Below, in pieces: positions 1 to 64,000 of a stretch of DNA of 64,000 nt. Source of the DNA: Clostridia bacterium (GTDB taxonomy: Bacteria > Bacillota > Clostridia > Peptostreptococcales > Acidaminobacteraceae); contig JAFGVN010000098.1 in assembly GCA_016937975.1 (NCBI GenBank), forward strand, positions 1-64,000. The letters run 5' to 3'. Below the pieces are notes generated by a model. That model made no database searches, was not told where the DNA came from, and saw nothing but the letters and a program-made list of their open reading frames with translations. The translations under genes and the position numbers were made by a program. The first letter of the stretch is position 1; the number at the start of each line of letters is the position of its first letter.

Positions 1-16
1 AAACGTAAAAAAAGAA

Positions 17-60
17 ACCCTTGAAAGCATTGATATCACAATGTTTCAAGGGTGTTTTTT
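17..60. terminator. Probable bidirectional intrinsic terminator downstream of dnaJ
   Basis: acccttgaaa-g-cattg / caatg-tttcaagggt hairpin, T-run on + side and A-run (7-13) on the other side. Confidence 0.7.
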
Positions 61-150
61 ATGTGTTTTACTGCAAAACTTAAGTTATTATACCATATGG
101 GTAAAAAAAAGAACACACAACGACTACCATTGTATGTTCTCAAATATTCC

Positions 151-1296
151 TTATGATAGAGCTTCTTTAACCTTGTTAAAAAACCCTTTTGATTTTGTTG
201 TAAACTCCGTTTTTTCACCCATTGCTGAGGCATATTCCATTAATTTTTGCTTTTGTTCATCATTGGTTTTTGTTGGTACATCCACAATTATTTTTACATA
301 TTGATCACCACGACCATAACCATTTAAAACAGGAATACCCTTACCTTTTAATCTTGTCATTGTACCAGATTGTGTACCAGGCTCAATTTTAAACTTAAGC
401 TTGCCATCTAAACTAGGAACAATCACTTCAGCGCCTAAAACGGCTTGGGCAAAAGTAATATGAAGTTCATATAGTACATGATTGCCATCACGAACAAAGT
501 CTTTATGATCATTAACGCGAATAACAACCTTTACATCACCTCTTGGTCCACCTTTACTGCCCATTTGACCTTCACCACGAAGTGACAATACTGACCCACT
601 GTCTACACCAGCAGGTATTTCAATGGTCATTTTCTTTTTCTTTCTAATTTTACCAAGACCTTTACAAGTATGACATGGCGTATCATATATTTTACCTTTG
701 CCTTGACATCTTGAACACTCTTTCACTTGAATGGTTTCACCAAACAAGCTTCTTTGAGCATATCTAACCTGACCTTGACCATTACAATCAGGACATGTAG
801 AAGTACTTGTGCCAGGCTCAGCACCTTCACCATGACACGTATGACAATCTTCAGTTCTTAAAAATTCAATGTCTTTTTTTACACCAAAAGCAGCTTCTTC
901 GAATTCAATTGTGATGTCTACACGAACATCGCCACCTTTTCTTGGTCCATTTGATCTTCTATTGGATCCAAAACCACCACCAAAGAAATCACTAAAGATG
1001 TCTTCAAAGCCACCAAAGCCTTCAAAACCACCACCAAAGCCACCAAAGCCTGATCCACCAGCATTTTGGTTTACACCAGCATGACCAAACTGATCGTATA
1101 AGCTTCTCTTTTCAGGATCACTTAATACTTCATAGGCTTCGTTAACTTCTTTAAATTTATTTTCAGCATCTTTATCATCTGTGTTTCTATCGGGATGATA
1201 TTTCATCGCTTTTTTTCTGTAAGCTTTTTTCAAGTCCTGTTCAGAAACATTACGTTCTACACCAAGGACTTCATAGTAATCACGCTTATCACTCAC
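151..1296 (-). CDS. dnaJ: Molecular chaperone DnaJ
   Basis: J domain with HPD (YHPDRN), G/F-rich region, four CxxCxGxG-type zinc repeats; last gene of hrcA-grpE-dnaK-dnaJ. Confidence 0.98.
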
Positions 1297-1372
1297 TGTA
1301 ATATCCGCCTTTCTCTGTCTTTACAAACACTACAAGGTGTCAATAAGACACCTGTGTGTTTTTGTATTGATA

Positions 1373-3196
1373 TTAGTCTTCGTCTACTACTTCGTAATCT
1401 GCGTCAACAACTTCTTCGCCTTGGGCTTCATCAGCTGTACCTTGAGCTGATTGAGCTGATTGAGCATCAGCATACATTTTTTGTGCTATTGGTTGAAAAG
1501 CTTTCGAAACTTCTTCAGTAGCAGCTTTAATCGCTTCTAAATCTTCAGTTTTCAATGCTTCTTTTAATCTATCTACTGTAGGTGTTACAGCTGCCTTTTC
1601 TTCTTCACTAATTTTATCTTTTTGCTCATCTAATGTTTTTTCAATTTCATAAACTAATGAGTCACCTTGGTTCTTAGCTTCGATTAATTCTTTTTTCTTC
1701 TTGTCTGCTTCAGCAAATTTCTCTGCTTCTTGAACTTTTGCTTCAATTTCTGCATCTGATAAGTTTGTAGAAGCAGTAATTGTAATGTGTTGTTCTTTGC
1801 TTGTGCCTAAATCTTTAGCAGATACATGAACAATACCATTAGCATCAATATCAAATGTAACTTCGATTTGTGGAATGCCTCTTCTTGCAGGAGGAATGCC
1901 ATCTAATTGGAAACGACCTAATGTTGTATTGTCCGCTGCCATTTGACGCTCACCTTGTAATACATGTACATCTACTGCAGGTTGATTATCAGCAGCTGTA
2001 GAAAAGACTTGGCTTTTCTTTGTTGGAATCGTTGTATTTCTCTCAATTAATCTTGTAAATACGCCACCTAAAGTTTCAATACCTAATGATAATGGAGTTA
2101 CGTCAAGTAATAATAAGTCTTTTACTTCACCTGATAATACACCAGCTTGAATTGATGCACCAACTGCAACACACTCATCTGGGTTGATCCCTTTATGAGC
2201 ATCTTTACCAGTAATTTTTTTAACAGCTTCTTGAACAGCTGGAATTCTAGTTGAACCACCAACTAAGATAATTTGTGATAATTCTGAAGCTGTAATACCA
2301 GCATCTTTAATTGCTTTTCTTGTTGGTTCTAATGTTCTTTCAACTAATTTTGCAGTTAATTGATCGAATTTTGCTCTTGTAATATCCATATCTAAATGTA
2401 AAGGACCAGCAGCAGAAGCTGTAATAAATGGTAAGTTTACATTCGTAGTTTGAGTTGAAGAAAGTTCTTTTTTAGCTTTTTCAGCAGCTTCTTTCAAACG
2501 TTGCTTACTCATTTTGTCAGCTCTTAAGTCAATGCCGTGTTCATTTTGGAATTGTTCAGCCATAAAATCCATAACAACTTTATCAAAGTCATCACCACCT
2601 AAGTGGTTATCACCATTAGTCGCCAATACTTCAAATACACCATCACCAATTTCAAGTACAGAAACGTCGAATGTACCACCACCAAGGTCAAATACTAAGA
2701 TTTTTTGTTGTTCTTCAGTTTTATCTAAACCATATGCTAACGATGCAGCAGTTGGTTCGTTTACAATACGCTTAACTTCTAAACCAGCAATTCTACCAGC
2801 ATCCTTAGTTGCCTGTCTTTGAGCATCTGTAAAGTAAGCTGGCACTGTAATAACTGCTTCCGTAACTTTTTCACCTAAGTAAGCTTCTGCATCTGCTTTT
2901 AACTTACCTAATACCATTGCTGAAATTTCTTGAGGTGAATACGTTCTACCATCAATTTCTACTGTATAGTGATGACCCATTTCTCTTTTGATAGAAGCAA
3001 TTGTTCTATCTGGGTTTGTGATTGCTTGTCTTTTTGCTGTTTCACCAACTAGTCTTTCACCGTTCTTAGTGAATGCTACGATTGATGGTGTTGTTCTATT
3101 ACCTTCTGCGTTAGGAATAATTGTAGGTTCTCCACCTTCTAATACTGCAACACATGAGTTTGTTGTACCTAAGTCAATACCAATTACTTTTGCCAT
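1373..3196 (-). CDS. dnaK: Molecular chaperone DnaK (Hsp70)
   Basis: [37 protein letters not shown] signatures. Confidence 0.99.
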
Positions 3197-3209
3197 TTTA
3201 TATGCCTCC

Positions 3210-3770
3210 TTATTTCGACACTTTAACCATTGAGTGTCTAATCACTTTGTCGTTTAATTTATAACCCTTTTGAAATTCTTCAATAACGTGTTCTGATTCA
3301 TGATCATCACTTTCGTCACTCATTACTGCATGATGCAATTCAGGATCAAATTCCTGACCAATAGCTTCAATGGCTACAACATCATTCTTCTTGAAGATTT
3401 CATCCAAGCTTTTTTTAATCATCTTAAGTCCTTCTACAATACCATCTGAAGTGCTTTCAGAAGATTCTAAAGCTCGCTCCATGTTGTCCATTAATGGTAA
3501 CAAATCCACAAATAAACGTTCATTTGCAAACTTGTACAAGCCCGCTTTCTCTTTTTCAGTTCTTTTTTTGAAATTCTGGAATTCTGCCTGTAATCTCACA
3601 TACTTATCATTGAGTTCTTTACAAGTGGACTTCAAAGTGTCCAAATCAGAAGCCTCATTTCCCTCTGCTTTTTCTTCAACAGAATCTTCATTTGAAGTGG
3701 TTTCTTCCACATCTTCGGCTACTTCAGATTCAGGATTTTCCACTTTTTCATCAAGTTCTTTTTCTAACAT
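3210..3770 (-). CDS. grpE: Nucleotide exchange factor GrpE
   Basis: [17 protein letters not shown] and C-terminal [18 protein letters not shown]; operon position. Confidence 0.97.
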
Positions 3771-3783
3771 TTAATTACCTCTC

Positions 3784-4812
3784 CTATAGATATATTCCAG
3801 AAAAAATACCTTCTAGAGTTTCTTTTATATATCCCATAACAGAAACGGTTAATGAATAATCCATCCTCGTTGGACCGATAAAACATAAAGATCCAGCTTG
3901 TTTACCGTTAAAGTTATAAAATGATGAAACTATACTGCACTCCGGCATCTCTGGCAATGAATTATTTTTACCAATTCCGATGGAAACCTCTGAGTTCATC
4001 GGTCTTGTATTAATTACTTTGCTTAAAAAATCTTTACTTGTCAGTTTTTCGTAAACATCCTTAACTTTGGCAACTTCTTGATATTCCACATAATTAAATA
4101 TATTGTTGATACCCTCTACTTGAACATCCACATCATCTATTTCTCTTAAAGTGTCTCTCAATAATGGTACAAGATATTCAATTAAATCAGCATATTCTGG
4201 TAGCTCTTGTTTGATGTTGTGAATTGCCTTTGGTGTTATATCTTCTATTGGCGTACCATGAAGCTTTGAAAGTAAAGTATCTGAAATCATATCGAGAACA
4301 CGTTGTTGTATATCACTCATTGCTAAAGTTAGATTTTTTACAATGCCCGAACTAGAAACTAAAATTAACATCACTTTTGAATCAGATATTTTAATTAATT
4401 TCATATTCTCTAATTTACTTTTTTTAAACTGAGGCAATGAAATTAAACTAACCAAACCGGTCATATCAGCCATAATTTTTGCAGCTTGATGAATAACATC
4501 ATCAATTTCAATGACACGATGTAAAAGTAATTTTCTAATCAAATCCTGTTGTTTTATGTCCAAATCATAATCCTGCATCAAACTATCAACATACAATCGA
4601 TAACCTTCTTCAGAAGGTACACGTCCTGCAGAAGTATGAGGTTGTAACAAGAAACCTAACTCCTCCAAGTCTGCCATCTCATTGCGTATTGTAGCAGAAC
4701 TAATGCCTAAGCCATATTTTTTTGCAAGTGTCCTTGAACCAACAGGTTGTGCTGTTCTAATAAAGTCATCGATGATTACTCTTAATATTTTCAGTTTTCT
4801 ATCATCAACCAT
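3784..4812 (-). CDS. hrcA: Heat-inducible transcription repressor HrcA
   Basis: DDRKLKILRVIIDDFIRTAQPVGSRTLAKKYGLGISSATIRNEMADLEELGFL; start moved from 4836 to the ATG at 4812 preceded by AGGAGGTGCTTG, because the longer ORF would run into the CIRCE element. Confidence 0.97.
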   Translation of the reverse strand: MVDDRKLKILRVIIDDFIRTAQPVGSRTLAKKYGLGISSATIRNEMADLEELGFLLQPHTSAGRVPSEEGYRLYVDSLMQDYDLDIKQQDLIRKLLLHRVIEIDDVIHQAAKIMADMTGLVSLISLPQFKKSKLENMKLIKISDSKVMLILVSSSGIVKNLTLAMSDIQQRVLDMISDTLLSKLHGTPIEDITPKAIHNIKQELPEYADLIEYLVPLLRDTLREIDDVDVQVEGINNIFNYVEYQEVAKVKDVYEKLTSKDFLSKVINTRPMNSEVSIGIGKNNSLPEMPECSIVSSFYNFNGKQAGSLCFIGPTRMDYSLTVSVMGYIKETLEGIFSGIYL

Positions 4813-4829
4813 CAAGCACCTCCTATCTA

Positions 4830-4856
4830 TTAGCACTCATTCATACCGAGTGCTAA
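4830..4856. promoter_or_regulatory. CIRCE operator (hrcA-proximal)
   Basis: TTAGCACTC-N9-GAGTGCTAA exact. Confidence 0.97.
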
Positions 4857-4873
4857 ACTCAACTTCTAAATAA

Positions 4874-4902
4874 AATATACACCCATAAAACTTATATGTC
4901 AA
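4874..4902 (-). promoter_or_regulatory. SigmaA-type promoter for hrcA operon
   Basis: On minus strand TTGACA (4902-4897), 17-nt spacer, TATATT (4879-4874). Confidence 0.85.
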
Positions 4903-4929
4903 GGGGTTCACTCAAAAAAAACATAAAAA

Positions 4930-4956
4930 TTAGCACTCTATTATTTAGAGTGCTAA
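4930..4956. promoter_or_regulatory. Second CIRCE operator (upstream of promoter)
   Basis: TTAGCACTC-N9-GAGTGCTAA exact, 100 bp from the first copy. Confidence 0.97.
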
Positions 4957-4962
4957 ACCTGT

Positions 4963-5316
4963 TTACATATCCATTTTTAAAATATTGGTCATTCTAATAA
5001 ACTCATTTTTTGAAATCTCACCTTTATCAAATTGCTCTTTTATTTTCTCATAAGCACTTTCTTTTGTTTTCATTATAGTTGCTTGATCAGGAAGTTTTTC
5101 ATATGTCACTTGTTCTTTGGTTTCATAACCAGCGCCACAAACTGAACATACCAACAGTTTTCTTTTTTTAAAAGGAAAAACTGGAATAAAGAAAAAAGTA
5201 AACCATGTTTTTTCTTCAACAACTTTAAAGGGACGTTCATGTGAGCATTTTAGACATTTTTGTTTTTTTGTTTGACCTTTAACTTCAAAAGTTCTTTTTC
5301 CAAATCCAATAATCAC
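4963..5316 (-). CDS. Small zinc-ribbon protein
   Basis: CLKC...CSVC pair of CxxC motifs and short hydrophobic FTFFFIPVFP segment. Confidence 0.7.
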   Translation of the reverse strand: MIIGFGKRTFEVKGQTKKQKCLKCSHERPFKVVEEKTWFTFFFIPVFPFKKRKLLVCSVCGAGYETKEQVTYEKLPDQATIMKTKESAYEKIKEQFDKGEISKNEFIRMTNILKMDM

Positions 5317-5369
5317 AACCTACCTCCATTTTTATCATCATAACATAGCTTTATAAGAATGCAAGTTAA

Positions 5370-6500
5370 TTATAAAAAGTTAATGAAAACTTGATTGGAT
5401 AAATCTCTGCCTCTACTCGTTAAAGCCACATAATCATTTTCCAATTTCAACAAACCTTCCTTTAACAAGGAATCAACAATAGCTTTATATTGATCTATAA
5501 ATTGAAACCCATATTTTATAAAGAATTTTTCTAAACCAAGACCTTTGTTTAATCTCAAGTTTAAAATAATATATTCAAAAATATCCTCGTCTCCATCAAT
5601 TTCCTCTTGAAAAACGATAGGAAGCATATTTTTATCAATTAAAGCAAAATACGCCTCAAAGGTTTCAGCATTATGGTAGCGTTTGTTTAGATGATAACCA
5701 TGTGATCCCAACCCTATTCCAAGATAATCCTCTTTCTCCCAATAGACAAGGTTATGTTGGCAAGCTTTGCCAGGAAGAGCAAAATTCGAAATCTCATATT
5801 GTAAAAACCCTTCTTCAAATAATTTAGTTTCTATATAATGATACATTTCACGATCTATTTCATCCTCAACTTCAGTCAATTCACCTTTTTTTAGCGATTC
5901 AAAAAAAGGTGTGCCTTCCTCAAACTTTAAACTGTAAGCTGAAATATGAGTCGGTCCTAAGCGAATCATTTCCGCTACTGTATGACTTAAATTTTCAAGG
6001 GTCTGACCTGGTAAACCAAACATCAAGTCCAAATTGAAATTGCGAATGCCAACTTCATGAATGAGTTTTACACTTTCTTTAACCTCTTGAACATCATGGA
6101 TACGATCTAAAACCTTTAGTAGATTATCTTCCAGGGTTTGAACCCCTAAACTGATTCTATTAATTCCAGCTGATTGATATGCTTTTAAGGTGTCTCTGTC
6201 TACAGTCCCAGGATTCATTTCCATCGATATTTCAGCATCTGGAAGAATTTCAAAAGATCCTTTTATTTGATTCATAATGTCTACCATCATCTGTCCAGAC
6301 AATAAACTTGGTGTTCCACCTCCGAAGAAAATACTTCTAACAGGACGATGAATTTCATTTCCATAAAGCTTTATTTCTTTAATCAAGTATGAAACATATT
6401 TTTCAATTTCATGAGGTTGATACTCAAAGGACAAAAAATCACAGTAACCACATTTCTTTACACAAAACGGGATGTGTAAATATAAACTTATTGGGTTCAT
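5370..6500 (-). CDS. hemW: Radical SAM heme chaperone HemW (oxygen-independent coproporphyrinogen III oxidase-like)
   Basis: SLYLHIPFCVKKCGYCDF, FFGGGTPSLL; downstream of lepA as commonly seen in Firmicutes. Confidence 0.94.
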   Translation of the reverse strand: MNPISLYLHIPFCVKKCGYCDFLSFEYQPHEIEKYVSYLIKEIKLYGNEIHRPVRSIFFGGGTPSLLSGQMMVDIMNQIKGSFEILPDAEISMEMNPGTVDRDTLKAYQSAGINRISLGVQTLEDNLLKVLDRIHDVQEVKESVKLIHEVGIRNFNLDLMFGLPGQTLENLSHTVAEMIRLGPTHISAYSLKFEEGTPFFESLKKGELTEVEDEIDREMYHYIETKLFEEGFLQYEISNFALPGKACQHNLVYWEKEDYLGIGLGSHGYHLNKRYHNAETFEAYFALIDKNMLPIVFQEEIDGDEDIFEYIILNLRLNKGLGLEKFFIKYGFQFIDQYKAIVDSLLKEGLLKLENDYVALTSRGRDLSNQVFINFL

Positions 6501-6525
6501 GTTATTCTCCTTTCTTTATTTAAAA

Positions 6526-6543
6526 AAGCCGCTCATGCGGCTT
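6526..6543 (-). terminator. Intrinsic terminator between lepA and hemW
   Basis: minus strand AAGCCGC-atga-GCGGCTT followed by TTTT; overlaps lepA TAA stop. Confidence 0.85.
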
Positions 6544-8353
6544 ATTTTTCGTCGAATTTCAAAACAGCTAAGAATGCCTCTTGAGGTACATCAACAGAAC
6601 CTAATGAACGCATTTTCTTCTTACCTTCTTTTTGCTTCTCTAATAATTTTTTCTTACGAGAGATGTCACCACCATAACATTTTGCCAATACGTCTTTACG
6701 TAAGGCACTAATGGTTTCTCTAGCAATAACTTTATTACCAATTGCTGCCTGAATGGGAATCGCAAACATGTGTCTTGGAATGACATCCTTAAGTTTTTCA
6801 CAAATTTGTCGCCCTCTTGATTCAGCTTTTGTCGCATGGACAATCAATGAAAAGGCATCAATCATTTCTTTGTTTAAAAGTATATCCATCTTCACTAAGT
6901 TTGACTGACGATATTCCTTAAATTCATAATCCAATGAACCATATCCCTTTGTTCTGGATTTCAAAGCATCAAAGAAGTCATAGATTACTTCATTTAATGG
7001 TAAATCATAATGAAGAATCACTCTTCTTGTATCAATGTAATCCATAGTAAGCATCGTACCTCTACGGTCTTGACACAATTCCATTACATTACCTACATAT
7101 TCATTTGGAACAATAATGTCTGCTTTAACAATTGGCTCTTCCATCATTCTGATCTCTGTTGGTTCAGGTAAGTTTGCTGGGTTTTGAATAAACTCTACAG
7201 ATCCATCTGTTTTAGTCACTTTGTAAATAACCCCTGGTGCTGTCGTAATAATATCCAAATCAAATTCTCTGAATAATCTTTGCTGGATAATCTCCATGTG
7301 TAATAGACCCAAGAAACCACATCTAAAACCATAACCTAGTGCCAATGAAGTTTCAGGTTCAAAGGATAAAGCTGCATCGTTTAGTCTTAATTTTTCTAAA
7401 GCATCACGAATCAATTCAAAGCTTTCACCTTCAGCTGGGTACACGCCACAGTAAACCATTGATGTCGCAGCTTTGTAACCTGGAAGTGGTTTAGGTGTAG
7501 GCTTTAAAGCATTGGTGATGGTATCCCCAACTTGGCAGTCTCTAACGTTTTTGATACTTGCTGTTAAATAACCAACATCACCTGCTTTTAGTTCTTTAAC
7601 TGGTAATTGACCTGGTATACAAATACCTACTTCAACAACTTCCAACTTATTGCCGGTAGACATCATCATAATGGTATCACCTTTTTTAACGGTACCATCT
7701 ATCACACGAATATAAGCAATTGCACCTTTGTACTGATCATAAATGGAATCGAAGATCAAAGCCTTTAAAGGTGCTGATTCATCACCTTCTGGTGCAGGCA
7801 ACTCAGAAACGATTTGCTCCAACACCTCTTCTATATTAATGTTATTCTTTGCAGAAATCATAGGAGCATGATCTGCAACGATGCCTACAATGTCTTCTAT
7901 CTCTGCTTTTATTTCATCAGGTCTTGCACTTGGCAAGTCAATTTTATTCAATACAGGTAACAGTTCCAAGCCTTGCTCATCTGCTAAATAAACATTTGCC
8001 AAAGTCTGTGCTTCAACGCCCTGTGCTGCGTCTACTACTAATATTGCGCCTTCACAAGCTGCTAAACTTCTAGATACTTCATAAGTAAAGTCTACATGAC
8101 CTGGTGTATCAATTAAATTCAAAGTATAGGTTTCACCATCTTTTGCATTGTATATCAAACGAGTTGTTTGAAGTTTGATTGTGATGCCTCTTTCGCGCTC
8201 TAATTCCATTGTATCGAGTACTTGTTCTTTCATTTCTCTCTGAGTTAAAGTACCTGTGTTTTGAATCAAACGATCTGCTAAGGTTGACTTACCATGATCT
8301 ATATGAGCAATGATACAGAAATTTCGTATTTTGCTTTGTCGTTCAAGTGACAT
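6542..8353 (-). CDS. lepA: Elongation factor 4 (LepA)
   Basis: [45 protein letters not shown]-terminal [13 protein letters not shown]. Confidence 0.99.
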
Positions 8354-8657
8354 TGTTTCCTCCCGATTGTTGTCATGCCCTAAATAAAATTTAAAACACC
8401 ATTAGTGTTGACTTATCAACATTTTAATTTTAATCTATTTAATGAAACGAATTGATTTTTCATTTTTATATTGTAAAATTAATTATTTTTGATGCATAAA
8501 GAAAAAAACTCAATCACATCCATGATTGAAGATCCTTTCATTTTGTACCTATCAATAATAATATAAATCCTGAAAAAAATCAATTATAAAGCTTGCAATA
8601 AGTGTTAAAAAATGATATTATACTTTTGTTAATCACGAAAAGAGGGGGTGACACACA

Positions 8658-8915
8658 GTGGCAAACATTAAATCTGCAAAGAAAAGAGCAAAAGTTATTG
8701 CTAAGAAAACTGCTAACAACAGAGTAAGAAAGTCTATCGTTAAGACTGCAGAAAAGAAATTTATGGAAGCTATCGAAGCTGGTGACAAAGAATTAGCAAT
8801 CGAAAGATTGAAAATTGCTGAAAAAGCGATCGATAAAGCAGCTGCTAAAAACGTAATTCACAAAAATGCAGCAGCTAGAAAAGTTTCTAGATTAGCAAAA
8901 AAATTAAACGCGTAA
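8658..8915 (+). CDS. rpsT: 30S ribosomal protein S20
   Basis: MANIKSAKKRAKVIAKKTANNRVRKS; divergent from lepA. Confidence 0.98.
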   Translation: MANIKSAKKRAKVIAKKTANNRVRKSIVKTAEKKFMEAIEAGDKELAIERLKIAEKAIDKAAAKNVIHKNAAARKVSRLAKKLNA

Positions 8916-8960
8916 ACCGTCATATTCCCCAAACCGTGTTTAATTTTGTTAACGTAAACA

Positions 8961-8986
8961 AGCGTACAAGGGTACGCTTTTTTTAT
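8961..8986 (+). terminator. Intrinsic terminator of rpsT
   Basis: AGCGTAC-aagg-GTACGCT followed by T-run. Confidence 0.9.
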
Positions 8987-9009
8987 TTGGTGAAAGATTA
9001 AGGGAGGTA

Positions 9010-9444
9010 ATGATGAAGAAGATTGTAATAATTTTATTGGTTTTAACCTTATGTTTTACTTTAATTGCATGTGGTGATAAAAATGAGAAGTTAACACCGG
9101 AAGAAGAAGTAATGCAAGTTGTTAAAGACAACTTAAGTGCTATGAATAATGAAGATACTGATGCCTATATGAAGAGTATTTCACTTGAAAGCGAACTTTT
9201 TGATGCAACAAAACAACAAATGGATATGATTTTTTCTATGTATGATCTAGAAGTTACCATTGAAGAAATGGAAGTTCTCGAAATCACAGAAGATGAAGCT
9301 CAGGTACGCGTTGTACAAAAAACGGTTAACAATAATGATGAAGCATTCCAACCGAATATTACAACCGCAGTACATACCTTAAAGAAAATTGATGGTGAGT
9401 GGAAATTTATATCGACAGTTATTGAAAATACAGAGTTTATGTAA
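9010..9444 (+). CDS. Putative lipoprotein, NTF2-like/DUF4878-like fold possible
   Basis: Signal peptide with lipobox LIAC; VVKDNLSAMNNEDTDAYMKS resembles NTF2-like lipoproteins. Confidence 0.6.
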   Translation: MMKKIVIILLVLTLCFTLIACGDKNEKLTPEEEVMQVVKDNLSAMNNEDTDAYMKSISLESELFDATKQQMDMIFSMYDLEVTIEEMEVLEITEDEAQVRVVQKTVNNNDEAFQPNITTAVHTLKKIDGEWKFISTVIENTEFM

Positions 9445-9472
9445 AAAAAAGGATGCCTACGCATCCTTTTTT
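9443..9472 (+). terminator. Intrinsic terminator
   Basis: aaaaaaaaGGATGC-ctac-GCATCCttttt. Confidence 0.9.
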
Positions 9473-9503
9473 AGTGCTTTGATATAATAGGTTGTATCGT
9501 CAA

Positions 9504-10544
9504 TTACTTGCTAACAAAGCTTAATTCAACCAGCAAAGTTTCAATGGCCAATACCGTATCAATACTGGTACTTTTCATTTGATAATCAATATTTGAACAT
9601 TTCTCTAGAATATCAGTCAAGGCTTCACTTGAAAACAGATGAATCTGCTGCATAATTTTCTTTATTGCATAAGGATGCTGTCCCAAAATTTTAGCAATGC
9701 TATTTTGATCATAACCATCCGCAACCAACATTTTCACTTTCTTTAAAAGTCTAAATTGACGTGAAATCATTGTGAAAATCATCTGAACCGCTTCTCCATG
9801 TTGAATCAGTTCATGCATAAGCAATATGCCTGTAGCAGCTTTTTTTTCCCCAATGGCTTCAACCATCATAAAGATATTTGCTTCTAAAGGTTTTTTTATA
9901 AAGGCATCTATATCTGCAATTTCTACAAAAGTTCTGCCTTGCAAAGAGGAACAGACCATTTTTATATCATTATCTACATCAAGTAGACCTTTTGAACTGT
10001 TCTTATCCAAATAGGATGTTCTATCAATCAAATAATTGAGAACCTGATGTTCAATATCACATCCCGCCAATTTTATTTTTTTATGAACCCATCTTTGATA
10101 AATGTTGGGTGACAACTTATCAAACTCAATTACCCTGCCTACATCATCAATGGATTTTGTAATTTTTTTTCTTTTATCTATGGCTGTGTTAGAAATGAAG
10201 ATTAACTTTGTTGCATCAGAAGGACTTGCAAAATACTCCAATAATCGATTTTCTGTTGCATCTGTTAACATATTCTTTTTACTCTTGAAATATGGTGCAT
10301 TTTTTACGACGACGATTTTCAAATCACTGAAAAAAGGAACCGTTTCACAGGTATCAATCAACTCATCCACCGTGACTTTTTCACCATCATATACCATATA
10401 ATTAAAATCCCTTGAACTTTCAGGTATATATTTCTCAACCATTTTTTGCAAATACTGCTCTATTAAATATTGTTCTTGACCATGAAATAAATAAACTGGT
10501 CTTAAACCCATTTTTATATCCTGATCGAATACTTCAAATCCCAT
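9504..10544 (-). CDS. holA: DNA polymerase III subunit delta
   Basis: PVYLFHGQEQYLIEQYLQKMV N-terminus, VVVKNAPYF, C-terminal QIHLFSSEALTDILEKCSNIDYQMKS. Confidence 0.92.
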   Translation of the reverse strand: MGFEVFDQDIKMGLRPVYLFHGQEQYLIEQYLQKMVEKYIPESSRDFNYMVYDGEKVTVDELIDTCETVPFFSDLKIVVVKNAPYFKSKKNMLTDATENRLLEYFASPSDATKLIFISNTAIDKRKKITKSIDDVGRVIEFDKLSPNIYQRWVHKKIKLAGCDIEHQVLNYLIDRTSYLDKNSSKGLLDVDNDIKMVCSSLQGRTFVEIADIDAFIKKPLEANIFMMVEAIGEKKAATGILLMHELIQHGEAVQMIFTMISRQFRLLKKVKMLVADGYDQNSIAKILGQHPYAIKKIMQQIHLFSSEALTDILEKCSNIDYQMKSTSIDTVLAIETLLVELSFVSK

Positions 10545-10604
10545 ACTTCACCTTTCACTTTCTGCACTACTAATGATACTATAAATTCATTGAGTTGTGA
10601 ATGT

Positions 10605-12632
10605 TTAATAGGTTTTAACAAACATCAGAGAAAATGGTAAAATCGTAATTTTAACGCAGCCATCTTGAGTTAAATAAAGTTTTGTTCCTAATCGTTGATA
10701 GCGTCGTATTACATCAGAATCGGGGTGTCCATAATAATTTTTGTTTACACATATCACACCAATTCTAGGATTAAGCATGTCAATAAAGTTTTGAGTTGAT
10801 GAAGAATCCGATCCGTGATGAGGAATTTTTAAAACATCTATTTGGTGTAAGTTGTTTAATTGCTTCTCCACTTCTTCTTCTATATCACCTGTAAATAGGA
10901 GTTTCCTCTCATAGGCTTCTAGCAATAAAACAAGGGATGCATTATTCCCTATTCCAACATCATCATAAAATATAGGTTTTATTTCGAGTTCTCCTATATC
11001 CTCTATTGTTTTCATTTCTTGACCATGTATTAATTTTAAATACGCGTTAGGAAATTGACCCAAAAAAAGAGTGTCATTTATAAAAGGTTCTAGAAATGTT
11101 AACCCACCCACATGGTCTGAATGCTCGTGAGAAATAAAAATATAATCTAGCTTGCTAATACCATTCTTTTTTAGAATATCTTCTATGAGGGGATACTCTG
11201 GGCCTGTATCAATCATCATATTTTTGAATCTATGTTCTATAAGTATAGCATCGCCTTGATTCACATCAAGAAAGTAGATTTCAATTGCATACCACTTATA
11301 AATGACCACCATTGATGCAAAAAGTATGACTATACCTAGAATTTTCATTTTATTTTTAATTTCAAACCAGCATATTATAATAAAGTAGAAAAATACAATT
11401 TGATACAGTGATGGAGAACACACCGTTTTCAAGAAAATATTTTGATGCATAAAATAATTGAACTTCTCGACAAATCCTATGATCAATTCAACCAAAGTGC
11501 TCATAAAAGGTAAAGGAAACAATATTGGTATAAACATCATATAAAACACAACTGTGATTAAAGGTACTGTGATTAAGTTAATCACAAAGCTCAAAATGTG
11601 GAAGGTGTTCTGATGATAAATCACAAGGGGCAATAACATAAGTTGTATACCTAAAGGAAGCCAAATCTCAGATTTAAGCTGTTTTAAATATGGCAATAAA
11701 GTACCTATGCATAATAATGCTATAAAGGAAAATTGAAATCCTGTATGTAAAATTGCATAGGGATTTATGAGCATTACCACAATACCAACACCACTTAAAC
11801 TCGAAAGCAAATCATAAGGTCTGTTAACTTTCAAAGCAAGATCAACACATAAAAACATCATTAATGCTCTCAATGCCGAATAGGGTACACCAACAAGAAT
11901 AACGTAAAATGTAATAATGATATAAGTCATGACCTGTTTGTATTCAAATTTTTTTAATATCAAAAGTAGCGCGCCAATAAACGCCCCAATATGTAACCCG
12001 GATATGGCAAAAACATGACTTACACCGTTTTCTTGAAATATTTTTTTCATATCAGAATCGATTTTTGAAGTGTCTCCTAAAAACAAGCCTTTAATATAAC
12101 CTGAATAATCATCTGAATAAGTACTTTTTATTTCATTTTCTATATGAATATATAGTTTTTGAAATAAAGTATATTTAACTTCTATGGGTATTAACTTTAT
12201 TTCAGACAGATTTAAATTTTGAATAAAACCTAAACTATTCAAATAATCCCTATAAGAAAATGTATTGGGATTTCTATGTTCGTAAGATGTTTTATCCCAC
12301 GAAACCTTATATTTACCTGCTGGCAAACGTCTATCTGTATCATTTCTAATAAAAACTTTCTTCTGATTGAAAGTCATATAATAATTAGACTTATATGCAT
12401 GTAATTCGCCTTGATAATTTCCAGGATTCAAAACTTGTTCAAATATGCTTTTCCTTATAAAAAAACTCATAACTAAGATGAGTAAAATAACTAAAAAAAC
12501 ATATTTTTGTTGACCTTTTATGGTAAGCATCAGAAACATTATAATCGCTATTGCCATCCAGTAGTTTTGATTGATTAACAGGATTGTAATTAATACTAGG
12601 AAAAAAAAGATAACAAGTAAAGGTCTAGACAT
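10605..12632 (-). CDS. comEC: DNA internalization-related competence protein ComEC/Rec2
   Basis: ComEC core (GVSHVFAISGLHIG) plus C-terminal metallo-beta-lactamase domain (FISHEHSDHVGG, KIPHHGSDSS); ORF track start 12677, RBS AGGAGG precedes ATG at 12632. Confidence 0.93.
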   Translation of the reverse strand: MSRPLLVIFFFLVLITILLINQNYWMAIAIIMFLMLTIKGQQKYVFLVILLILVMSFFIRKSIFEQVLNPGNYQGELHAYKSNYYMTFNQKKVFIRNDTDRRLPAGKYKVSWDKTSYEHRNPNTFSYRDYLNSLGFIQNLNLSEIKLIPIEVKYTLFQKLYIHIENEIKSTYSDDYSGYIKGLFLGDTSKIDSDMKKIFQENGVSHVFAISGLHIGAFIGALLLILKKFEYKQVMTYIIITFYVILVGVPYSALRALMMFLCVDLALKVNRPYDLLSSLSGVGIVVMLINPYAILHTGFQFSFIALLCIGTLLPYLKQLKSEIWLPLGIQLMLLPLVIYHQNTFHILSFVINLITVPLITVVFYMMFIPILFPLPFMSTLVELIIGFVEKFNYFMHQNIFLKTVCSPSLYQIVFFYFIIICWFEIKNKMKILGIVILFASMVVIYKWYAIEIYFLDVNQGDAILIEHRFKNMMIDTGPEYPLIEDILKKNGISKLDYIFISHEHSDHVGGLTFLEPFINDTLFLGQFPNAYLKLIHGQEMKTIEDIGELEIKPIFYDDVGIGNNASLVLLLEAYERKLLFTGDIEEEVEKQLNNLHQIDVLKIPHHGSDSSSTQNFIDMLNPRIGVICVNKNYYGHPDSDVIRRYQRLGTKLYLTQDGCVKITILPFSLMFVKTY

Positions 12633-12771
12633 ATATCCTCCTGTTAACAATTTATTCCATAATTTACCAATTGTCAATTCAATTTAATATACGTCCTTAA
12701 AAATCTGAACAACTATTGTAAGCATTCAAGGGTTCTAAAAGGTATTGTTATTATAAAACAAGTCTTAACAA

Positions 12772-12796
12772 AAAAGTAAGGCTATGCCTTACTTTT
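12772..12796 (-). terminator. Intrinsic terminator overlapping 3' end of the YibE/F gene
   Basis: AAAAGTAAGGC-ata-GCCTTACTTTT followed by TT on minus strand. Confidence 0.85.
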
Positions 12797-13891
12797 ACCT
12801 ACATGAAAACGATAATCTTTAATTAATGCGACCGAAATAACTGCTGTTATTGGTATTGTTAATACCAATCCGATGCTGCCTGCAATTGAACGAATGACCT
12901 CAGTAGCTATGACATCTAAATTAATCATTCTAATCAGAGAATCATTGTTTGCCATAAATAAAAGCAACAATGGCAACATACTCCCTGTATAAGCTAAGAT
13001 TAAGGTATTAGACATTGTTCCCATAATATCACGACCGACACGCATACCGGATTTAAAAAGACTTTTCATGGACAATGATGCATTGACATTATGAAGTTCA
13101 TCGATGGAAGAAGCAATTGACATTGCAACGTCCATGATTGCTCCTAAAGCACCTAATAAAATTGCTGAAAATAATAAATGCTGAAAATTAAAAGTAACAC
13201 CTTGCACGTTGAGTAGCATAATCGCTTCATCAGAAGTCATACCTGTCAATTTAACTTGATGACTTATAAAAATTGATAACCCACCTGCAATCATAACACC
13301 AAGAGTAGTCCCTACAATAGCTGCAAAGGATTTTTTTGTTAGACCAGAAATAACAGATACCGTTATAACAGTAATAAATATTGCAACAACAACAGTCACA
13401 AGGACTGCATTATAACCTCTTAACAGTAATGGTAATTCAACCATAAAAATAAAGAAAACCGTTACAAATAAAGTAAAAATTGTTTTTAAGCCTTGTAATC
13501 TACCAACCATTAAAAGAGCAAAGGCAAAAGCTATTAAAAGCCAATAAATATAGGTGTCTCTTACCTCACTTGCAATGTAGTACTCTACAGTACCATCTTG
13601 ATAAGTTTCTACTGATAGTAAAACTTTCTGATGTAACTCGACTTCAATGTCCATTACATATGAATCAGAAAGATAATTCTCTATTAATACAGTTTCACCT
13701 TTATGCTCACCGGTTAAAATCTCTACTGTGACCAATTGGACTTTAGAAATAAAACTTTGTTCTGCATCCTCTTCTTCAATTGCAATGACCTCACCTTTTT
13801 CCATGGTTCTTTCCAACTCATACTCATCGGCAAAGGACAAGTTAGGAAACATAAAAAGCAAAGTTAAAATAATTAATAATATTTTCTTCAT
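12782..13891 (-). CDS. YibE/F family membrane protein
   Basis: Signal peptide, GEHKGETVLIENYL, multiple TM helices, GALGAIMDVAMSIASSIDELH and GRDIMGTMSNTLILAYTGSMLPLLLLF typical of YibE/F. Confidence 0.92.
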   Translation of the reverse strand: MKKILLIILTLLFMFPNLSFADEYELERTMEKGEVIAIEEEDAEQSFISKVQLVTVEILTGEHKGETVLIENYLSDSYVMDIEVELHQKVLLSVETYQDGTVEYYIASEVRDTYIYWLLIAFAFALLMVGRLQGLKTIFTLFVTVFFIFMVELPLLLRGYNAVLVTVVVAIFITVITVSVISGLTKKSFAAIVGTTLGVMIAGGLSIFISHQVKLTGMTSDEAIMLLNVQGVTFNFQHLLFSAILLGALGAIMDVAMSIASSIDELHNVNASLSMKSLFKSGMRVGRDIMGTMSNTLILAYTGSMLPLLLLFMANNDSLIRMINLDVIATEVIRSIAGSIGLVLTIPITAVISVALIKDYRFHVGKSKA

Positions 13892-13947
13892 AGAACACTC
13901 CTTCTGCTTTTATATTTTAACATTATTTCCATGGACTCAAAAGAAAA

Positions 13948-13967
13948 AAATCACCCGTAGGTGATTT
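13948..13967 (-). terminator. Intrinsic terminator
   Basis: AAATCACC-tacg-GGTGATTT followed by T-run on minus strand. Confidence 0.8.
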
Positions 13968-14522
13968 CTAATTTTCTTTGTCGTAAATATTTTCAAATGG
14001 ACCGGAAATAGGCACATAAAATACTAAGGATGCAGCGATACCAAAGCCAACTTGAATGAAGTTTGGAATTACACCAAATGCAGCATAAGCAAGGGCTGTA
14101 TCTCCTCCTAAGTCTTCAATCACAAATGAGCCTAAGATCAAATCTACTAAGAAGTAACCTCCAACCACAACAATACTTGCAATCACAGCATGATAAATTG
14201 TACGAAGTGTTTTATTCATAGATCGCTTATCACCTTTAAGTGATTTATAAGCAATACCAACACCAAATGCCAAAAGACCTTTTACAACAAAAGTGCCTAA
14301 CATGTAAATTGCATAACCACTAGCATAATCTGCTAAAGCTGAGCCAAATGCTGCAGCAACTGCACCATATACAGGTCCTAACAACATACCTGATAACATT
14401 ACTGCCAAATCACCGAAATGCATATAACCCCATCCAAAAGATATTGGGAATTTAATCATCCAAGTTGTAATAAATACTAATGCTGCGAATATACCTGTAA
14501 AAACTATTCTTTTTGTTTTCAT
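13968..14522 (-). CDS. ECF transporter S component
   Basis: MKTKRIVFTGIFAALVFITTWMIKFPI...GYMHFGDLAVMLSGMLLGPVYGAVAAAFGSALADYASGY; RBS GAGGAGGAAGT ahead of ATG 14522 (ORF track start 14561). Confidence 0.88.
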   Translation of the reverse strand: MKTKRIVFTGIFAALVFITTWMIKFPISFGWGYMHFGDLAVMLSGMLLGPVYGAVAAAFGSALADYASGYAIYMLGTFVVKGLLAFGVGIAYKSLKGDKRSMNKTLRTIYHAVIASIVVVGGYFLVDLILGSFVIEDLGGDTALAYAAFGVIPNFIQVGFGIAASLVFYVPISGPFENIYDKEN

Positions 14523-14606
14523 ACTTCCTCCTCGAAATTCACTTTGGGAAAAGCATATCAAGGCTATAAGATTTTGTAAAACAAATTAGGAAGATGTAAT
14601 AAAAAA

Positions 14607-14632
14607 CCATACAATTAAAGAGAATTGTATGG
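14607..14632 (-). terminator. Intrinsic terminator
   Basis: CCATACAATT-ctcttt-AATTGTATGG followed by TTTTTT on minus strand. Confidence 0.85.
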
Positions 14633-14639
14633 CTACAAT

Positions 14640-16037
14640 TTATTTGGTTGATAAAATGTGTATGGCCTTTTGATTTTTTTCCCAAAGCGCCAAGTGGTTC
14701 ATATTCATCGTTGGTAAAACACTAAAATTATTATGATCAATGAACATATACCCTTCATAGGCATCACTTGAAATAATTAATTTTTCATCATCTAAAGTGA
14801 TTAAATAGCCCTCATTGACATAATAATTCACCTTATCTTCAAATACATTGAATGCATTTAAATCCTCATTAACGATAACATCATAAGAATCCTTCATGAT
14901 TCTAAAGACCTGATGTGTTTCAGAATCCTTTGCAAATACAATATAGCTATCATTTAAATTGGATACTTCAACTGTACTATTTAATGTCAGGGCAGGTAAT
15001 TCCAGATTTATTTCTTGAAAACTTTGATCATCAAAATTATAAGTCATTAAACCTTCAATGGAAAATGTATCATTGATTGATCCTATAAAAACACTTACAT
15101 CGTGGTTGTTCCAATAAATTTTTGAGAAAATATCTTTATCCATTTGTGAAGAGTCTAAATATTTAATAGATTTTTTATCTACGTCATAATAGCCAATTCG
15201 CTTTGAAATAAGATCGATACCATCAATAAGATTGTTGGCATATTCGCTTTCTTTTGTATAATAATAGCAAACATATTCATCCTCTGACGACCAAGACAAT
15301 TCAGCCCCATAAACTTCATCAGCATATAATTTCCCTGAATCAGCACCGTATATTGAAAAATAGCTTTCTTCCAAAGCATCTAATCGATATTCTATGGAAA
15401 CATATCCTCCTTTGGGTGATATTTGAATTTGATGATCAAAATTTGCTAAATCAAAATTTTCCAAAGGTATATTTATGGTTCTATAGAAATCTTTCTCAAA
15501 ATTATATGTCACTAAAGTTGTTTTATCATGGTGATAATACAAAATCTTTGTCTTATCATCAGAAACTTTAAAGAGTAATTTACCATTGAAGGTTGCATTC
15601 TCAGCAAGGACATTATAGGTTCCATCTTTTAGTAAGCCAATAGTTGTATCTTTGGTACATAAAGTTCCATAGTCCGGAATCTCCATGACAAAAGTATATG
15701 CACCAAAATCTACAGTATCACTTATCAAACTTTCATAATTCATCAACTCGTTTTTTGTCGTATCAAAGATATAACTACCACTGATGTTATCCATAACACC
15801 TTCTATATATAAAAGTTCATTATCAATCCATTTAATAGAAGTAATTTCACTAAAACTTTGAATGATTATTTCCTGTCCTGAACTCATAATATTCGATTGT
15901 GATAACTCATAAATTTTAACCTCTTTGTCCAAAGTCGTTATTTCTTCATTAAGCGTTTGCTTTATGATGACAATCATAAGCACTAAAACGATAAATAAAA
16001 AAACAGTTTTAGAGATTCGTTTGGTCCATATTTGCAT
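14640..16037 (-). CDS. Membrane-anchored/exported protein of unknown function, beta-propeller-like
   Basis: N-terminal TM MQIWTKRISKTVFLFIVLVLMIVII followed by beta-rich repeats; RBS GCGAGG before ATG 16037; overlaps methyltransferase 3' end by 29 bp. Confidence 0.6.
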   Translation of the reverse strand: MQIWTKRISKTVFLFIVLVLMIVIIKQTLNEEITTLDKEVKIYELSQSNIMSSGQEIIIQSFSEITSIKWIDNELLYIEGVMDNISGSYIFDTTKNELMNYESLISDTVDFGAYTFVMEIPDYGTLCTKDTTIGLLKDGTYNVLAENATFNGKLLFKVSDDKTKILYYHHDKTTLVTYNFEKDFYRTINIPLENFDLANFDHQIQISPKGGYVSIEYRLDALEESYFSIYGADSGKLYADEVYGAELSWSSEDEYVCYYYTKESEYANNLIDGIDLISKRIGYYDVDKKSIKYLDSSQMDKDIFSKIYWNNHDVSVFIGSINDTFSIEGLMTYNFDDQSFQEINLELPALTLNSTVEVSNLNDSYIVFAKDSETHQVFRIMKDSYDVIVNEDLNAFNVFEDKVNYYVNEGYLITLDDEKLIISSDAYEGYMFIDHNNFSVLPTMNMNHLALWEKNQKAIHILSTK

Positions 16038-17922
16038 TGATTCCTCGCTTCTTGTATAACATTTCAATATGTAATATATCCTCTTTATTAAAATTAAATG
16101 CTTGATATATAATTTTGTCAATTAAATCTCGTTCCATACTACAATATCCATTTTTTATCATTTTTTCACTTGCTTCTTCTATGAGCAGTGTTTGTTTTTC
16201 ATCAAATAAGGGAACAGGTATTAAACTTAACGGGCTGGCATACAGTTCTAAATATTGTCCTTTTCTTTTACCACGGTTATACAACCAAAAATATACAAAT
16301 TTTGAATTGAGATATCCAGTTAACAGTTTCAGCGGTCCTTTTGTTATAAAATATACATCTGCACTTGCATAAAAAGGCTGGTCCGTATATGCAAAAGTGT
16401 TGGACATCGCTCTTTGAGGTACAACTATTTTTTCACCTTCAAAAATATCAGGATCTCTATACCACTGCAATGCATACCACTTTCTCTTACCATTTTTGAC
16501 TTCTCTTCTTTCGTCAAGTACAGGTTTAAAAGGAAGCAAATGGTTTGTTTCATCAGTATTAAGAGTTGTATCATCTGTAATGTACAATATATATCGAATG
16601 GTATTACTTTGGATGGTGTACTTCTTAATATCACTATTTTTATAAAATGGTTTTGATTTTTCACTAAGTTCATAATTTAAAACAAAGATGCCATCTTCCT
16701 TATGAATTTGATGTTTCCCTATATTTTCCTTACTCAGTTTAGTGTCTAGCATTTTCTGAGTAACTTTATCAGCTCCTGATACAATACCTTGATTAATTTG
16801 AGCAAAATTGAATAATCTAAATGGTGTAGCCTGAATGACCTTTTCAATGATTTGATAATAGCTTTGATTTTCATATAATAAAATATTATTGGATTCACTA
16901 AAAAGCTTCAAATGGTCCATATGATAAGAAACATCCGTTAAATCTTCTAAAGTGACAACCTTTTGATTTGAAAGGACTTGTATAGAGCATAATCCCTCTT
17001 TTTTACGAGACAAAGAAAAAATTAAGTTATGCATACCCTTTGCTTCAGAAAAAAGTTTAATTTCATCTAAATTAACTAAACGCTTAAAAGATGTTTCTTC
17101 TTTTATATAGGCTCTTAATTTTGAAGCGCCATCTGCAGTAATCCAATAATTAGTTGTAATAAAGGTTAGCAAACCGTCTGTTTTAAGGAGTTTCATTCCC
17201 TTATAGATAAAGAAATAAAAAAGATCCATCTTACCTTCGTAGCCTTTTAAATGCCTATACTTATCAAAAAGTGCCTTATTCCCTTTTTCACCTACATAGG
17301 GGGGATTACCAACAATTAAGTCAAATTTTAAATGCTCATCCATCAACAAGGTATCCATATGAAATAAATGGATATTTTCAACAGGTTCATTGGATTTTAA
17401 GAGTTGTTCAATAAACCATAGTTTACAAACCTTTAAAGTATCCTCATTTATATCATAACCATACAATTGATTTATGATACTTGTAGCATTAACTTTTATG
17501 TCATGTATTTTATTCCATTTCTCAATCAGCTCAAAGGAAGTGTGTAAGAATACGCCTGAACCGCAGCTGATATCAGCGATTTTCATAGAGGATAGAATTT
17601 CTGATACTTCACTAAAGTTTTCAAGGACTTGATCTTCAAGAAACAAAATCCTACAATATTCTTCGCTGAGGAATTTATTCTGAACAAAGTAATCATAAAA
17701 GGACATTCTTACCATAGATTTTGCAAGGCTCTTAGGTGTATAATAACTCCCAGTTAAAACTCGAACTTCATCTTCAATATAGCGATCAAAGTCTTCAAAA
17801 TCAACTTGGACGGAGTCCATCCAACCTTGAAACTCAATGAATTGACCTAGTAAATCCATATCATATGTATACTTTTTTGAAATATAGTTCATTAAATTAT
17901 TAATATAAGAATGCGTATTCAT
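16009..17922 (-). CDS. N6-adenine DNA methyltransferase, Eco57I/TaqI-like, with C-terminal target recognition domain; no nuclease domain evident
   Basis: SAM motif IADISCGSGVFL, catalytic FDLIVGNPPYVGEKGNKALFDKYRHLKGYEGKMDLFYFF, TaqI-like C-terminal specificity region; RBS GGAGAG before ATG 17922. Confidence 0.9.
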   Translation of the reverse strand: MNTHSYINNLMNYISKKYTYDMDLLGQFIEFQGWMDSVQVDFEDFDRYIEDEVRVLTGSYYTPKSLAKSMVRMSFYDYFVQNKFLSEEYCRILFLEDQVLENFSEVSEILSSMKIADISCGSGVFLHTSFELIEKWNKIHDIKVNATSIINQLYGYDINEDTLKVCKLWFIEQLLKSNEPVENIHLFHMDTLLMDEHLKFDLIVGNPPYVGEKGNKALFDKYRHLKGYEGKMDLFYFFIYKGMKLLKTDGLLTFITTNYWITADGASKLRAYIKEETSFKRLVNLDEIKLFSEAKGMHNLIFSLSRKKEGLCSIQVLSNQKVVTLEDLTDVSYHMDHLKLFSESNNILLYENQSYYQIIEKVIQATPFRLFNFAQINQGIVSGADKVTQKMLDTKLSKENIGKHQIHKEDGIFVLNYELSEKSKPFYKNSDIKKYTIQSNTIRYILYITDDTTLNTDETNHLLPFKPVLDERREVKNGKRKWYALQWYRDPDIFEGEKIVVPQRAMSNTFAYTDQPFYASADVYFITKGPLKLLTGYLNSKFVYFWLYNRGKRKGQYLELYASPLSLIPVPLFDEKQTLLIEEASEKMIKNGYCSMERDLIDKIIYQAFNFNKEDILHIEMLYKKRGINANMDQTNL

Positions 17923-17937
17923 GATTCTCTCCAAAAA

Positions 17938-17957
17938 AACCTGACTTTCGTCAGGTT
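17938..17957 (-). terminator. Intrinsic terminator immediately upstream of methyltransferase RBS
   Basis: minus strand AACCTGAC-gaaa-GTCAGGTT followed by T-run, then GGAGAG RBS. Confidence 0.85.
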
Positions 17958-18396
17958 ATTTTATCATCTTTTTATATTTCCCATCAGCGACTTTTGTTAC
18001 GCCATCAATTTTTTGAATGATTACATCAATCAACAAATCAATATCATTTATTGTAACGTCTATACCCTTTTTCTTCAAATATTTCATAATCGTAATTAAA
18101 CGAATATGGTATGAATTCGGATTTTTAAAATAAGGATGTTTTTCAATTAACTTTTGTATGTGTTCTTGATCCACATTGCTAAGATCCATTTGATTTTTAT
18201 TTTCTATTTGTTTCTCAATCACAGACAAATAAGATGTTAACTTCTCCTTATGATCCTCTTCATTAGAAATTAATTCTTTAATATTCTTTATCAGGTCATC
18301 AACGCCAATGGTTTCCGTATTGGCGGAGGACCCGTCATCTGAATTTTCAGGATGATCTGAAAAAACCAGCTTCATTGGTGCTCTCCTCTCTTTCAT
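17956..18396 (-). CDS. Hypothetical protein
   Basis: Intact ORF with GAGAGGAGAGCACC RBS-like sequence near ATG at about 18375; no family recognised. Confidence 0.6.
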   Translation of the reverse strand: MKERRAPMKLVFSDHPENSDDGSSANTETIGVDDLIKNIKELISNEEDHKEKLTSYLSVIEKQIENKNQMDLSNVDQEHIQKLIEKHPYFKNPNSYHIRLITIMKYLKKKGIDVTINDIDLLIDVIIQKIDGVTKVADGKYKKMIK

Positions 18397-18448
18397 AAAC
18401 TAAGTAATAACATTTTCATTTTACTATCATTGACAGTTCATGTCAATT

Positions 18449-19333
18449 CTAAAGCAAATCATCTAAACTTAACATTTCATCTTTAATAAAAACAACTCTA
18501 TCTTCTAGAATTTGACTTACTGTAGATTTCACCATTTCTAGCTGCACTTTTGAAACTGCTTCTATTTCCATTTTGAAGCTTGTAACAACAATTTCAGCCA
18601 ATTGTACATGATCTGAAACCATATGAATTATAGTTTCATCACCATCATTTTCAATAAGTAGAAAATCATCTGTATTTAAAAGTAAATCTAACACTTCATC
18701 ACGATTCTTAAGCGCAAAAGTCGATACATATACTTCAAAACCTTCATCTTCATTTAATTCTGCTTCATAAAAATCTATAATATTGGTTAAATGCAAAATC
18801 AATTGTGATTGACTTTTTACAAACTCTCTAATGTGTACTGGTTGAAATGCTGCACAATAGTTGTTATATTGTGTCATTACACTTTTGCGAATTACATCTT
18901 CCAAACTACTGTCATAAAATTCTGGTACATCGTTCATAATCCAGTAATTCTCCACCGGATAGATTCTAATTTTCATCAAATCATTTTCTTCAAAATACTG
19001 CTCTGTTTGCAACACATAGTCTTCACCTGTGACTACATCCTTCAACACTATTTTTTCATGTTCAATTCTTATTTTATATACGGAGTAACGAGAATTCTTA
19101 ATACTGTTCTTTACAATTAAGTCGCCTTCGATGTCATCAATGAGAGATTTTCCTTGATAAACATAATCATGTATCAACCAATTGTTAAAACCTTGATCCA
19201 TATCCAAGTCCGTTTTCTGATCACCAAAAGGTGCATGATATACTTGTATTGCTTTATTTATGAAAACTTGATTCCTTTCATTTGCGGCATAAATCAATGC
19301 TTCATCAACTAAATTTTCTATTTTTGTATTCAT
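18449..19333 (-). CDS. Hypothetical protein
   Basis: 294-aa intact ORF with RBS; no family recognised; possible NWLIHDYVYQGKSLIDD motif. Confidence 0.65.
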   Translation of the reverse strand: MNTKIENLVDEALIYAANERNQVFINKAIQVYHAPFGDQKTDLDMDQGFNNWLIHDYVYQGKSLIDDIEGDLIVKNSIKNSRYSVYKIRIEHEKIVLKDVVTGEDYVLQTEQYFEENDLMKIRIYPVENYWIMNDVPEFYDSSLEDVIRKSVMTQYNNYCAAFQPVHIREFVKSQSQLILHLTNIIDFYEAELNEDEGFEVYVSTFALKNRDEVLDLLLNTDDFLLIENDGDETIIHMVSDHVQLAEIVVTSFKMEIEAVSKVQLEMVKSTVSQILEDRVVFIKDEMLSLDDLL

Positions 19334-19551
19334 TTTAACACTCCTTGTCTCAATTGAATCCTACTTATAATACCTAAATTTAATTAGGAGTTCAAGATAT
19401 TTTTATTATACACCCACTATCTATACACTCTATTGTAACAAAAAATTCATAACAACTAAAATTTTTACACAAGTTATTAAAATTATCTCCCAAAGTTATT
19501 AAAATTTCCTGACCTTTTAAAAGTAATTATTTTATTTTTCCGTAAAGAGGC

Positions 19552-19557
19552 TATAAT
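19552..19557 (+). promoter_or_regulatory. Probable -10 element of pepF promoter
   Basis: TATAAT perfect match, weak -35; paired direct repeats upstream. Confidence 0.5.
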
Positions 19558-19577
19558 AGGGATATCAAGGAGGTATT

Positions 19578-21578
19578 ATGAGAAAAAACAAAATTTTAGT
19601 ATTGGCTTTGGTATTCGTATTAATAATATCTAGCCAATTGTATGGTTGTCAAAACAACGCAAATGGTGGAAATGAACCGACAAGCAACAATGTAACAAAC
19701 GAAGCAGGTGTTAACAATAAGGCTTCTGAAGAAGTAAATTCAGAGAATAATATAAATAATACTGCTCAAAATGATACAGAAGAAGTTGTTGAAACTGAAG
19801 ATCCTGAAGAAGAGATTCCTTCAGGTCCTCAAAGAAGTGATATCCCAGAGGAATACAAGTGGGACTTAGAAAAAGTATATGCGAATACAGATGCTTTTAT
19901 GGCAGATGTAAACAAGGTAAAAGACAGTTTCAAATTTTTTGCTGATGCAGAAGCAGATTTTACTAAAAGTTTAGATTCATTTTTAAACACTTTAAAACAA
20001 TATGAAGAAATAAGAAGAGTCACAGATAAAGTATATGTTTTCGCTACATTACAAGCCCATACCGATACAGCAAACACTGATTTTTCAGATTTAGAAGATA
20101 TTACTGCTGAATTAGATACAAGCTTAACAGAAGCAACATCTTATTTCATGCCAGCAATCATTGATATTGATGATGAGACTTTAGAAATATGGCTTGCTGC
20201 TGATGAACTCAAGGACTATCGTAGTTTCATTGAAGATATTATCAATGATCGTGACCATATTCTTTCTGAAAGTGAAGAAGAAATTCTCGCGCAAGCACAA
20301 ATCTTATTTGAAGTGCCAGAATCTATTTATGATGCATTCAATTATTTAACTGATTTTAGTGATTATTTACCTGAACCGGATTGGAATAAATTCTGGTCAG
20401 GTTCTAGAGAAGACAAGAAAGACGCTTTAGAAGCATATTATGCAAAAAGTGCAGCTGGCATCAACTTACTCTCAGAAATCTATGAAAGTGAGATTAAGAA
20501 AAATACTTTTTTTGCTGAAGCAAGAAATTATGATTCTGCATTGGAAAGTGCTTTAGATACAGATGGTATGACTTTAGAGGCATATGATAAAGTCTTTGAT
20601 ATTACTCATGACAATTTAGACAAATTGCACCATTGGATTTCTTTAAAGAAAGAAATTTTAGGCATTGAAGATCAAGTTCATATATATGACTTGTATTCAC
20701 CACTTATTGATAATCCTTACAGTTTTATTGATTATGAACCTGGTAAAGAAATTATATTTGAAGCCTTAAAACCTTTAGGACAAAAGTATATTGATGATTT
20801 AAAAGAAGGTTTCGATAGCAGATGGGCAGATGTTTATACAACTGAAGGCAAATACGAAGGCGGATATCAATGGGGAACTTATGATACTGATCCATTTGTC
20901 TTGTTGAACTTCTACGGTTTAATGACTGATGTTTCAACAGTAGCTCATGAAATGGGTCACGCATTAAACTTTAAATATTCAAATGAAAATCAAAACTACT
21001 TCACTTCAGGGGTTCCAATTTTCAATGCTGAAATCGCTTCGACAACCAATGAATCTATGGTCTTTGAATATCGTGTCAAAACTGCAACAACTAAGACTGA
21101 AAAACAACAAGCTTTGTTAAATTACATCGAACTAATTGAAAATACAATCTTCACACAAATGATTTATGCAGACTTCGAAAAAAGAGCTTATGAAGCTTAT
21201 GAAGCAGGCGAACCATTAAGTGCAGATGTATTCAACGAAATCATGGGTGAAGTTTATCAAGAGTATTATGGTGAAGATTTTGCTATTGATGAGATTACGA
21301 CTTATCAATGGGCAGAGATTCCACATTTCTACAACGCTTTCTATGTTTACAAGTATGCTACTGGTTTATCAGCTGGTTTATCATTCTCAAATCAAGTTAT
21401 CAATGGTGATAAAGAAGATGTTCAGAAATATTTGGATTTCTTAAAAGCAGGTTCTTCTGCACCTCCATTACAATTATTAAAAACTGCAGGTGTTGATTTC
21501 TCAACTGGAGAACCACTACAACTTGCATTTGATAAATTTGAAGAACTTGTAAAAGAGTTTGAAGAAACACTTAAATAA
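19578..21578 (+). CDS. pepF: Oligoendopeptidase F-like M3 metallopeptidase, predicted lipoprotein
   Basis: HEMGH zinc motif (VAHEMGHALNFKYS), PepF fold residues, N-terminal signal peptide with lipobox (YGC). Confidence 0.9.
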   Translation: MRKNKILVLALVFVLIISSQLYGCQNNANGGNEPTSNNVTNEAGVNNKASEEVNSENNINNTAQNDTEEVVETEDPEEEIPSGPQRSDIPEEYKWDLEKVYANTDAFMADVNKVKDSFKFFADAEADFTKSLDSFLNTLKQYEEIRRVTDKVYVFATLQAHTDTANTDFSDLEDITAELDTSLTEATSYFMPAIIDIDDETLEIWLAADELKDYRSFIEDIINDRDHILSESEEEILAQAQILFEVPESIYDAFNYLTDFSDYLPEPDWNKFWSGSREDKKDALEAYYAKSAAGINLLSEIYESEIKKNTFFAEARNYDSALESALDTDGMTLEAYDKVFDITHDNLDKLHHWISLKKEILGIEDQVHIYDLYSPLIDNPYSFIDYEPGKEIIFEALKPLGQKYIDDLKEGFDSRWADVYTTEGKYEGGYQWGTYDTDPFVLLNFYGLMTDVSTVAHEMGHALNFKYSNENQNYFTSGVPIFNAEIASTTNESMVFEYRVKTATTKTEKQQALLNYIELIENTIFTQMIYADFEKRAYEAYEAGEPLSADVFNEIMGEVYQEYYGEDFAIDEITTYQWAEIPHFYNAFYVYKYATGLSAGLSFSNQVINGDKEDVQKYLDFLKAGSSAPPLQLLKTAGVDFSTGEPLQLAFDKFEELVKEFEETLK

Positions 21579-21587
21579 TACACAATA

Positions 21588-21613
21588 AAGCTTCGCCGAT
21601 CGGCGAAGCTTTT
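21588..21613. terminator. Perfect 26-bp palindromic terminator
   Basis: AAAGCTTCGCCGA|TCGGCGAAGCTTT between convergent genes, with T-rich flank. Confidence 0.85.
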
Positions 21614-21650
21614 CTTATAAGTAATTTCTTGATATATATAATTTTTGCCC

Positions 21651-22148
21651 TTAGATTTTACCAAAGAATACAACATAATTATGACCATAGTGTTTTGCAC
21701 ACTCGGGACAAGTGGTGAAAAAATAATAAATCTCTTTTAGATGATAACCTTCATCTTTTACATGATGTTTAAAAGATTCAATCCATTTGGGAATCATTTT
21801 GTATGGACCATCAAAGGTCATTAAATAATATTCACCATTCAAATTCGTCATTTCTAGCCCTTCTACAGGCTTTTCTACCATAAAATGATGCTCACATCGC
21901 CAACTTGATAAATCCTTAGATAAAATCAAATAATTGCTCTTAGGCATCGCATCAGCTTTTGAGATTTTATCCATAGAAGCGGTCATAACTTTATTAAGAT
22001 TTATTGGCATATAAAATAAACTTTTGGAAACAGCACGAGCAAACATTTGGTCATGAATTCTCACAACCTTCTTATGCCATTCCTCAGGATGAAACCTCGG
22101 ACAACATCCGGTTTCATTATCACTCATGTCAACAACTGGAATATCCAT
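21651..22148 (-). CDS. Conserved hypothetical protein
   Basis: Intact ORF with RBS; C-terminal TTCPECAKHYGHNYVVFFGKI; family not recognised with certainty. Confidence 0.6.
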   Translation of the reverse strand: MDIPVVDMSDNETGCCPRFHPEEWHKKVVRIHDQMFARAVSKSLFYMPINLNKVMTASMDKISKADAMPKSNYLILSKDLSSWRCEHHFMVEKPVEGLEMTNLNGEYYLMTFDGPYKMIPKWIESFKHHVKDEGYHLKEIYYFFTTCPECAKHYGHNYVVFFGKI

Positions 22149-22185
22149 AAAATCACCTCTTCAAATAAATACCCAAAAAAATAAA

Positions 22186-22211
22186 AAGAATCTCTAAAAA
22201 AAGAGATTCTT
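22186..22211 (-). terminator. Intrinsic terminator of gdhA
   Basis: AAGAATCTCT...AGAGATTCTT hairpin. Confidence 0.7.
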
Positions 22212-22226
22212 AATAATATTGTAATA

Positions 22227-23606
<1,380 letters not shown>

Positions 23607-23875
23607 CTAACTTATGGGAAGTAAATCTTCCCACCCCCAACTTTTATGTGAAAAATCACTTTTGAAATGAAATGTTTTATATAAGAAAACATAGTCCTAT
23701 TGGCAAACGTTTTCAATCTCATTCCATTAACATAGTAACATAGTTTGAAAGAGTTGGAAATATAAATGTTAAAATATAATTAATAAAATTCAGAATTGTC
23801 AGAATTTTCACAATTAGAATTGTCAGAACATTCAAACTATTGCAATTTCAAGACTTTTACTGTCTTTTATTTGTT

Positions 23876-23904
23876 TTGACAAGTTAAAAAAAAATTTATA
23901 TACT
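23876..23904 (+). promoter_or_regulatory. Consensus sigmaA promoter of DUF1294 gene
   Basis: TTGACA (23876-23881), 17-nt spacer, TATACT (23899-23904). Confidence 0.85.
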
Positions 23905-23928
23905 GTAAGTACATTGTTTGGAGGTCAA

Positions 23929-24222
23929 ATGTTAATTAAAATAGTACTATCCTTATATGTTTTTTTTGGCTTACTAAGCTTCATTCTTTTTGGCGTTGAC
24001 AAATATAAAGCCATCAAAGGCAAATATCGAATATCAGAAGCTATGCTATTAGCTTCAGGAGCCTTGTTTGGGTGTTATGGTATGATCATGGGTATGCTCA
24101 TATTCAATCATAAAACAAAAAAGACTAAATTTAGAGTAATTGTACCAATTATATTCAGTATCCATACTTGTATTTGGCTTTTCATTTCAATGAACCCAGA
24201 TACATTAAATAGATTATTTTAG
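23929..24222 (+). CDS. DUF1294 family membrane protein
   Basis: FGVDKYKAIKGKYRISEAMLLASGALFGCYGMIMGMLIFNHKTKKTKF; RBS GGAGG before ATG 23929. Confidence 0.85.
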   Translation: MLIKIVLSLYVFFGLLSFILFGVDKYKAIKGKYRISEAMLLASGALFGCYGMIMGMLIFNHKTKKTKFRVIVPIIFSIHTCIWLFISMNPDTLNRLF

Positions 24223-24239
24223 TATGAAAAGGAGCTAAC

Positions 24240-24686
24240 ATGAAAATCAAATATAAATTTTCAGCAGTGTGGGTTGCAATGGCTTTTATATGGCTATTAA
24301 TTAGTTATTTCTTGTTAAATAATTACGTTGATAAAGTAGATGTGTCTGTTTTACCTGTGATTTTGGTACTGCCAGTACTCATCATTGTTTATTATATTGC
24401 AATGCCTTTAATCAACTATATTGTAATTGATCAAGAACTGATTCAAATTCATAAGAGTTTTATTATCTTTAAACATAAGGTTAAAGTTAGTGAGATACAT
24501 CATTGTAATATCATGAACAAGGATTTTGTCATTTTTACTAAGAATGAAGATGTTTTCCCGATTCACATGGATTGGATGAGAAAAGAAGAAATGATTTCTA
24601 TTTTTGAAATAATTTCAAAAACAGCTTTAATTCAAGATAAAGAGAAAAAAACTGTTAACTTAGAAACTTTTAAATCTATGATTTAA
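24240..24686 (+). CDS. Membrane protein with PH-like domain
   Basis: Two TM helices then YIVIDQELIQIHKSFIIFKHKVKVSEIHHCNIM; RBS AAGGAG. Confidence 0.6.
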   Translation: MKIKYKFSAVWVAMAFIWLLISYFLLNNYVDKVDVSVLPVILVLPVLIIVYYIAMPLINYIVIDQELIQIHKSFIIFKHKVKVSEIHHCNIMNKDFVIFTKNEDVFPIHMDWMRKEEMISIFEIISKTALIQDKEKKTVNLETFKSMI

Positions 24687-24848
24687 CACTGACAAAAAAA
24701 TATCAAAAGATGCTCATTTTTATTAAATGATGCATCTTTTTTAATTTTAAAAGCTAAAAGCATTGAAATTTGAAGGTTATTTTTTTGCAAAATGAATTTA
24801 TGTTTAACCTAACTTGCAATAAATTAGCACATTTTTGTTATATTATTA

Positions 24849-25052
24849 TCAATCCTCATCCCTTGCCATATAACCATTAGGCATATAGTTCGGCTCAGGC
24901 CAATCGCCATGTTCCCTTAGATAAAGTCTTCTCTTACATTCATTATGTCTCCCACCTCGACAATAAATACGAATAAAACCTTTACATTGTATATTTGGAC
25001 TACTTTCAAATTTTTTCTTAAACATACATTCATCACTTACAGGACACAACAT
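24849..25052 (-). CDS. Small Cys-rich protein
   Basis: 67 aa, MLCPVSDECMFKK...CKGFIRIYCRGGRHNECKRR...PNGYM; RBS GGAGG; last gene of operon. Confidence 0.65.
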   Translation of the reverse strand: MLCPVSDECMFKKKFESSPNIQCKGFIRIYCRGGRHNECKRRLYLREHGDWPEPNYMPNGYMARDED

Positions 25053-25065
25053 GGCAAATCCTCCT

Positions 25066-25884
25066 TTATTTCATCATATCATGAAAATACTCATAGCTGA
25101 CCATGTCTTTTGTTATTTCTGGAAAACCCATTTTTCGATTAACAAAGCCACCATGATAATCTGAACCACCTGAAATCTTCAAGTTGTTTTTTTTACAATA
25201 TTCTATATAAAAATCGCCCTCTTGCTCATCTTTCAGATAAGGTGAGTAACATTCTATACCATCGATTTGAAGTGATTTAAAATGATCCAACATTTCAATG
25301 TCTATAAACTCTTTAAAATAAGCTGAAGGATGTGCTAAAAAAACTTTTGCCCCAGCATCATGTAAAACGGGTATTACATCTTCTGGATTTTTAAAAACCA
25401 ATTTTACATTTAAAGGTTGAGTTAATTTAAAATATTCATAAATGTTCTGAATAAGTCCAGCATCGATAAGAAAATTTAACGAGGGCCAACCACCACGATG
25501 AATATTATCTTCATATTTCAAGAAGTCATCTAAGGTAAAATCATGACCTTCTGCTAAGGCTTGTATAATCTGAATATCGAAGTTCTTCCTTTGATTGAGA
25601 TTATATGTCAACAGATCTAAAAAGCCCTTATGATTAGGATTATAACCATAGGTAGTCAAATGATACTCTTTACCTTCAATGGATACAGCAACTTCAACAC
25701 CAGGTATAAATGAAACCCCCTCTTGAGCTGCTAAGCCCTTCATTTCCTCTATTCCTTCAATCGTGTCATGATCTGTTAAAGAAAATAATTCAATGTTCTT
25801 TTCTATGACTTCATTTAACAGGGCTTCACAGGTCATTCTTCCATCAGAGTATATGGAGTGCATATGTAAATCAATATAAGCCAT
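25066..25884 (-). CDS. PHP-domain phosphoesterase
   Basis: YIDLHMHSIYSDGRM, LTDHDTIEGI, GGSDYHGG. Confidence 0.93.
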   Translation of the reverse strand: MAYIDLHMHSIYSDGRMTCEALLNEVIEKNIELFSLTDHDTIEGIEEMKGLAAQEGVSFIPGVEVAVSIEGKEYHLTTYGYNPNHKGFLDLLTYNLNQRKNFDIQIIQALAEGHDFTLDDFLKYEDNIHRGGWPSLNFLIDAGLIQNIYEYFKLTQPLNVKLVFKNPEDVIPVLHDAGAKVFLAHPSAYFKEFIDIEMLDHFKSLQIDGIECYSPYLKDEQEGDFYIEYCKKNNLKISGGSDYHGGFVNRKMGFPEITKDMVSYEYFHDMMK

Positions 25885-26165
25885 TATATGATCTCCTTAA
25901 AGCCTCTATAAGGTGATAAAACTTCAATGTTGAAAGTGGATTTTCCGGCTCTTACCAAAGGTAACTTTGCCAGATAATTTTCACACTCTCTTTTTGAGGA
26001 GCATTCCATAATCAAAATCATTTCATTGGACCCCTCCTTTTCATACATTTCTCTGATATAACCATACAGGTAAAGATCATACATTGCCTTTCTTTGCTCA
26101 GACAACAAGATTTCTTCCCCCAACATTAGAGGACATAACTCATTTTCTCTTGCCAACAGCTTCAT
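25884..26165 (-). CDS. Small YciI-like/hypothetical protein
   Basis: Translationally coupled between glutaredoxin and PHP genes; possible YciI/muconolactone-isomerase-like fold. Confidence 0.45.
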   Translation of the reverse strand: MKLLARENELCPLMLGEEILLSEQRKAMYDLYLYGYIREMYEKEGSNEMILIMECSSKRECENYLAKLPLVRAGKSTFNIEVLSPYRGFKEII

Positions 26166-26416
26166 GACTTAATAACCTCCATCAGTTCACCTTTTTCATG
26201 CAAAACATGCATCAAATCGCAATCACCTATAAACTCACCATCAGCAAAGATTTGTGGTAATGTCCCACATCCTGTTTTAGCCTCCAAATCCTTTAATCTT
26301 GGATCACCAAATGGTATCATATGCTCAGTATAAGGTATTTTCAAATCTTCAAACAGCTTCTTAACTTTTACACAATAAGGACAGAACTTGAATGTCCAAA
26401 CTTCTATATGTTTCAT
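26162..26416 (-). CDS. Glutaredoxin family protein
   Basis: EVWTFKFCPYCVKVKKLFEDL (CPYC), GCGTLPQIFADGEFIGDCDLM. Confidence 0.92.
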   Translation of the reverse strand: MKHIEVWTFKFCPYCVKVKKLFEDLKIPYTEHMIPFGDPRLKDLEAKTGCGTLPQIFADGEFIGDCDLMHVLHEKGELMEVIKS

Positions 26417-26418
26417 AA

Positions 26419-26751
26419 CTACTCCTTAATTTCATATCTCTTGCAACAAAATCTTAACTGAAGTACATAATGTAGGGTAATCAGAATATAGAATCCTAAA
26501 AAGTACAAACCTACTGAATCGTTCTTGGTAACAATTTGGACAATTCCAAAAATCAAACTGCCCAATACAGTTAAAATCCCTGTGTAAAACATCAATTTAT
26601 AGACAAAAGTCTTTAGCCCTTCTCTATTGTATTTTTTCTTATCATCATATTGTTTTAAAACTTCTACATAACCTGTGCGATTAATATATCTTCCCAAAAG
26701 ACTTACAATAACGCCAGGAACTGCAAAGGCAAAAATTATCCATGTACTCAT
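26419..26751 (-). CDS. Small membrane protein (DUF3784-like)
   Basis: Three TM segments; start overlaps upstream stop (TAATG). Confidence 0.5.
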   Translation of the reverse strand: MSTWIIFAFAVPGVIVSLLGRYINRTGYVEVLKQYDDKKKYNREGLKTFVYKLMFYTGILTVLGSLIFGIVQIVTKNDSVGLYFLGFYILITLHYVLQLRFCCKRYEIKE

Positions 26752-27770
26752 TATTCCTCCTTGAAAGTATATCTTTCAATCATTTTACTGGCCATGCCGT
26801 TTTCTTGACCTCTTGACATAATATCGCGAATTAAACTGGAACTGATATGCTCATATTCCTTGTCACAGAAATAGTAAACAAACTCCTGATTAGGCAGAAA
26901 ATCCTTAATTACATTTCTAAGTCCTTCTTCATGTTGCAAGTCATATGCATTTCTTAGACCTCTCACAACAAAAACCTCTCCATGTTCTTTAAGCCTTTGG
27001 ATTTCAGTCGTAATTAAGCCACTGTAAAAAACAATTTCTCTATTTCTAACCACATCTGGCAATTTTGTTTTTTGAAGATCCTTCTTGTCATAATTGATCC
27101 CTACACCAATAACCACTTTATCAAATGATTTTTCTGCCTTTTGTAAAATGTTATAGTGTCCTATATGAAAAGGGTTAAAACTACCTGGATAAAAACCAAT
27201 TTTATAAACTTTCTGTACAACTATGTCTCTTAATTCCAATAATGTATGATTACCAGTTTCTTCAAAGGCATAGTTCAAGAAAGCTTTTCTACCTTCTTTA
27301 TAATCGTTTATACTGAGATGTTGATATTCTTTAAAAATATCATCTTCCCATGTTAGCAAGGAATTGATATCTGTTTTATAAAGAATACTTCTGTCAACGC
27401 GAATAATCTCTTTCTCTAACTCAGTCAATTCTTGCTTAATATAAGCAGTTGCTTTAATAAGGCTCTCCACTATGTTGATAAATACTTCCTCACCATTACA
27501 ATGTGCTCTAAAAAAAGCAGCAGATTCAGCCTCATGATGTTCTATTTTCCCGTCATAAATGATATCGTGAAATAAAATTCCAATAACTAAAGCGTCATCA
27601 TCAATCTCTATGTTTTTCAACATATCACGAATATGTTCAAAATTATGATAGAAACGACTATGATGATTATAAGTTTTCATAATCTCTTCTAAGGTAAAAG
27701 TCACATGATATTTCGTCAACAAACCTTGTAAATCCCAAGTTTTATTTAAATAATGATTTGTAATTTTCAT
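26751..27770 (-). CDS. Fusion: N-terminal predicted HD-superfamily phosphohydrolase (COG4339-like) + C-terminal CoaD/NadD-like nucleotidyltransferase
   Basis: N-term YNHHSRFYHNFEHI...GILFHDIIYDG...HHEAESA; C-term KIGFYPGSFNPFHIGHYNIL...VVRGLRNAYDLQHEEG...EYEHISSSLIRDI; RBS GGAGG before ATG 27770. Confidence 0.88.
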   Translation of the reverse strand: MKITNHYLNKTWDLQGLLTKYHVTFTLEEIMKTYNHHSRFYHNFEHIRDMLKNIEIDDDALVIGILFHDIIYDGKIEHHEAESAAFFRAHCNGEEVFINIVESLIKATAYIKQELTELEKEIIRVDRSILYKTDINSLLTWEDDIFKEYQHLSINDYKEGRKAFLNYAFEETGNHTLLELRDIVVQKVYKIGFYPGSFNPFHIGHYNILQKAEKSFDKVVIGVGINYDKKDLQKTKLPDVVRNREIVFYSGLITTEIQRLKEHGEVFVVRGLRNAYDLQHEEGLRNVIKDFLPNQEFVYYFCDKEYEHISSSLIRDIMSRGQENGMASKMIERYTFKEE

Positions 27771-27857
27771 AATTTCCTCCAAAAATACTATATCACATTT
27801 CACTGGATTTGTAGACACTTTATCCAATTAGCAATTTGTCTCACCATATAAAATCAA

Positions 27858-27889
27858 AATAAATTCCTTCTTTAAAAAAGGAATTTATT
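27858..27889 (-). terminator. Probable intrinsic terminator
   Basis: AATAAATTCCTT...AAGGAATTTATT hairpin after DUF3795 stop. Confidence 0.55.
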
Positions 27890-28120
27890 TTAACTTGATT
27901 GCTTATAGGTATGTAGTTTTTTTATTTTACAAGTGTTACAATTTTTAAACTGCACATCTTGACTTTGACACCCATGACAATTTATTTCACGAGGTAAAAT
28001 GGTTTCATTAAACATTTTTGACCATTTAATCGCTGTATTCATTCGTTTTATATCATCGTTTTCTCTTGTTGCTACAAAGCAGGGACATTGATGACAATCG
28101 ATTCCACAATAGCCTTTCAC
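27890..28120 (-). CDS. DUF3795-like Cys-rich protein
   Basis: KGYCGIDCHQCPCFVAT...CHGCQSQ...CNTCKIK; GTG start at 28120 after GGAGTG suggested (ORF track 28162). Confidence 0.7.
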   Translation of the reverse strand: MKGYCGIDCHQCPCFVATRENDDIKRMNTAIKWSKMFNETILPREINCHGCQSQDVQFKNCNTCKIKKLHTYKQSS

Positions 28121-28191
28121 TTGATCACTCCATTCAAATTTTGTAAATTGATTGTACCACAAAGCGAAGAAAATAACAAACGCATGTTCGA

Positions 28192-29100
28192 TTAATTGGA
28201 TTTGTATATTGCCTTTACATTTGCAAACTGTATCAGATCCTGATTACTTAATTTATACTTTTCTCCTCTTAATAATAAATTTCCATTTAAGTAAGTCCCA
28301 TTCGTACTGTTACAGTCCAATAGAAAAAATGTTTCATCCTCATGTACAATTTCACAATGCACCCTACCAACAGATGGTTCTTTATCAAGTACTAAATCAT
28401 TTTCATAACCCCGCCCAATCCTAAATAACGCTTTATCTAAATATACTTTTTTATGCTTTAAAAGCAGATATGGAACTGAAGCTTTTAAACATACTGTTTC
28501 ATCCCTATTGACATCCGATACCCCTTTTATTGTTTTAGATTTAAAGGAAGTCTTTTTCCTTTTCCTTTTATAGGGCTCGTTAAGATAATTTTTTATTTGA
28601 ATCATATCCGTTGATTCACTTTGAATAAAAGTGATTAAATCTCTTAACTCATCATTTCTATTTCTTTTCAAATCCAATCTGTATAACCATGATAATACAA
28701 CCTTCTTAAACTGATGATGCATGTTTTGTGAAGGCTGATTTAGAAGTGGTGCATAAACAAGCTTAATACTTTCAGTGTGACTATCGTAGAAGATATAGTC
28801 AGAATCTAGTATTATTGAATTTTCCTCTAAAAAGTAATCCTTTGCAGATAAAATTCCTTCTATAAAATTCTGAATGAAAATTTTAATTTGTTGGGAGTCT
28901 GCTTCTATTACGGAAATATATTTATCTACCGTCATGAGACCAGTGATATCCCAAATCAGTTGATCCTCTAAAAAAACATCTACGAAGTACTTTTGGTCGG
29001 ATTTTAAAATCATTTGCCCCTCAAAAGATAGAAAGTACTCCTCTTCTATGGGTAATTTTAGTATGACTCTATTGCCTTCACTAGATTTTGAAATAAACAT
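28192..29100 (-). CDS. FHA-domain protein of Tad locus (DUF6382-FHA type)
   Basis: C-terminal FHA: FRIGRGYENDLVLDKEPSVGRVHCEIVHEDETFFLLDCNSTNGTYLNG; RBS CAGGAGC before ATG 29100. Confidence 0.88.
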   Translation of the reverse strand: MFISKSSEGNRVILKLPIEEEYFLSFEGQMILKSDQKYFVDVFLEDQLIWDITGLMTVDKYISVIEADSQQIKIFIQNFIEGILSAKDYFLEENSIILDSDYIFYDSHTESIKLVYAPLLNQPSQNMHHQFKKVVLSWLYRLDLKRNRNDELRDLITFIQSESTDMIQIKNYLNEPYKRKRKKTSFKSKTIKGVSDVNRDETVCLKASVPYLLLKHKKVYLDKALFRIGRGYENDLVLDKEPSVGRVHCEIVHEDETFFLLDCNSTNGTYLNGNLLLRGEKYKLSNQDLIQFANVKAIYKSN

Positions 29101-29257
29101 ACAGTGCTCCTGAAGTAAAGTCCTTATCAACAATATCTTGAATGATATTTTCAACAAAAGCTGTAATCTGTGTTTTGAAAAGTAATGCAATGCCTACTAA
29201 TATTGCTAAAATAATGACAAGTTCAATTGTCCCAAAACCTTTTTCATCTTTAAACAT
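29081..29257 (-). CDS. Flp/Flp1-like small pilin (not in supplied ORF track)
   Basis: Hand translation MFKDEKGFGTIELVIILAILVGIALLFKTQITAFVENIIQDIVDKDFTSGALYVYFKI*, 58 aa; GGAGG RBS; between tadC-like and FHA genes. Confidence 0.85.
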   Translation of the reverse strand: MFKDEKGFGTIELVIILAILVGIALLFKTQITAFVENIIQDIVDKDFTSGALYVYFKI

Positions 29258-29268
29258 AAAACCTCCTA

Positions 29269-30045
29269 TTAAAATTGCATCAAAGAAATAACCGCTGGAT
29301 ATACTAAGGCAATGACAATACCGATTAAAGCAATTGACATCGGCATTAAAAGTTTTGTACTTGCTTCTTCTCCTTTCTTTAATAATTGCTGATGGCGATC
29401 TTTTCTAAAATCATCCATTAACCTCTTTAATGATTGAAAAGTATCTTCTCCTCCACTTTTCTGATCAGATATGATTATGCGAATAAATCTTGTGACATAA
29501 TCGTTATAGACATTCTGTCCTATTGGTAATAAGACTGTAGAAAGATTTTGACCCTTTCTAATCATATTCATTTTTCTTAAGTACATACTCTCAAAAGGGT
29601 TTTGCGGCGATTCTATCACGTCCAAAAGGGCATTGTAAACTACCATACCAGCATTGATATTTAAAGCGACACTTAAGAATATATCATTCATGCTTTCGAT
29701 CATTTCTTTACGCAATTTCTTCTCTAACTCAAGTAATTTTAAATAAGGCATCAGGAGCATAAAAATACAGATCATAATTCCAAAGAAAAGATTTCCCCCT
29801 GAAAATTGAATTAACCAAATCCATAAAAATGTAACACTTTGAACATAAGCAACTGTAATTTTTTGCTTCAATTGCTCTTCAATAGGTTCTTCCAGCAGGA
29901 AAGAAATAAAATTCAATGCCATTTGAACCTTTAAATTTCTAAAAATCTTCACATGACTTGTTTTTACTTTTCGAGGGATTATCTGAATTAAAAAAGAATA
30001 TTTTTCATTGAATAAAAACACGATTACATATAATAATAAAAGCAT
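29269..30045 (-). CDS. TadC-like type II secretion system F-domain protein
   Basis: RKDRHQQLLKKGEEASTKLLMPMSIALIGIVIALVYPAVISL; operon context. Confidence 0.85.
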   Translation of the reverse strand: MLLLLYVIVFLFNEKYSFLIQIIPRKVKTSHVKIFRNLKVQMALNFISFLLEEPIEEQLKQKITVAYVQSVTFLWIWLIQFSGGNLFFGIMICIFMLLMPYLKLLELEKKLRKEMIESMNDIFLSVALNINAGMVVYNALLDVIESPQNPFESMYLRKMNMIRKGQNLSTVLLPIGQNVYNDYVTRFIRIIISDQKSGGEDTFQSLKRLMDDFRKDRHQQLLKKGEEASTKLLMPMSIALIGIVIALVYPAVISLMQF

Positions 30046-30048
30046 AAA

Positions 30049-30759
30049 TCAAACCTCAATGTGAATGATATGTTCACCAATCTTATAAGCCACCACTAAA
30101 CAAATGAGAACAAGAGTCATAATTATTCTGCCAGGTAAATCTTTAAATAGAACGGTCATATAAGCCATATCACTCCAGCTCAAAAAAGCCAATAAGAGAA
30201 CCGGCACAATCATCAACAGATAGAATTCAAATTTTTTTGCTGCAAGAAGTACTTCCATTTCCATATCAAGATCCATTTGATCAGTAATTAACTGTATACT
30301 TTCACCGACTACAATTCTTAAATCACTTCCTTGTTCATAGGCCATGGAAAGACCTTTTGAAAATTGAATAGCAGGTTTTAACATAAGTTTTTCAGAAAAA
30401 TTTTGCCATGCAATTTTTTCTGATTGACCAAGTGAAACCTCACCAATAAGGGTAAATACAGCTTCTTTCAGAATTTTATTCATCATAATCATGGTCTGAG
30501 CACTATTTATAACAGCGAGTTGCATAACACTTCCCGTTGTTAATTCTGTATAAATACTGTTTAAGAACATTCTGAACTCATGTAGTATGCCTTGTTGATT
30601 ATCGATTTTCTTTATGTAACCCTGAACACTAAAAAGTACCATCACAAAAAAACAGCCAAAAATATGCCTATAAAAAACAAATCCAACCCAGGAACCTATG
30701 AAACTGTGTATTGCTATACTTTTAAATCTAGCACTAAAAATAAATACTATTTTCTTCAA
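30049..30759 (-). CDS. TadB-like membrane protein
   Basis: Membrane protein with T2SSF-like middle region (EVSLGQSEKIAWQNFSEKL...QGSDLRIVVGESIQLI); TTG start after AAGGAG; operon context. Confidence 0.75.
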   Translation of the reverse strand: MKKIVFIFSARFKSIAIHSFIGSWVGFVFYRHIFGCFFVMVLFSVQGYIKKIDNQQGILHEFRMFLNSIYTELTTGSVMQLAVINSAQTMIMMNKILKEAVFTLIGEVSLGQSEKIAWQNFSEKLMLKPAIQFSKGLSMAYEQGSDLRIVVGESIQLITDQMDLDMEMEVLLAAKKFEFYLLMIVPVLLLAFLSWSDMAYMTVLFKDLPGRIIMTLVLICLVVAYKIGEHIIHIEV

Positions 30760-31939
30760 TTTTACTCCTTTGAATCATTTTATTTTGAGGCATTAGAACA
30801 TCTTCTTCACGTTTGTATAAAATGTTAATTTCATACTTTTCTTCAGAAGGCAGAAGTTCAATTATTTCTTTTATTTGTCGTACTCCATTTGGTTTTCTTT
30901 CAAGATGTACAATCAGATCAATACTCGAAGAAATTAATCGTCTTATGACCATACCTGGAAGTTCAATTCCTTTTAAAACCATGAGTTCCAATCTACTTAG
31001 CATATCCTTAGCTGAATTACCATGACCCGTAGACATTGATCCATCATGTCCGGTATTCATTGCATTAATCATCTCGATGACCTCTTTACCCCTAACTTCA
31101 CCTACAATAATTCTATCTGGTCGCATTCTTAACGAGGTTCTAATTAAGTCATCCATCGAAATACCTGAATGACCACCTTGAGAAGGCTTCGTTTCTAAGG
31201 AAACTAGATTATGAATATGCTTCAATTTTAATTCTGCTGCATCTTCTATGGTAATCAACCTTTCATATGAAGGGATAAGTGCAGAAAGTGCATTTAAAAA
31301 AGTGGTCTTACCTGAACTGGTTCCTCCAGATACAAACAGATTATATTTACATTGAATCCATTCTTTAAAATCATGAAGCAATTGGTTTTTATTCTTTTCA
31401 TTAAACAATAGATTTTCTAAGGACATCATTGAATCAGAGAATTTCCTTATGGTAAGAATTGGACCATTTAAAGCAATGGGCTTTAGTACGATGTTTACCC
31501 TTGAACCATCTTTCAATCTAGCATCAACAATGGGATGACTTTGATCTGCCTTACGATTGACTTTTGAAACAATATTTTGAATCAAATTCATCAATTCTTC
31601 TTCACTTTTAAATTGAATGGTTGTAACTTCTATCCTACCTGACTTTTCAATGATAATAGGTGACAATCCATTTACCATGATTTCAGAAATTTCATCTTCG
31701 TCCAGTAATGGTTGCAGAATTCCCAGTTTAAATAAACTGTTATATATTTCTAAAGCAATTTCTAGGCAATCAGAAACAGAAATATCTTTCAGCTGCCCTC
31801 TTTCATAAACGTAATGTTCAATATGCTCTTTTGCAAGGCTTTCATCTAATTCCAAAGACGACAATTGTTTTATGAGTTGTAATTTAATTTCGTGTCTAAA
31901 ATGATCTTTAGTTTGTTCATAATCAGGTCTGATTCCCAT
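30734..31939 (-). CDS. TadA/CpaF-family secretion ATPase
   Basis: ISEIMVNG, VSGGTSSGKTTFLNALS, RLITIEDAAEL, RMRPDRIIVGEVRGKE, NTGHDGSMSTGHGNS. Confidence 0.97.
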   Translation of the reverse strand: MGIRPDYEQTKDHFRHEIKLQLIKQLSSLELDESLAKEHIEHYVYERGQLKDISVSDCLEIALEIYNSLFKLGILQPLLDEDEISEIMVNGLSPIIIEKSGRIEVTTIQFKSEEELMNLIQNIVSKVNRKADQSHPIVDARLKDGSRVNIVLKPIALNGPILTIRKFSDSMMSLENLLFNEKNKNQLLHDFKEWIQCKYNLFVSGGTSSGKTTFLNALSALIPSYERLITIEDAAELKLKHIHNLVSLETKPSQGGHSGISMDDLIRTSLRMRPDRIIVGEVRGKEVIEMINAMNTGHDGSMSTGHGNSAKDMLSRLELMVLKGIELPGMVIRRLISSSIDLIVHLERKPNGVRQIKEIIELLPSEEKYEINILYKREEDVLMPQNKMIQRSKIEENSIYF

Positions 31940-32772
31940 ATGTTAAATCCTTTCTGAAGGTGTGCATCATAAGGGATGATTGAATATTTTCCTTCACTTA
32001 AACTAATTTCATGTCCATAAACATGCGGTTTTATTGTATTCAAAAGCAAATGAATTTTTTGATTCAAAACGAAATCATGGGTTAACAGGTAATAATTTTG
32101 TTCAGTAGGGCAAACACAAAAGAGAATATCCCATTCATACGCTTGAATTAAATCATAGCGATTTGATAAATCAACAACTACTTGATTAAAATTCATGTCC
32201 AAAAGTTCATTAATCATATGCTTCATCAGCTCAGAATCAATTTCAAGAATATCCATATAGGAGTAGGGACCATTAAAATATTGAAAACCACTCATATGTG
32301 TATTCAATAATAAACTCTTCTGACGCTTTAAGTTAAAAATAAAGTCAGATATTGAAAGGCTTCTGTTTTGAGGTAAATAATAATTGCATTTTGGAAAACG
32401 ATCTAAAGATAAATGAAATGCTGGATTTGACTTTGCCAACTCATAACACCCATTTAATGATAAAGTTGTTGCACCAGAGCCACCGAAGGTATTTATGAAT
32501 GCAATGACTTTCCTTGTTGCATGGTTGTAATCCCACTCAAATAGTTTTAAATGCTTAATAAATTCTTGTACAGACTGAAATTGATTAATTATTTTTTGTT
32601 CTGTATCATTTCTAGAACCCATTAAAATACATTTTTTATTCAAAAGAATACTGTCAGTAATAAAAATACCCTCTTCATCTGTATCCGTTGAAACTTCAAT
32701 TGTTTCACTTGCTAATACCTTGAATAATCTATTTTGTAAATGCTGATTCTCTAGTTTGAGTATATATTTCAT
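31870..32772 (-). CDS. CpaE/TadZ-like ATPase
   Basis: KVIAFINTFGGSGATTLSLNGCYELA deviant-Walker-like motif, FNQVVVDLSNRYD; precedes tadA. Confidence 0.8.
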   Translation of the reverse strand: MKYILKLENQHLQNRLFKVLASETIEVSTDTDEEGIFITDSILLNKKCILMGSRNDTEQKIINQFQSVQEFIKHLKLFEWDYNHATRKVIAFINTFGGSGATTLSLNGCYELAKSNPAFHLSLDRFPKCNYYLPQNRSLSISDFIFNLKRQKSLLLNTHMSGFQYFNGPYSYMDILEIDSELMKHMINELLDMNFNQVVVDLSNRYDLIQAYEWDILFCVCPTEQNYYLLTHDFVLNQKIHLLLNTIKPHVYGHEISLSEGKYSIIPYDAHLQKGFNIWESDLIMNKLKIILDTKLNYNS

Positions 32773-32790
32773 AATTTCTCTTTTGGAAAT

Positions 32791-32819
32791 ATTTTACATT
32801 TAATGGTAAATATTGTAAA
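32791..32819 (-). promoter_or_regulatory. Probable promoter of the Tad operon
   Basis: minus strand TTTACA-N17-TAAAAT upstream of ATG 32772. Confidence 0.55.
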
Positions 32820-32838
32820 TAGTTTCTTCAAAAAAAAA

Positions 32839-32860
32839 CTACTTAAATTAAATTAAGTAG
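32839..32860 (-). terminator. Intrinsic terminator of BadF-like gene
   Basis: CTACTTAA...TTAAGTAG with T-run on minus strand. Confidence 0.75.
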
Positions 32861-33826
32861 CCTTTGCTCTTCAAATCTTAAATTCTCAATGACTTGAATA
32901 GTAATATTTTTTCTAAATGTTAAAGCATGTAATGCTGTACCAGTGCTTAATCTTAAAAGTGGTTTTGTAAACAGATATTCTTTATTGCCTTTTTTTAATT
33001 CGTCCATCACTAAGGTTTGAATAGGAAAATAGCGATGGAATATTCGCCCTATAAATGATACACGAATGGGTTCATCAATATCTATTTGTTTTACAACACC
33101 CAGAATCATTAGGATAATCTCATCAACAGCTTCGTGTATTAACGCTTGAATATCATTATCTAATTGTATTTCTTCGTCCAAGACATAATAAAGAAATTCC
33201 TTAAAAGATATTTGTAATTCCTTCAGTTGTAACAGTGACAAACTAATGATTTCATGATCTTCTAAAAAAGGGACTTTACTCTTCAAATGGTGATAAAACA
33301 ATCTGCTGTTCGATCTTTGATCTGCCTGCTTTGCAAAAATTTTTATGAGCTTCCTAAAAAACCAATATTCACCTGCTTCATCTCCACTACTATTGCCCCA
33401 ACCACCAGTCCTTGCCAAGTCATTTCTTCTATTTCTGCCTAATGCCACTGAACCAGCGCCAGCTAAAACCACAATACCAGGACTTAGACCAAATGCTGCT
33501 GTTAAGGCAACTTCCAAATCATTTTCACATAAAAAATTTCCATCATAAAAAACACTTGAGAGCACTTGATTAAGTATTTCATCAAAGTCAGCATTCTCAC
33601 CATATTCAGGAATTGAAAGAATACAGAAATCAATCTCACTAAAAGTTATTCCTGTTTTTAAAAATATCCTTGCTATTCCAGACTCTATCATACCTCTGAA
33701 AACACTTGGACCTTCAGCCAACAAGTCTACAGAGTGTTCTTTTTGCCAACCATGAATTCTTCCCTCTTCATCAATGAGAAGAAATTCTACAAATTCATGA
33801 ATTCCAGTTATACCGAGATAAAACAT
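32843..33826 (-). CDS. BadF/BadG/BcrA/BcrD-type ATPase / N-acetylglucosamine kinase-like protein
   Basis: FYLGITGIHEFVEFLLIDEEG, IVVLAGAGSVALGRNRR, RTGGWGNSSGDEAGEYWF. Confidence 0.85.
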   Translation of the reverse strand: MFYLGITGIHEFVEFLLIDEEGRIHGWQKEHSVDLLAEGPSVFRGMIESGIARIFLKTGITFSEIDFCILSIPEYGENADFDEILNQVLSSVFYDGNFLCENDLEVALTAAFGLSPGIVVLAGAGSVALGRNRRNDLARTGGWGNSSGDEAGEYWFFRKLIKIFAKQADQRSNSRLFYHHLKSKVPFLEDHEIISLSLLQLKELQISFKEFLYYVLDEEIQLDNDIQALIHEAVDEIILMILGVVKQIDIDEPIRVSFIGRIFHRYFPIQTLVMDELKKGNKEYLFTKPLLRLSTGTALHALTFRKNITIQVIENLRFEEQRLLNLI

Positions 33827-33849
33827 AACATCACCTAGTGAATATATAC

Positions 33850-34389
33850 CTATTTTACCCAATCCTTAACATAAAATAATTCGTTTTTATCTAATATAAT
33901 TTTGGGTTTATTCAAGTCTAAATAAACTTCGTATTTTCCTTCATAGTTTTTTACAATATAAGCTTTTTCAAACTTCTTTTTTCCTAAGTAAACCCCTTTA
34001 TACACAATACCTTCTTCATAAATTGAAACTTTAACATTTTTTCTTAAGAACAAAATCATAACCCCTGTGTTGGTTAAAATGAAATGCCATATGAGTACAT
34101 GGTATGAAATCATGGTTATAATCATAGAGTATCCTGCGATTAAGCCAATCTGTACACCTACCATTTTCATGAAAAGTCTTGTGTCAATCTCATGATCTCT
34201 TTGATATAGAAACTGTCCATAATCCGTTTTTCCTTTAATATGTGTGAAGTTCAATGTTAGAAATGTACCAATTAACAGATATAAGAAAATAATCTCAAGA
34301 AATGAATCTGATGAAAAAAGCATATATATAATCGGTAAAATTAAAATTGGTATTACTTCTTCCAACCCCAAATGTAATTTGTAGTACAT
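33850..34389 (-). CDS. Hypothetical membrane protein
   Basis: Several TM helices; overlaps longer BadF ORF start; RBS GAAGGTGAT. Confidence 0.55.
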   Translation of the reverse strand: MYYKLHLGLEEVIPILILPIIYMLFSSDSFLEIIFLYLLIGTFLTLNFTHIKGKTDYGQFLYQRDHEIDTRLFMKMVGVQIGLIAGYSMIITMISYHVLIWHFILTNTGVMILFLRKNVKVSIYEEGIVYKGVYLGKKKFEKAYIVKNYEGKYEVYLDLNKPKIILDKNELFYVKDWVK

Positions 34390-34531
34390 ATAATCACCTT
34401 CCTTAATTTATTATAGCAAGGTGACCTTTCATATTTTTTTAAACGACATGAAATGGATCTTTTTATGCATTAAAATGCTTACTTTTTAGAACAATCTATA
34501 AACAATGTAAAACCTGATATTTCAAAAAAAA

Positions 34532-34553
34532 AAGTAGAGTCAATGCTCTACTT
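34532..34553 (-). terminator. Intrinsic terminator of glnS
   Basis: AAGTAGAG-cattga-CTCTACTT followed by T-run on minus strand. Confidence 0.85.
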
Positions 34554-34558
34554 AGATT

Positions 34559-36199
34559 TTACTTATTTTTATAAGGTGCTTTTATCGAGACTGTTAAGTT
34601 AAACACCAGATCTTCTGACACGTTGTCTCTAGTGAAATAACCATGACGATAAAATTGGAATTTTTCTTCAGGTTTTGCATCTTTCAAACATGGTTCGACA
34701 TAGCAATCTTTTTTTACAATTAGTGAATTCTCATTAAAAACCATATGATTACCTTCAGTTTTATATATACTGTCATATAATCTAATTTCAGCTTTTTCAC
34801 TGTGATCTTTTGATACCCAATGCAGAGTTGCTTTCACTTTTCTACCTGTAAAGCCGCTTCCAGATTTTGTTTCAGGGTCATAGGTGCAATGAATTTCAGT
34901 GACTTCACCCTTTTCGTTTTTAACAAAATCATTGCATTTAATGAAATATGCACCTTTTAGACGTACTTCATTTCCAGGAAATAACCTAAAATATTTTTTC
35001 TCTGGTACTTCCATGAAATCATCTCGTTCAACATAGATTTCCCTACTAAAAGGAATTTGTCTATTGCCCATAGCTTCATTATCTTGATTATTTTCAACTT
35101 CAAGCCACTCTGTTTCACCTTCAGGGTAATTTGTAATAACAACTTTCAAAGGATCTAAAACACCCATTACTCTTTTTGCAGTTGGTTTTAAATCTTCACG
35201 AACAAAATGCTCTAGATTTGCAAATTCTACTAAACTATCTGATTTCGATACACCTGCAGCCTCTATGAAATTACGTAATGCAGTGGGTGTAAATCCTCTT
35301 CTTCTCATTCCTCTCAAGGTAGGCATTCTAGGATCATCCCAGCCATCTACAACTTGATCTTGAACAAGTTTTAATAAGAGTCTTTTACTCATAACTGTGT
35401 CAGTTACATTTAAACGAGCAAATTCAATTTGTCTAGGCTTTTGATCAAACAATTCAACTTCTCTTACAAACCAGTCATATAACTCTCTTCTTTCTTCAAA
35501 CTCTTTTGAACAAAGTGAATGTGTTATACCTTCGATTGCATCTGACAGCGGATGTGCAAAGTCATACATTGGATAAATACACCAATCGTCACCTGTATTG
35601 TGATGTTCAGTATGACTGATTCTATACATTACAGGGTCACGCATTAAGACTTTAACATGTTTCATGTCAATTTTAGCTCTAAGAACTCTTTCACCTTCAG
35701 CGAATTCACCTTTTTTCATTCTTTCAAGCAAATCAAGATTCTCTTCAACACTTCGATCTCTATAAGGACTGTTTTCGCCTAAACGGTTAAAATCACCACG
35801 CATTTCACGCATTTCATCAGCACTTAAATCACATACATATGCTTTGCCAAGTTTAATGAGTTGTACTGCGAAATCATATAACTTCGGGAAATATTCTGAA
35901 GCATAATACATACGATCATCCCAATGAAATCCCAACCACTTAATATCATCCTGAATGGCTTCCACATACTCCGTATCCTCTTTTACAGGATTGGTGTCAT
36001 CAAAACGTAAATTACATTTTCCATTATACTTTTCAGCAGTAGTAAAGTTGATAATAATCGCTTTTGCATGACCTAAATGCAAGTAACCATTTGGTTCTGG
36101 TGGAAATCTCGTATGAATAGATGGATAAACACCCTCCTTCAAATCCTTATCAATTTCATCATGAATAAAATTAGATGTTAAAGCCGTATGTTCGCTCAT
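34559..36199 (-). CDS. glnS: Glutaminyl-tRNA synthetase
   Basis: [30 protein letters not shown] (KMSKS-equivalent), GlnRS anticodon-binding C-terminus. Confidence 0.97.
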
Positions 36200-36384
36200 T
36201 GTGCCTCCTATAGTTTATAACTTATAATGATGGATTACTCCATGAAATTTTGAGTATTATGTTTCAGCAAAAAGCTTAGCTGATTTAAATATTACACTTA
36301 ATTAATGTCTATATTCTAAACTATCTTATCACTGATATGGGTTTTTTTCAATGTTTAAGGTATAATACAACTAAGGAGAGTCAT

Positions 36385-37632
36385 ATGAATTTTAAAAATT
36401 TCCATGCAAGAACACGTATTGTCATTTTTGCTATTTTAATAGGAATTTTATCCGGTCTTGTTTCAATCTTATTCAATAGAACCCTTAATTTAGGTTACTT
36501 AATAATGGCTAAATTATACGAAACAAGATTTTGGGTTGTTATTATACCTATATGCGTAGCAATGTTTACAACTTACATAAGAAAAAATAAACTTAAAACC
36601 CAAGGTTTTGGTGTTTCTCAAGTCATGTATGAAATTGAGACCATTCAATATCAAGTCATGAATATCAAAGATGTTACTTTAAAAATTCTATCCACATTAC
36701 TTAACCTCATTTCTGGATTTTGTGTTGGTAGACATGGACCAATAGTACATCTAGGTGGCGCTATTGGATCAAAAGTTGCTTATTATAATAAATTAGAAGA
36801 TAGCGATACCAGAGTGTTAATTGGCTGTGGTGTAGCAGGATGTTTAGCAGGTGTATTTAACGCTCCACTTTTTGCAACACTGTTTGTCGTAGAAATTATG
36901 TTTAAAAAAAGATACTTCGATATGATTTCTACGATTTTACTGTCGGCTTTATCTGCCACAGTTTTTATCCGTATATTTAATAATGAATCATTTTTCAGTG
37001 TTGCACTTACAAGCTATCACTATCAGATGAAGGAAACACCATATTTCATTTTATTAGGTATCGGTATGAGTTTTTTTGCCGTATTATATGTGTACTCTAT
37101 GAGAAAAACCAAAGCTTTTTTTGACTTACATATAAAAAACTATTATATAAAAGCCTTCATTGGAGCAATTACTATTTCCCTCTCATTACTGCTTATATCG
37201 GATTATTATATTTACGATACTAAACCAAGCTTTATTATCAATCAGGATTTTTCAACCATTCATTTGTTTTTAATCGGTTTATGCTATATTCTTCTTACCT
37301 CAATTTCCTTAGGGACAGGAAGTATCGGGGGCATCTTCGCACCTGGTTTAATTATAGGGTTAAGTATAGGTTCCGGTTATGCAAGTATTTTTCAAAGTCT
37401 AGGTTTAGATATTGGTGATCCAAAATCCTATGCAGTCGCTGGTATGAGTGCTATGTTTGCAGGATTCGCAATAGCACCATTAACGGGCACCTTAATGATT
37501 GTAGAGCTTACAGGACAATATAATTTAATATTCCCAGTACTTTTAGTTTGTCTAATGACCAGTACTTTTACTGAAATTGTTATGAAAGACAGTGTTTATC
37601 ACAAAGGTTTAGATGATTTACTCATAGGATAA
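36385..37632 (+). CDS. ClC-family chloride channel/transporter
   Basis: GRHGPIVHLGGAIGS, GCGVAGCLAGVFNAPLFATLFVVE, GSIGGIFAPGLIIG; RBS AAGGAG before ATG 36385. Confidence 0.94.
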   Translation: MNFKNFHARTRIVIFAILIGILSGLVSILFNRTLNLGYLIMAKLYETRFWVVIIPICVAMFTTYIRKNKLKTQGFGVSQVMYEIETIQYQVMNIKDVTLKILSTLLNLISGFCVGRHGPIVHLGGAIGSKVAYYNKLEDSDTRVLIGCGVAGCLAGVFNAPLFATLFVVEIMFKKRYFDMISTILLSALSATVFIRIFNNESFFSVALTSYHYQMKETPYFILLGIGMSFFAVLYVYSMRKTKAFFDLHIKNYYIKAFIGAITISLSLLLISDYYIYDTKPSFIINQDFSTIHLFLIGLCYILLTSISLGTGSIGGIFAPGLIIGLSIGSGYASIFQSLGLDIGDPKSYAVAGMSAMFAGFAIAPLTGTLMIVELTGQYNLIFPVLLVCLMTSTFTEIVMKDSVYHKGLDDLLIG

Positions 37633-37636
37633 AAAG

Positions 37637-37672
37637 AAAGAGATCTCAATATTTTCTTGAGATCTCTTTTTT
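37637..37672 (+). terminator. Intrinsic terminator
   Basis: AAAGAGATCTCAA...TTGAGATCTCTTTT hairpin with T-run. Confidence 0.9.
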
Positions 37673-37705
37673 ATTTAAATATTATATCTAATCACTTTAT
37701 TAACG

Positions 37706-38809
37706 CTATTCAATTGGATTTAATTCATAATCCAACCACTTTGCGTGCTCATCAATATCTTTGATAAATAACTTATCATGATCAGCAGGATCTTTGGCTT
37801 GATGAAACCTAAAGATCATTTGATTATTCTTAATACCAATAATCTCAATTTTTCCTCTCGGATGAGACATTATCAATTTAAATCTTTTAGATAGACCATC
37901 TAAATGTTTTCTTGTTTCTTCAATCAATTTGTAAGTGGACACTAAAGTCTTCTGGAAACCTGTTTTTACAGCTTTCACAGGACGACATTGAAATACGTAA
38001 TATGGATTAACACCGACTTTATTGAGTCCATTCAATAATGCTGACATTACTTCTGGTTGATCATTAACACCTTTCAAAACCACAGTTTGATTGTTGATAG
38101 TTACACCAATCTCATTAAGCATTCTAATCGCCTCCAAGGCTTCATTCGTTAATTCCTTTGGATGATTGAATTGAGTTACTACCATGATTCGTTTTCTCGT
38201 ATTATATGTTTTTAAAATTTCTAGTAATTCTTGATCACTTGTAATTCTCTCAGGAAAAACTACAGGTGCTCGCGTGCCAAATCTAATATAATTTAAATGT
38301 TTGATATCAATAAGAGCCTTAAGATAATTTTCAATTTGTTTATTGGATAAGCAAAACGAATCTCCACCGGACAATAACACGTTATTGATTTCCTCATGCT
38401 TTTTTAAATAATCAACTGTCTCATGTATTCTATTATTGACTTCTTCACTGCTATAGCCCACCATTCTCTTTCGAAAACAATGTCTGCAGTACATAAAACA
38501 CGCATTTGTAGTTAATACCAATGCTGTTGTTTTATATTTGTGTTGCAAGCCTGGAAGCTTAGTATTGCTTGATTCACCAGATGTATCATATTCTCCTATT
38601 AAATCCGCTTCAAACTCATTGGGATAAGCTAATCTTTTAATAGGGTCATTGGCATTGTTTTCATCTATTAAGTTGTAATAATATTGAGGAATTCGCATGG
38701 GGTGCCTTTCAACAATTGATTTAATCACCTCTTCCTCTCCGCTGACATCCCAGGGGACATTCTTGTAGTCAGTCTTCGCCAATTTTAAATTATGTTTCCA
38801 TAAACTCAT
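37706..38809 (-). CDS. KamA-family radical SAM protein (lysine 2,3-aminomutase-like)
   Basis: TTNACFMYCRHCFRKRMVG (CxxxCxxC), NVLLSGGDSFCL, VFPERIT. Confidence 0.92.
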   Translation of the reverse strand: MSLWKHNLKLAKTDYKNVPWDVSGEEEVIKSIVERHPMRIPQYYYNLIDENNANDPIKRLAYPNEFEADLIGEYDTSGESSNTKLPGLQHKYKTTALVLTTNACFMYCRHCFRKRMVGYSSEEVNNRIHETVDYLKKHEEINNVLLSGGDSFCLSNKQIENYLKALIDIKHLNYIRFGTRAPVVFPERITSDQELLEILKTYNTRKRIMVVTQFNHPKELTNEALEAIRMLNEIGVTINNQTVVLKGVNDQPEVMSALLNGLNKVGVNPYYVFQCRPVKAVKTGFQKTLVSTYKLIEETRKHLDGLSKRFKLIMSHPRGKIEIIGIKNNQMIFRFHQAKDPADHDKLFIKDIDEHAKWLDYELNPIE

Positions 38810-38980
38810 TTGATCTCCTTTCTTGGTCTCGCAAATTATTGCCATCATTACTATCTTACCATAAAAAGATTAAAACTTTGTAAAGGATAATCAAAAAATG
38901 CTTTTTTTTTTAGGTCAACGAAGGTTATAAACATAATTTGTTTTCTAAAAGGATGTATAATTTTGATATACAAAAAGAAA

Positions 38981-39001
38981 AACAACTTCAACGAAGTTGT
39001 T
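38981..39001 (-). terminator. Intrinsic terminator
   Basis: AACAACTT-cgttg-AAGTTGTT with T-run on minus strand. Confidence 0.8.
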
Positions 39002-39332
39002 AACCCAATGAGCTTAAAAACTCAAATAATTCTCTTAAGGTGATTATAATTGTAAGAAAAACAAAACAGTTTCTTATCGTTCTTAAGTATCTTAGCTTTC
39101 TTGTTTCAATAATGGTACGTATTGTTTCATGCTCTTTTTCTGTAGAGTCAATTTTAAAAAAAGTTATTACTTTTCCATCAAAATCTTGAAAATAACCTGA
39201 TGGTAAAGTTTGTTCATTTTCAATACATTGTTTACATAATCTTACTTCTTCTTCACTGCAGGGTTCAAAATGCATCATGTTTAATTGAGAGAACTCAAAT
39301 AACATGGTTTCTTCAGTAGATTTTCTTCTCAT
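39000..39332 (-). CDS. Hypothetical protein with C-terminal TM segment
   Basis: Intact ORF with GGAGGTCGAG RBS; no family recognised. Confidence 0.5.
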   Translation of the reverse strand: MRRKSTEETMLFEFSQLNMMHFEPCSEEEVRLCKQCIENEQTLPSGYFQDFDGKVITFFKIDSTEKEHETIRTIIETRKLRYLRTIRNCFVFLTIIITLRELFEFLSSLG

Positions 39333-39427
39333 AACTCGACCTCCAAACCCATTTTATCATACTCACAATAATATTAAAACAAGGGTTAACAGGTTTATTT
39401 GGGGTATAGGACAATAAAGGAGGTCCT

Positions 39428-40909
39428 ATGAAACTCACAACAAAATTATTCTTACTCTTCACTGGCTTTATAACCTTTTGGGTTGCCATCATTTATTTTA
39501 TAATGCCCAGTTATCTGTTGAAAGAATTTTATAAACTAGAAGATGCTCGAATCAACTGGGAAATCCATAGAACTCAAGAATTACTAGAAGATTTGATTCA
39601 TCAATCTGAAGCAGTTTTATTGGATTGGTCAAAATGGGATGATGCCTATGAATTCGTAATGAATCCTAATATTAGTTTCATTGAAACCAATATTCCAAAT
39701 AGTTTTTACGAAGATCAAGGTTTAAATATTGTTCTGATTTACGATCAATATCTTAATCTTACCTTTAGTAGAGGCTATAATTATGGAAGTGGTTATGATT
39801 TTTTTCTTTCAGATGAAGTAACAAAAAACATAAAAAATTATCCTAACACTTCTGGCCTTTTTTATTACGGCAACAAGATTTATGCCTTTTCCAGTAAAAC
39901 CATTACAGATACAAAAGGTACAGTTGAACCTACTGGATTGTTTGTCTTTATGTTTGAATTAACTATTGAGCATATCGATGAACTATCTGTACAAACAGGA
40001 AATACAATTGTCATTAATGACAAGAACCACATCAATCAAAGTGAAGAACTCTCTTATACCAATGAGAGCGATGATTATACTCGAGGTTATATTTTCTATC
40101 CATATATCAATTTAGAAGAAGGATTACTGCTATCCTTTGATATGCCCCATAGTATATCAGAGTTAGGCATTAACAATACTTATAAAGTTATTTTCATTTT
40201 TATTTTCTTCTTTGTTGTTTTTTCAATTATCACTTATTTTTGGTTGAGAAGAACAGTTAAGAAACTTGAAATAATCATTTCAGATGTGGATTATATTACA
40301 AGACATAAGGATCTCAATAGAAGAATTACGGTAAAGGTCTTCAGTGAAATGAAAATCCTAAAAGATGGTATTAATCATATGTTAGATGAAATGAGTCAAA
40401 CTCATGAAAAGTTAACTAATTTTGCTTCAAAAGATCCATTAACAGGTCTTCTTAATAGAAGAACAGGTTTTCTGAAACTCAGCCATCATATGCAAGAGTC
40501 CGCTCAGAATGATTTCCCTTTAACCATTGCTTTTATTGATATAAATAACCTAAAAAAAATTAATGATGTCTATGGCCACAATATAGGCGATGAGTATATA
40601 ACAAACACCGCTCAAATCATTGAGCATAATACCAGAAAATCAGATATATTCTGTAGAGTAGGTGGGGATGAATTTCTGTTAATTTTTCCATTATGTAGTG
40701 AGAAACATGCCATGGAAACGATGAACCGAATAGAAAATGAGCTTAAAGAATACAACAAAACGAATGACTATCCTATGAGCATTAGTTATGGCATTGTAGA
40801 ATATGACTATACCATGGATCTTGTACATTACATTGAAAAAGCAGATTTAAAAATGTATGAACATAAGAAACTAGTAAAATCTAAACTCAACAAAGAACCT
40901 TCAAGTTAA
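39428..40909 (+). CDS. CHASE4-GGDEF diguanylate cyclase
   Basis: TM, WSKWDDAYEF CHASE4-like, TM, HAMP-like, DPLTGLLNRRTG and CRVGGDEFLLIFP; RKSD I-site 5 residues before GGDEF. Confidence 0.95.
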   Translation: MKLTTKLFLLFTGFITFWVAIIYFIMPSYLLKEFYKLEDARINWEIHRTQELLEDLIHQSEAVLLDWSKWDDAYEFVMNPNISFIETNIPNSFYEDQGLNIVLIYDQYLNLTFSRGYNYGSGYDFFLSDEVTKNIKNYPNTSGLFYYGNKIYAFSSKTITDTKGTVEPTGLFVFMFELTIEHIDELSVQTGNTIVINDKNHINQSEELSYTNESDDYTRGYIFYPYINLEEGLLLSFDMPHSISELGINNTYKVIFIFIFFFVVFSIITYFWLRRTVKKLEIIISDVDYITRHKDLNRRITVKVFSEMKILKDGINHMLDEMSQTHEKLTNFASKDPLTGLLNRRTGFLKLSHHMQESAQNDFPLTIAFIDINNLKKINDVYGHNIGDEYITNTAQIIEHNTRKSDIFCRVGGDEFLLIFPLCSEKHAMETMNRIENELKEYNKTNDYPMSISYGIVEYDYTMDLVHYIEKADLKMYEHKKLVKSKLNKEPSS

Positions 40910-40920
40910 CTTGAAGGTTC
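40895..40920. terminator. Perfect 26-bp palindromic terminator between convergent genes
   Basis: GAACCTTCAAGTT|AACTTGAAGGTTC. Confidence 0.7.
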
Positions 40921-41354
40921 TAATTATTTTGATCAATAAAATCTGATAAGAATGACATAATATCTTCCGTAAACTTCACATTGCCATATAACATAATTCT
41001 AATTTTATTTTCGGTTTCAATAAATTGTATATTCATTGAAGTTTTTCCATGAATTTCATCCTTACTGTTCATGGTTGCCGTTAAAACATTAGCAAGCTTT
41101 ATTGCTTCTTGAGTATCTTTAACTTCAATGTCTACTACAGAGGATACTTTGATTGCATTATAATCTCTAGGTTCAGGTTGTTTCATATCTTGGGAAATCT
41201 CCATAAAATCATCTAATGATGCTTGTGTCACTCGCCATGACTTTCCCACTTTAGTAGCTTTTAGTTTACCCTCTCTCATATATCTCTGTATAGTTTTTTC
41301 ATGTAAATTCAGTAAAGTTTTCAATTCATCAACTGTATAAAATTCTTGTCTCAT
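40920..41354 (-). CDS. Helix-turn-helix (excisionase/MerR-like) DNA-binding protein
   Basis: FYTVDELKTLLNLHEKTIQRYMREGKLKATKVGKSWRVTQASLDDFM; RBS GAGGTG before ATG 41354. Confidence 0.88.
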   Translation of the reverse strand: MRQEFYTVDELKTLLNLHEKTIQRYMREGKLKATKVGKSWRVTQASLDDFMEISQDMKQPEPRDYNAIKVSSVVDIEVKDTQEAIKLANVLTATMNSKDEIHGKTSMNIQFIETENKIRIMLYGNVKFTEDIMSFLSDFIDQNN

Positions 41355-41523
41355 TTTGCACCTCTTCTTAATATAAGTATACATATTGTTCCTAAAGTTT
41401 TCAACAACAGATTACTTTTTATTCCTAATAGTTCCTAAAAACTAATTAAAAATGTTGATTTTTTACAACTTATTCCTTATAACAACTTTAAACAAACTAT
41501 AAAGTAACAATAAGGAGTTCGCT

Positions 41524-42405
41524 ATGAAAACTTCAGTTTACAAAACTCAAGAAGGAAAAGATCTGATTCTCAGCACATATGCTCAAGTATTAAAGGACTG
41601 GCCAATTCCCTATGATAAGCATATGGTAAATACACACTATGGTATAACCCATGCGATGACCTGTGGTAATCCACAATTACCTCCGTTAGTTTTAATTCAT
41701 GGTAGCAATTCTAATAATTTTTGCTGGATTGGTGATATAAAAACTTACACAAGAACTCACTATGTCTACTTAATAGACATTATAGGCGAAGCAAATTACT
41801 CTGCAGAAAACCGACCAAAATATGCTTCAGGAACATATGAACTATGGATCAATGAGATTATGGAATATTTTCAGATAAAAGAAGCTTCATTTGTTGGGTT
41901 ATCCCTGGGAGGTTGGATGGCATTGACTTTTGCTTCTAAGTATCCTCAGAAAGTTAATCGTTTAGTACTTATGAGTATGGGGGGTTTAGCACCAATAAAA
42001 TTCTCCTTTTTCGTAAAGCTAATGTACTATAGCATATTTTCAAAGAATCGAGATGAAAAAATAATGAAACTCCTTAACGGAGGAAAATTACCTGATTTGT
42101 CAGATCAAGGATTAAAAAAAGCATTAGAGTTTACTGCACTCATTAATAGGTATTTCTATCCAAGGATGGAATCACTACCATTATTTGAAAAACCTCAGCT
42201 CGAATCATTACTGGTACCTACATTAATTTATTATGGTGAGCAGGATGCTTTGTTAAACCCATTAAAAAGCATACAATTATTAGAAGGTACATGTCATAAC
42301 GCTAGAGGTGTTTTGCTTAAAGATACAGGTCACGTTATTACCGGTATCACAAAAGAAATAATAAAATTTTTACAAGGAGAAAAAAATGAAACTTCACAAA
42401 TATAA
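41524..42405 (+). CDS. Alpha/beta hydrolase
   Basis: PPLVLIHGSNSNNFCW, FVGLSLGGWMALTFASKYP nucleophile elbow, DTGHVI. Confidence 0.92.
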   Translation: MKTSVYKTQEGKDLILSTYAQVLKDWPIPYDKHMVNTHYGITHAMTCGNPQLPPLVLIHGSNSNNFCWIGDIKTYTRTHYVYLIDIIGEANYSAENRPKYASGTYELWINEIMEYFQIKEASFVGLSLGGWMALTFASKYPQKVNRLVLMSMGGLAPIKFSFFVKLMYYSIFSKNRDEKIMKLLNGGKLPDLSDQGLKKALEFTALINRYFYPRMESLPLFEKPQLESLLVPTLIYYGEQDALLNPLKSIQLLEGTCHNARGVLLKDTGHVITGITKEIIKFLQGEKNETSQI

Positions 42406-42754
42406 ACATTTTATAGTTGCAGAACTGAATCCAGATATTTTAATCAATTCATTTCATGATGTCATGGATTATATTGCAACGGTAAACTATAATTACCCTA
42501 ATCAACCAAGCTATTTTGCTTTTCACAAAACAAACTTTCCTTCTGCTTTTTTTGACTTAAAAACAAAGTTTGCTGGTGAATTGCTTCAGAAATTCGTCAC
42601 CTACAATATACAGATTGCAATCATTGGTGAAATTCAAACAGAAAGTAAGAGTTTAAATGATTTTATTAGAGAATGCAATCGCTCAAAACACATTAATTTT
42701 CATAATCACTTAGAGGATTATATCTCCAAAATACATTCGTGGCATAAGCATTAA
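42386..42754 (+). CDS. DUF4180 family protein
   Basis: FAGELLQKFVTYNIQIAIIGEIQTESKSLNDFIRECNRSKHINFHNHLED; overlaps upstream CDS by 20 bp. Confidence 0.85.
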   Translation: MKLHKYKHFIVAELNPDILINSFHDVMDYIATVNYNYPNQPSYFAFHKTNFPSAFFDLKTKFAGELLQKFVTYNIQIAIIGEIQTESKSLNDFIRECNRSKHINFHNHLEDYISKIHSWHKH

Positions 42755-42765
42755 AACCTTGAAAT

Positions 42766-42802
42766 ATAAACACCTCAAAATCACTTTCTTTGAGGTGTTT
42801 AT
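42766..42802. terminator. Intrinsic terminator between convergent genes
   Basis: ATAAACACCTCAAA...TTTGAGGTGTTTAT. Confidence 0.85.
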
Positions 42803-42813
42803 TTGCCATCTAG

Positions 42814-43719
42814 TTAGCAGATTCGTTCTTTTAAGTATGGCAATATGTTTTGATATATTTCACCCAGTGCAGCCTTACCATCATACTCATTATGCCCTGT
42901 ATAAGTTATCACAGTCTGATCATCTTCTAAAATAATGCAGATTTGTCCATACATTCCGTCAGCTCTATAGCTGTTTACAACTGAGCACTTCCACACATGA
43001 TAACCATATCCCAATTGTGATTCAAGGCTATATCGATTCGAAGAATCCATTATGCAATTTTTCATTTTTAAAATAAAAGATGCGCTTACCACCTTATGAT
43101 TATTATAAATCCCATGATTGAGCATTAAAATCCCAATTCTAGCATATTCCTCAGTCGTCAAGTACAATCCCGAAGATCCAACCGTATGACCATTAGGACA
43201 ACTATGCCATTGCGGATTAACAATATCGAGATAATCAAATAATCTTGGTTTTAAGTAGTCAAGAAGTGTTTTGCCAGAAACCTTTTCAATAATTCTTCCC
43301 AACATATAGGTACATAAGTCTTCATAGAAAAAAGACATCCCAGGTTTGTTCCTGACTACAGTTGAGAAAAACAATAGTCCTCTATCCAACTTGTTGTACC
43401 TAGAAAAATCCTCTTCAACATGCCCTGATGCCATATGAAGCAAATGCTCAATTTCCATTAGATCTGATCCCTCTGATGCAATGTCTTGATATTCAGGAAA
43501 GTAATCTAAGACCTTATCATGCAATTGAATAAGTTTTTCATCTATGGCTATACCAATACCAATTGCTGCAAATGTTTTTGAACCAGAATATAAATTTTCT
43601 CGATCATTTGATCGATATCTTTGATTGATGATGACATTACCCTCTTTGTAAATATGAATTCCATACACTCCTAAATTCTTAAGCACATCTGAATTTATAA
43701 AGTCTTTAATTTTATCCAT
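42814..43719 (-). CDS. Serine hydrolase, beta-lactamase/penicillin-binding-protein-like
   Basis: YSGSKTFAAIGIGIAID (SxxK), GHTVGSSGLYLTTEEYARIGILML; RBS AGGAGGTG before ATG 43719. Confidence 0.85.
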   Translation of the reverse strand: MDKIKDFINSDVLKNLGVYGIHIYKEGNVIINQRYRSNDRENLYSGSKTFAAIGIGIAIDEKLIQLHDKVLDYFPEYQDIASEGSDLMEIEHLLHMASGHVEEDFSRYNKLDRGLLFFSTVVRNKPGMSFFYEDLCTYMLGRIIEKVSGKTLLDYLKPRLFDYLDIVNPQWHSCPNGHTVGSSGLYLTTEEYARIGILMLNHGIYNNHKVVSASFILKMKNCIMDSSNRYSLESQLGYGYHVWKCSVVNSYRADGMYGQICIILEDDQTVITYTGHNEYDGKAALGEIYQNILPYLKERIC

Positions 43720-43828
43720 AACACCTCCTATCATTCAAAGTATATCAATAAAACCCAGAATAGGATTTTTCAAGTATATTACACCAAAAAAAATACCCAC
43801 CTATTAAATAATAGATAAGTATTTCTGT

Positions 43829-43914
43829 TGGTGCAGATGGCGGGATTTGAACCCGCACGAGCTGTTGCTCACTACCCCCTCAAGATAGCGTGTCTGCCGT
43901 TCCACCACATCTGC
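43829..43914 (-). tRNA. tRNA-Leu (anticodon GAG), CCA encoded
   Basis: 86-nt cloverleaf with long variable arm, acceptor GCAGATG/CATCTGC, loop TT-GAG-GG, GGTTCAAATCC T-arm. Confidence 0.95.
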
Positions 43915-43981
43915 TCAAGCACCATTATATTATAGTTTTTTTTGACTTAAAAGTCAATGTTATTACAATATCTTGGAAAAT

Positions 43982-44010
43982 AAAACCTTTGAGATTTTCT
44001 CAAAGGTTTT
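43982..44010 (-). terminator. Intrinsic terminator
   Basis: AAAACCTTTGAGA...TCTCAAAGGTTTT. Confidence 0.85.
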
Positions 44011-44013
44011 ATA

Positions 44014-45018
44014 TTATTGAATGATTTGTGGTGCGCTGTAATTATAGCCGTTTAATTCAACAGTAATGTTTTTAATAAGGACATCTTCAAGGGGCTTATC
44101 ATTTGCACCTGTCTTAACTTCTGATAGAGCATCTACAACTTCCATCCCTTCGACAACAAACCCAAATGCCGCATATTGACCATTAAGATGATGTGCATCT
44201 TGATGTACAATAAAAAACTGAGATCCTGCTGTATCAGGTGACATTTTTTTTGCCATAGACACAACACCTCTATAGTGCGGTAAGAAAATAACTGTATTCT
44301 TTTCTTTATCATAAACATAGAATTCATCTTTAATGGTATATCCCGGACCACCTGCACCAGTTCCTAGTGGATCTCCACCTTGAATCATGAAATTCTTAAT
44401 AATTCTATGAAATGTTAACCCATCATAATAACCACTTTCAATTAAAGAAATAAAATTATTCACTGTGTTTGGTGCAATTTCAGGAACAAGCATAATCTTA
44501 ATTTCCTGATTATCTGTCATTGTAATTGTAACTACAGGACGGATATCATTTTTCAAGTCTTCAGGTAATAGTGGCATTTGAACTAATTCATCACTTGTCT
44601 CTTCAGTTGCTGAATCATTATTTGTATTCTCATCATCAGTGTTTTCATCACTAGAGCCTTCATTGTTTGTAGATTCATTTGATGATGTATTATCTGAATA
44701 CTCATCATTATTTTCTGTTGTATTATTTTCAGTTGTATTATTTTCAGTTGTATTATTTTCTGTTGTATTATTTTCTGTTGTATTATTTTCTGTTGTAGCA
44801 CTTTCTGATGCATTATTTTCGGTTGTATCATTCAAACTATCTGAAGTTGCATTCTCTTCAATATCAATTGTATTGTTAGAAACTGCTGTAGTATTTTCAA
44901 TATTAGAGCCAGATCCTTGTGATACATCTAAGCCTGAATTTGAATTGTTCTGTTGATTGCACCCTATTAAACTCATCATTATGATTAATACAAATGCAAT
45001 GACTCTTACTTTTTTCAT
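44014..45018 (-). CDS. Cyclophilin-type peptidyl-prolyl isomerase, lipoprotein with Asn/Thr-rich linker
   Basis: Lipobox LIGC, (TTENN)n linker, FHRIIKNFMIQGGDPLGTGAGGPGYTI, GSQFFIVHQDAHHLNGQYAAFG. Confidence 0.95.
   Translation of the reverse strand: MKKVRVIAFVLIIMMSLIGCNQQNNSNSGLDVSQGSGSNIENTTAVSNNTIDIEENATSDSLNDTTENNASESATTENNTTENNTTENNTTENNTTENNTTENNDEYSDNTSSNESTNNEGSSDENTDDENTNNDSATEETSDELVQMPLLPEDLKNDIRPVVTITMTDNQEIKIMLVPEIAPNTVNNFISLIESGYYDGLTFHRIIKNFMIQGGDPLGTGAGGPGYTIKDEFYVYDKEKNTVIFLPHYRGVVSMAKKMSPDTAGSQFFIVHQDAHHLNGQYAAFGFVVEGMEVVDALSEVKTGANDKPLEDVLIKNITVELNGYNYSAPQIIQ
44707..44826 (-). repeat. 15-bp minisatellite (8 units) encoding TTENN-type pentapeptides
   Basis: attattttc(t/a)gttgt x6 near-identical units plus two diverged units in frame with the isomerase gene. 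Confidence 0.92.
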
Positions 45019-45692
45019 TGTGCCTCCGTTTTAGTCTCTTCGTTAATAATTGGTTGTAATGCTTCATAACCATTAAGTTCTATTTGTATGGATTCAATCA
45101 CTACAGGATTTACTGGAATACCATTATCATCTGTTTCAAACGAAGCAATTAAATCTACCGTTTCAATGCCTTTAATGACCTTTCCAAATGCTGAGTAACT
45201 TAAGTCTAAAGAAGGTTCATCCTTCTCTAGAATGAAGAATTGTGATCCTGCTGAATTAGGATCTGCACTTCTTGCCATGGAAATAACACCTCTTTTGTGA
45301 GAAAGATACTGATTGAACAATTGATTTTCTTTATAGAATTCACCTTCTATTGTATAGCCTGGATTACCAGTGCCATTACCAGTAGGATCTCCACTTTGAA
45401 TCATGAAATCCTTAAATGTCTTATGAAAAGTCAAGCCATTATAATATTCTTTTTTTGATAATTCGATGAAATTGTTAACTGTATTTGGAGCAATTTCAGG
45501 ATATAGTTCTATCACAATTGGATCGTACTCCTGAAAGCTAATGATTGCAACCGGGTGTTGCGCTAATACTTCTACTTCAATAGGTGTTTTAAGATGAATG
45601 GTTAAATTACTTTCATTTTCTACTCTGACTTCTTCTTGTTGACAACCTATTAAAGTAAATATGAGCAAACATAATAAAATTAGTTTCTTCAC
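45015..45692 (-). CDS. Cyclophilin-like peptidyl-prolyl isomerase lipoprotein (paralogue)
   Basis: Lipobox LIGC, FHKTFKDFMIQSGDPTGNGTGNPGYTIEGEF, GSQFFILEKD. Confidence 0.92.
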   Translation of the reverse strand: MKKLILLCLLIFTLIGCQQEEVRVENESNLTIHLKTPIEVEVLAQHPVAIISFQEYDPIVIELYPEIAPNTVNNFIELSKKEYYNGLTFHKTFKDFMIQSGDPTGNGTGNPGYTIEGEFYKENQLFNQYLSHKRGVISMARSADPNSAGSQFFILEKDEPSLDLSYSAFGKVIKGIETVDLIASFETDDNGIPVNPVVIESIQIELNGYEALQPIINEETKTEAQ

Positions 45693-45695
45693 GAT

Positions 45696-46637
45696 CTAAT
45701 ATCCTCTTTCAATATCAATTACATTTAATAAAGGTTCATGGTGTTTCAACCTTTTTAGATTTTCAAAAATAATATCAAATCTTCTCTGATTTCTCATTTC
45801 AGAAATCCATGAATTATGACATGTTACAATTACATTATCCATTTCCCAGAAAGGATGATTTTCTGGTAGTGGTTCTTGATGAAAGACATCTAGGGCAGCC
45901 CCTTTAAATTGATTTCGTTTCAAGGCTTCAATCAAATAATTCTCATCGATGATTTCACCTCTGGCAATATTGATTAGAACTGCATTTGATTTTAATGCAT
46001 CAATATGTTCTTGACCAAATAACCCTTTTGTTTTCTCTGTATGTGGCATAGCAATCACTACTGCATCTGCCTTTTCAACTTCTTTTATGCTGTCCTTTAA
46101 GGGATAGCATAAATCAAAATATTCTGTTTCGTGACCTGAGGTATTTAAACCTACCACAGTCATATCAAAACCTTGTAATCTTTTCGCAGCTTCTCTTGCA
46201 ATGGTTCCAGTGCCAAAGAATAGAATTCTTTTCTGATAAAGCTCCAGGATAGAAGTATCCATGAACCATCTATGATGCTCTTGATTTTGATATAATGCCC
46301 TTGAGTGTTTAACCATTTCAAGTAGCTTCATAACAATCCACTCTCCCATTGGAATTGAATAGCCACCTTTATTGTTGCACACTGTTATCCCAAGTTTCTT
46401 AACATCCTCTTTAGGTAACTGATCAAAACCAATACTCGACAAAAGTATATACTTAAGTGAGCTAAACTCTTTAAGATCTATGGCTTTAAAAGGATTATAG
46501 CAAATTAAGATCTCCACAGTGTCTTTATTGGGATAATTAGCAATATCCTTTTCATCATGATAAGAAACTTCATGTCCCAACTCAGTTATTAAAGCTCTTT
46601 TATCTACACCATAATCATAAGTAAATAGTATATTCAT
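45696..46637 (-). CDS. D-isomer-specific 2-hydroxyacid dehydrogenase family protein
   Basis: FFGTGTIAREAAKRLQGF, NIARGEIIDENYLIEAL, GAALDVFHQEPLPENHPFW. Confidence 0.92.
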   Translation of the reverse strand: MNILFTYDYGVDKRALITELGHEVSYHDEKDIANYPNKDTVEILICYNPFKAIDLKEFSSLKYILLSSIGFDQLPKEDVKKLGITVCNNKGGYSIPMGEWIVMKLLEMVKHSRALYQNQEHHRWFMDTSILELYQKRILFFGTGTIAREAAKRLQGFDMTVVGLNTSGHETEYFDLCYPLKDSIKEVEKADAVVIAMPHTEKTKGLFGQEHIDALKSNAVLINIARGEIIDENYLIEALKRNQFKGAALDVFHQEPLPENHPFWEMDNVIVTCHNSWISEMRNQRRFDIIFENLKRLKHHEPLLNVIDIERGY

Positions 46638-47344
46638 TAGAACCACCCTAATAGAATCTCTTTTAATGGTAACAAGGCACCATAATAAACAACAGGAACA
46701 AATACTGCTGGTAACATGTTACCAACTTTAATTTTTGTAACTTTCAAGATATTCGTACCTATGGTCATAATCAGTAAACCGCCTACTGCAGAAAGTTCTG
46801 TAATCATGACATCCGTAAGGATCTGATCTGCTTGAGATGCTAAAAGTGTGATGATACCTTGATAGATAAAAACACTAATACCGGATAAAGCAACACCAAT
46901 GCCCATGGTCGTTGCGAAAACCATACCTGAAATACCATCTAACAAGGCTTTAGCAAACAAGACTTCATGATTATTGTTTAAACCGCTTTCAATGGAACCT
47001 ATAATAGCCATACTGCCTACACAATATACTAAAGTTGCCATAACAAAACCTTCAGCAATATTATGCTTTGAATTTTTAAATTTATTTTGTAATCGATCAC
47101 CAAACTTATTTAATCGTTCTTCTATTTGAAGAAATTCACCAAACAAACTACCAATTGCCATACTGATAATCAACAATAATACATTTTTTGTTTCAATCGC
47201 ACTTAACAAACCCAATAAGACAACAGATAAAGCGATACCATTTAAAACAATAGAACTGTAACGCTCACTAATTTTGTGATTGAAAACTGCACCAATACTG
47301 CCGCCAAAGATGATTGCCAAGGCATTTACTATAGTTCCTAACAT
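46637..47344 (-). CDS. DUF554 family membrane protein
   Basis: MLGTIVNALAIIFGGSIGAVF, GLLIMTIGTNIL typical DUF554. Confidence 0.9.
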   Translation of the reverse strand: MLGTIVNALAIIFGGSIGAVFNHKISERYSSIVLNGIALSVVLLGLLSAIETKNVLLLIISMAIGSLFGEFLQIEERLNKFGDRLQNKFKNSKHNIAEGFVMATLVYCVGSMAIIGSIESGLNNNHEVLFAKALLDGISGMVFATTMGIGVALSGISVFIYQGIITLLASQADQILTDVMITELSAVGGLLIMTIGTNILKVTKIKVGNMLPAVFVPVVYYGALLPLKEILLGWF

Positions 47345-47354
47345 ATTTCCTCCA

Positions 47355-47945
47355 CTATTTTAATTGATCCAAAGCTACTTCGATTTGATTATATAACGTT
47401 TCTAAATCTCTATTATTATACAAAACTACATCAGCCAATTTAATTTTTTCGTTTATGGACATTTGCTGATTTATAATGGCTTTTGCTTCTTTTTCTGTTA
47501 TATCATCCCGAACCATAACACGTTTTATTTGTATCATTTCATCACAAGCGACAACCCACAAAATATCTACCATATCTTGTAGATTATTCTCTAAAAGAAG
47601 AGGCGCGTCAAATACAACAATTGGATGCCCTTCTTCTACATAGTCATTTAATTGTTTTTCTACAGCCTCGTGAATTATTGGATGTAAGATCTTATTTAGA
47701 GTGTTTAATGCTTTTTTATCAGAAAACACTAATTTTCGTAAGACACTCCGATTCAGTGAATCACCATCTAAGATTTCATCACCAAATGCTTCTACTAGGA
47801 GTTTAAGTCCCTTTGATCCTGGCATAACCACTTCTCTTGATATGACATCAGCATCAACTATAGGAATTTTCTTGTCTCTTAAATACTTTGATACAGTGGA
47901 TTTGCCTGAAGCAATCCCTCCCGTTAAACCTAGAATCATAGCCAC
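47355..47945 (-). CDS. coaE: Dephospho-CoA kinase
   Basis: ILGLTGGIASGKSTVSKYL, VDADVISREVV; downstream of polA as usual. Confidence 0.96.
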   Translation of the reverse strand: MAMILGLTGGIASGKSTVSKYLRDKKIPIVDADVISREVVMPGSKGLKLLVEAFGDEILDGDSLNRSVLRKLVFSDKKALNTLNKILHPIIHEAVEKQLNDYVEEGHPIVVFDAPLLLENNLQDMVDILWVVACDEMIQIKRVMVRDDITEKEAKAIINQQMSINEKIKLADVVLYNNRDLETLYNQIEVALDQLK

Positions 47946-50597
47946 CTACTTTGTATCATACCAACTGTGTCCTGTCTCCATATCAACTTTCAAAGGTACA
48001 ATCAAATCAATTGCATTTTCCATATTATCTTTTAATAAGATTTCAATCCTCTCAATTTCATCTTCGTGGGCTTCAATGATTAATTCATCGTGTACTTGTA
48101 GAATTAACTTTGACTTAAAATTATTATCCTTCAATGCATGATAGACTTTGATCATTGCGATTTTAATAATATCTGCTGCACTTCCTTGAATAGGTGTGTT
48201 CATTGCAGTCCTTTCACCAAATGAACGAATATTAAAATTTGAACTGTTTATTTCTGGAATATAACGTTTACGATTTAAAATAGTTGTAACATATCCGCTT
48301 TCCTTACAAGCTTTAACTTGCTCTTCCATATAAGATTTAACTTTAGGATATCTAGCAAAATAATTTTGAATGTATAATTTTGCTTCTTTTCTCGTGATTT
48401 TTAAATTTTCGCTTAATCCAAAATCACTCATACCATAAACGATACCAAAATTAACTTCTTTAGCTCTTGAACGTTGTAATCTTGTCACCTCATCCAGTTC
48501 AACACCAAACACCGAAGCTGCAGTTAAAGCATGAATATCAATATCATTTTGATAGGCATGAATCAAGGTTTCATCTTCAGACATATGTGCCAGTACTCTT
48601 AATTCAATTTGTGAATAATCGGCATCAATTAGAACATGATTCTTTTCCGCTACAAATATTTTCCTAATTTGTCGACCTTCTTCTAGTTTCATCGGAATAT
48701 TTTGCATATTAGGTTCTGTAGAACTTAATCTTCCTGTAACAGCTACGGTTTGATTAAAGCTCGAGTGAATACGCTGTGATATTGGATTAATCACTTGTTT
48801 TAAACCATCAATATAAGTAGATTTTAATTTTGCATAAGTTCTGTAATCAATAATATCTTGAACTATTTCATGCTCGTGGATTAAAGAGATTAAGACATCA
48901 TGACTTGTTGAATAGCCTGTTTTGGTTTTCTTCTGAGTTGGTAATCGTAATGTTTCAAATAATATTTCTCCAAGTTGCTTAGGTGAATTAATATTAAATT
49001 CCCCACCAGCCTTGAGATAGATTTCATCTCTTAAAGTATCCAATTTTTTTGATAGAACTTCATCCATTTCATCTAGTGTGGATTCATTGACTGCCATGCC
49101 TGTAAACTCAAGATCTGCAAGGACTTCTACTAAAGGCAATTCAACGGTATTGAAAAGTGTGGTTAAATTGTTATCTTCTAATGCCTTTTCATAATTCTCC
49201 ATAACCGCGTTTATGCCATAGCAAATATGAGCTGCATAATCTGCTAAAACTTCTGGTCCTAGACTTTCAAATGTTTTGGTATTTTTCCCTGTACCTAGCA
49301 AATCACTTTTACTTGGAATTGATTGAGCTTTTTCCTTTAATAATAGTTCTGATAAATCATAGGATTTTAAAGCTGGATTTAAAAGATAACCTGCAATAAA
49401 AGTATCAAAAACAAAAGCTTGAGGGCGAATATCATATCTAAAAAGCTGCAAGTAAGCTTGTTTAAGTTCATGACCATATTTTTTGATTTTTTCATCTTCA
49501 AAAACAGGTTTGAAAGCTTCCTTTACTTCATCATTCCATGTCATGTAATAGTACTTATTTTTAACACAAATACCCATACCTGTAATTTCATCTGTTAAGA
49601 TATTTTCTTTTTCACCTAATAAAACGAAAGTGAATGAACCTTGATGCTTAATAATCGCTTTTAAATCTCTTATAACTTCATCGTTATCAAGAATTCTTGG
49701 CTCAATGACTGTCTCAATCAAATCTTCTTGCACTTCTACAGAAGACATATAACGATTCATCAGTTTATTCAGTTCATATGACCCTAATAATTTTAGAAGT
49801 GGTTCAAGATCCGGTTCCTCTTTAAGTAAAGCTGCTTCATCGATTTCCATAGGCACTTCTGTCATAATGGTTGCAAGCTTCTTTGATAACAATGCTTGTT
49901 CACTATTTTCAATTACAAGATTCTGCCAACGTTTATTGGAAATTTCTAATGCATTTTGTACTACCCCTTCAACCGAACCAAATTGCTCTAATAATTTAAT
50001 GGCTGTTTTAGGACCAAAACCAGGAATACCAGGAATATTATCTGAACTATCACCTGCTAATCCCTTGTAATCAATAACTCCTTGTGGTGTTCCTCCAAAT
50101 TCCTCTTTGATCATATCTAAAGTATAAGGTAGAAATTCACCTTTCTTCGCATAGAGAATTTGTATGTAATCATCCGTGAGCTGTAAAGCATCTTTATCAC
50201 CGGTTACAATTTTTACTGGAATTTCCTTTTTGCTGAAATATTTGGCTACAGTACCAATTAAATCATCTGCTTCATACCCTTGAAATTCCATACGGTTAAT
50301 TCTTAATGCATCTAAGATATCTTTGATCATTGGCATTTGTTGTCTTAATTCTTCAGGCATACCTTTTCTTGTACCTTTGTAATCCTCAAAAGCCTTGTGT
50401 CTAAAGGTCGGTCCTTTCAAATCAAAAGCAACAGAAATATGTGATGGTTGATAATCATCCATCAACTTATTGATCATATTTAAAAAACCCATAACAGCAT
50501 TGGTATGAATCCCGTCTTTTGTGGTCAAAGGTGGTACACCATAAAAAGCTCTATTCATTAAACTGTTACCATCTATAATCATAACTAATTGTTTCAT
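47946..50597 (-). CDS. polA: DNA polymerase I
   Basis: 5' nuclease IIDGNSLMNRAF, polymerase DADYSQIELRVLAHMS, RSRAKEVNFGIVYGMSDFGL, QVHDELIIE; RBS GAAGGAG before ATG 50597. Confidence 0.98.
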   Translation of the reverse strand: MKQLVMIIDGNSLMNRAFYGVPPLTTKDGIHTNAVMGFLNMINKLMDDYQPSHISVAFDLKGPTFRHKAFEDYKGTRKGMPEELRQQMPMIKDILDALRINRMEFQGYEADDLIGTVAKYFSKKEIPVKIVTGDKDALQLTDDYIQILYAKKGEFLPYTLDMIKEEFGGTPQGVIDYKGLAGDSSDNIPGIPGFGPKTAIKLLEQFGSVEGVVQNALEISNKRWQNLVIENSEQALLSKKLATIMTEVPMEIDEAALLKEEPDLEPLLKLLGSYELNKLMNRYMSSVEVQEDLIETVIEPRILDNDEVIRDLKAIIKHQGSFTFVLLGEKENILTDEITGMGICVKNKYYYMTWNDEVKEAFKPVFEDEKIKKYGHELKQAYLQLFRYDIRPQAFVFDTFIAGYLLNPALKSYDLSELLLKEKAQSIPSKSDLLGTGKNTKTFESLGPEVLADYAAHICYGINAVMENYEKALEDNNLTTLFNTVELPLVEVLADLEFTGMAVNESTLDEMDEVLSKKLDTLRDEIYLKAGGEFNINSPKQLGEILFETLRLPTQKKTKTGYSTSHDVLISLIHEHEIVQDIIDYRTYAKLKSTYIDGLKQVINPISQRIHSSFNQTVAVTGRLSSTEPNMQNIPMKLEEGRQIRKIFVAEKNHVLIDADYSQIELRVLAHMSEDETLIHAYQNDIDIHALTAASVFGVELDEVTRLQRSRAKEVNFGIVYGMSDFGLSENLKITRKEAKLYIQNYFARYPKVKSYMEEQVKACKESGYVTTILNRKRYIPEINSSNFNIRSFGERTAMNTPIQGSAADIIKIAMIKVYHALKDNNFKSKLILQVHDELIIEAHEDEIERIEILLKDNMENAIDLIVPLKVDMETGHSWYDTK

Positions 50598-50705
50598 TAA
50601 TAACTCCTTCCATACTACTCCCATTTTACACGAAAAAACCCTGTGAGAAAACCGATATACTCAGAAAACTCAACAGGGTTCCTTTTATTTCAATATAATT
50701 TTAGA

Positions 50706-51431
50706 TTAGTAGGTGTATTCAACGGTTACATTAGCTGTAATTGTTAATTCACCAGATGAAACTGGCGTATCCATCACTGCCATTTCTGCTTTTGCATAAG
50801 CATAGTCACTTCTTACTACGCCTGAGAAATAACTCGTTTCAGTTACTTTCGATGGCGCTGTTACCACTTCACCAAAAGTTCCTAGAATTGCTTCAGCTTT
50901 GCCTTTAGCACTTGCCATTGCCAATTTTAAGGCTTCTTGATAAGCAGCACTTTCATCAGCAATACCAAACTGAATATTAGAAACTGAGTTCGCACCTGCA
51001 AGTGAAGCTGCATCAATCACATCGCCAACTTGGTTAATGTCTCTTACTGTCACTTGGACCATATTGGTGACTTGGTATGTCTTATTTGTTTGTTTGCCGT
51101 CAATGTAATCATAACGATCATAAACACTGTATTGTGTTGTTTTAATATCATCATCTTTAATGCCTAAAGCTTTAAGAGCTGCCATAACTTCATTCATAGC
51201 CTTTGAGTTATCTGTTTGAGCTTTGTTCGCATCAGCATCAGATGTTTCTACACCTACTGAGATATAGGCAATATCAGGTTTTACAGTGATGCTGCCAACA
51301 CCATTCACTGAAACTACATTGGCTATACCGTCTACATCAGCTTGGGCTTCCTGTGTAAAAATCCCTGAATTCCCAATAAATAGTGCTGCAACTAATAATG
51401 CAACAACGCCAAACATCATCGTTTTCTTCAT
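50706..51431 (-). CDS. SIMPL (DUF541) domain exported protein
   Basis: Signal peptide, VVSVNGVGSITVKPDIAYISVGVETSDADANKAQTDN. Confidence 0.92.
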   Translation of the reverse strand: MKKTMMFGVVALLVAALFIGNSGIFTQEAQADVDGIANVVSVNGVGSITVKPDIAYISVGVETSDADANKAQTDNSKAMNEVMAALKALGIKDDDIKTTQYSVYDRYDYIDGKQTNKTYQVTNMVQVTVRDINQVGDVIDAASLAGANSVSNIQFGIADESAAYQEALKLAMASAKGKAEAILGTFGEVVTAPSKVTETSYFSGVVRSDYAYAKAEMAVMDTPVSSGELTITANVTVEYTY

Positions 51432-51435
51432 AAAA

Positions 51436-52368
51436 TCACTCCTTCTTAATACTTACAATAACATATTTGTACAATTGATATTTTTCAATTTTTGCTACTT
51501 GCTCAGATAATGTATTTTCAACACTTTGTTTATATTCATCTGCCTGTGCATCATTTTGATCCATCTTTTCATTGGTATTCATAGTGTACTCATTTAAAAT
51601 CATTGCAATGGTATCTCTATAATCCAACACCACTTCACTGTTGATCTGAAAGTGTTTTGAAAGTTCCGATTTAAAATGATCTAGGTCTTCTAATGCCATA
51701 TAAAAGCTTAATTGATTTTCAGAGACTTCAACGGCATCCACATCATATGCTATAAGCCAGGTTTCGATTTCATTTAAATCACCATCATCCAAAACATAAT
51801 TCACTTCTTCATTTGTATAGGGCGGTTCCAATGATGTAAATCTTAACGAAGCAGCTGTTAAAGTCGATTCTGTCTCCAAATCACTTACACTTTCACTGAA
51901 TGCAACACTAGGCATTTCATTTGCTGCCTCTTCATCCACACTATATTCTCCAGCAAACATATTTCCACCGTCATCAGAAGCCATATCCATTGCAACAGTT
52001 GATTCCTTTTCAGCATGGTCCTCATCCATAGCTGGCATTAAGGTTCCAATTTTAAATGCCAATAATGAGATTATGCCAATGGCAGCTACTGAGGATACAG
52101 TTTTAACTAAAGGATGTCTATAAAATGGAACAATTTTTTGTTCTTTTGAAGCTTCAACTAACTTATCGTGTAAAGTTGCTTCAAAATCATCAGGTAATGG
52201 CACCTCATCCAAATCTTGTAATAAAGTTTTAATGGCCATTGTTTCTTCATATAGTAATCTACATGTTTCACAAGTTTTTAAATGTTCTTCAAATGCTTTT
52301 GTTTCTTTTAATTCTCCATCAACATACGCATCGATTAATAATTCGAATTCGTTACATTTCATTGTCAT
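51436..52368 (-). CDS. Anti-sigma factor with zf-HC2 zinc finger
   Basis: MKCNEFELLIDAYVDGELKETKAFEEHLKTCETC, single TM; coupled to sigma gene by ATGA overlap. Confidence 0.9.
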   Translation of the reverse strand: MTMKCNEFELLIDAYVDGELKETKAFEEHLKTCETCRLLYEETMAIKTLLQDLDEVPLPDDFEATLHDKLVEASKEQKIVPFYRHPLVKTVSSVAAIGIISLLAFKIGTLMPAMDEDHAEKESTVAMDMASDDGGNMFAGEYSVDEEAANEMPSVAFSESVSDLETESTLTAASLRFTSLEPPYTNEEVNYVLDDGDLNEIETWLIAYDVDAVEVSENQLSFYMALEDLDHFKSELSKHFQINSEVVLDYRDTIAMILNEYTMNTNEKMDQNDAQADEYKQSVENTLSEQVAKIEKYQLYKYVIVSIKKE

Positions 52369-52958
52369 CCCTCCTTTCTAATTGCCTTTAATTGAGATGT
52401 CCTTTGTTTCAGGAGAATTTCCTTGAGTTCTTGTCGCCCCCTGTTTAATCTCGATTTGACTGTACCTTCTGGCACATCAATAATGTCAGAGATTTCACTG
52501 TAAGACAAACCTTTAATATCCCTTAAGACCAGCACGATACGATTGTTTTCTCCAACCAGTTGTAGTGCTTTTTGAACTTCATTTTGTGTTTCTTTCTGAA
52601 CCAATTGCTCATCAGGTTTTAAACCTTCATCTTCGATTTCCCATTGCATTTCCCCATCACCGGTGTCTAAGGGTTGATCCAAGGAAATCACCTTAGTCTT
52701 ATTCTTTCTTAAGGCATCTTTACAAGTGTTCATAACAATTCGATATAACCACGTTGAAAAAGATGCATCCATACGAAAAGACTTAAGATTTTTATATACT
52801 TTTATCAAGGCTTCTTGTGTCATATCTTTGGCATCTTCTTCGTTGCCCATCACACGATACGCAACATTATAAGCCATCTTTTGATAGCTTTTAATCAATT
52901 GCTCAAAGCTAGTTACATCGCCATTGATGCTCTGCTTGATCAATATCTTTTCATCCAC
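52365..52958 (-). CDS. ECF RNA polymerase sigma factor (SigW-like)
   Basis: DAKDMTQEALIKVYKNLKSFRMDASFSTWLYRIVMNTCKDALRK, sigma4 EGTVKSRLNRGRQEL; GTG start. Confidence 0.95.
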   Translation of the reverse strand: MDEKILIKQSINGDVTSFEQLIKSYQKMAYNVAYRVMGNEEDAKDMTQEALIKVYKNLKSFRMDASFSTWLYRIVMNTCKDALRKNKTKVISLDQPLDTGDGEMQWEIEDEGLKPDEQLVQKETQNEVQKALQLVGENNRIVLVLRDIKGLSYSEISDIIDVPEGTVKSRLNRGRQELKEILLKQRTSQLKAIRKEG

Positions 52959-52991
52959 TTATTCCACTCCCTTCATCAGGTACACTATTAA

Positions 52992-53016
52992 GACGAACTT
53001 TAATAAAAAAAGTTCC
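52992..53016 (-). promoter_or_regulatory. ECF-type (SigW-like) autoregulatory promoter
   Basis: minus strand GGAAC (53016-53012), 16-nt spacer, CGTC (52995-52992), upstream of ECF sigma gene. Confidence 0.85.
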
Positions 53017-53088
53017 GTCATCTGATTAATTATATCATTTTCTTCTCTATTTTTTCTAACTACTTTGAAAGTCATTCAACCAAAAAAA

Positions 53089-53109
53089 GAAAGTACAAAC
53101 CGTACCTTC
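53089..53109 (-). terminator. Intrinsic terminator of dapF
   Basis: GAAGGTAC-ggttt-GTACTTTC followed by TTTTTTT on minus strand. Confidence 0.75.
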
Positions 53110-53121
53110 CAGTAGTATTTT

Positions 53122-53961
53122 TTAATTCAATTGTTTAAGAAAACTTTGGGTCTCCTTTAAAAAATTGTCGTAGATTATTTGTTCCTCTTTCACATCGTGA
53201 TCATTATTTTCTAAATAGGTTGCATTCCCAGCAAAATAAACACCAAAACCTTCATCTTCCTTTACCACTCTACATAAAATCATACCACCATCATTGTAAA
53301 CTTCGATTGGAACATTAAAGGCACTATTTTTAATAGCATAATCTACTGTGGAAGATGTCATACCTGTACCACAAGATTTTGTTATACCAACACCTCTCTC
53401 ATAGGTTCTAACATAAATTTTATGCTTTTCTATGATACGATATATATTAACATTAACACCTTCTTTAAAGGTTTTGTTCCCTAAAATACCCAGTTCACTT
53501 AAGTCTTCATCACTTATGGCATTATCCATCTCAATAACCACATGAGGATTTGAAACTGTATAGAAATTACCTTTTACATGAGCTTTCTCATTGAAGTCAA
53601 TAAGTTCATCTGATGAGAAATGATACACTGGTTTCAAGTAAATTTCAACACCGATCATGCCATAAAAATTCTTGAGATATCTTACTTCATAAGAGGCTTT
53701 TAAAGTTTCTATAGTTGCTGTTATTAAATTTTCTTGTTCCAAAATATGTCTTGCAAAGCATCTTAAACCATTACCACACATTTCAGGCTCACTACCATCT
53801 CTGTTGAAAATCCTCATCTTTCTCAAAGCCGTTTCTGAAGGTTCAACAAACAATACGCCATCTGTATGATTACCACATAATTCCTGAGTGAATAATCTAT
53901 AATCTACTTTTAAATCTTCAACAATAAAGAAAGTGTTCCCTGTACCATGCATTTTGATCAT
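53122..53961 (-). CDS. dapF: Diaminopimelate epimerase (DapF-like)
   Basis: MIKMHGTGNTFFIVEDL, NRDGSEPEMCGNGLRCFARHI, TKSCGTGMTSSTVD catalytic Cys pair. Confidence 0.88.
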   Translation of the reverse strand: MIKMHGTGNTFFIVEDLKVDYRLFTQELCGNHTDGVLFVEPSETALRKMRIFNRDGSEPEMCGNGLRCFARHILEQENLITATIETLKASYEVRYLKNFYGMIGVEIYLKPVYHFSSDELIDFNEKAHVKGNFYTVSNPHVVIEMDNAISDEDLSELGILGNKTFKEGVNVNIYRIIEKHKIYVRTYERGVGITKSCGTGMTSSTVDYAIKNSAFNVPIEVYNDGGMILCRVVKEDEGFGVYFAGNATYLENNDHDVKEEQIIYDNFLKETQSFLKQLN

Positions 53962-54071
53962 ACTGCCCTCTTTTTCTTAATCAATGTGAATAATTTAGTT
54001 TTTCCAATGTTTCTTCCTTGGAAACAACAAAGTTGTTATAAGTATACAACGACTTGTATAAATATAACAAC

Positions 54072-54629
54072 CTATTTTTTAAAAATATCTAGATATACAT
54101 CATTGCTAAGCATCTTCTGTACTTCAATTATACGTTCAATGACAGCATCATACTTTTGGGTTAATACTTCCCACTGTTCTTTGAAATCATTTAAGTGATC
54201 TGCCTTAGATTGTTCTTCCAATTGCTTGTACAAATAAACTACATGATGAAAATCTGATATCATTTCTTTACAATCATAAGTCAAGCGATCTCTTAAATCC
54301 GCCTTTTCAATAAAAAGGAACTGATTGTTCATACAGTTTTGTGAAATTTCATTGGATAAGATTGGAATTGCATCATGCATTAAAGCATTATGTCTTTTAA
54401 AATAGCTCAAACTATTTTCCCTATGATCATTCATTTTATTGAAAATATTGTGCTTCTCAAAAGCGATTCTCATACGGTGAAACCTATGATTATAGTGTAA
54501 AATCAATTGTGAAACGACTTGATATCGACTATTTTTGATTTCAACTTTAGTAATCCATAGGATCATCATCATCATGAGGACAACCACAATTGACAACCAA
54601 CCTAGTACAGGAAAAACAACCTGGTTCAC
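54072..54629 (-). CDS. Hypothetical membrane-anchored protein
   Basis: GTG start at 54629 after AAGGAG, N-terminal TM; no family recognised. Confidence 0.55.
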   Translation of the reverse strand: MNQVVFPVLGWLSIVVVLMMMMILWITKVEIKNSRYQVVSQLILHYNHRFHRMRIAFEKHNIFNKMNDHRENSLSYFKRHNALMHDAIPILSNEISQNCMNNQFLFIEKADLRDRLTYDCKEMISDFHHVVYLYKQLEEQSKADHLNDFKEQWEVLTQKYDAVIERIIEVQKMLSNDVYLDIFKK

Positions 54630-54639
54630 ATCCGACTCC

Positions 54640-55326
54640 TTATTTAACAAACCTATATCCAACACCCCATACGGTTTCAATAAACTTAGGGTGTGAAGAA
54701 TCCTCTTCTATTTTACTACGAATCTTCTGAATATGTACAGTCACAGTTGCAATATCACCGTAATTATCTGCACCCCATATTCTTGAAAATAATCGTTCTT
54801 TACTGAAAGCTACATTTGGATTTTGTGCCATAAAGGTCAGAAGTTCAAATTCCTTAGCTGTAAAAACAAGATTTTCACCTTTTAATCTTACTTCATGTGT
54901 TGTCAAATCAATTTCCAAATCACCTATTTCAATAGTACTTTCTTCAATACTTTTACCAACTAATCGATTATATTTCATCAGATTAGACTGTACTCTTGCA
55001 ACTAACTCTCCAGGACTAAAGGGCTTTGTAATGTAATCATCTGCACCTAACCCAAGGCCTCTGATTTTATCAACTTCCTTCGCCTTTGCTGATACAACAA
55101 GTACAGGAATATCCTTTTGTTCTCTGATTCTTTTGATAATCGAGAAACCTGAAACATTAGGTAACATCAAATCCACAATAACCAAAGAAAAGGTTTCATT
55201 TAATGCTCTTTCCAAACCTAGTTCCCCATCATTTTCAACCGTGACTTCAAAACCACTGGTTTCCAAATAATCTTTTTCAAGTTCTGCAATATGCTCTTCA
55301 TCTTCAATAACTAATATTCTAGGCAT
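54640..55326 (-). CDS. OmpR-family response regulator
   Basis: MPRILVIEDEEHIAELEKDYLE...LVIVDLMLPNVSG...KPFSPGELVARV, winged helix GVGYRFVK; true start 55326 (ORF track 55539). Confidence 0.95.
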   Translation of the reverse strand: MPRILVIEDEEHIAELEKDYLETSGFEVTVENDGELGLERALNETFSLVIVDLMLPNVSGFSIIKRIREQKDIPVLVVSAKAKEVDKIRGLGLGADDYITKPFSPGELVARVQSNLMKYNRLVGKSIEESTIEIGDLEIDLTTHEVRLKGENLVFTAKEFELLTFMAQNPNVAFSKERLFSRIWGADNYGDIATVTVHIQKIRSKIEEDSSHPKFIETVWGVGYRFVK

Positions 55327-56824
55327 TTTTTCTCTCCTTTTTTGATAATGTAAAGTAAATAATCGTTCCTTGATCCAATTCACTAGTAGCCCAGATTCGA
55401 CCACCATGTGCTTCAACAATTTGTTTCGAGATGGATAACCCCAAACCACTGGAACCGATGTCGGTATTTCTTGAGACATCACCCTTATAAAACCGATCAA
55501 ATATATGAGTAACCTTATCTTCTGGAATTCCTGAACCATTATCTGAAATTCTTACAAAGACTTCTTCCATTTCCTCGTATACCATTATTTCTATTGCTTT
55601 TGTCTCTTTATTCAAATGTTTGAGAGCATTACCAATAATATTATTAAACACTCTTCTCAATTGCTTTTGATCAATACACAATTGCAAATCTTCCAATGCT
55701 TGATACCTTGAAACCAGCTCTACACCATTTTCTCTCAATTCAATGCCAAATTCTTCGAATAATGTCTCAATATAGGTTTGAAAGTTGACTGCCTTGAAAT
55801 TAAAGGTTACTTTGTTCACATCAAGTTTGGAAAATAAAATTAAATCATTCACTAAACGGTTTAAATCCAAAGCCTTCTTGTAAATGATCTGCATATAGCG
55901 ATCATGTTTAGCAGGTGTATTGGCCACACCATCTAATATACCTTCAACATAACCAATAATCGATGCAATAGGGGTTTTCAAATCGTGTGATATGTTTGAA
56001 ATCAATTCTTTCCTATTGTCCTCATATTGATTGGCGAGCTCCTTGTTTTCCTTAAGCTGTAACCTCATCTTTTCAAAATCTTTAAAAGTTTCTTTGATTT
56101 CTCTATTGTAGTGATTCGTGTTTCCTATGGAATGTTCATAATCTCCTTTTCGAATATGATTTATACCTTCTTTCAACTTGTCCAAAGGTTCAACGATGTT
56201 TTTATAAACACGTTTCATAATAGAATGAGAAACACCAGCTCTAAAAATTTGTGAAATCAAGAAAATGGTCGCCAAGAAAATCAAGAAAGTTCTTCTCATC
56301 AAACTGCCATCTGTCTTAGGAATAAAAAAATATAATTCCAAATAAGTATCTGGCACATAATGATGTTCAATGATAAACATTTCTCTGTAACGATCCATAA
56401 ACAATTTAAAATTATAATCAACAATGTTCATATCAATTTTTTCAGAAGCATATATTGGCGTCTGTTCATGGTCCACAAGAAGCATACTTATCCCTGAAGC
56501 ACTTAAGTTAATATCCATTTTTCTATAGACTTCAATCATAAGCTTTTCCATTGGACTTTTAATATACAATTGAGCTAATTCTTCAGAAACCACATTGGTT
56601 TTTTCTGTAAAAAACTCATTGGTTCTATTATCTTGGGGTCTCAAAACTTGATAATCAAACAACGCAATCAACGCTACTACCACGACTACAGTTATTAATA
56701 CTGAAATTAAAACCATAAAAGAATTATATCTTTTATACTTTTGCTGAATGGTCTTTCTTTCATTAATATCGCGTTCAATTTCTTTATTAATGTATTTCTT
56801 TAATTCTCTTTTTGACATAAACAC
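55319..56824 (-). CDS. Membrane sensor histidine kinase
   Basis: HAMP-like, LISNISHDLKTPIASIIGYVEGI, RISDNGSGIPEDKVTHIFDRFYKGD, GLGLSISKQIVEAHGG. Confidence 0.96.
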   Translation of the reverse strand: MFMSKRELKKYINKEIERDINERKTIQQKYKRYNSFMVLISVLITVVVVVALIALFDYQVLRPQDNRTNEFFTEKTNVVSEELAQLYIKSPMEKLMIEVYRKMDINLSASGISMLLVDHEQTPIYASEKIDMNIVDYNFKLFMDRYREMFIIEHHYVPDTYLELYFFIPKTDGSLMRRTFLIFLATIFLISQIFRAGVSHSIMKRVYKNIVEPLDKLKEGINHIRKGDYEHSIGNTNHYNREIKETFKDFEKMRLQLKENKELANQYEDNRKELISNISHDLKTPIASIIGYVEGILDGVANTPAKHDRYMQIIYKKALDLNRLVNDLILFSKLDVNKVTFNFKAVNFQTYIETLFEEFGIELRENGVELVSRYQALEDLQLCIDQKQLRRVFNNIIGNALKHLNKETKAIEIMVYEEMEEVFVRISDNGSGIPEDKVTHIFDRFYKGDVSRNTDIGSSGLGLSISKQIVEAHGGRIWATSELDQGTIIYFTLSKKERKNA

Positions 56825-56860
56825 CTCAATTCAAGATTTCTCTTTTCTCTTGAATTTATA

Positions 56861-57133
56861 TTATTCTGAAGCCAATACTCTAAAAGTTGTTAGATTTAAA
56901 TCCTCTATTTCCTCAATTTCCATGTTTATTACTTGAGAAAAATTATTACCCTTTTCAATACGGGACAACATTTGTGATAAAGCTTCCTTATTCCCACAAA
57001 TTATACCTTCTACAGCACCATCTGATAAATTTCTTACCCATCCAGTCAAATGTAATCGTTCCGCATTCACTTTAACAAAATATCTAAAGCCAACACCCTG
57101 TACTCGACCTGTTACTTTAAAATGATATCCCAT
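56861..57133 (-). CDS. Acylphosphatase
   Basis: KVTGRVQGVGFRYFVKVNAERLHLTGWVRNLSDGAVEG. Confidence 0.96.
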   Translation of the reverse strand: MGYHFKVTGRVQGVGFRYFVKVNAERLHLTGWVRNLSDGAVEGIICGNKEALSQMLSRIEKGNNFSQVINMEIEEIEDLNLTTFRVLASE

Positions 57134-57239
57134 AAATCCCTCTTTTCACTTCTAAGCCTATTATACCTTATGAAATTCTTATATGAGAAAAAAAGCCTAG
57201 AAATTTAAACTTTTCTAATATTTAAGGAAATGAAAAAGC

Positions 57240-57255
57240 CTAGAGTAAACTCTAG
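57240..57255 (-). terminator. Intrinsic terminator overlapping TraX-like stop
   Basis: CTAGAGT-tt-ACTCTAG with T-run on minus strand. Confidence 0.7.
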
Positions 57256-58292
57256 ACTAAAACTAAATTCATAATTACAGCTATCATGATGATTAAAACA
57301 ATATGCAATGGATAGAACCAGTACCCTATAAATTTATTTAATTTCACTTTGATAAAGAACCGTTCTAGGATCACAATGAATGGCAAAGACAATAGACTTC
57401 TCATTTGGAAAAATAAACCGTTTAATTTGTTTAATCCACCTTTATAATCCAGTAAAAATTGATATTGTTCTGTGAATTGACCACTTTCCAAATAACTCTT
57501 TTGAACACCAAACCAATGTAAGGAATTCGTATAAATTAAATTCACATAAGTCAAATAGAAACCGAAAAACTCTAACCCTATGTAACTGAAGATAATCAAC
57601 AAAGGTCTTCCTTTAAAACAATGGAATAATAAGACCATTAAAATACCATAAGTACCATAGGAAAAAGCAAAATCGTATACGACATTAAATTCAATACTAC
57701 CAATTGAAAACAAAGGATTTTGAGAAACTGCAGCTTCTTTTAATCCCATAACAACATCCATAACCTGGGGAAAGATAACAATTGCTAGTAAAATAGCCAA
57801 CCATACAAATCCCATTAGCTTTGGAACTATACCTTGTTTTTTAAAACCCTTCTTCATAGCTTCAAAAGCCATGATAGCAAAAACACCAAACAACAACATG
57901 AAAATAACATTGAAATGAAATGGATGTATTGTAAAATCTCTGTTAAAGACAACGTAAGGTATATGTGCAATACATGCAAATAAGAATAGCCTTGTCATAT
58001 ACTTTTTCAAGTTAGAGGTCTTAGAATAACCTAAAGCAACCTGGTATGCAAAGATTGGAAAAGCAATCCGTCCAATTGTTCTAAATAAAGTATAGTAATC
58101 ATATGTAATATGCATCCCTAAACCATTCAAGTGGTCAATAACCATATTTACAATTCCCATATGACCTAAATGATCTATGAACATCGTAATCATCGCAACA
58201 AGCTTCAGCATATCATTTCTTCTACTACTAATGAACTTATTCTCTCTACCAATTGGTTTGTTAATTATATTTTCACTTGTAATCTCACTCAT
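57252..58292 (-). CDS. TraX family membrane protein
   Basis: NDMLKLVAMITMFIDHLGHMGI, TIGRIAFPIFAYQVALGY, TRLFLFACIAHIPY. Confidence 0.88.
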   Translation of the reverse strand: MSEITSENIINKPIGRENKFISSRRNDMLKLVAMITMFIDHLGHMGIVNMVIDHLNGLGMHITYDYYTLFRTIGRIAFPIFAYQVALGYSKTSNLKKYMTRLFLFACIAHIPYVVFNRDFTIHPFHFNVIFMLLFGVFAIMAFEAMKKGFKKQGIVPKLMGFVWLAILLAIVIFPQVMDVVMGLKEAAVSQNPLFSIGSIEFNVVYDFAFSYGTYGILMVLLFHCFKGRPLLIIFSYIGLEFFGFYLTYVNLIYTNSLHWFGVQKSYLESGQFTEQYQFLLDYKGGLNKLNGLFFQMRSLLSLPFIVILERFFIKVKLNKFIGYWFYPLHIVLIIMIAVIMNLVLV

Positions 58293-58351
58293 AAAAACAC
58301 CCCCTGTAAACAGTTTAGAACAAAAAGTCACAGAGAGCCATTAAATTTTTC

Positions 58352-60223
58352 TTAATTTTCACTGAGCTCGTTTAAATAAGTCCAACGGTCATACAAATTT
58401 TGAAGCTTTTCTTCTTGAAGTTCCTTTTCCTTAATCAGCTTCTGTAATAAGGCATAATCACTTCCTGCACCTTCCATCTCTCCATCTATTTCCATTAAAC
58501 GCTGTTCTTCTTTTTCTATAGTTTCATCTATGGTTTCTAGTTCCAATCTTTCACCATAAGTTAATTTTGCCTTTTCCTTTTTCACTGTAACCGTTTCTTT
58601 AACCTCAACCACTTTTTCTTCTTCATAAAATCTATTTTGATTTTCTGTATAAGTTGTATAGTTACCAGGATGAATTTCTACTTTTCCCATACCTTTAAAA
58701 ACAAAGAGTTTATCACTAATTTTATCTAAGAAGTAACGATCATGGGATACTGCGATCACTGCTCCATTGAAAACTTCAATATAGTCCTCTAAAATGGACA
58801 AAGTACTGATATCCAAATCATTTGTTGGTTCATCCAGCAAAAGAATATTTGGTGCCTCCATTAGAATTTTCAGTAAATATAACCGTCTTCTTTCTCCACC
58901 GGATAATTTAGAAATTAAATTGTACTGAGAATCTTTGTCAAACATAAAGGTTTCTAGCATTTGACTGGCAGATAACCTCTCCCCACTTTGAGTTTCAATA
59001 TATTCACCTGAATCTTTGATATAATCAATTACACGGATGTCTTCATTAAATATTAAGTTTTCTTGTTTATAGTAGCCTATTTTTACCGTCTGACCTCTAT
59101 GAACAATACCGCTAGTAGGTTCTATATCGCCTGATATCAGCTTGAGAAAAGTTGATTTGCCAACGCCATTTGGACCGACAATACCAATACGGTCATTTCT
59201 TAACAAGACATATTCGAAATCCTTTAGCAAGATATCTTCATAAGACATCGATAAATTTTCCAATTCAATAACTTTTTTACCCAGACGAGTACCTGCCAAG
59301 TCAATTGACATTTCAGAAGCTTGATCTTCATTTAAAGCATCTTTAATGCTACTAAAGCGATTTACTCTATATTTTTGTTTTGTTGATCTTGCACGACAAC
59401 CTCTTTTAATCCAATCCAACTCATTCTTGTAAAGGGCTTCGAGTTTTCTTTTAGCTGATTCATCATCTATGATTTGCTGTGCCTTGGCTTCTAAGTAATA
59501 ACTATAATTTCCTTGAAAACTTCTTAGTTTTCCTTTTTCAAGTTCAAAAATTTTATGTGTAACACGATCTAAAAAGTAACGATCATGGGTGACCATGAGT
59601 AAAGCACCTTTTCTCTTTTTTAGAAAAGCTTCTAACCATGTAATACTATCATCATCAATATGGTTGGTAGGCTCATCTAAAATCAACAAATCTGCATCTA
59701 CGATTAAAGCCTCAGCCATGGAAACCCTTCTTTTCTGACCACCAGATAAGGTTTTTACCTTTGCATGAATATTCTTGATGCCCAAAGTATTCAAAATACC
59801 TTTTAACTCACTTTCGATACTCCAAACATCCATATGATCCATTTTTTCCATTATGTTTTGATATTGCTTTTGAATTTGACTGTTCTCTGGATCTTCAGTC
59901 ATTTTCAGAAGAATTTCTTCGTAATTTTTCAAAATCTCAAGTTTAGGCATCTTTGCTTTTAAAAGATTTTCTAAAACGGTTTCCTCTTCTTCCAACTTGG
60001 GATTTTGAGGTAAATATTTCACAACAATATTGCTTCGATATGTTATTTTTCCTTCATCTAGGGATACTTCATCTACTAAACATTTTAGTAAAGTTGATTT
60101 ACCAGTACCATTTACACCAATTAAGCCAATGCGCTCACCAGATTCAATGCCAAAGGTAATATGATCAAATAACAATCGATCTGTATATTGTTTTGATAAC
60201 TGCTCAGCTGATAATATATTCAT
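58352..60223 (-). CDS. ABC-F family ATP-binding protein (Uup-like)
   Basis: Two ABC domains (GVNGTGKSTLL, LSGGQKRRVSMAEAL; GPNGVGKSTFL, LSGGERRRLYLL), C-terminal coiled coil. Confidence 0.95.
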   Translation of the reverse strand: MNILSAEQLSKQYTDRLLFDHITFGIESGERIGLIGVNGTGKSTLLKCLVDEVSLDEGKITYRSNIVVKYLPQNPKLEEEETVLENLLKAKMPKLEILKNYEEILLKMTEDPENSQIQKQYQNIMEKMDHMDVWSIESELKGILNTLGIKNIHAKVKTLSGGQKRRVSMAEALIVDADLLILDEPTNHIDDDSITWLEAFLKKRKGALLMVTHDRYFLDRVTHKIFELEKGKLRSFQGNYSYYLEAKAQQIIDDESAKRKLEALYKNELDWIKRGCRARSTKQKYRVNRFSSIKDALNEDQASEMSIDLAGTRLGKKVIELENLSMSYEDILLKDFEYVLLRNDRIGIVGPNGVGKSTFLKLISGDIEPTSGIVHRGQTVKIGYYKQENLIFNEDIRVIDYIKDSGEYIETQSGERLSASQMLETFMFDKDSQYNLISKLSGGERRRLYLLKILMEAPNILLLDEPTNDLDISTLSILEDYIEVFNGAVIAVSHDRYFLDKISDKLFVFKGMGKVEIHPGNYTTYTENQNRFYEEEKVVEVKETVTVKKEKAKLTYGERLELETIDETIEKEEQRLMEIDGEMEGAGSDYALLQKLIKEKELQEEKLQNLYDRWTYLNELSEN

Positions 60224-60232
60224 AATGTCCTT

Positions 60233-61525
60233 CTATTTTTCATAAATAATATACTCACCTTTTTCATTTAAATAAGGTGTTTGTTCCACTCTACTAGCAA
60301 TATGAGACAAAAAAGTATGCTCATATGTTTGCAATTCATAATATAGGTTATCATCAATAACCTTTTCTTCAAGAAGACGATCTCGATCAATCGTTTCTAA
60401 TATTGCCATTTCATGACCTGTACTATTCATTTCACTCATCACATAGGTTGGCATAACGGATACCGTTTTTACATAGGGAATGTTTAAAGCTTGTTGTTCA
60501 AACTCAAAATTAATATACATACCAATTGCTCTCGGATATGTTCTTTGTCCTGAAATAAAATTCCCTTGTGAATAAATAATAAATTTGTCTTTTTTATCCC
60601 CAGAGCTATCCACCATTTCCACATGTTCAAAGGGTTGAATCACATGGGGATGTGTCCCTAAAATAATATCTGCACCAGCAAACATCATTTTTTCTGCCAA
60701 ATTTCTTTGATGTCTGTTTTCTTCCAAATGATATTCAAGTCCCCAGTGCACTGCCACAAGTACAAAATCAACATTCAATGCTTTTGCTCTAGAAATATCC
60801 GACAGAATTTGATCTTCTTCCATCATATTTAAGGCATAGGGATGTTCTTCAGGCATAGGCCAACCATTCGTACTGAAACTATAAGATAATAGAGCAAAGG
60901 AAATATTATCTTTCTCAAAGGTTAAAATCTCTTGGCTTTCCTCTAGGCTTCTATTGGTGCCTGTTGCCATTATACCAAGGGCATCAAAGGTATCCAAAGT
61001 TCTTTCAATACCATAAAAACCTCTATCTAATGCATGATTATTGGCAGTGGTTACAATATCAAAACCCGCCTTTTTAAGACTCTCACCAAGATTGTCCGGA
61101 GAATTGAAAATCATATTTTTCCCAGAATACCTTTTATCTTCGCCTGCCATAACGGTTTCGAAATTTCCAATGGCAAAATCTTTCTCTTGTATTTTATCTG
61201 CTATATATTGAAATTGAGGATAAAAATCATATCCATCATCTCTTCTTGCTGCAGAATATTGTAAATCATGGGCCATAATATCCCCTACTGAAAACAAAGA
61301 GACATGATAGGTTTTCTCTATGGGATTTAAATTAATTCTCCCATCCAAAGGTCTCTTATCAGTCTTTGTAACATTTTGTATTGGGCCAGTTGAAGAAAAA
61401 CTTTCCCGCAGTAAAACTTGAGGATTTACATCTAAATTCTCAGATACTGCTAAATCTTCACTCATTAAAACAACACCGATCAATAAAAGAACGGTTAAGC
61501 AGCTGGCAACTAAAATCTTCTTCAT
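60233..61525 (-). CDS. CapA family protein (metallophosphatase fold)
   Basis: SVGDIMAHDLQ, IGNFETVMAG, TTANNHALDRG, VHWGLEYHL, GTHPHVIQPFE. Confidence 0.93.
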   Translation of the reverse strand: MKKILVASCLTVLLLIGVVLMSEDLAVSENLDVNPQVLLRESFSSTGPIQNVTKTDKRPLDGRINLNPIEKTYHVSLFSVGDIMAHDLQYSAARRDDGYDFYPQFQYIADKIQEKDFAIGNFETVMAGEDKRYSGKNMIFNSPDNLGESLKKAGFDIVTTANNHALDRGFYGIERTLDTFDALGIMATGTNRSLEESQEILTFEKDNISFALLSYSFSTNGWPMPEEHPYALNMMEEDQILSDISRAKALNVDFVLVAVHWGLEYHLEENRHQRNLAEKMMFAGADIILGTHPHVIQPFEHVEMVDSSGDKKDKFIIYSQGNFISGQRTYPRAIGMYINFEFEQQALNIPYVKTVSVMPTYVMSEMNSTGHEMAILETIDRDRLLEEKVIDDNLYYELQTYEHTFLSHIASRVEQTPYLNEKGEYIIYEK

Positions 61526-61526
61526 C

Positions 61527-62324
61527 TTACACCTTCATTATAATTCTTAGAACCGCATTTGCTTGATGTGCTGCAGCTAAAGTAGCCCTTGGTGCCATTA
61601 ACCCCCATCCAGGTTTCGCTTCAGATACATCATCACCGATTAAGTAGAACTTTGAAGTAATTTTTTTTGTTGTAATGGTATTGCTGTCTTCATATCCTGC
61701 TAAACCTGATGCAGCTACAAGATACTTTTCAGGGAACTGTTCCAAGACTTCATTCACAAGCATAGCCTTATTCTCAGCCCCATCAAAAGCTTCAACAATA
61801 ATCTCAACATCCTTGAGTAAAGGATAAACATCTTCTTTTCTTATATAACAATCCACTGTTTCCACAATCACATAAGGATTTATATGCTTTAAAATATCCT
61901 TTAGAGCATCGGTTTTTTTCATACCAATATGTTCAATAAAATACTGTTGGCGATTCAAATTACTGGGTTCAACTACATCAAAATCTATAAGTTTTAAATG
62001 ATTGATTCCTAATCTTGACAGCATTATTGCTACATTCGAACCTAAGCCTCCTAATCCACAAATGGCTACAGAAACTTTTTTTACAGCTTCGTGAACCCCA
62101 GGTGTATGACGCGATACCAAGGCTTCTTCTAGCACTTCCTCACTAGGAATCATCCCTTTTGTGATCAAAAATACGCGATCACCTTCCTCAAGGATGACAT
62201 CTTCTTTAATAGGATAACCATTGTATACCCAAATGTCAGCATCTGGTTGATAAGTATTCACTAAAGTAATTATGGAAAAGTCTTTTTCAATTTCTATCTC
62301 TTTTTCATTTAATTTAATTTTCAC
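61527..62324 (-). CDS. ThiF-family adenylyltransferase with N-terminal ThiS-like domain
   Basis: N-term MKIKLNEKEIEIEKDFSIITLV...; VAICGLGGLGSNVAIMLSRLGINHLKLIDFDVVEPSNLNRQQY; GTG start 62324 after GGAGGTG. Confidence 0.9.
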   Translation of the reverse strand: MKIKLNEKEIEIEKDFSIITLVNTYQPDADIWVYNGYPIKEDVILEEGDRVFLITKGMIPSEEVLEEALVSRHTPGVHEAVKKVSVAICGLGGLGSNVAIMLSRLGINHLKLIDFDVVEPSNLNRQQYFIEHIGMKKTDALKDILKHINPYVIVETVDCYIRKEDVYPLLKDVEIIVEAFDGAENKAMLVNEVLEQFPEKYLVAASGLAGYEDSNTITTKKITSKFYLIGDDVSEAKPGWGLMAPRATLAAAHQANAVLRIIMKV

Positions 62325-62402
62325 TTTTTCACCTCCACACAAGTGTACTACAATTCCTTAGATTTCACAATGAATCCAAAGGATTCCCACAGGCGAAAAA
62401 AA

Positions 62403-62422
62403 GAAGTGAGATTACTCACTTC
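62403..62422 (-). terminator. Intrinsic terminator overlapping HD-GYP gene stop
   Basis: GAAGTGAG-taat-CTCACTTC with T-run on minus strand. Confidence 0.85.
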
Positions 62423-63941
62423 CATATAGCATTTTTATTTCACTTTCATGATTTAAAAGAATATCAATTAAATCTGGATCAAACATAATTCCTCTTTGTT
62501 CTACCATGAAAGCCATAACTTCTTCAAAAGGCCACGCTTTCTTATACACTCGATCATGACTTAAAGCATCAAACACATCAGCAATTATGGTTATTCGACC
62601 ATAAATATGGATTTCTTCACCTTTTAAACCATTTGGATAGCCGTTGCCATTCCAGTACTCATGATGTTCCTTAGCGATAAGAGCACCTGCTTCTAACAAT
62701 TCTAAGCCACTGCCTCTTAATATTCTATAGCCAATCATAGCATGTTCTTTCATCAGTTGAAATTCTTCTGGTGTTAATTTTCCTGGCTTATTTAAGATAC
62801 TTTCAGGAATACCAATTTTCCCAACATCATGTAAAGGTGCTACAGTCCTGAGTAATTGCGCTTCTTCTTCTTCAAGCCCATAATACTTACCAATCATATA
62901 AGCAATGCTGGATACTCTTTGAACATGACTTGCAGTTTCCTCGCTGCGCACTTCAATAACTTCTGAAAGACGATTAATCAACTCAGATTGGGTTTGAATC
63001 AGTTTATCATTAAGCGCAATATTATCAACAGCTACAGATAAATTTGAAATCAACACCTCAAACAAACTCAACTGATTTTTATCTAATGCATTCATGCCAT
63101 TAAAATAAATATAGTTTTCAATGATATCTATGCTTTTATAGTATGAGATATACTCATCTTCAAAGTGATAACGTGTTTTAGTTTGCTTAACTGCATCAAA
63201 CAAATAAGAAACTTCATCAAACAAGTTCATTGGTAAAATATCCCCAACAAAAGCTTCATATTTCCCTGTTCCAGCAATAACTTTATACATCAAGCGCTCT
63301 TGATCGTGTATTACTCTAATGTAAAAACTATCCGGACCAAGAGGATGTTCTCTTAAAACCTGCTGCAAAAGAATCTGTGCAAAAATATTGATGTTCCGAA
63401 GCTCATATAAATCATTTTCAATGGTTATAATTCTCTCTAAACCTTTACGATTGTTTTCTAACTCCATGATATTATCATAGGATCTTAAAGCAGATACAAT
63501 TGTTGTCAATAACTTCTGTAGCGTCAACTCGGTTTTCATCTTATAATCATTAATATCATAATTAATGACAACTTCCTCTTCAGGCGCTTGTCCAGGTTGA
63601 CCGGTTCTAAGAATTATTCGTATAAACTGATTATTTAAATCATCACGAATATACTTAACCAACTCAAGACCAGAATTATCCTTTTCCATTACAACATCAA
63701 GTAATACGACTGCTATATCTTTTGCTTCTTTTAGAATAACTTTTGCTTCAGCAGCACTATAAGCGCATAAAAAATTGATCCTTTTTTGCTGAAAAACAAA
63801 ATCATTTAAAACCATTTTAGTTGATTCATGTACGATTTTTTCATCATCAACAATAAGAATATTCCAATAGCCTAAAGGCGTACTAATCTCTTCTAATTCG
63901 TCATCAAAAAATTCTATCTTATCATCATCAAATAGTACCAT
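62412..63941 (-). CDS. Response regulator with DUF3369 and HD-GYP domains
   Basis: NILIVDDEKIVHEST...VVLLDVVMEKDNSGLELV; HDVGKIGIPESIL and KEHHEYWNGNGYPNGLKGEEI. Confidence 0.95.
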   Translation of the reverse strand: MVLFDDDKIEFFDDELEEISTPLGYWNILIVDDEKIVHESTKMVLNDFVFQQKRINFLCAYSAAEAKVILKEAKDIAVVLLDVVMEKDNSGLELVKYIRDDLNNQFIRIILRTGQPGQAPEEEVVINYDINDYKMKTELTLQKLLTTIVSALRSYDNIMELENNRKGLERIITIENDLYELRNINIFAQILLQQVLREHPLGPDSFYIRVIHDQERLMYKVIAGTGKYEAFVGDILPMNLFDEVSYLFDAVKQTKTRYHFEDEYISYYKSIDIIENYIYFNGMNALDKNQLSLFEVLISNLSVAVDNIALNDKLIQTQSELINRLSEVIEVRSEETASHVQRVSSIAYMIGKYYGLEEEEAQLLRTVAPLHDVGKIGIPESILNKPGKLTPEEFQLMKEHAMIGYRILRGSGLELLEAGALIAKEHHEYWNGNGYPNGLKGEEIHIYGRITIIADVFDALSHDRVYKKAWPFEEVMAFMVEQRGIMFDPDLIDILLNHESEIKMLYGSE

Positions 63942-64000
63942 TTATTACTCCTGTCATAGTATAAATTTATTATACCCTAACTTTTAAAGTAAAAACACCA

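Follow-up and report, generated by a model that had tools for sequence, protein, structure and literature searches.

A CamA-related orphan adenine methyltransferase and its conserved gene cassette in the Peptostreptococcales

Genes and features of the methyltransferase locus

The window (the whole analysed stretch of 64,000 nucleotides) belongs to a draft genome of 4.03 Mb and carries the following genes on its minus strand: (i) h294 (18449..19333), the first gene of the cassette; (ii) h146 (17956..18396); (iii) the gene for a gamma-class N6-adenine DNA methyltransferase of the Eco57I/TaqI type, hereinafter MT (16009..17934, 641 aa); and (iv) the gene for a membrane-anchored protein of 465 aa (14640..16037). 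All four open reading frames reported in the initial annotation are intact at these positions, and the described 29-bp overlap between MT and the 465-aa gene is borne out by the ATG of the latter at 16037, which stands behind GAGG. The 465-aa protein is probably a beta-propeller, as first proposed, although the profile matches obtained, to propellers of the DPP-IV and kelch types, were weak. A terminator-like hairpin on the same strand (14605..14634) closes the unit formed by MT and this gene. The conserved context block that follows (9504..14561, minus strand) consists of genes for an ECF-S transporter (13968-14561), YibE/F (12782-13891), comEC (10605-12677), and holA (9504-10544). Elsewhere in the window, an apparent fusion of an HD-type domain with a NadD-like nucleotidyltransferase in one open reading frame (26751-27827), a Tad-pilus-like cluster including an FHA-domain protein (28192-32772), and an apparent ThiS-ThiF fusion protein (61527-62342) were noticed by eye.

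The methyltransferase is intact, with motif I (DISCGSG), the NPPY motif, and the TaqI-type specificity region all present, and it matches the Pfam families Eco57I (E 5.6e-26), N6_Mtase, and TaqI_C (8.6e-10). It does not begin almost directly with the catalytic domain, as initially described: about 115 residues precede motif I and include the motif-X stretch YYTPK at residue 64. The listed start, TTG at 17934, lies inside a T-run, and the ATG at 17922, located behind GGAGAG, is the likelier start, which would give a protein of 637 aa. The reported lack of a nuclease-like open reading frame nearby held up in profile and structure searches, which identified no nuclease family in any cassette partner and no hidden nuclease domain matching a standard restriction-modification type. 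A fused or adjacent endonuclease of a type II or IIG restriction-modification system is absent at the MT locus, and no ATPase or helicase partner was found there. These results support the assignment of MT as an orphan gamma-class adenine methyltransferase with no cognate nuclease beside it. M.TaqI and M.BseCI have the fold and the TaqI-type specificity region in common with MT but, unlike it, are parts of restriction-modification systems. The BREX methyltransferases PglX/BrxX show distant similarity to MT; however, PglX is a protein of ~1200 aa from a multi-gene system, and neither PglZ, BrxC, and BrxL nor other Brx/Pgl genes were found near MT.

Between h146 and MT lies a hairpin resembling an intrinsic terminator (17938..17957, minus strand), which overlaps the h146 stop codon and is followed by a T-run extending to 17933. 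It reads AACCTGAC-GAAA-GTCAGGTT-TTTTT, is succeeded at once by the MT ribosome-binding site, and has a minimum free energy of -14.2 kcal/mol (z -3.7). In relatives, the arms differ and yet remain paired, e.g., AGCCTGAC/GTCAGGCT and AGAGTTTGGC/GCCAAACTTT, as well as AGATTTTAGTGC/GCACTAAAATCT and AGCTTTGG/CCAAAGCT. Such a hairpin is present at 11 of the 14 close h146-MT junctions, compared with 10 of the 146 remaining close junctions between same-strand genes (Fisher p 3e-9), whereas none was found at the stops of h294 or MT or at the loci where comEC, rather than MT, follows h146 (L100, L101, L104-L106). Four loci (L040, L042, L059, and L061) lack the hairpin or have it at a different position; in the two Fusibacter loci among them (L059 and L061), it is located farther from the h146 stop but still immediately upstream of MT. 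A search of the region against Rfam gave nothing above the gathering score. The count of promoter-like sites in the region does not stand out from that of shuffled sequences (38 versus 34.3 +/- 5.2), and thus no promoter is claimed. On the simplest reading of this arrangement, a terminator at this position would tie MT expression to read-through or to a promoter located in h146.

Both h146 and h294 belong to unnamed families, and comparison with Pfam, NCBIfam, PADLOC, PHROGs, and PDB sequences yielded only chance-level matches. In the AlphaFold model, the N-terminus of h146 is disordered and is followed by a coiled coil and a winged helix-turn-helix domain (residues 77-143, pLDDT >90 for most); the structural matches of the protein in PDB include the winged-helix domains of Rok and DpnI, none of them reaching E 0.001. 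For h294 (mean pLDDT 89), the C-terminal domain has a beta-alpha-beta4-alpha-beta order and was matched by Foldseek to single TBP repeats (probability ~1.0, E 0.02-0.1). The N-terminal domain shares homology with the core of a Peptostreptococcaceae protein, found in a Clostridioides-like genome, that combines SEC-C and helix-turn-helix parts; unlike SEC-C motif proteins, h294 lacks the SEC-C motif itself and has the TBP-like domain. The fold matches of both proteins are weak when taken singly. Because of the winged-helix, SEC-C-associated, and TBP-like folds, both proteins are predicted, and are likely, to bind nucleic acid.

Distribution and descent of the cassette

The gene order h294-h146-MT-(propeller)-(ECF-S)-(YibE/F)-comEC-holA is found all across the family as well as in additional families, as seen in a set of 37 loci of about 10-22 kb each, and the cassette is thus syntenic in dozens of species, far beyond chance. 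The propeller-like gene was found in only part of the relatives. The best search matches of h146 come from Acidaminobacter sp. JC074 and a metagenome-assembled genome, followed by Fusibacter; we take the window genome to belong to the family of these genera, in the order called Peptostreptococcales by GTDB. When the order was surveyed with a single genome for each species (297 in total), MT (at least 499 bits) was found in 74, h146 in 49, and h294 in 55. The proposed link of MT to the two hypothetical proteins is supported by this synteny and by co-occurrence, the counts of which ignore relatedness: MT is present in 52 of the 55 genomes with h294 and in 40 of the 49 with h146, and in each of these 40 it lies on the same contig and strand as h146, within 5 kb. 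Of the three genomes with h294 but no MT, two are fragmented at the position of the cassette. Within the family, 27 of the 28 genomes with MT have at least 2.3 Mb, the remaining one being 62% complete, and 12 of the 13 genomes without MT have at most 2.1 Mb. Hence, MT is near-universal in non-reduced family members and missing essentially only at 2.1 Mb or less.

The cassette h294-h146-MT is inherited vertically. Over 21 loci, MT distances track those of the neighbouring genes, with matrix correlations of 0.91 for comEC, 0.90 for h294, and 0.84 for holA, the last value being equal to that between holA and comEC themselves; in addition, the MT tree shares 10 of 18 splits with the holA+comEC tree. 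A recent transfer of the cassette was rejected in view of the congruent trees and by the GC content of 30-31%, which is similar to that of the surroundings. The most conserved cassette protein is h146, with a mean identity of 48% over 16 loci versus 33% for HolA. Seven loci (L100, L101, L104-L106, L121, and L122) have h146 beside comEC-holA with neither MT nor h294, so h146 appears to predate the methyltransferase or to be independent of it. As h146 stands without MT in several lineages and h294 in one, a joint complex of the three products would be conjectural.

The initial annotation had offered an undescribed defence/regulatory set, formed by MT, h294, and h146, as one explanation. A methyltransferase adjoining two unknown genes and matching the PADLOC models for type II and BREX methyltransferases invites a reading as anti-phage defence, but the flanks are of housekeeping type, descent is vertical, and MT is almost universal in the larger genomes of the family. 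Moreover, neither nuclease, ATPase, nor helicase was found, h294 and h146 match no PADLOC defence family at a meaningful score, and h146 occurs without MT. A defence set is therefore not supported, and we regard it as quite improbable.

The order-wide proximity of comEC, two to four genes downstream of MT, brings to mind DpnA of pneumococcus, a methyltransferase that marks incoming DNA during uptake. A comparable function of MT in natural transformation is nevertheless very improbable: comEC and holA are also close to each other in relatives that lack MT (L100, L101, and L105), so that the position of MT may be incidental; some families have MT outside the comEC-holA region; and no competence signature is seen in h294 or h146.

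Type IIG-like proteins of 794-1215 aa that combine the methyltransferase and specificity region of the orphan clade were also observed (L055, L056, L162, L181, and L182-L184); three viral-collection contigs in this set carry only versions of 1100-1154 aa. Among strong matches, the MT relatives on viral contigs are exclusively such long IIG-like proteins, and h146 is absent from viral-collection contigs. The long fusions within the MT clade (L055, L056, L162, and L181) and the viral versions would be consistent with MT being a solitary protective methyltransferase, a relic of or an antidote to foreign restriction enzymes that is kept for self-protection. However, protective genes usually move and decay, whereas the short orphan form descends vertically at one locus across many genera, and protection would need neither a conserved hairpin nor partners. 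We consider this explanation unlikely.

Relationship to CamA and the predicted recognition motif

The best match of MT among solved structures is CamA (E 6e-28), and its identity to a near-identical CamA protein is 26.7%. CamA (M.Cdi630V) of Clostridioides difficile is an orphan m6A methyltransferase of CAAAAA; it resembles MT in being a gamma-class enzyme without a nuclease, in having an identical domain order, and in being kept vertically at one locus. The locus itself is different, rrf2-camA-patatin-ptsH-ptsI in Clostridioides versus the comEC-holA region for MT, and the two conserved partners, h294 and h146, are a further difference from CamA. In a tree of 70 proteins, the window clade (support 99) is separate from the clade of CamA and other Clostridia proteins (support 100), which supports a sister relationship of the two, with the root weakly placed since the outgroup is not clean. 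The initial view of MT as an orphan methyltransferase related to CamA thus agrees with the closest solved structure, the missing nuclease, and the conserved neighbourhood; orthology to CamA was rejected because of the tree and the different chromosomal place. Window-type and CamA-type enzymes did not occur together in any genome among the matches listed.

The residues by which CamA contacts the bases of CAAAAA are published (PMC8187626). In CamA numbering, R425, W439, R441, Q346, S472, A473, and Y521 are invariant across 28 syntenic MT proteins, and K172 is kept in 27 of the 28. Four replacements relative to CamA are fixed in the clade (H171>E, I349>V, Y455>Q/H, and K456>R); the replaced residues touch A3, A4, and T5 or act as a wedge in the helix, so the MT motif is predicted to be near, and possibly not equal to, CAAAAA. 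On this basis, MT would place an asymmetric m6A at a C-A-A-A-like motif, with the C-A-A part kept, positions 4-5 possibly different, and the last A methylated. Our literature search yielded no methylome papers on the MT-carrying group. CAAAAA-type orphan methylation is established in Clostridia, and the CAAAAAR/CRAAAAR methyltransferases of Clostridium, Eubacterium limosum, and Acetobacterium have a motif class similar to the one predicted here (PMC10745947, PMC5027557). Those of these enzymes that occur in Clostridia probably belong to the CamA clade, and some of the enzymes (CcaP7ORF7120P), unlike MT, are restriction-modification fusions.

Published work presents CamA as a C. difficile-specific enzyme (PMC13395437) that is rare elsewhere (PMC8187626). 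We observed CamA-clade methyltransferases at the patatin-ptsH-ptsI locus in several Peptostreptococcaceae genera (L110, L112, L117, L118, L119, L129, and L069), with 57-64% identity to the Clostridioides enzyme; a more distant protein of the clade, at 40% identity, still adjoins ptsH-ptsI.

A possible role in gene control

CamA is described as regulatory and acts on sporulation through SpoIIE (PMC13395437). None of 30 family genomes, including 23 with MT, had SpoIIE above the cut-off; it is present in MT-carrying genomes of three other families (f2, f5, and f11). Since MT persists in genomes without SpoIIE, the known sporulation target of CamA cannot explain its conservation. Despite the absence of SpoIIE, the window genome encodes a divergent Spo0A-like protein (G000:C62:12283-13002; 217.6 bits, cut-off 200).

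An old, vertically inherited cassette with partners and a putative brake on transcription looks like a gene-control device rather than a virus defence. The explanation that we favour, with a probability of about 0.6, is that MT is an orphan, lineage-core, regulatory methyltransferase with a CamA-like motif, cassette partners, and a terminator-limited output; the regulatory part is argued by analogy with CamA, a member of the sister clade at the above low identity. According to this scheme, MT would add m6A genome-wide to one strand of an asymmetric A-rich hexamer, and the marks would modulate the binding of transcription or chromosome proteins. The presumed nucleic-acid-binding partners would have evolved vertically together with MT, forming a single cassette near comEC and holA, and the terminator ahead of MT would keep its output low or conditional.

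A more far-reaching version of this scheme, which we put forward only tentatively, considers h294-h146-MT to be a dedicated epigenetic module ancestral to the Peptostreptococcales. As proteins binding either DNA or RNA, the two partners would recognise or position the methyl marks and determine the MT output at the terminator, while CamA would be a related enzyme that was relocated, became specialised, and has no partners.

The CamA-clade proteins outside C. difficile bear on the claim of CamA as a species-specific drug target. In much of the same order, the sister clade of CamA is a core gene that comes with partners and a conserved terminator-like hairpin. This makes it possible to test, in harmless and partly non-sporulating relatives, how CamA-type regulatory methylation arose and what it originally did.
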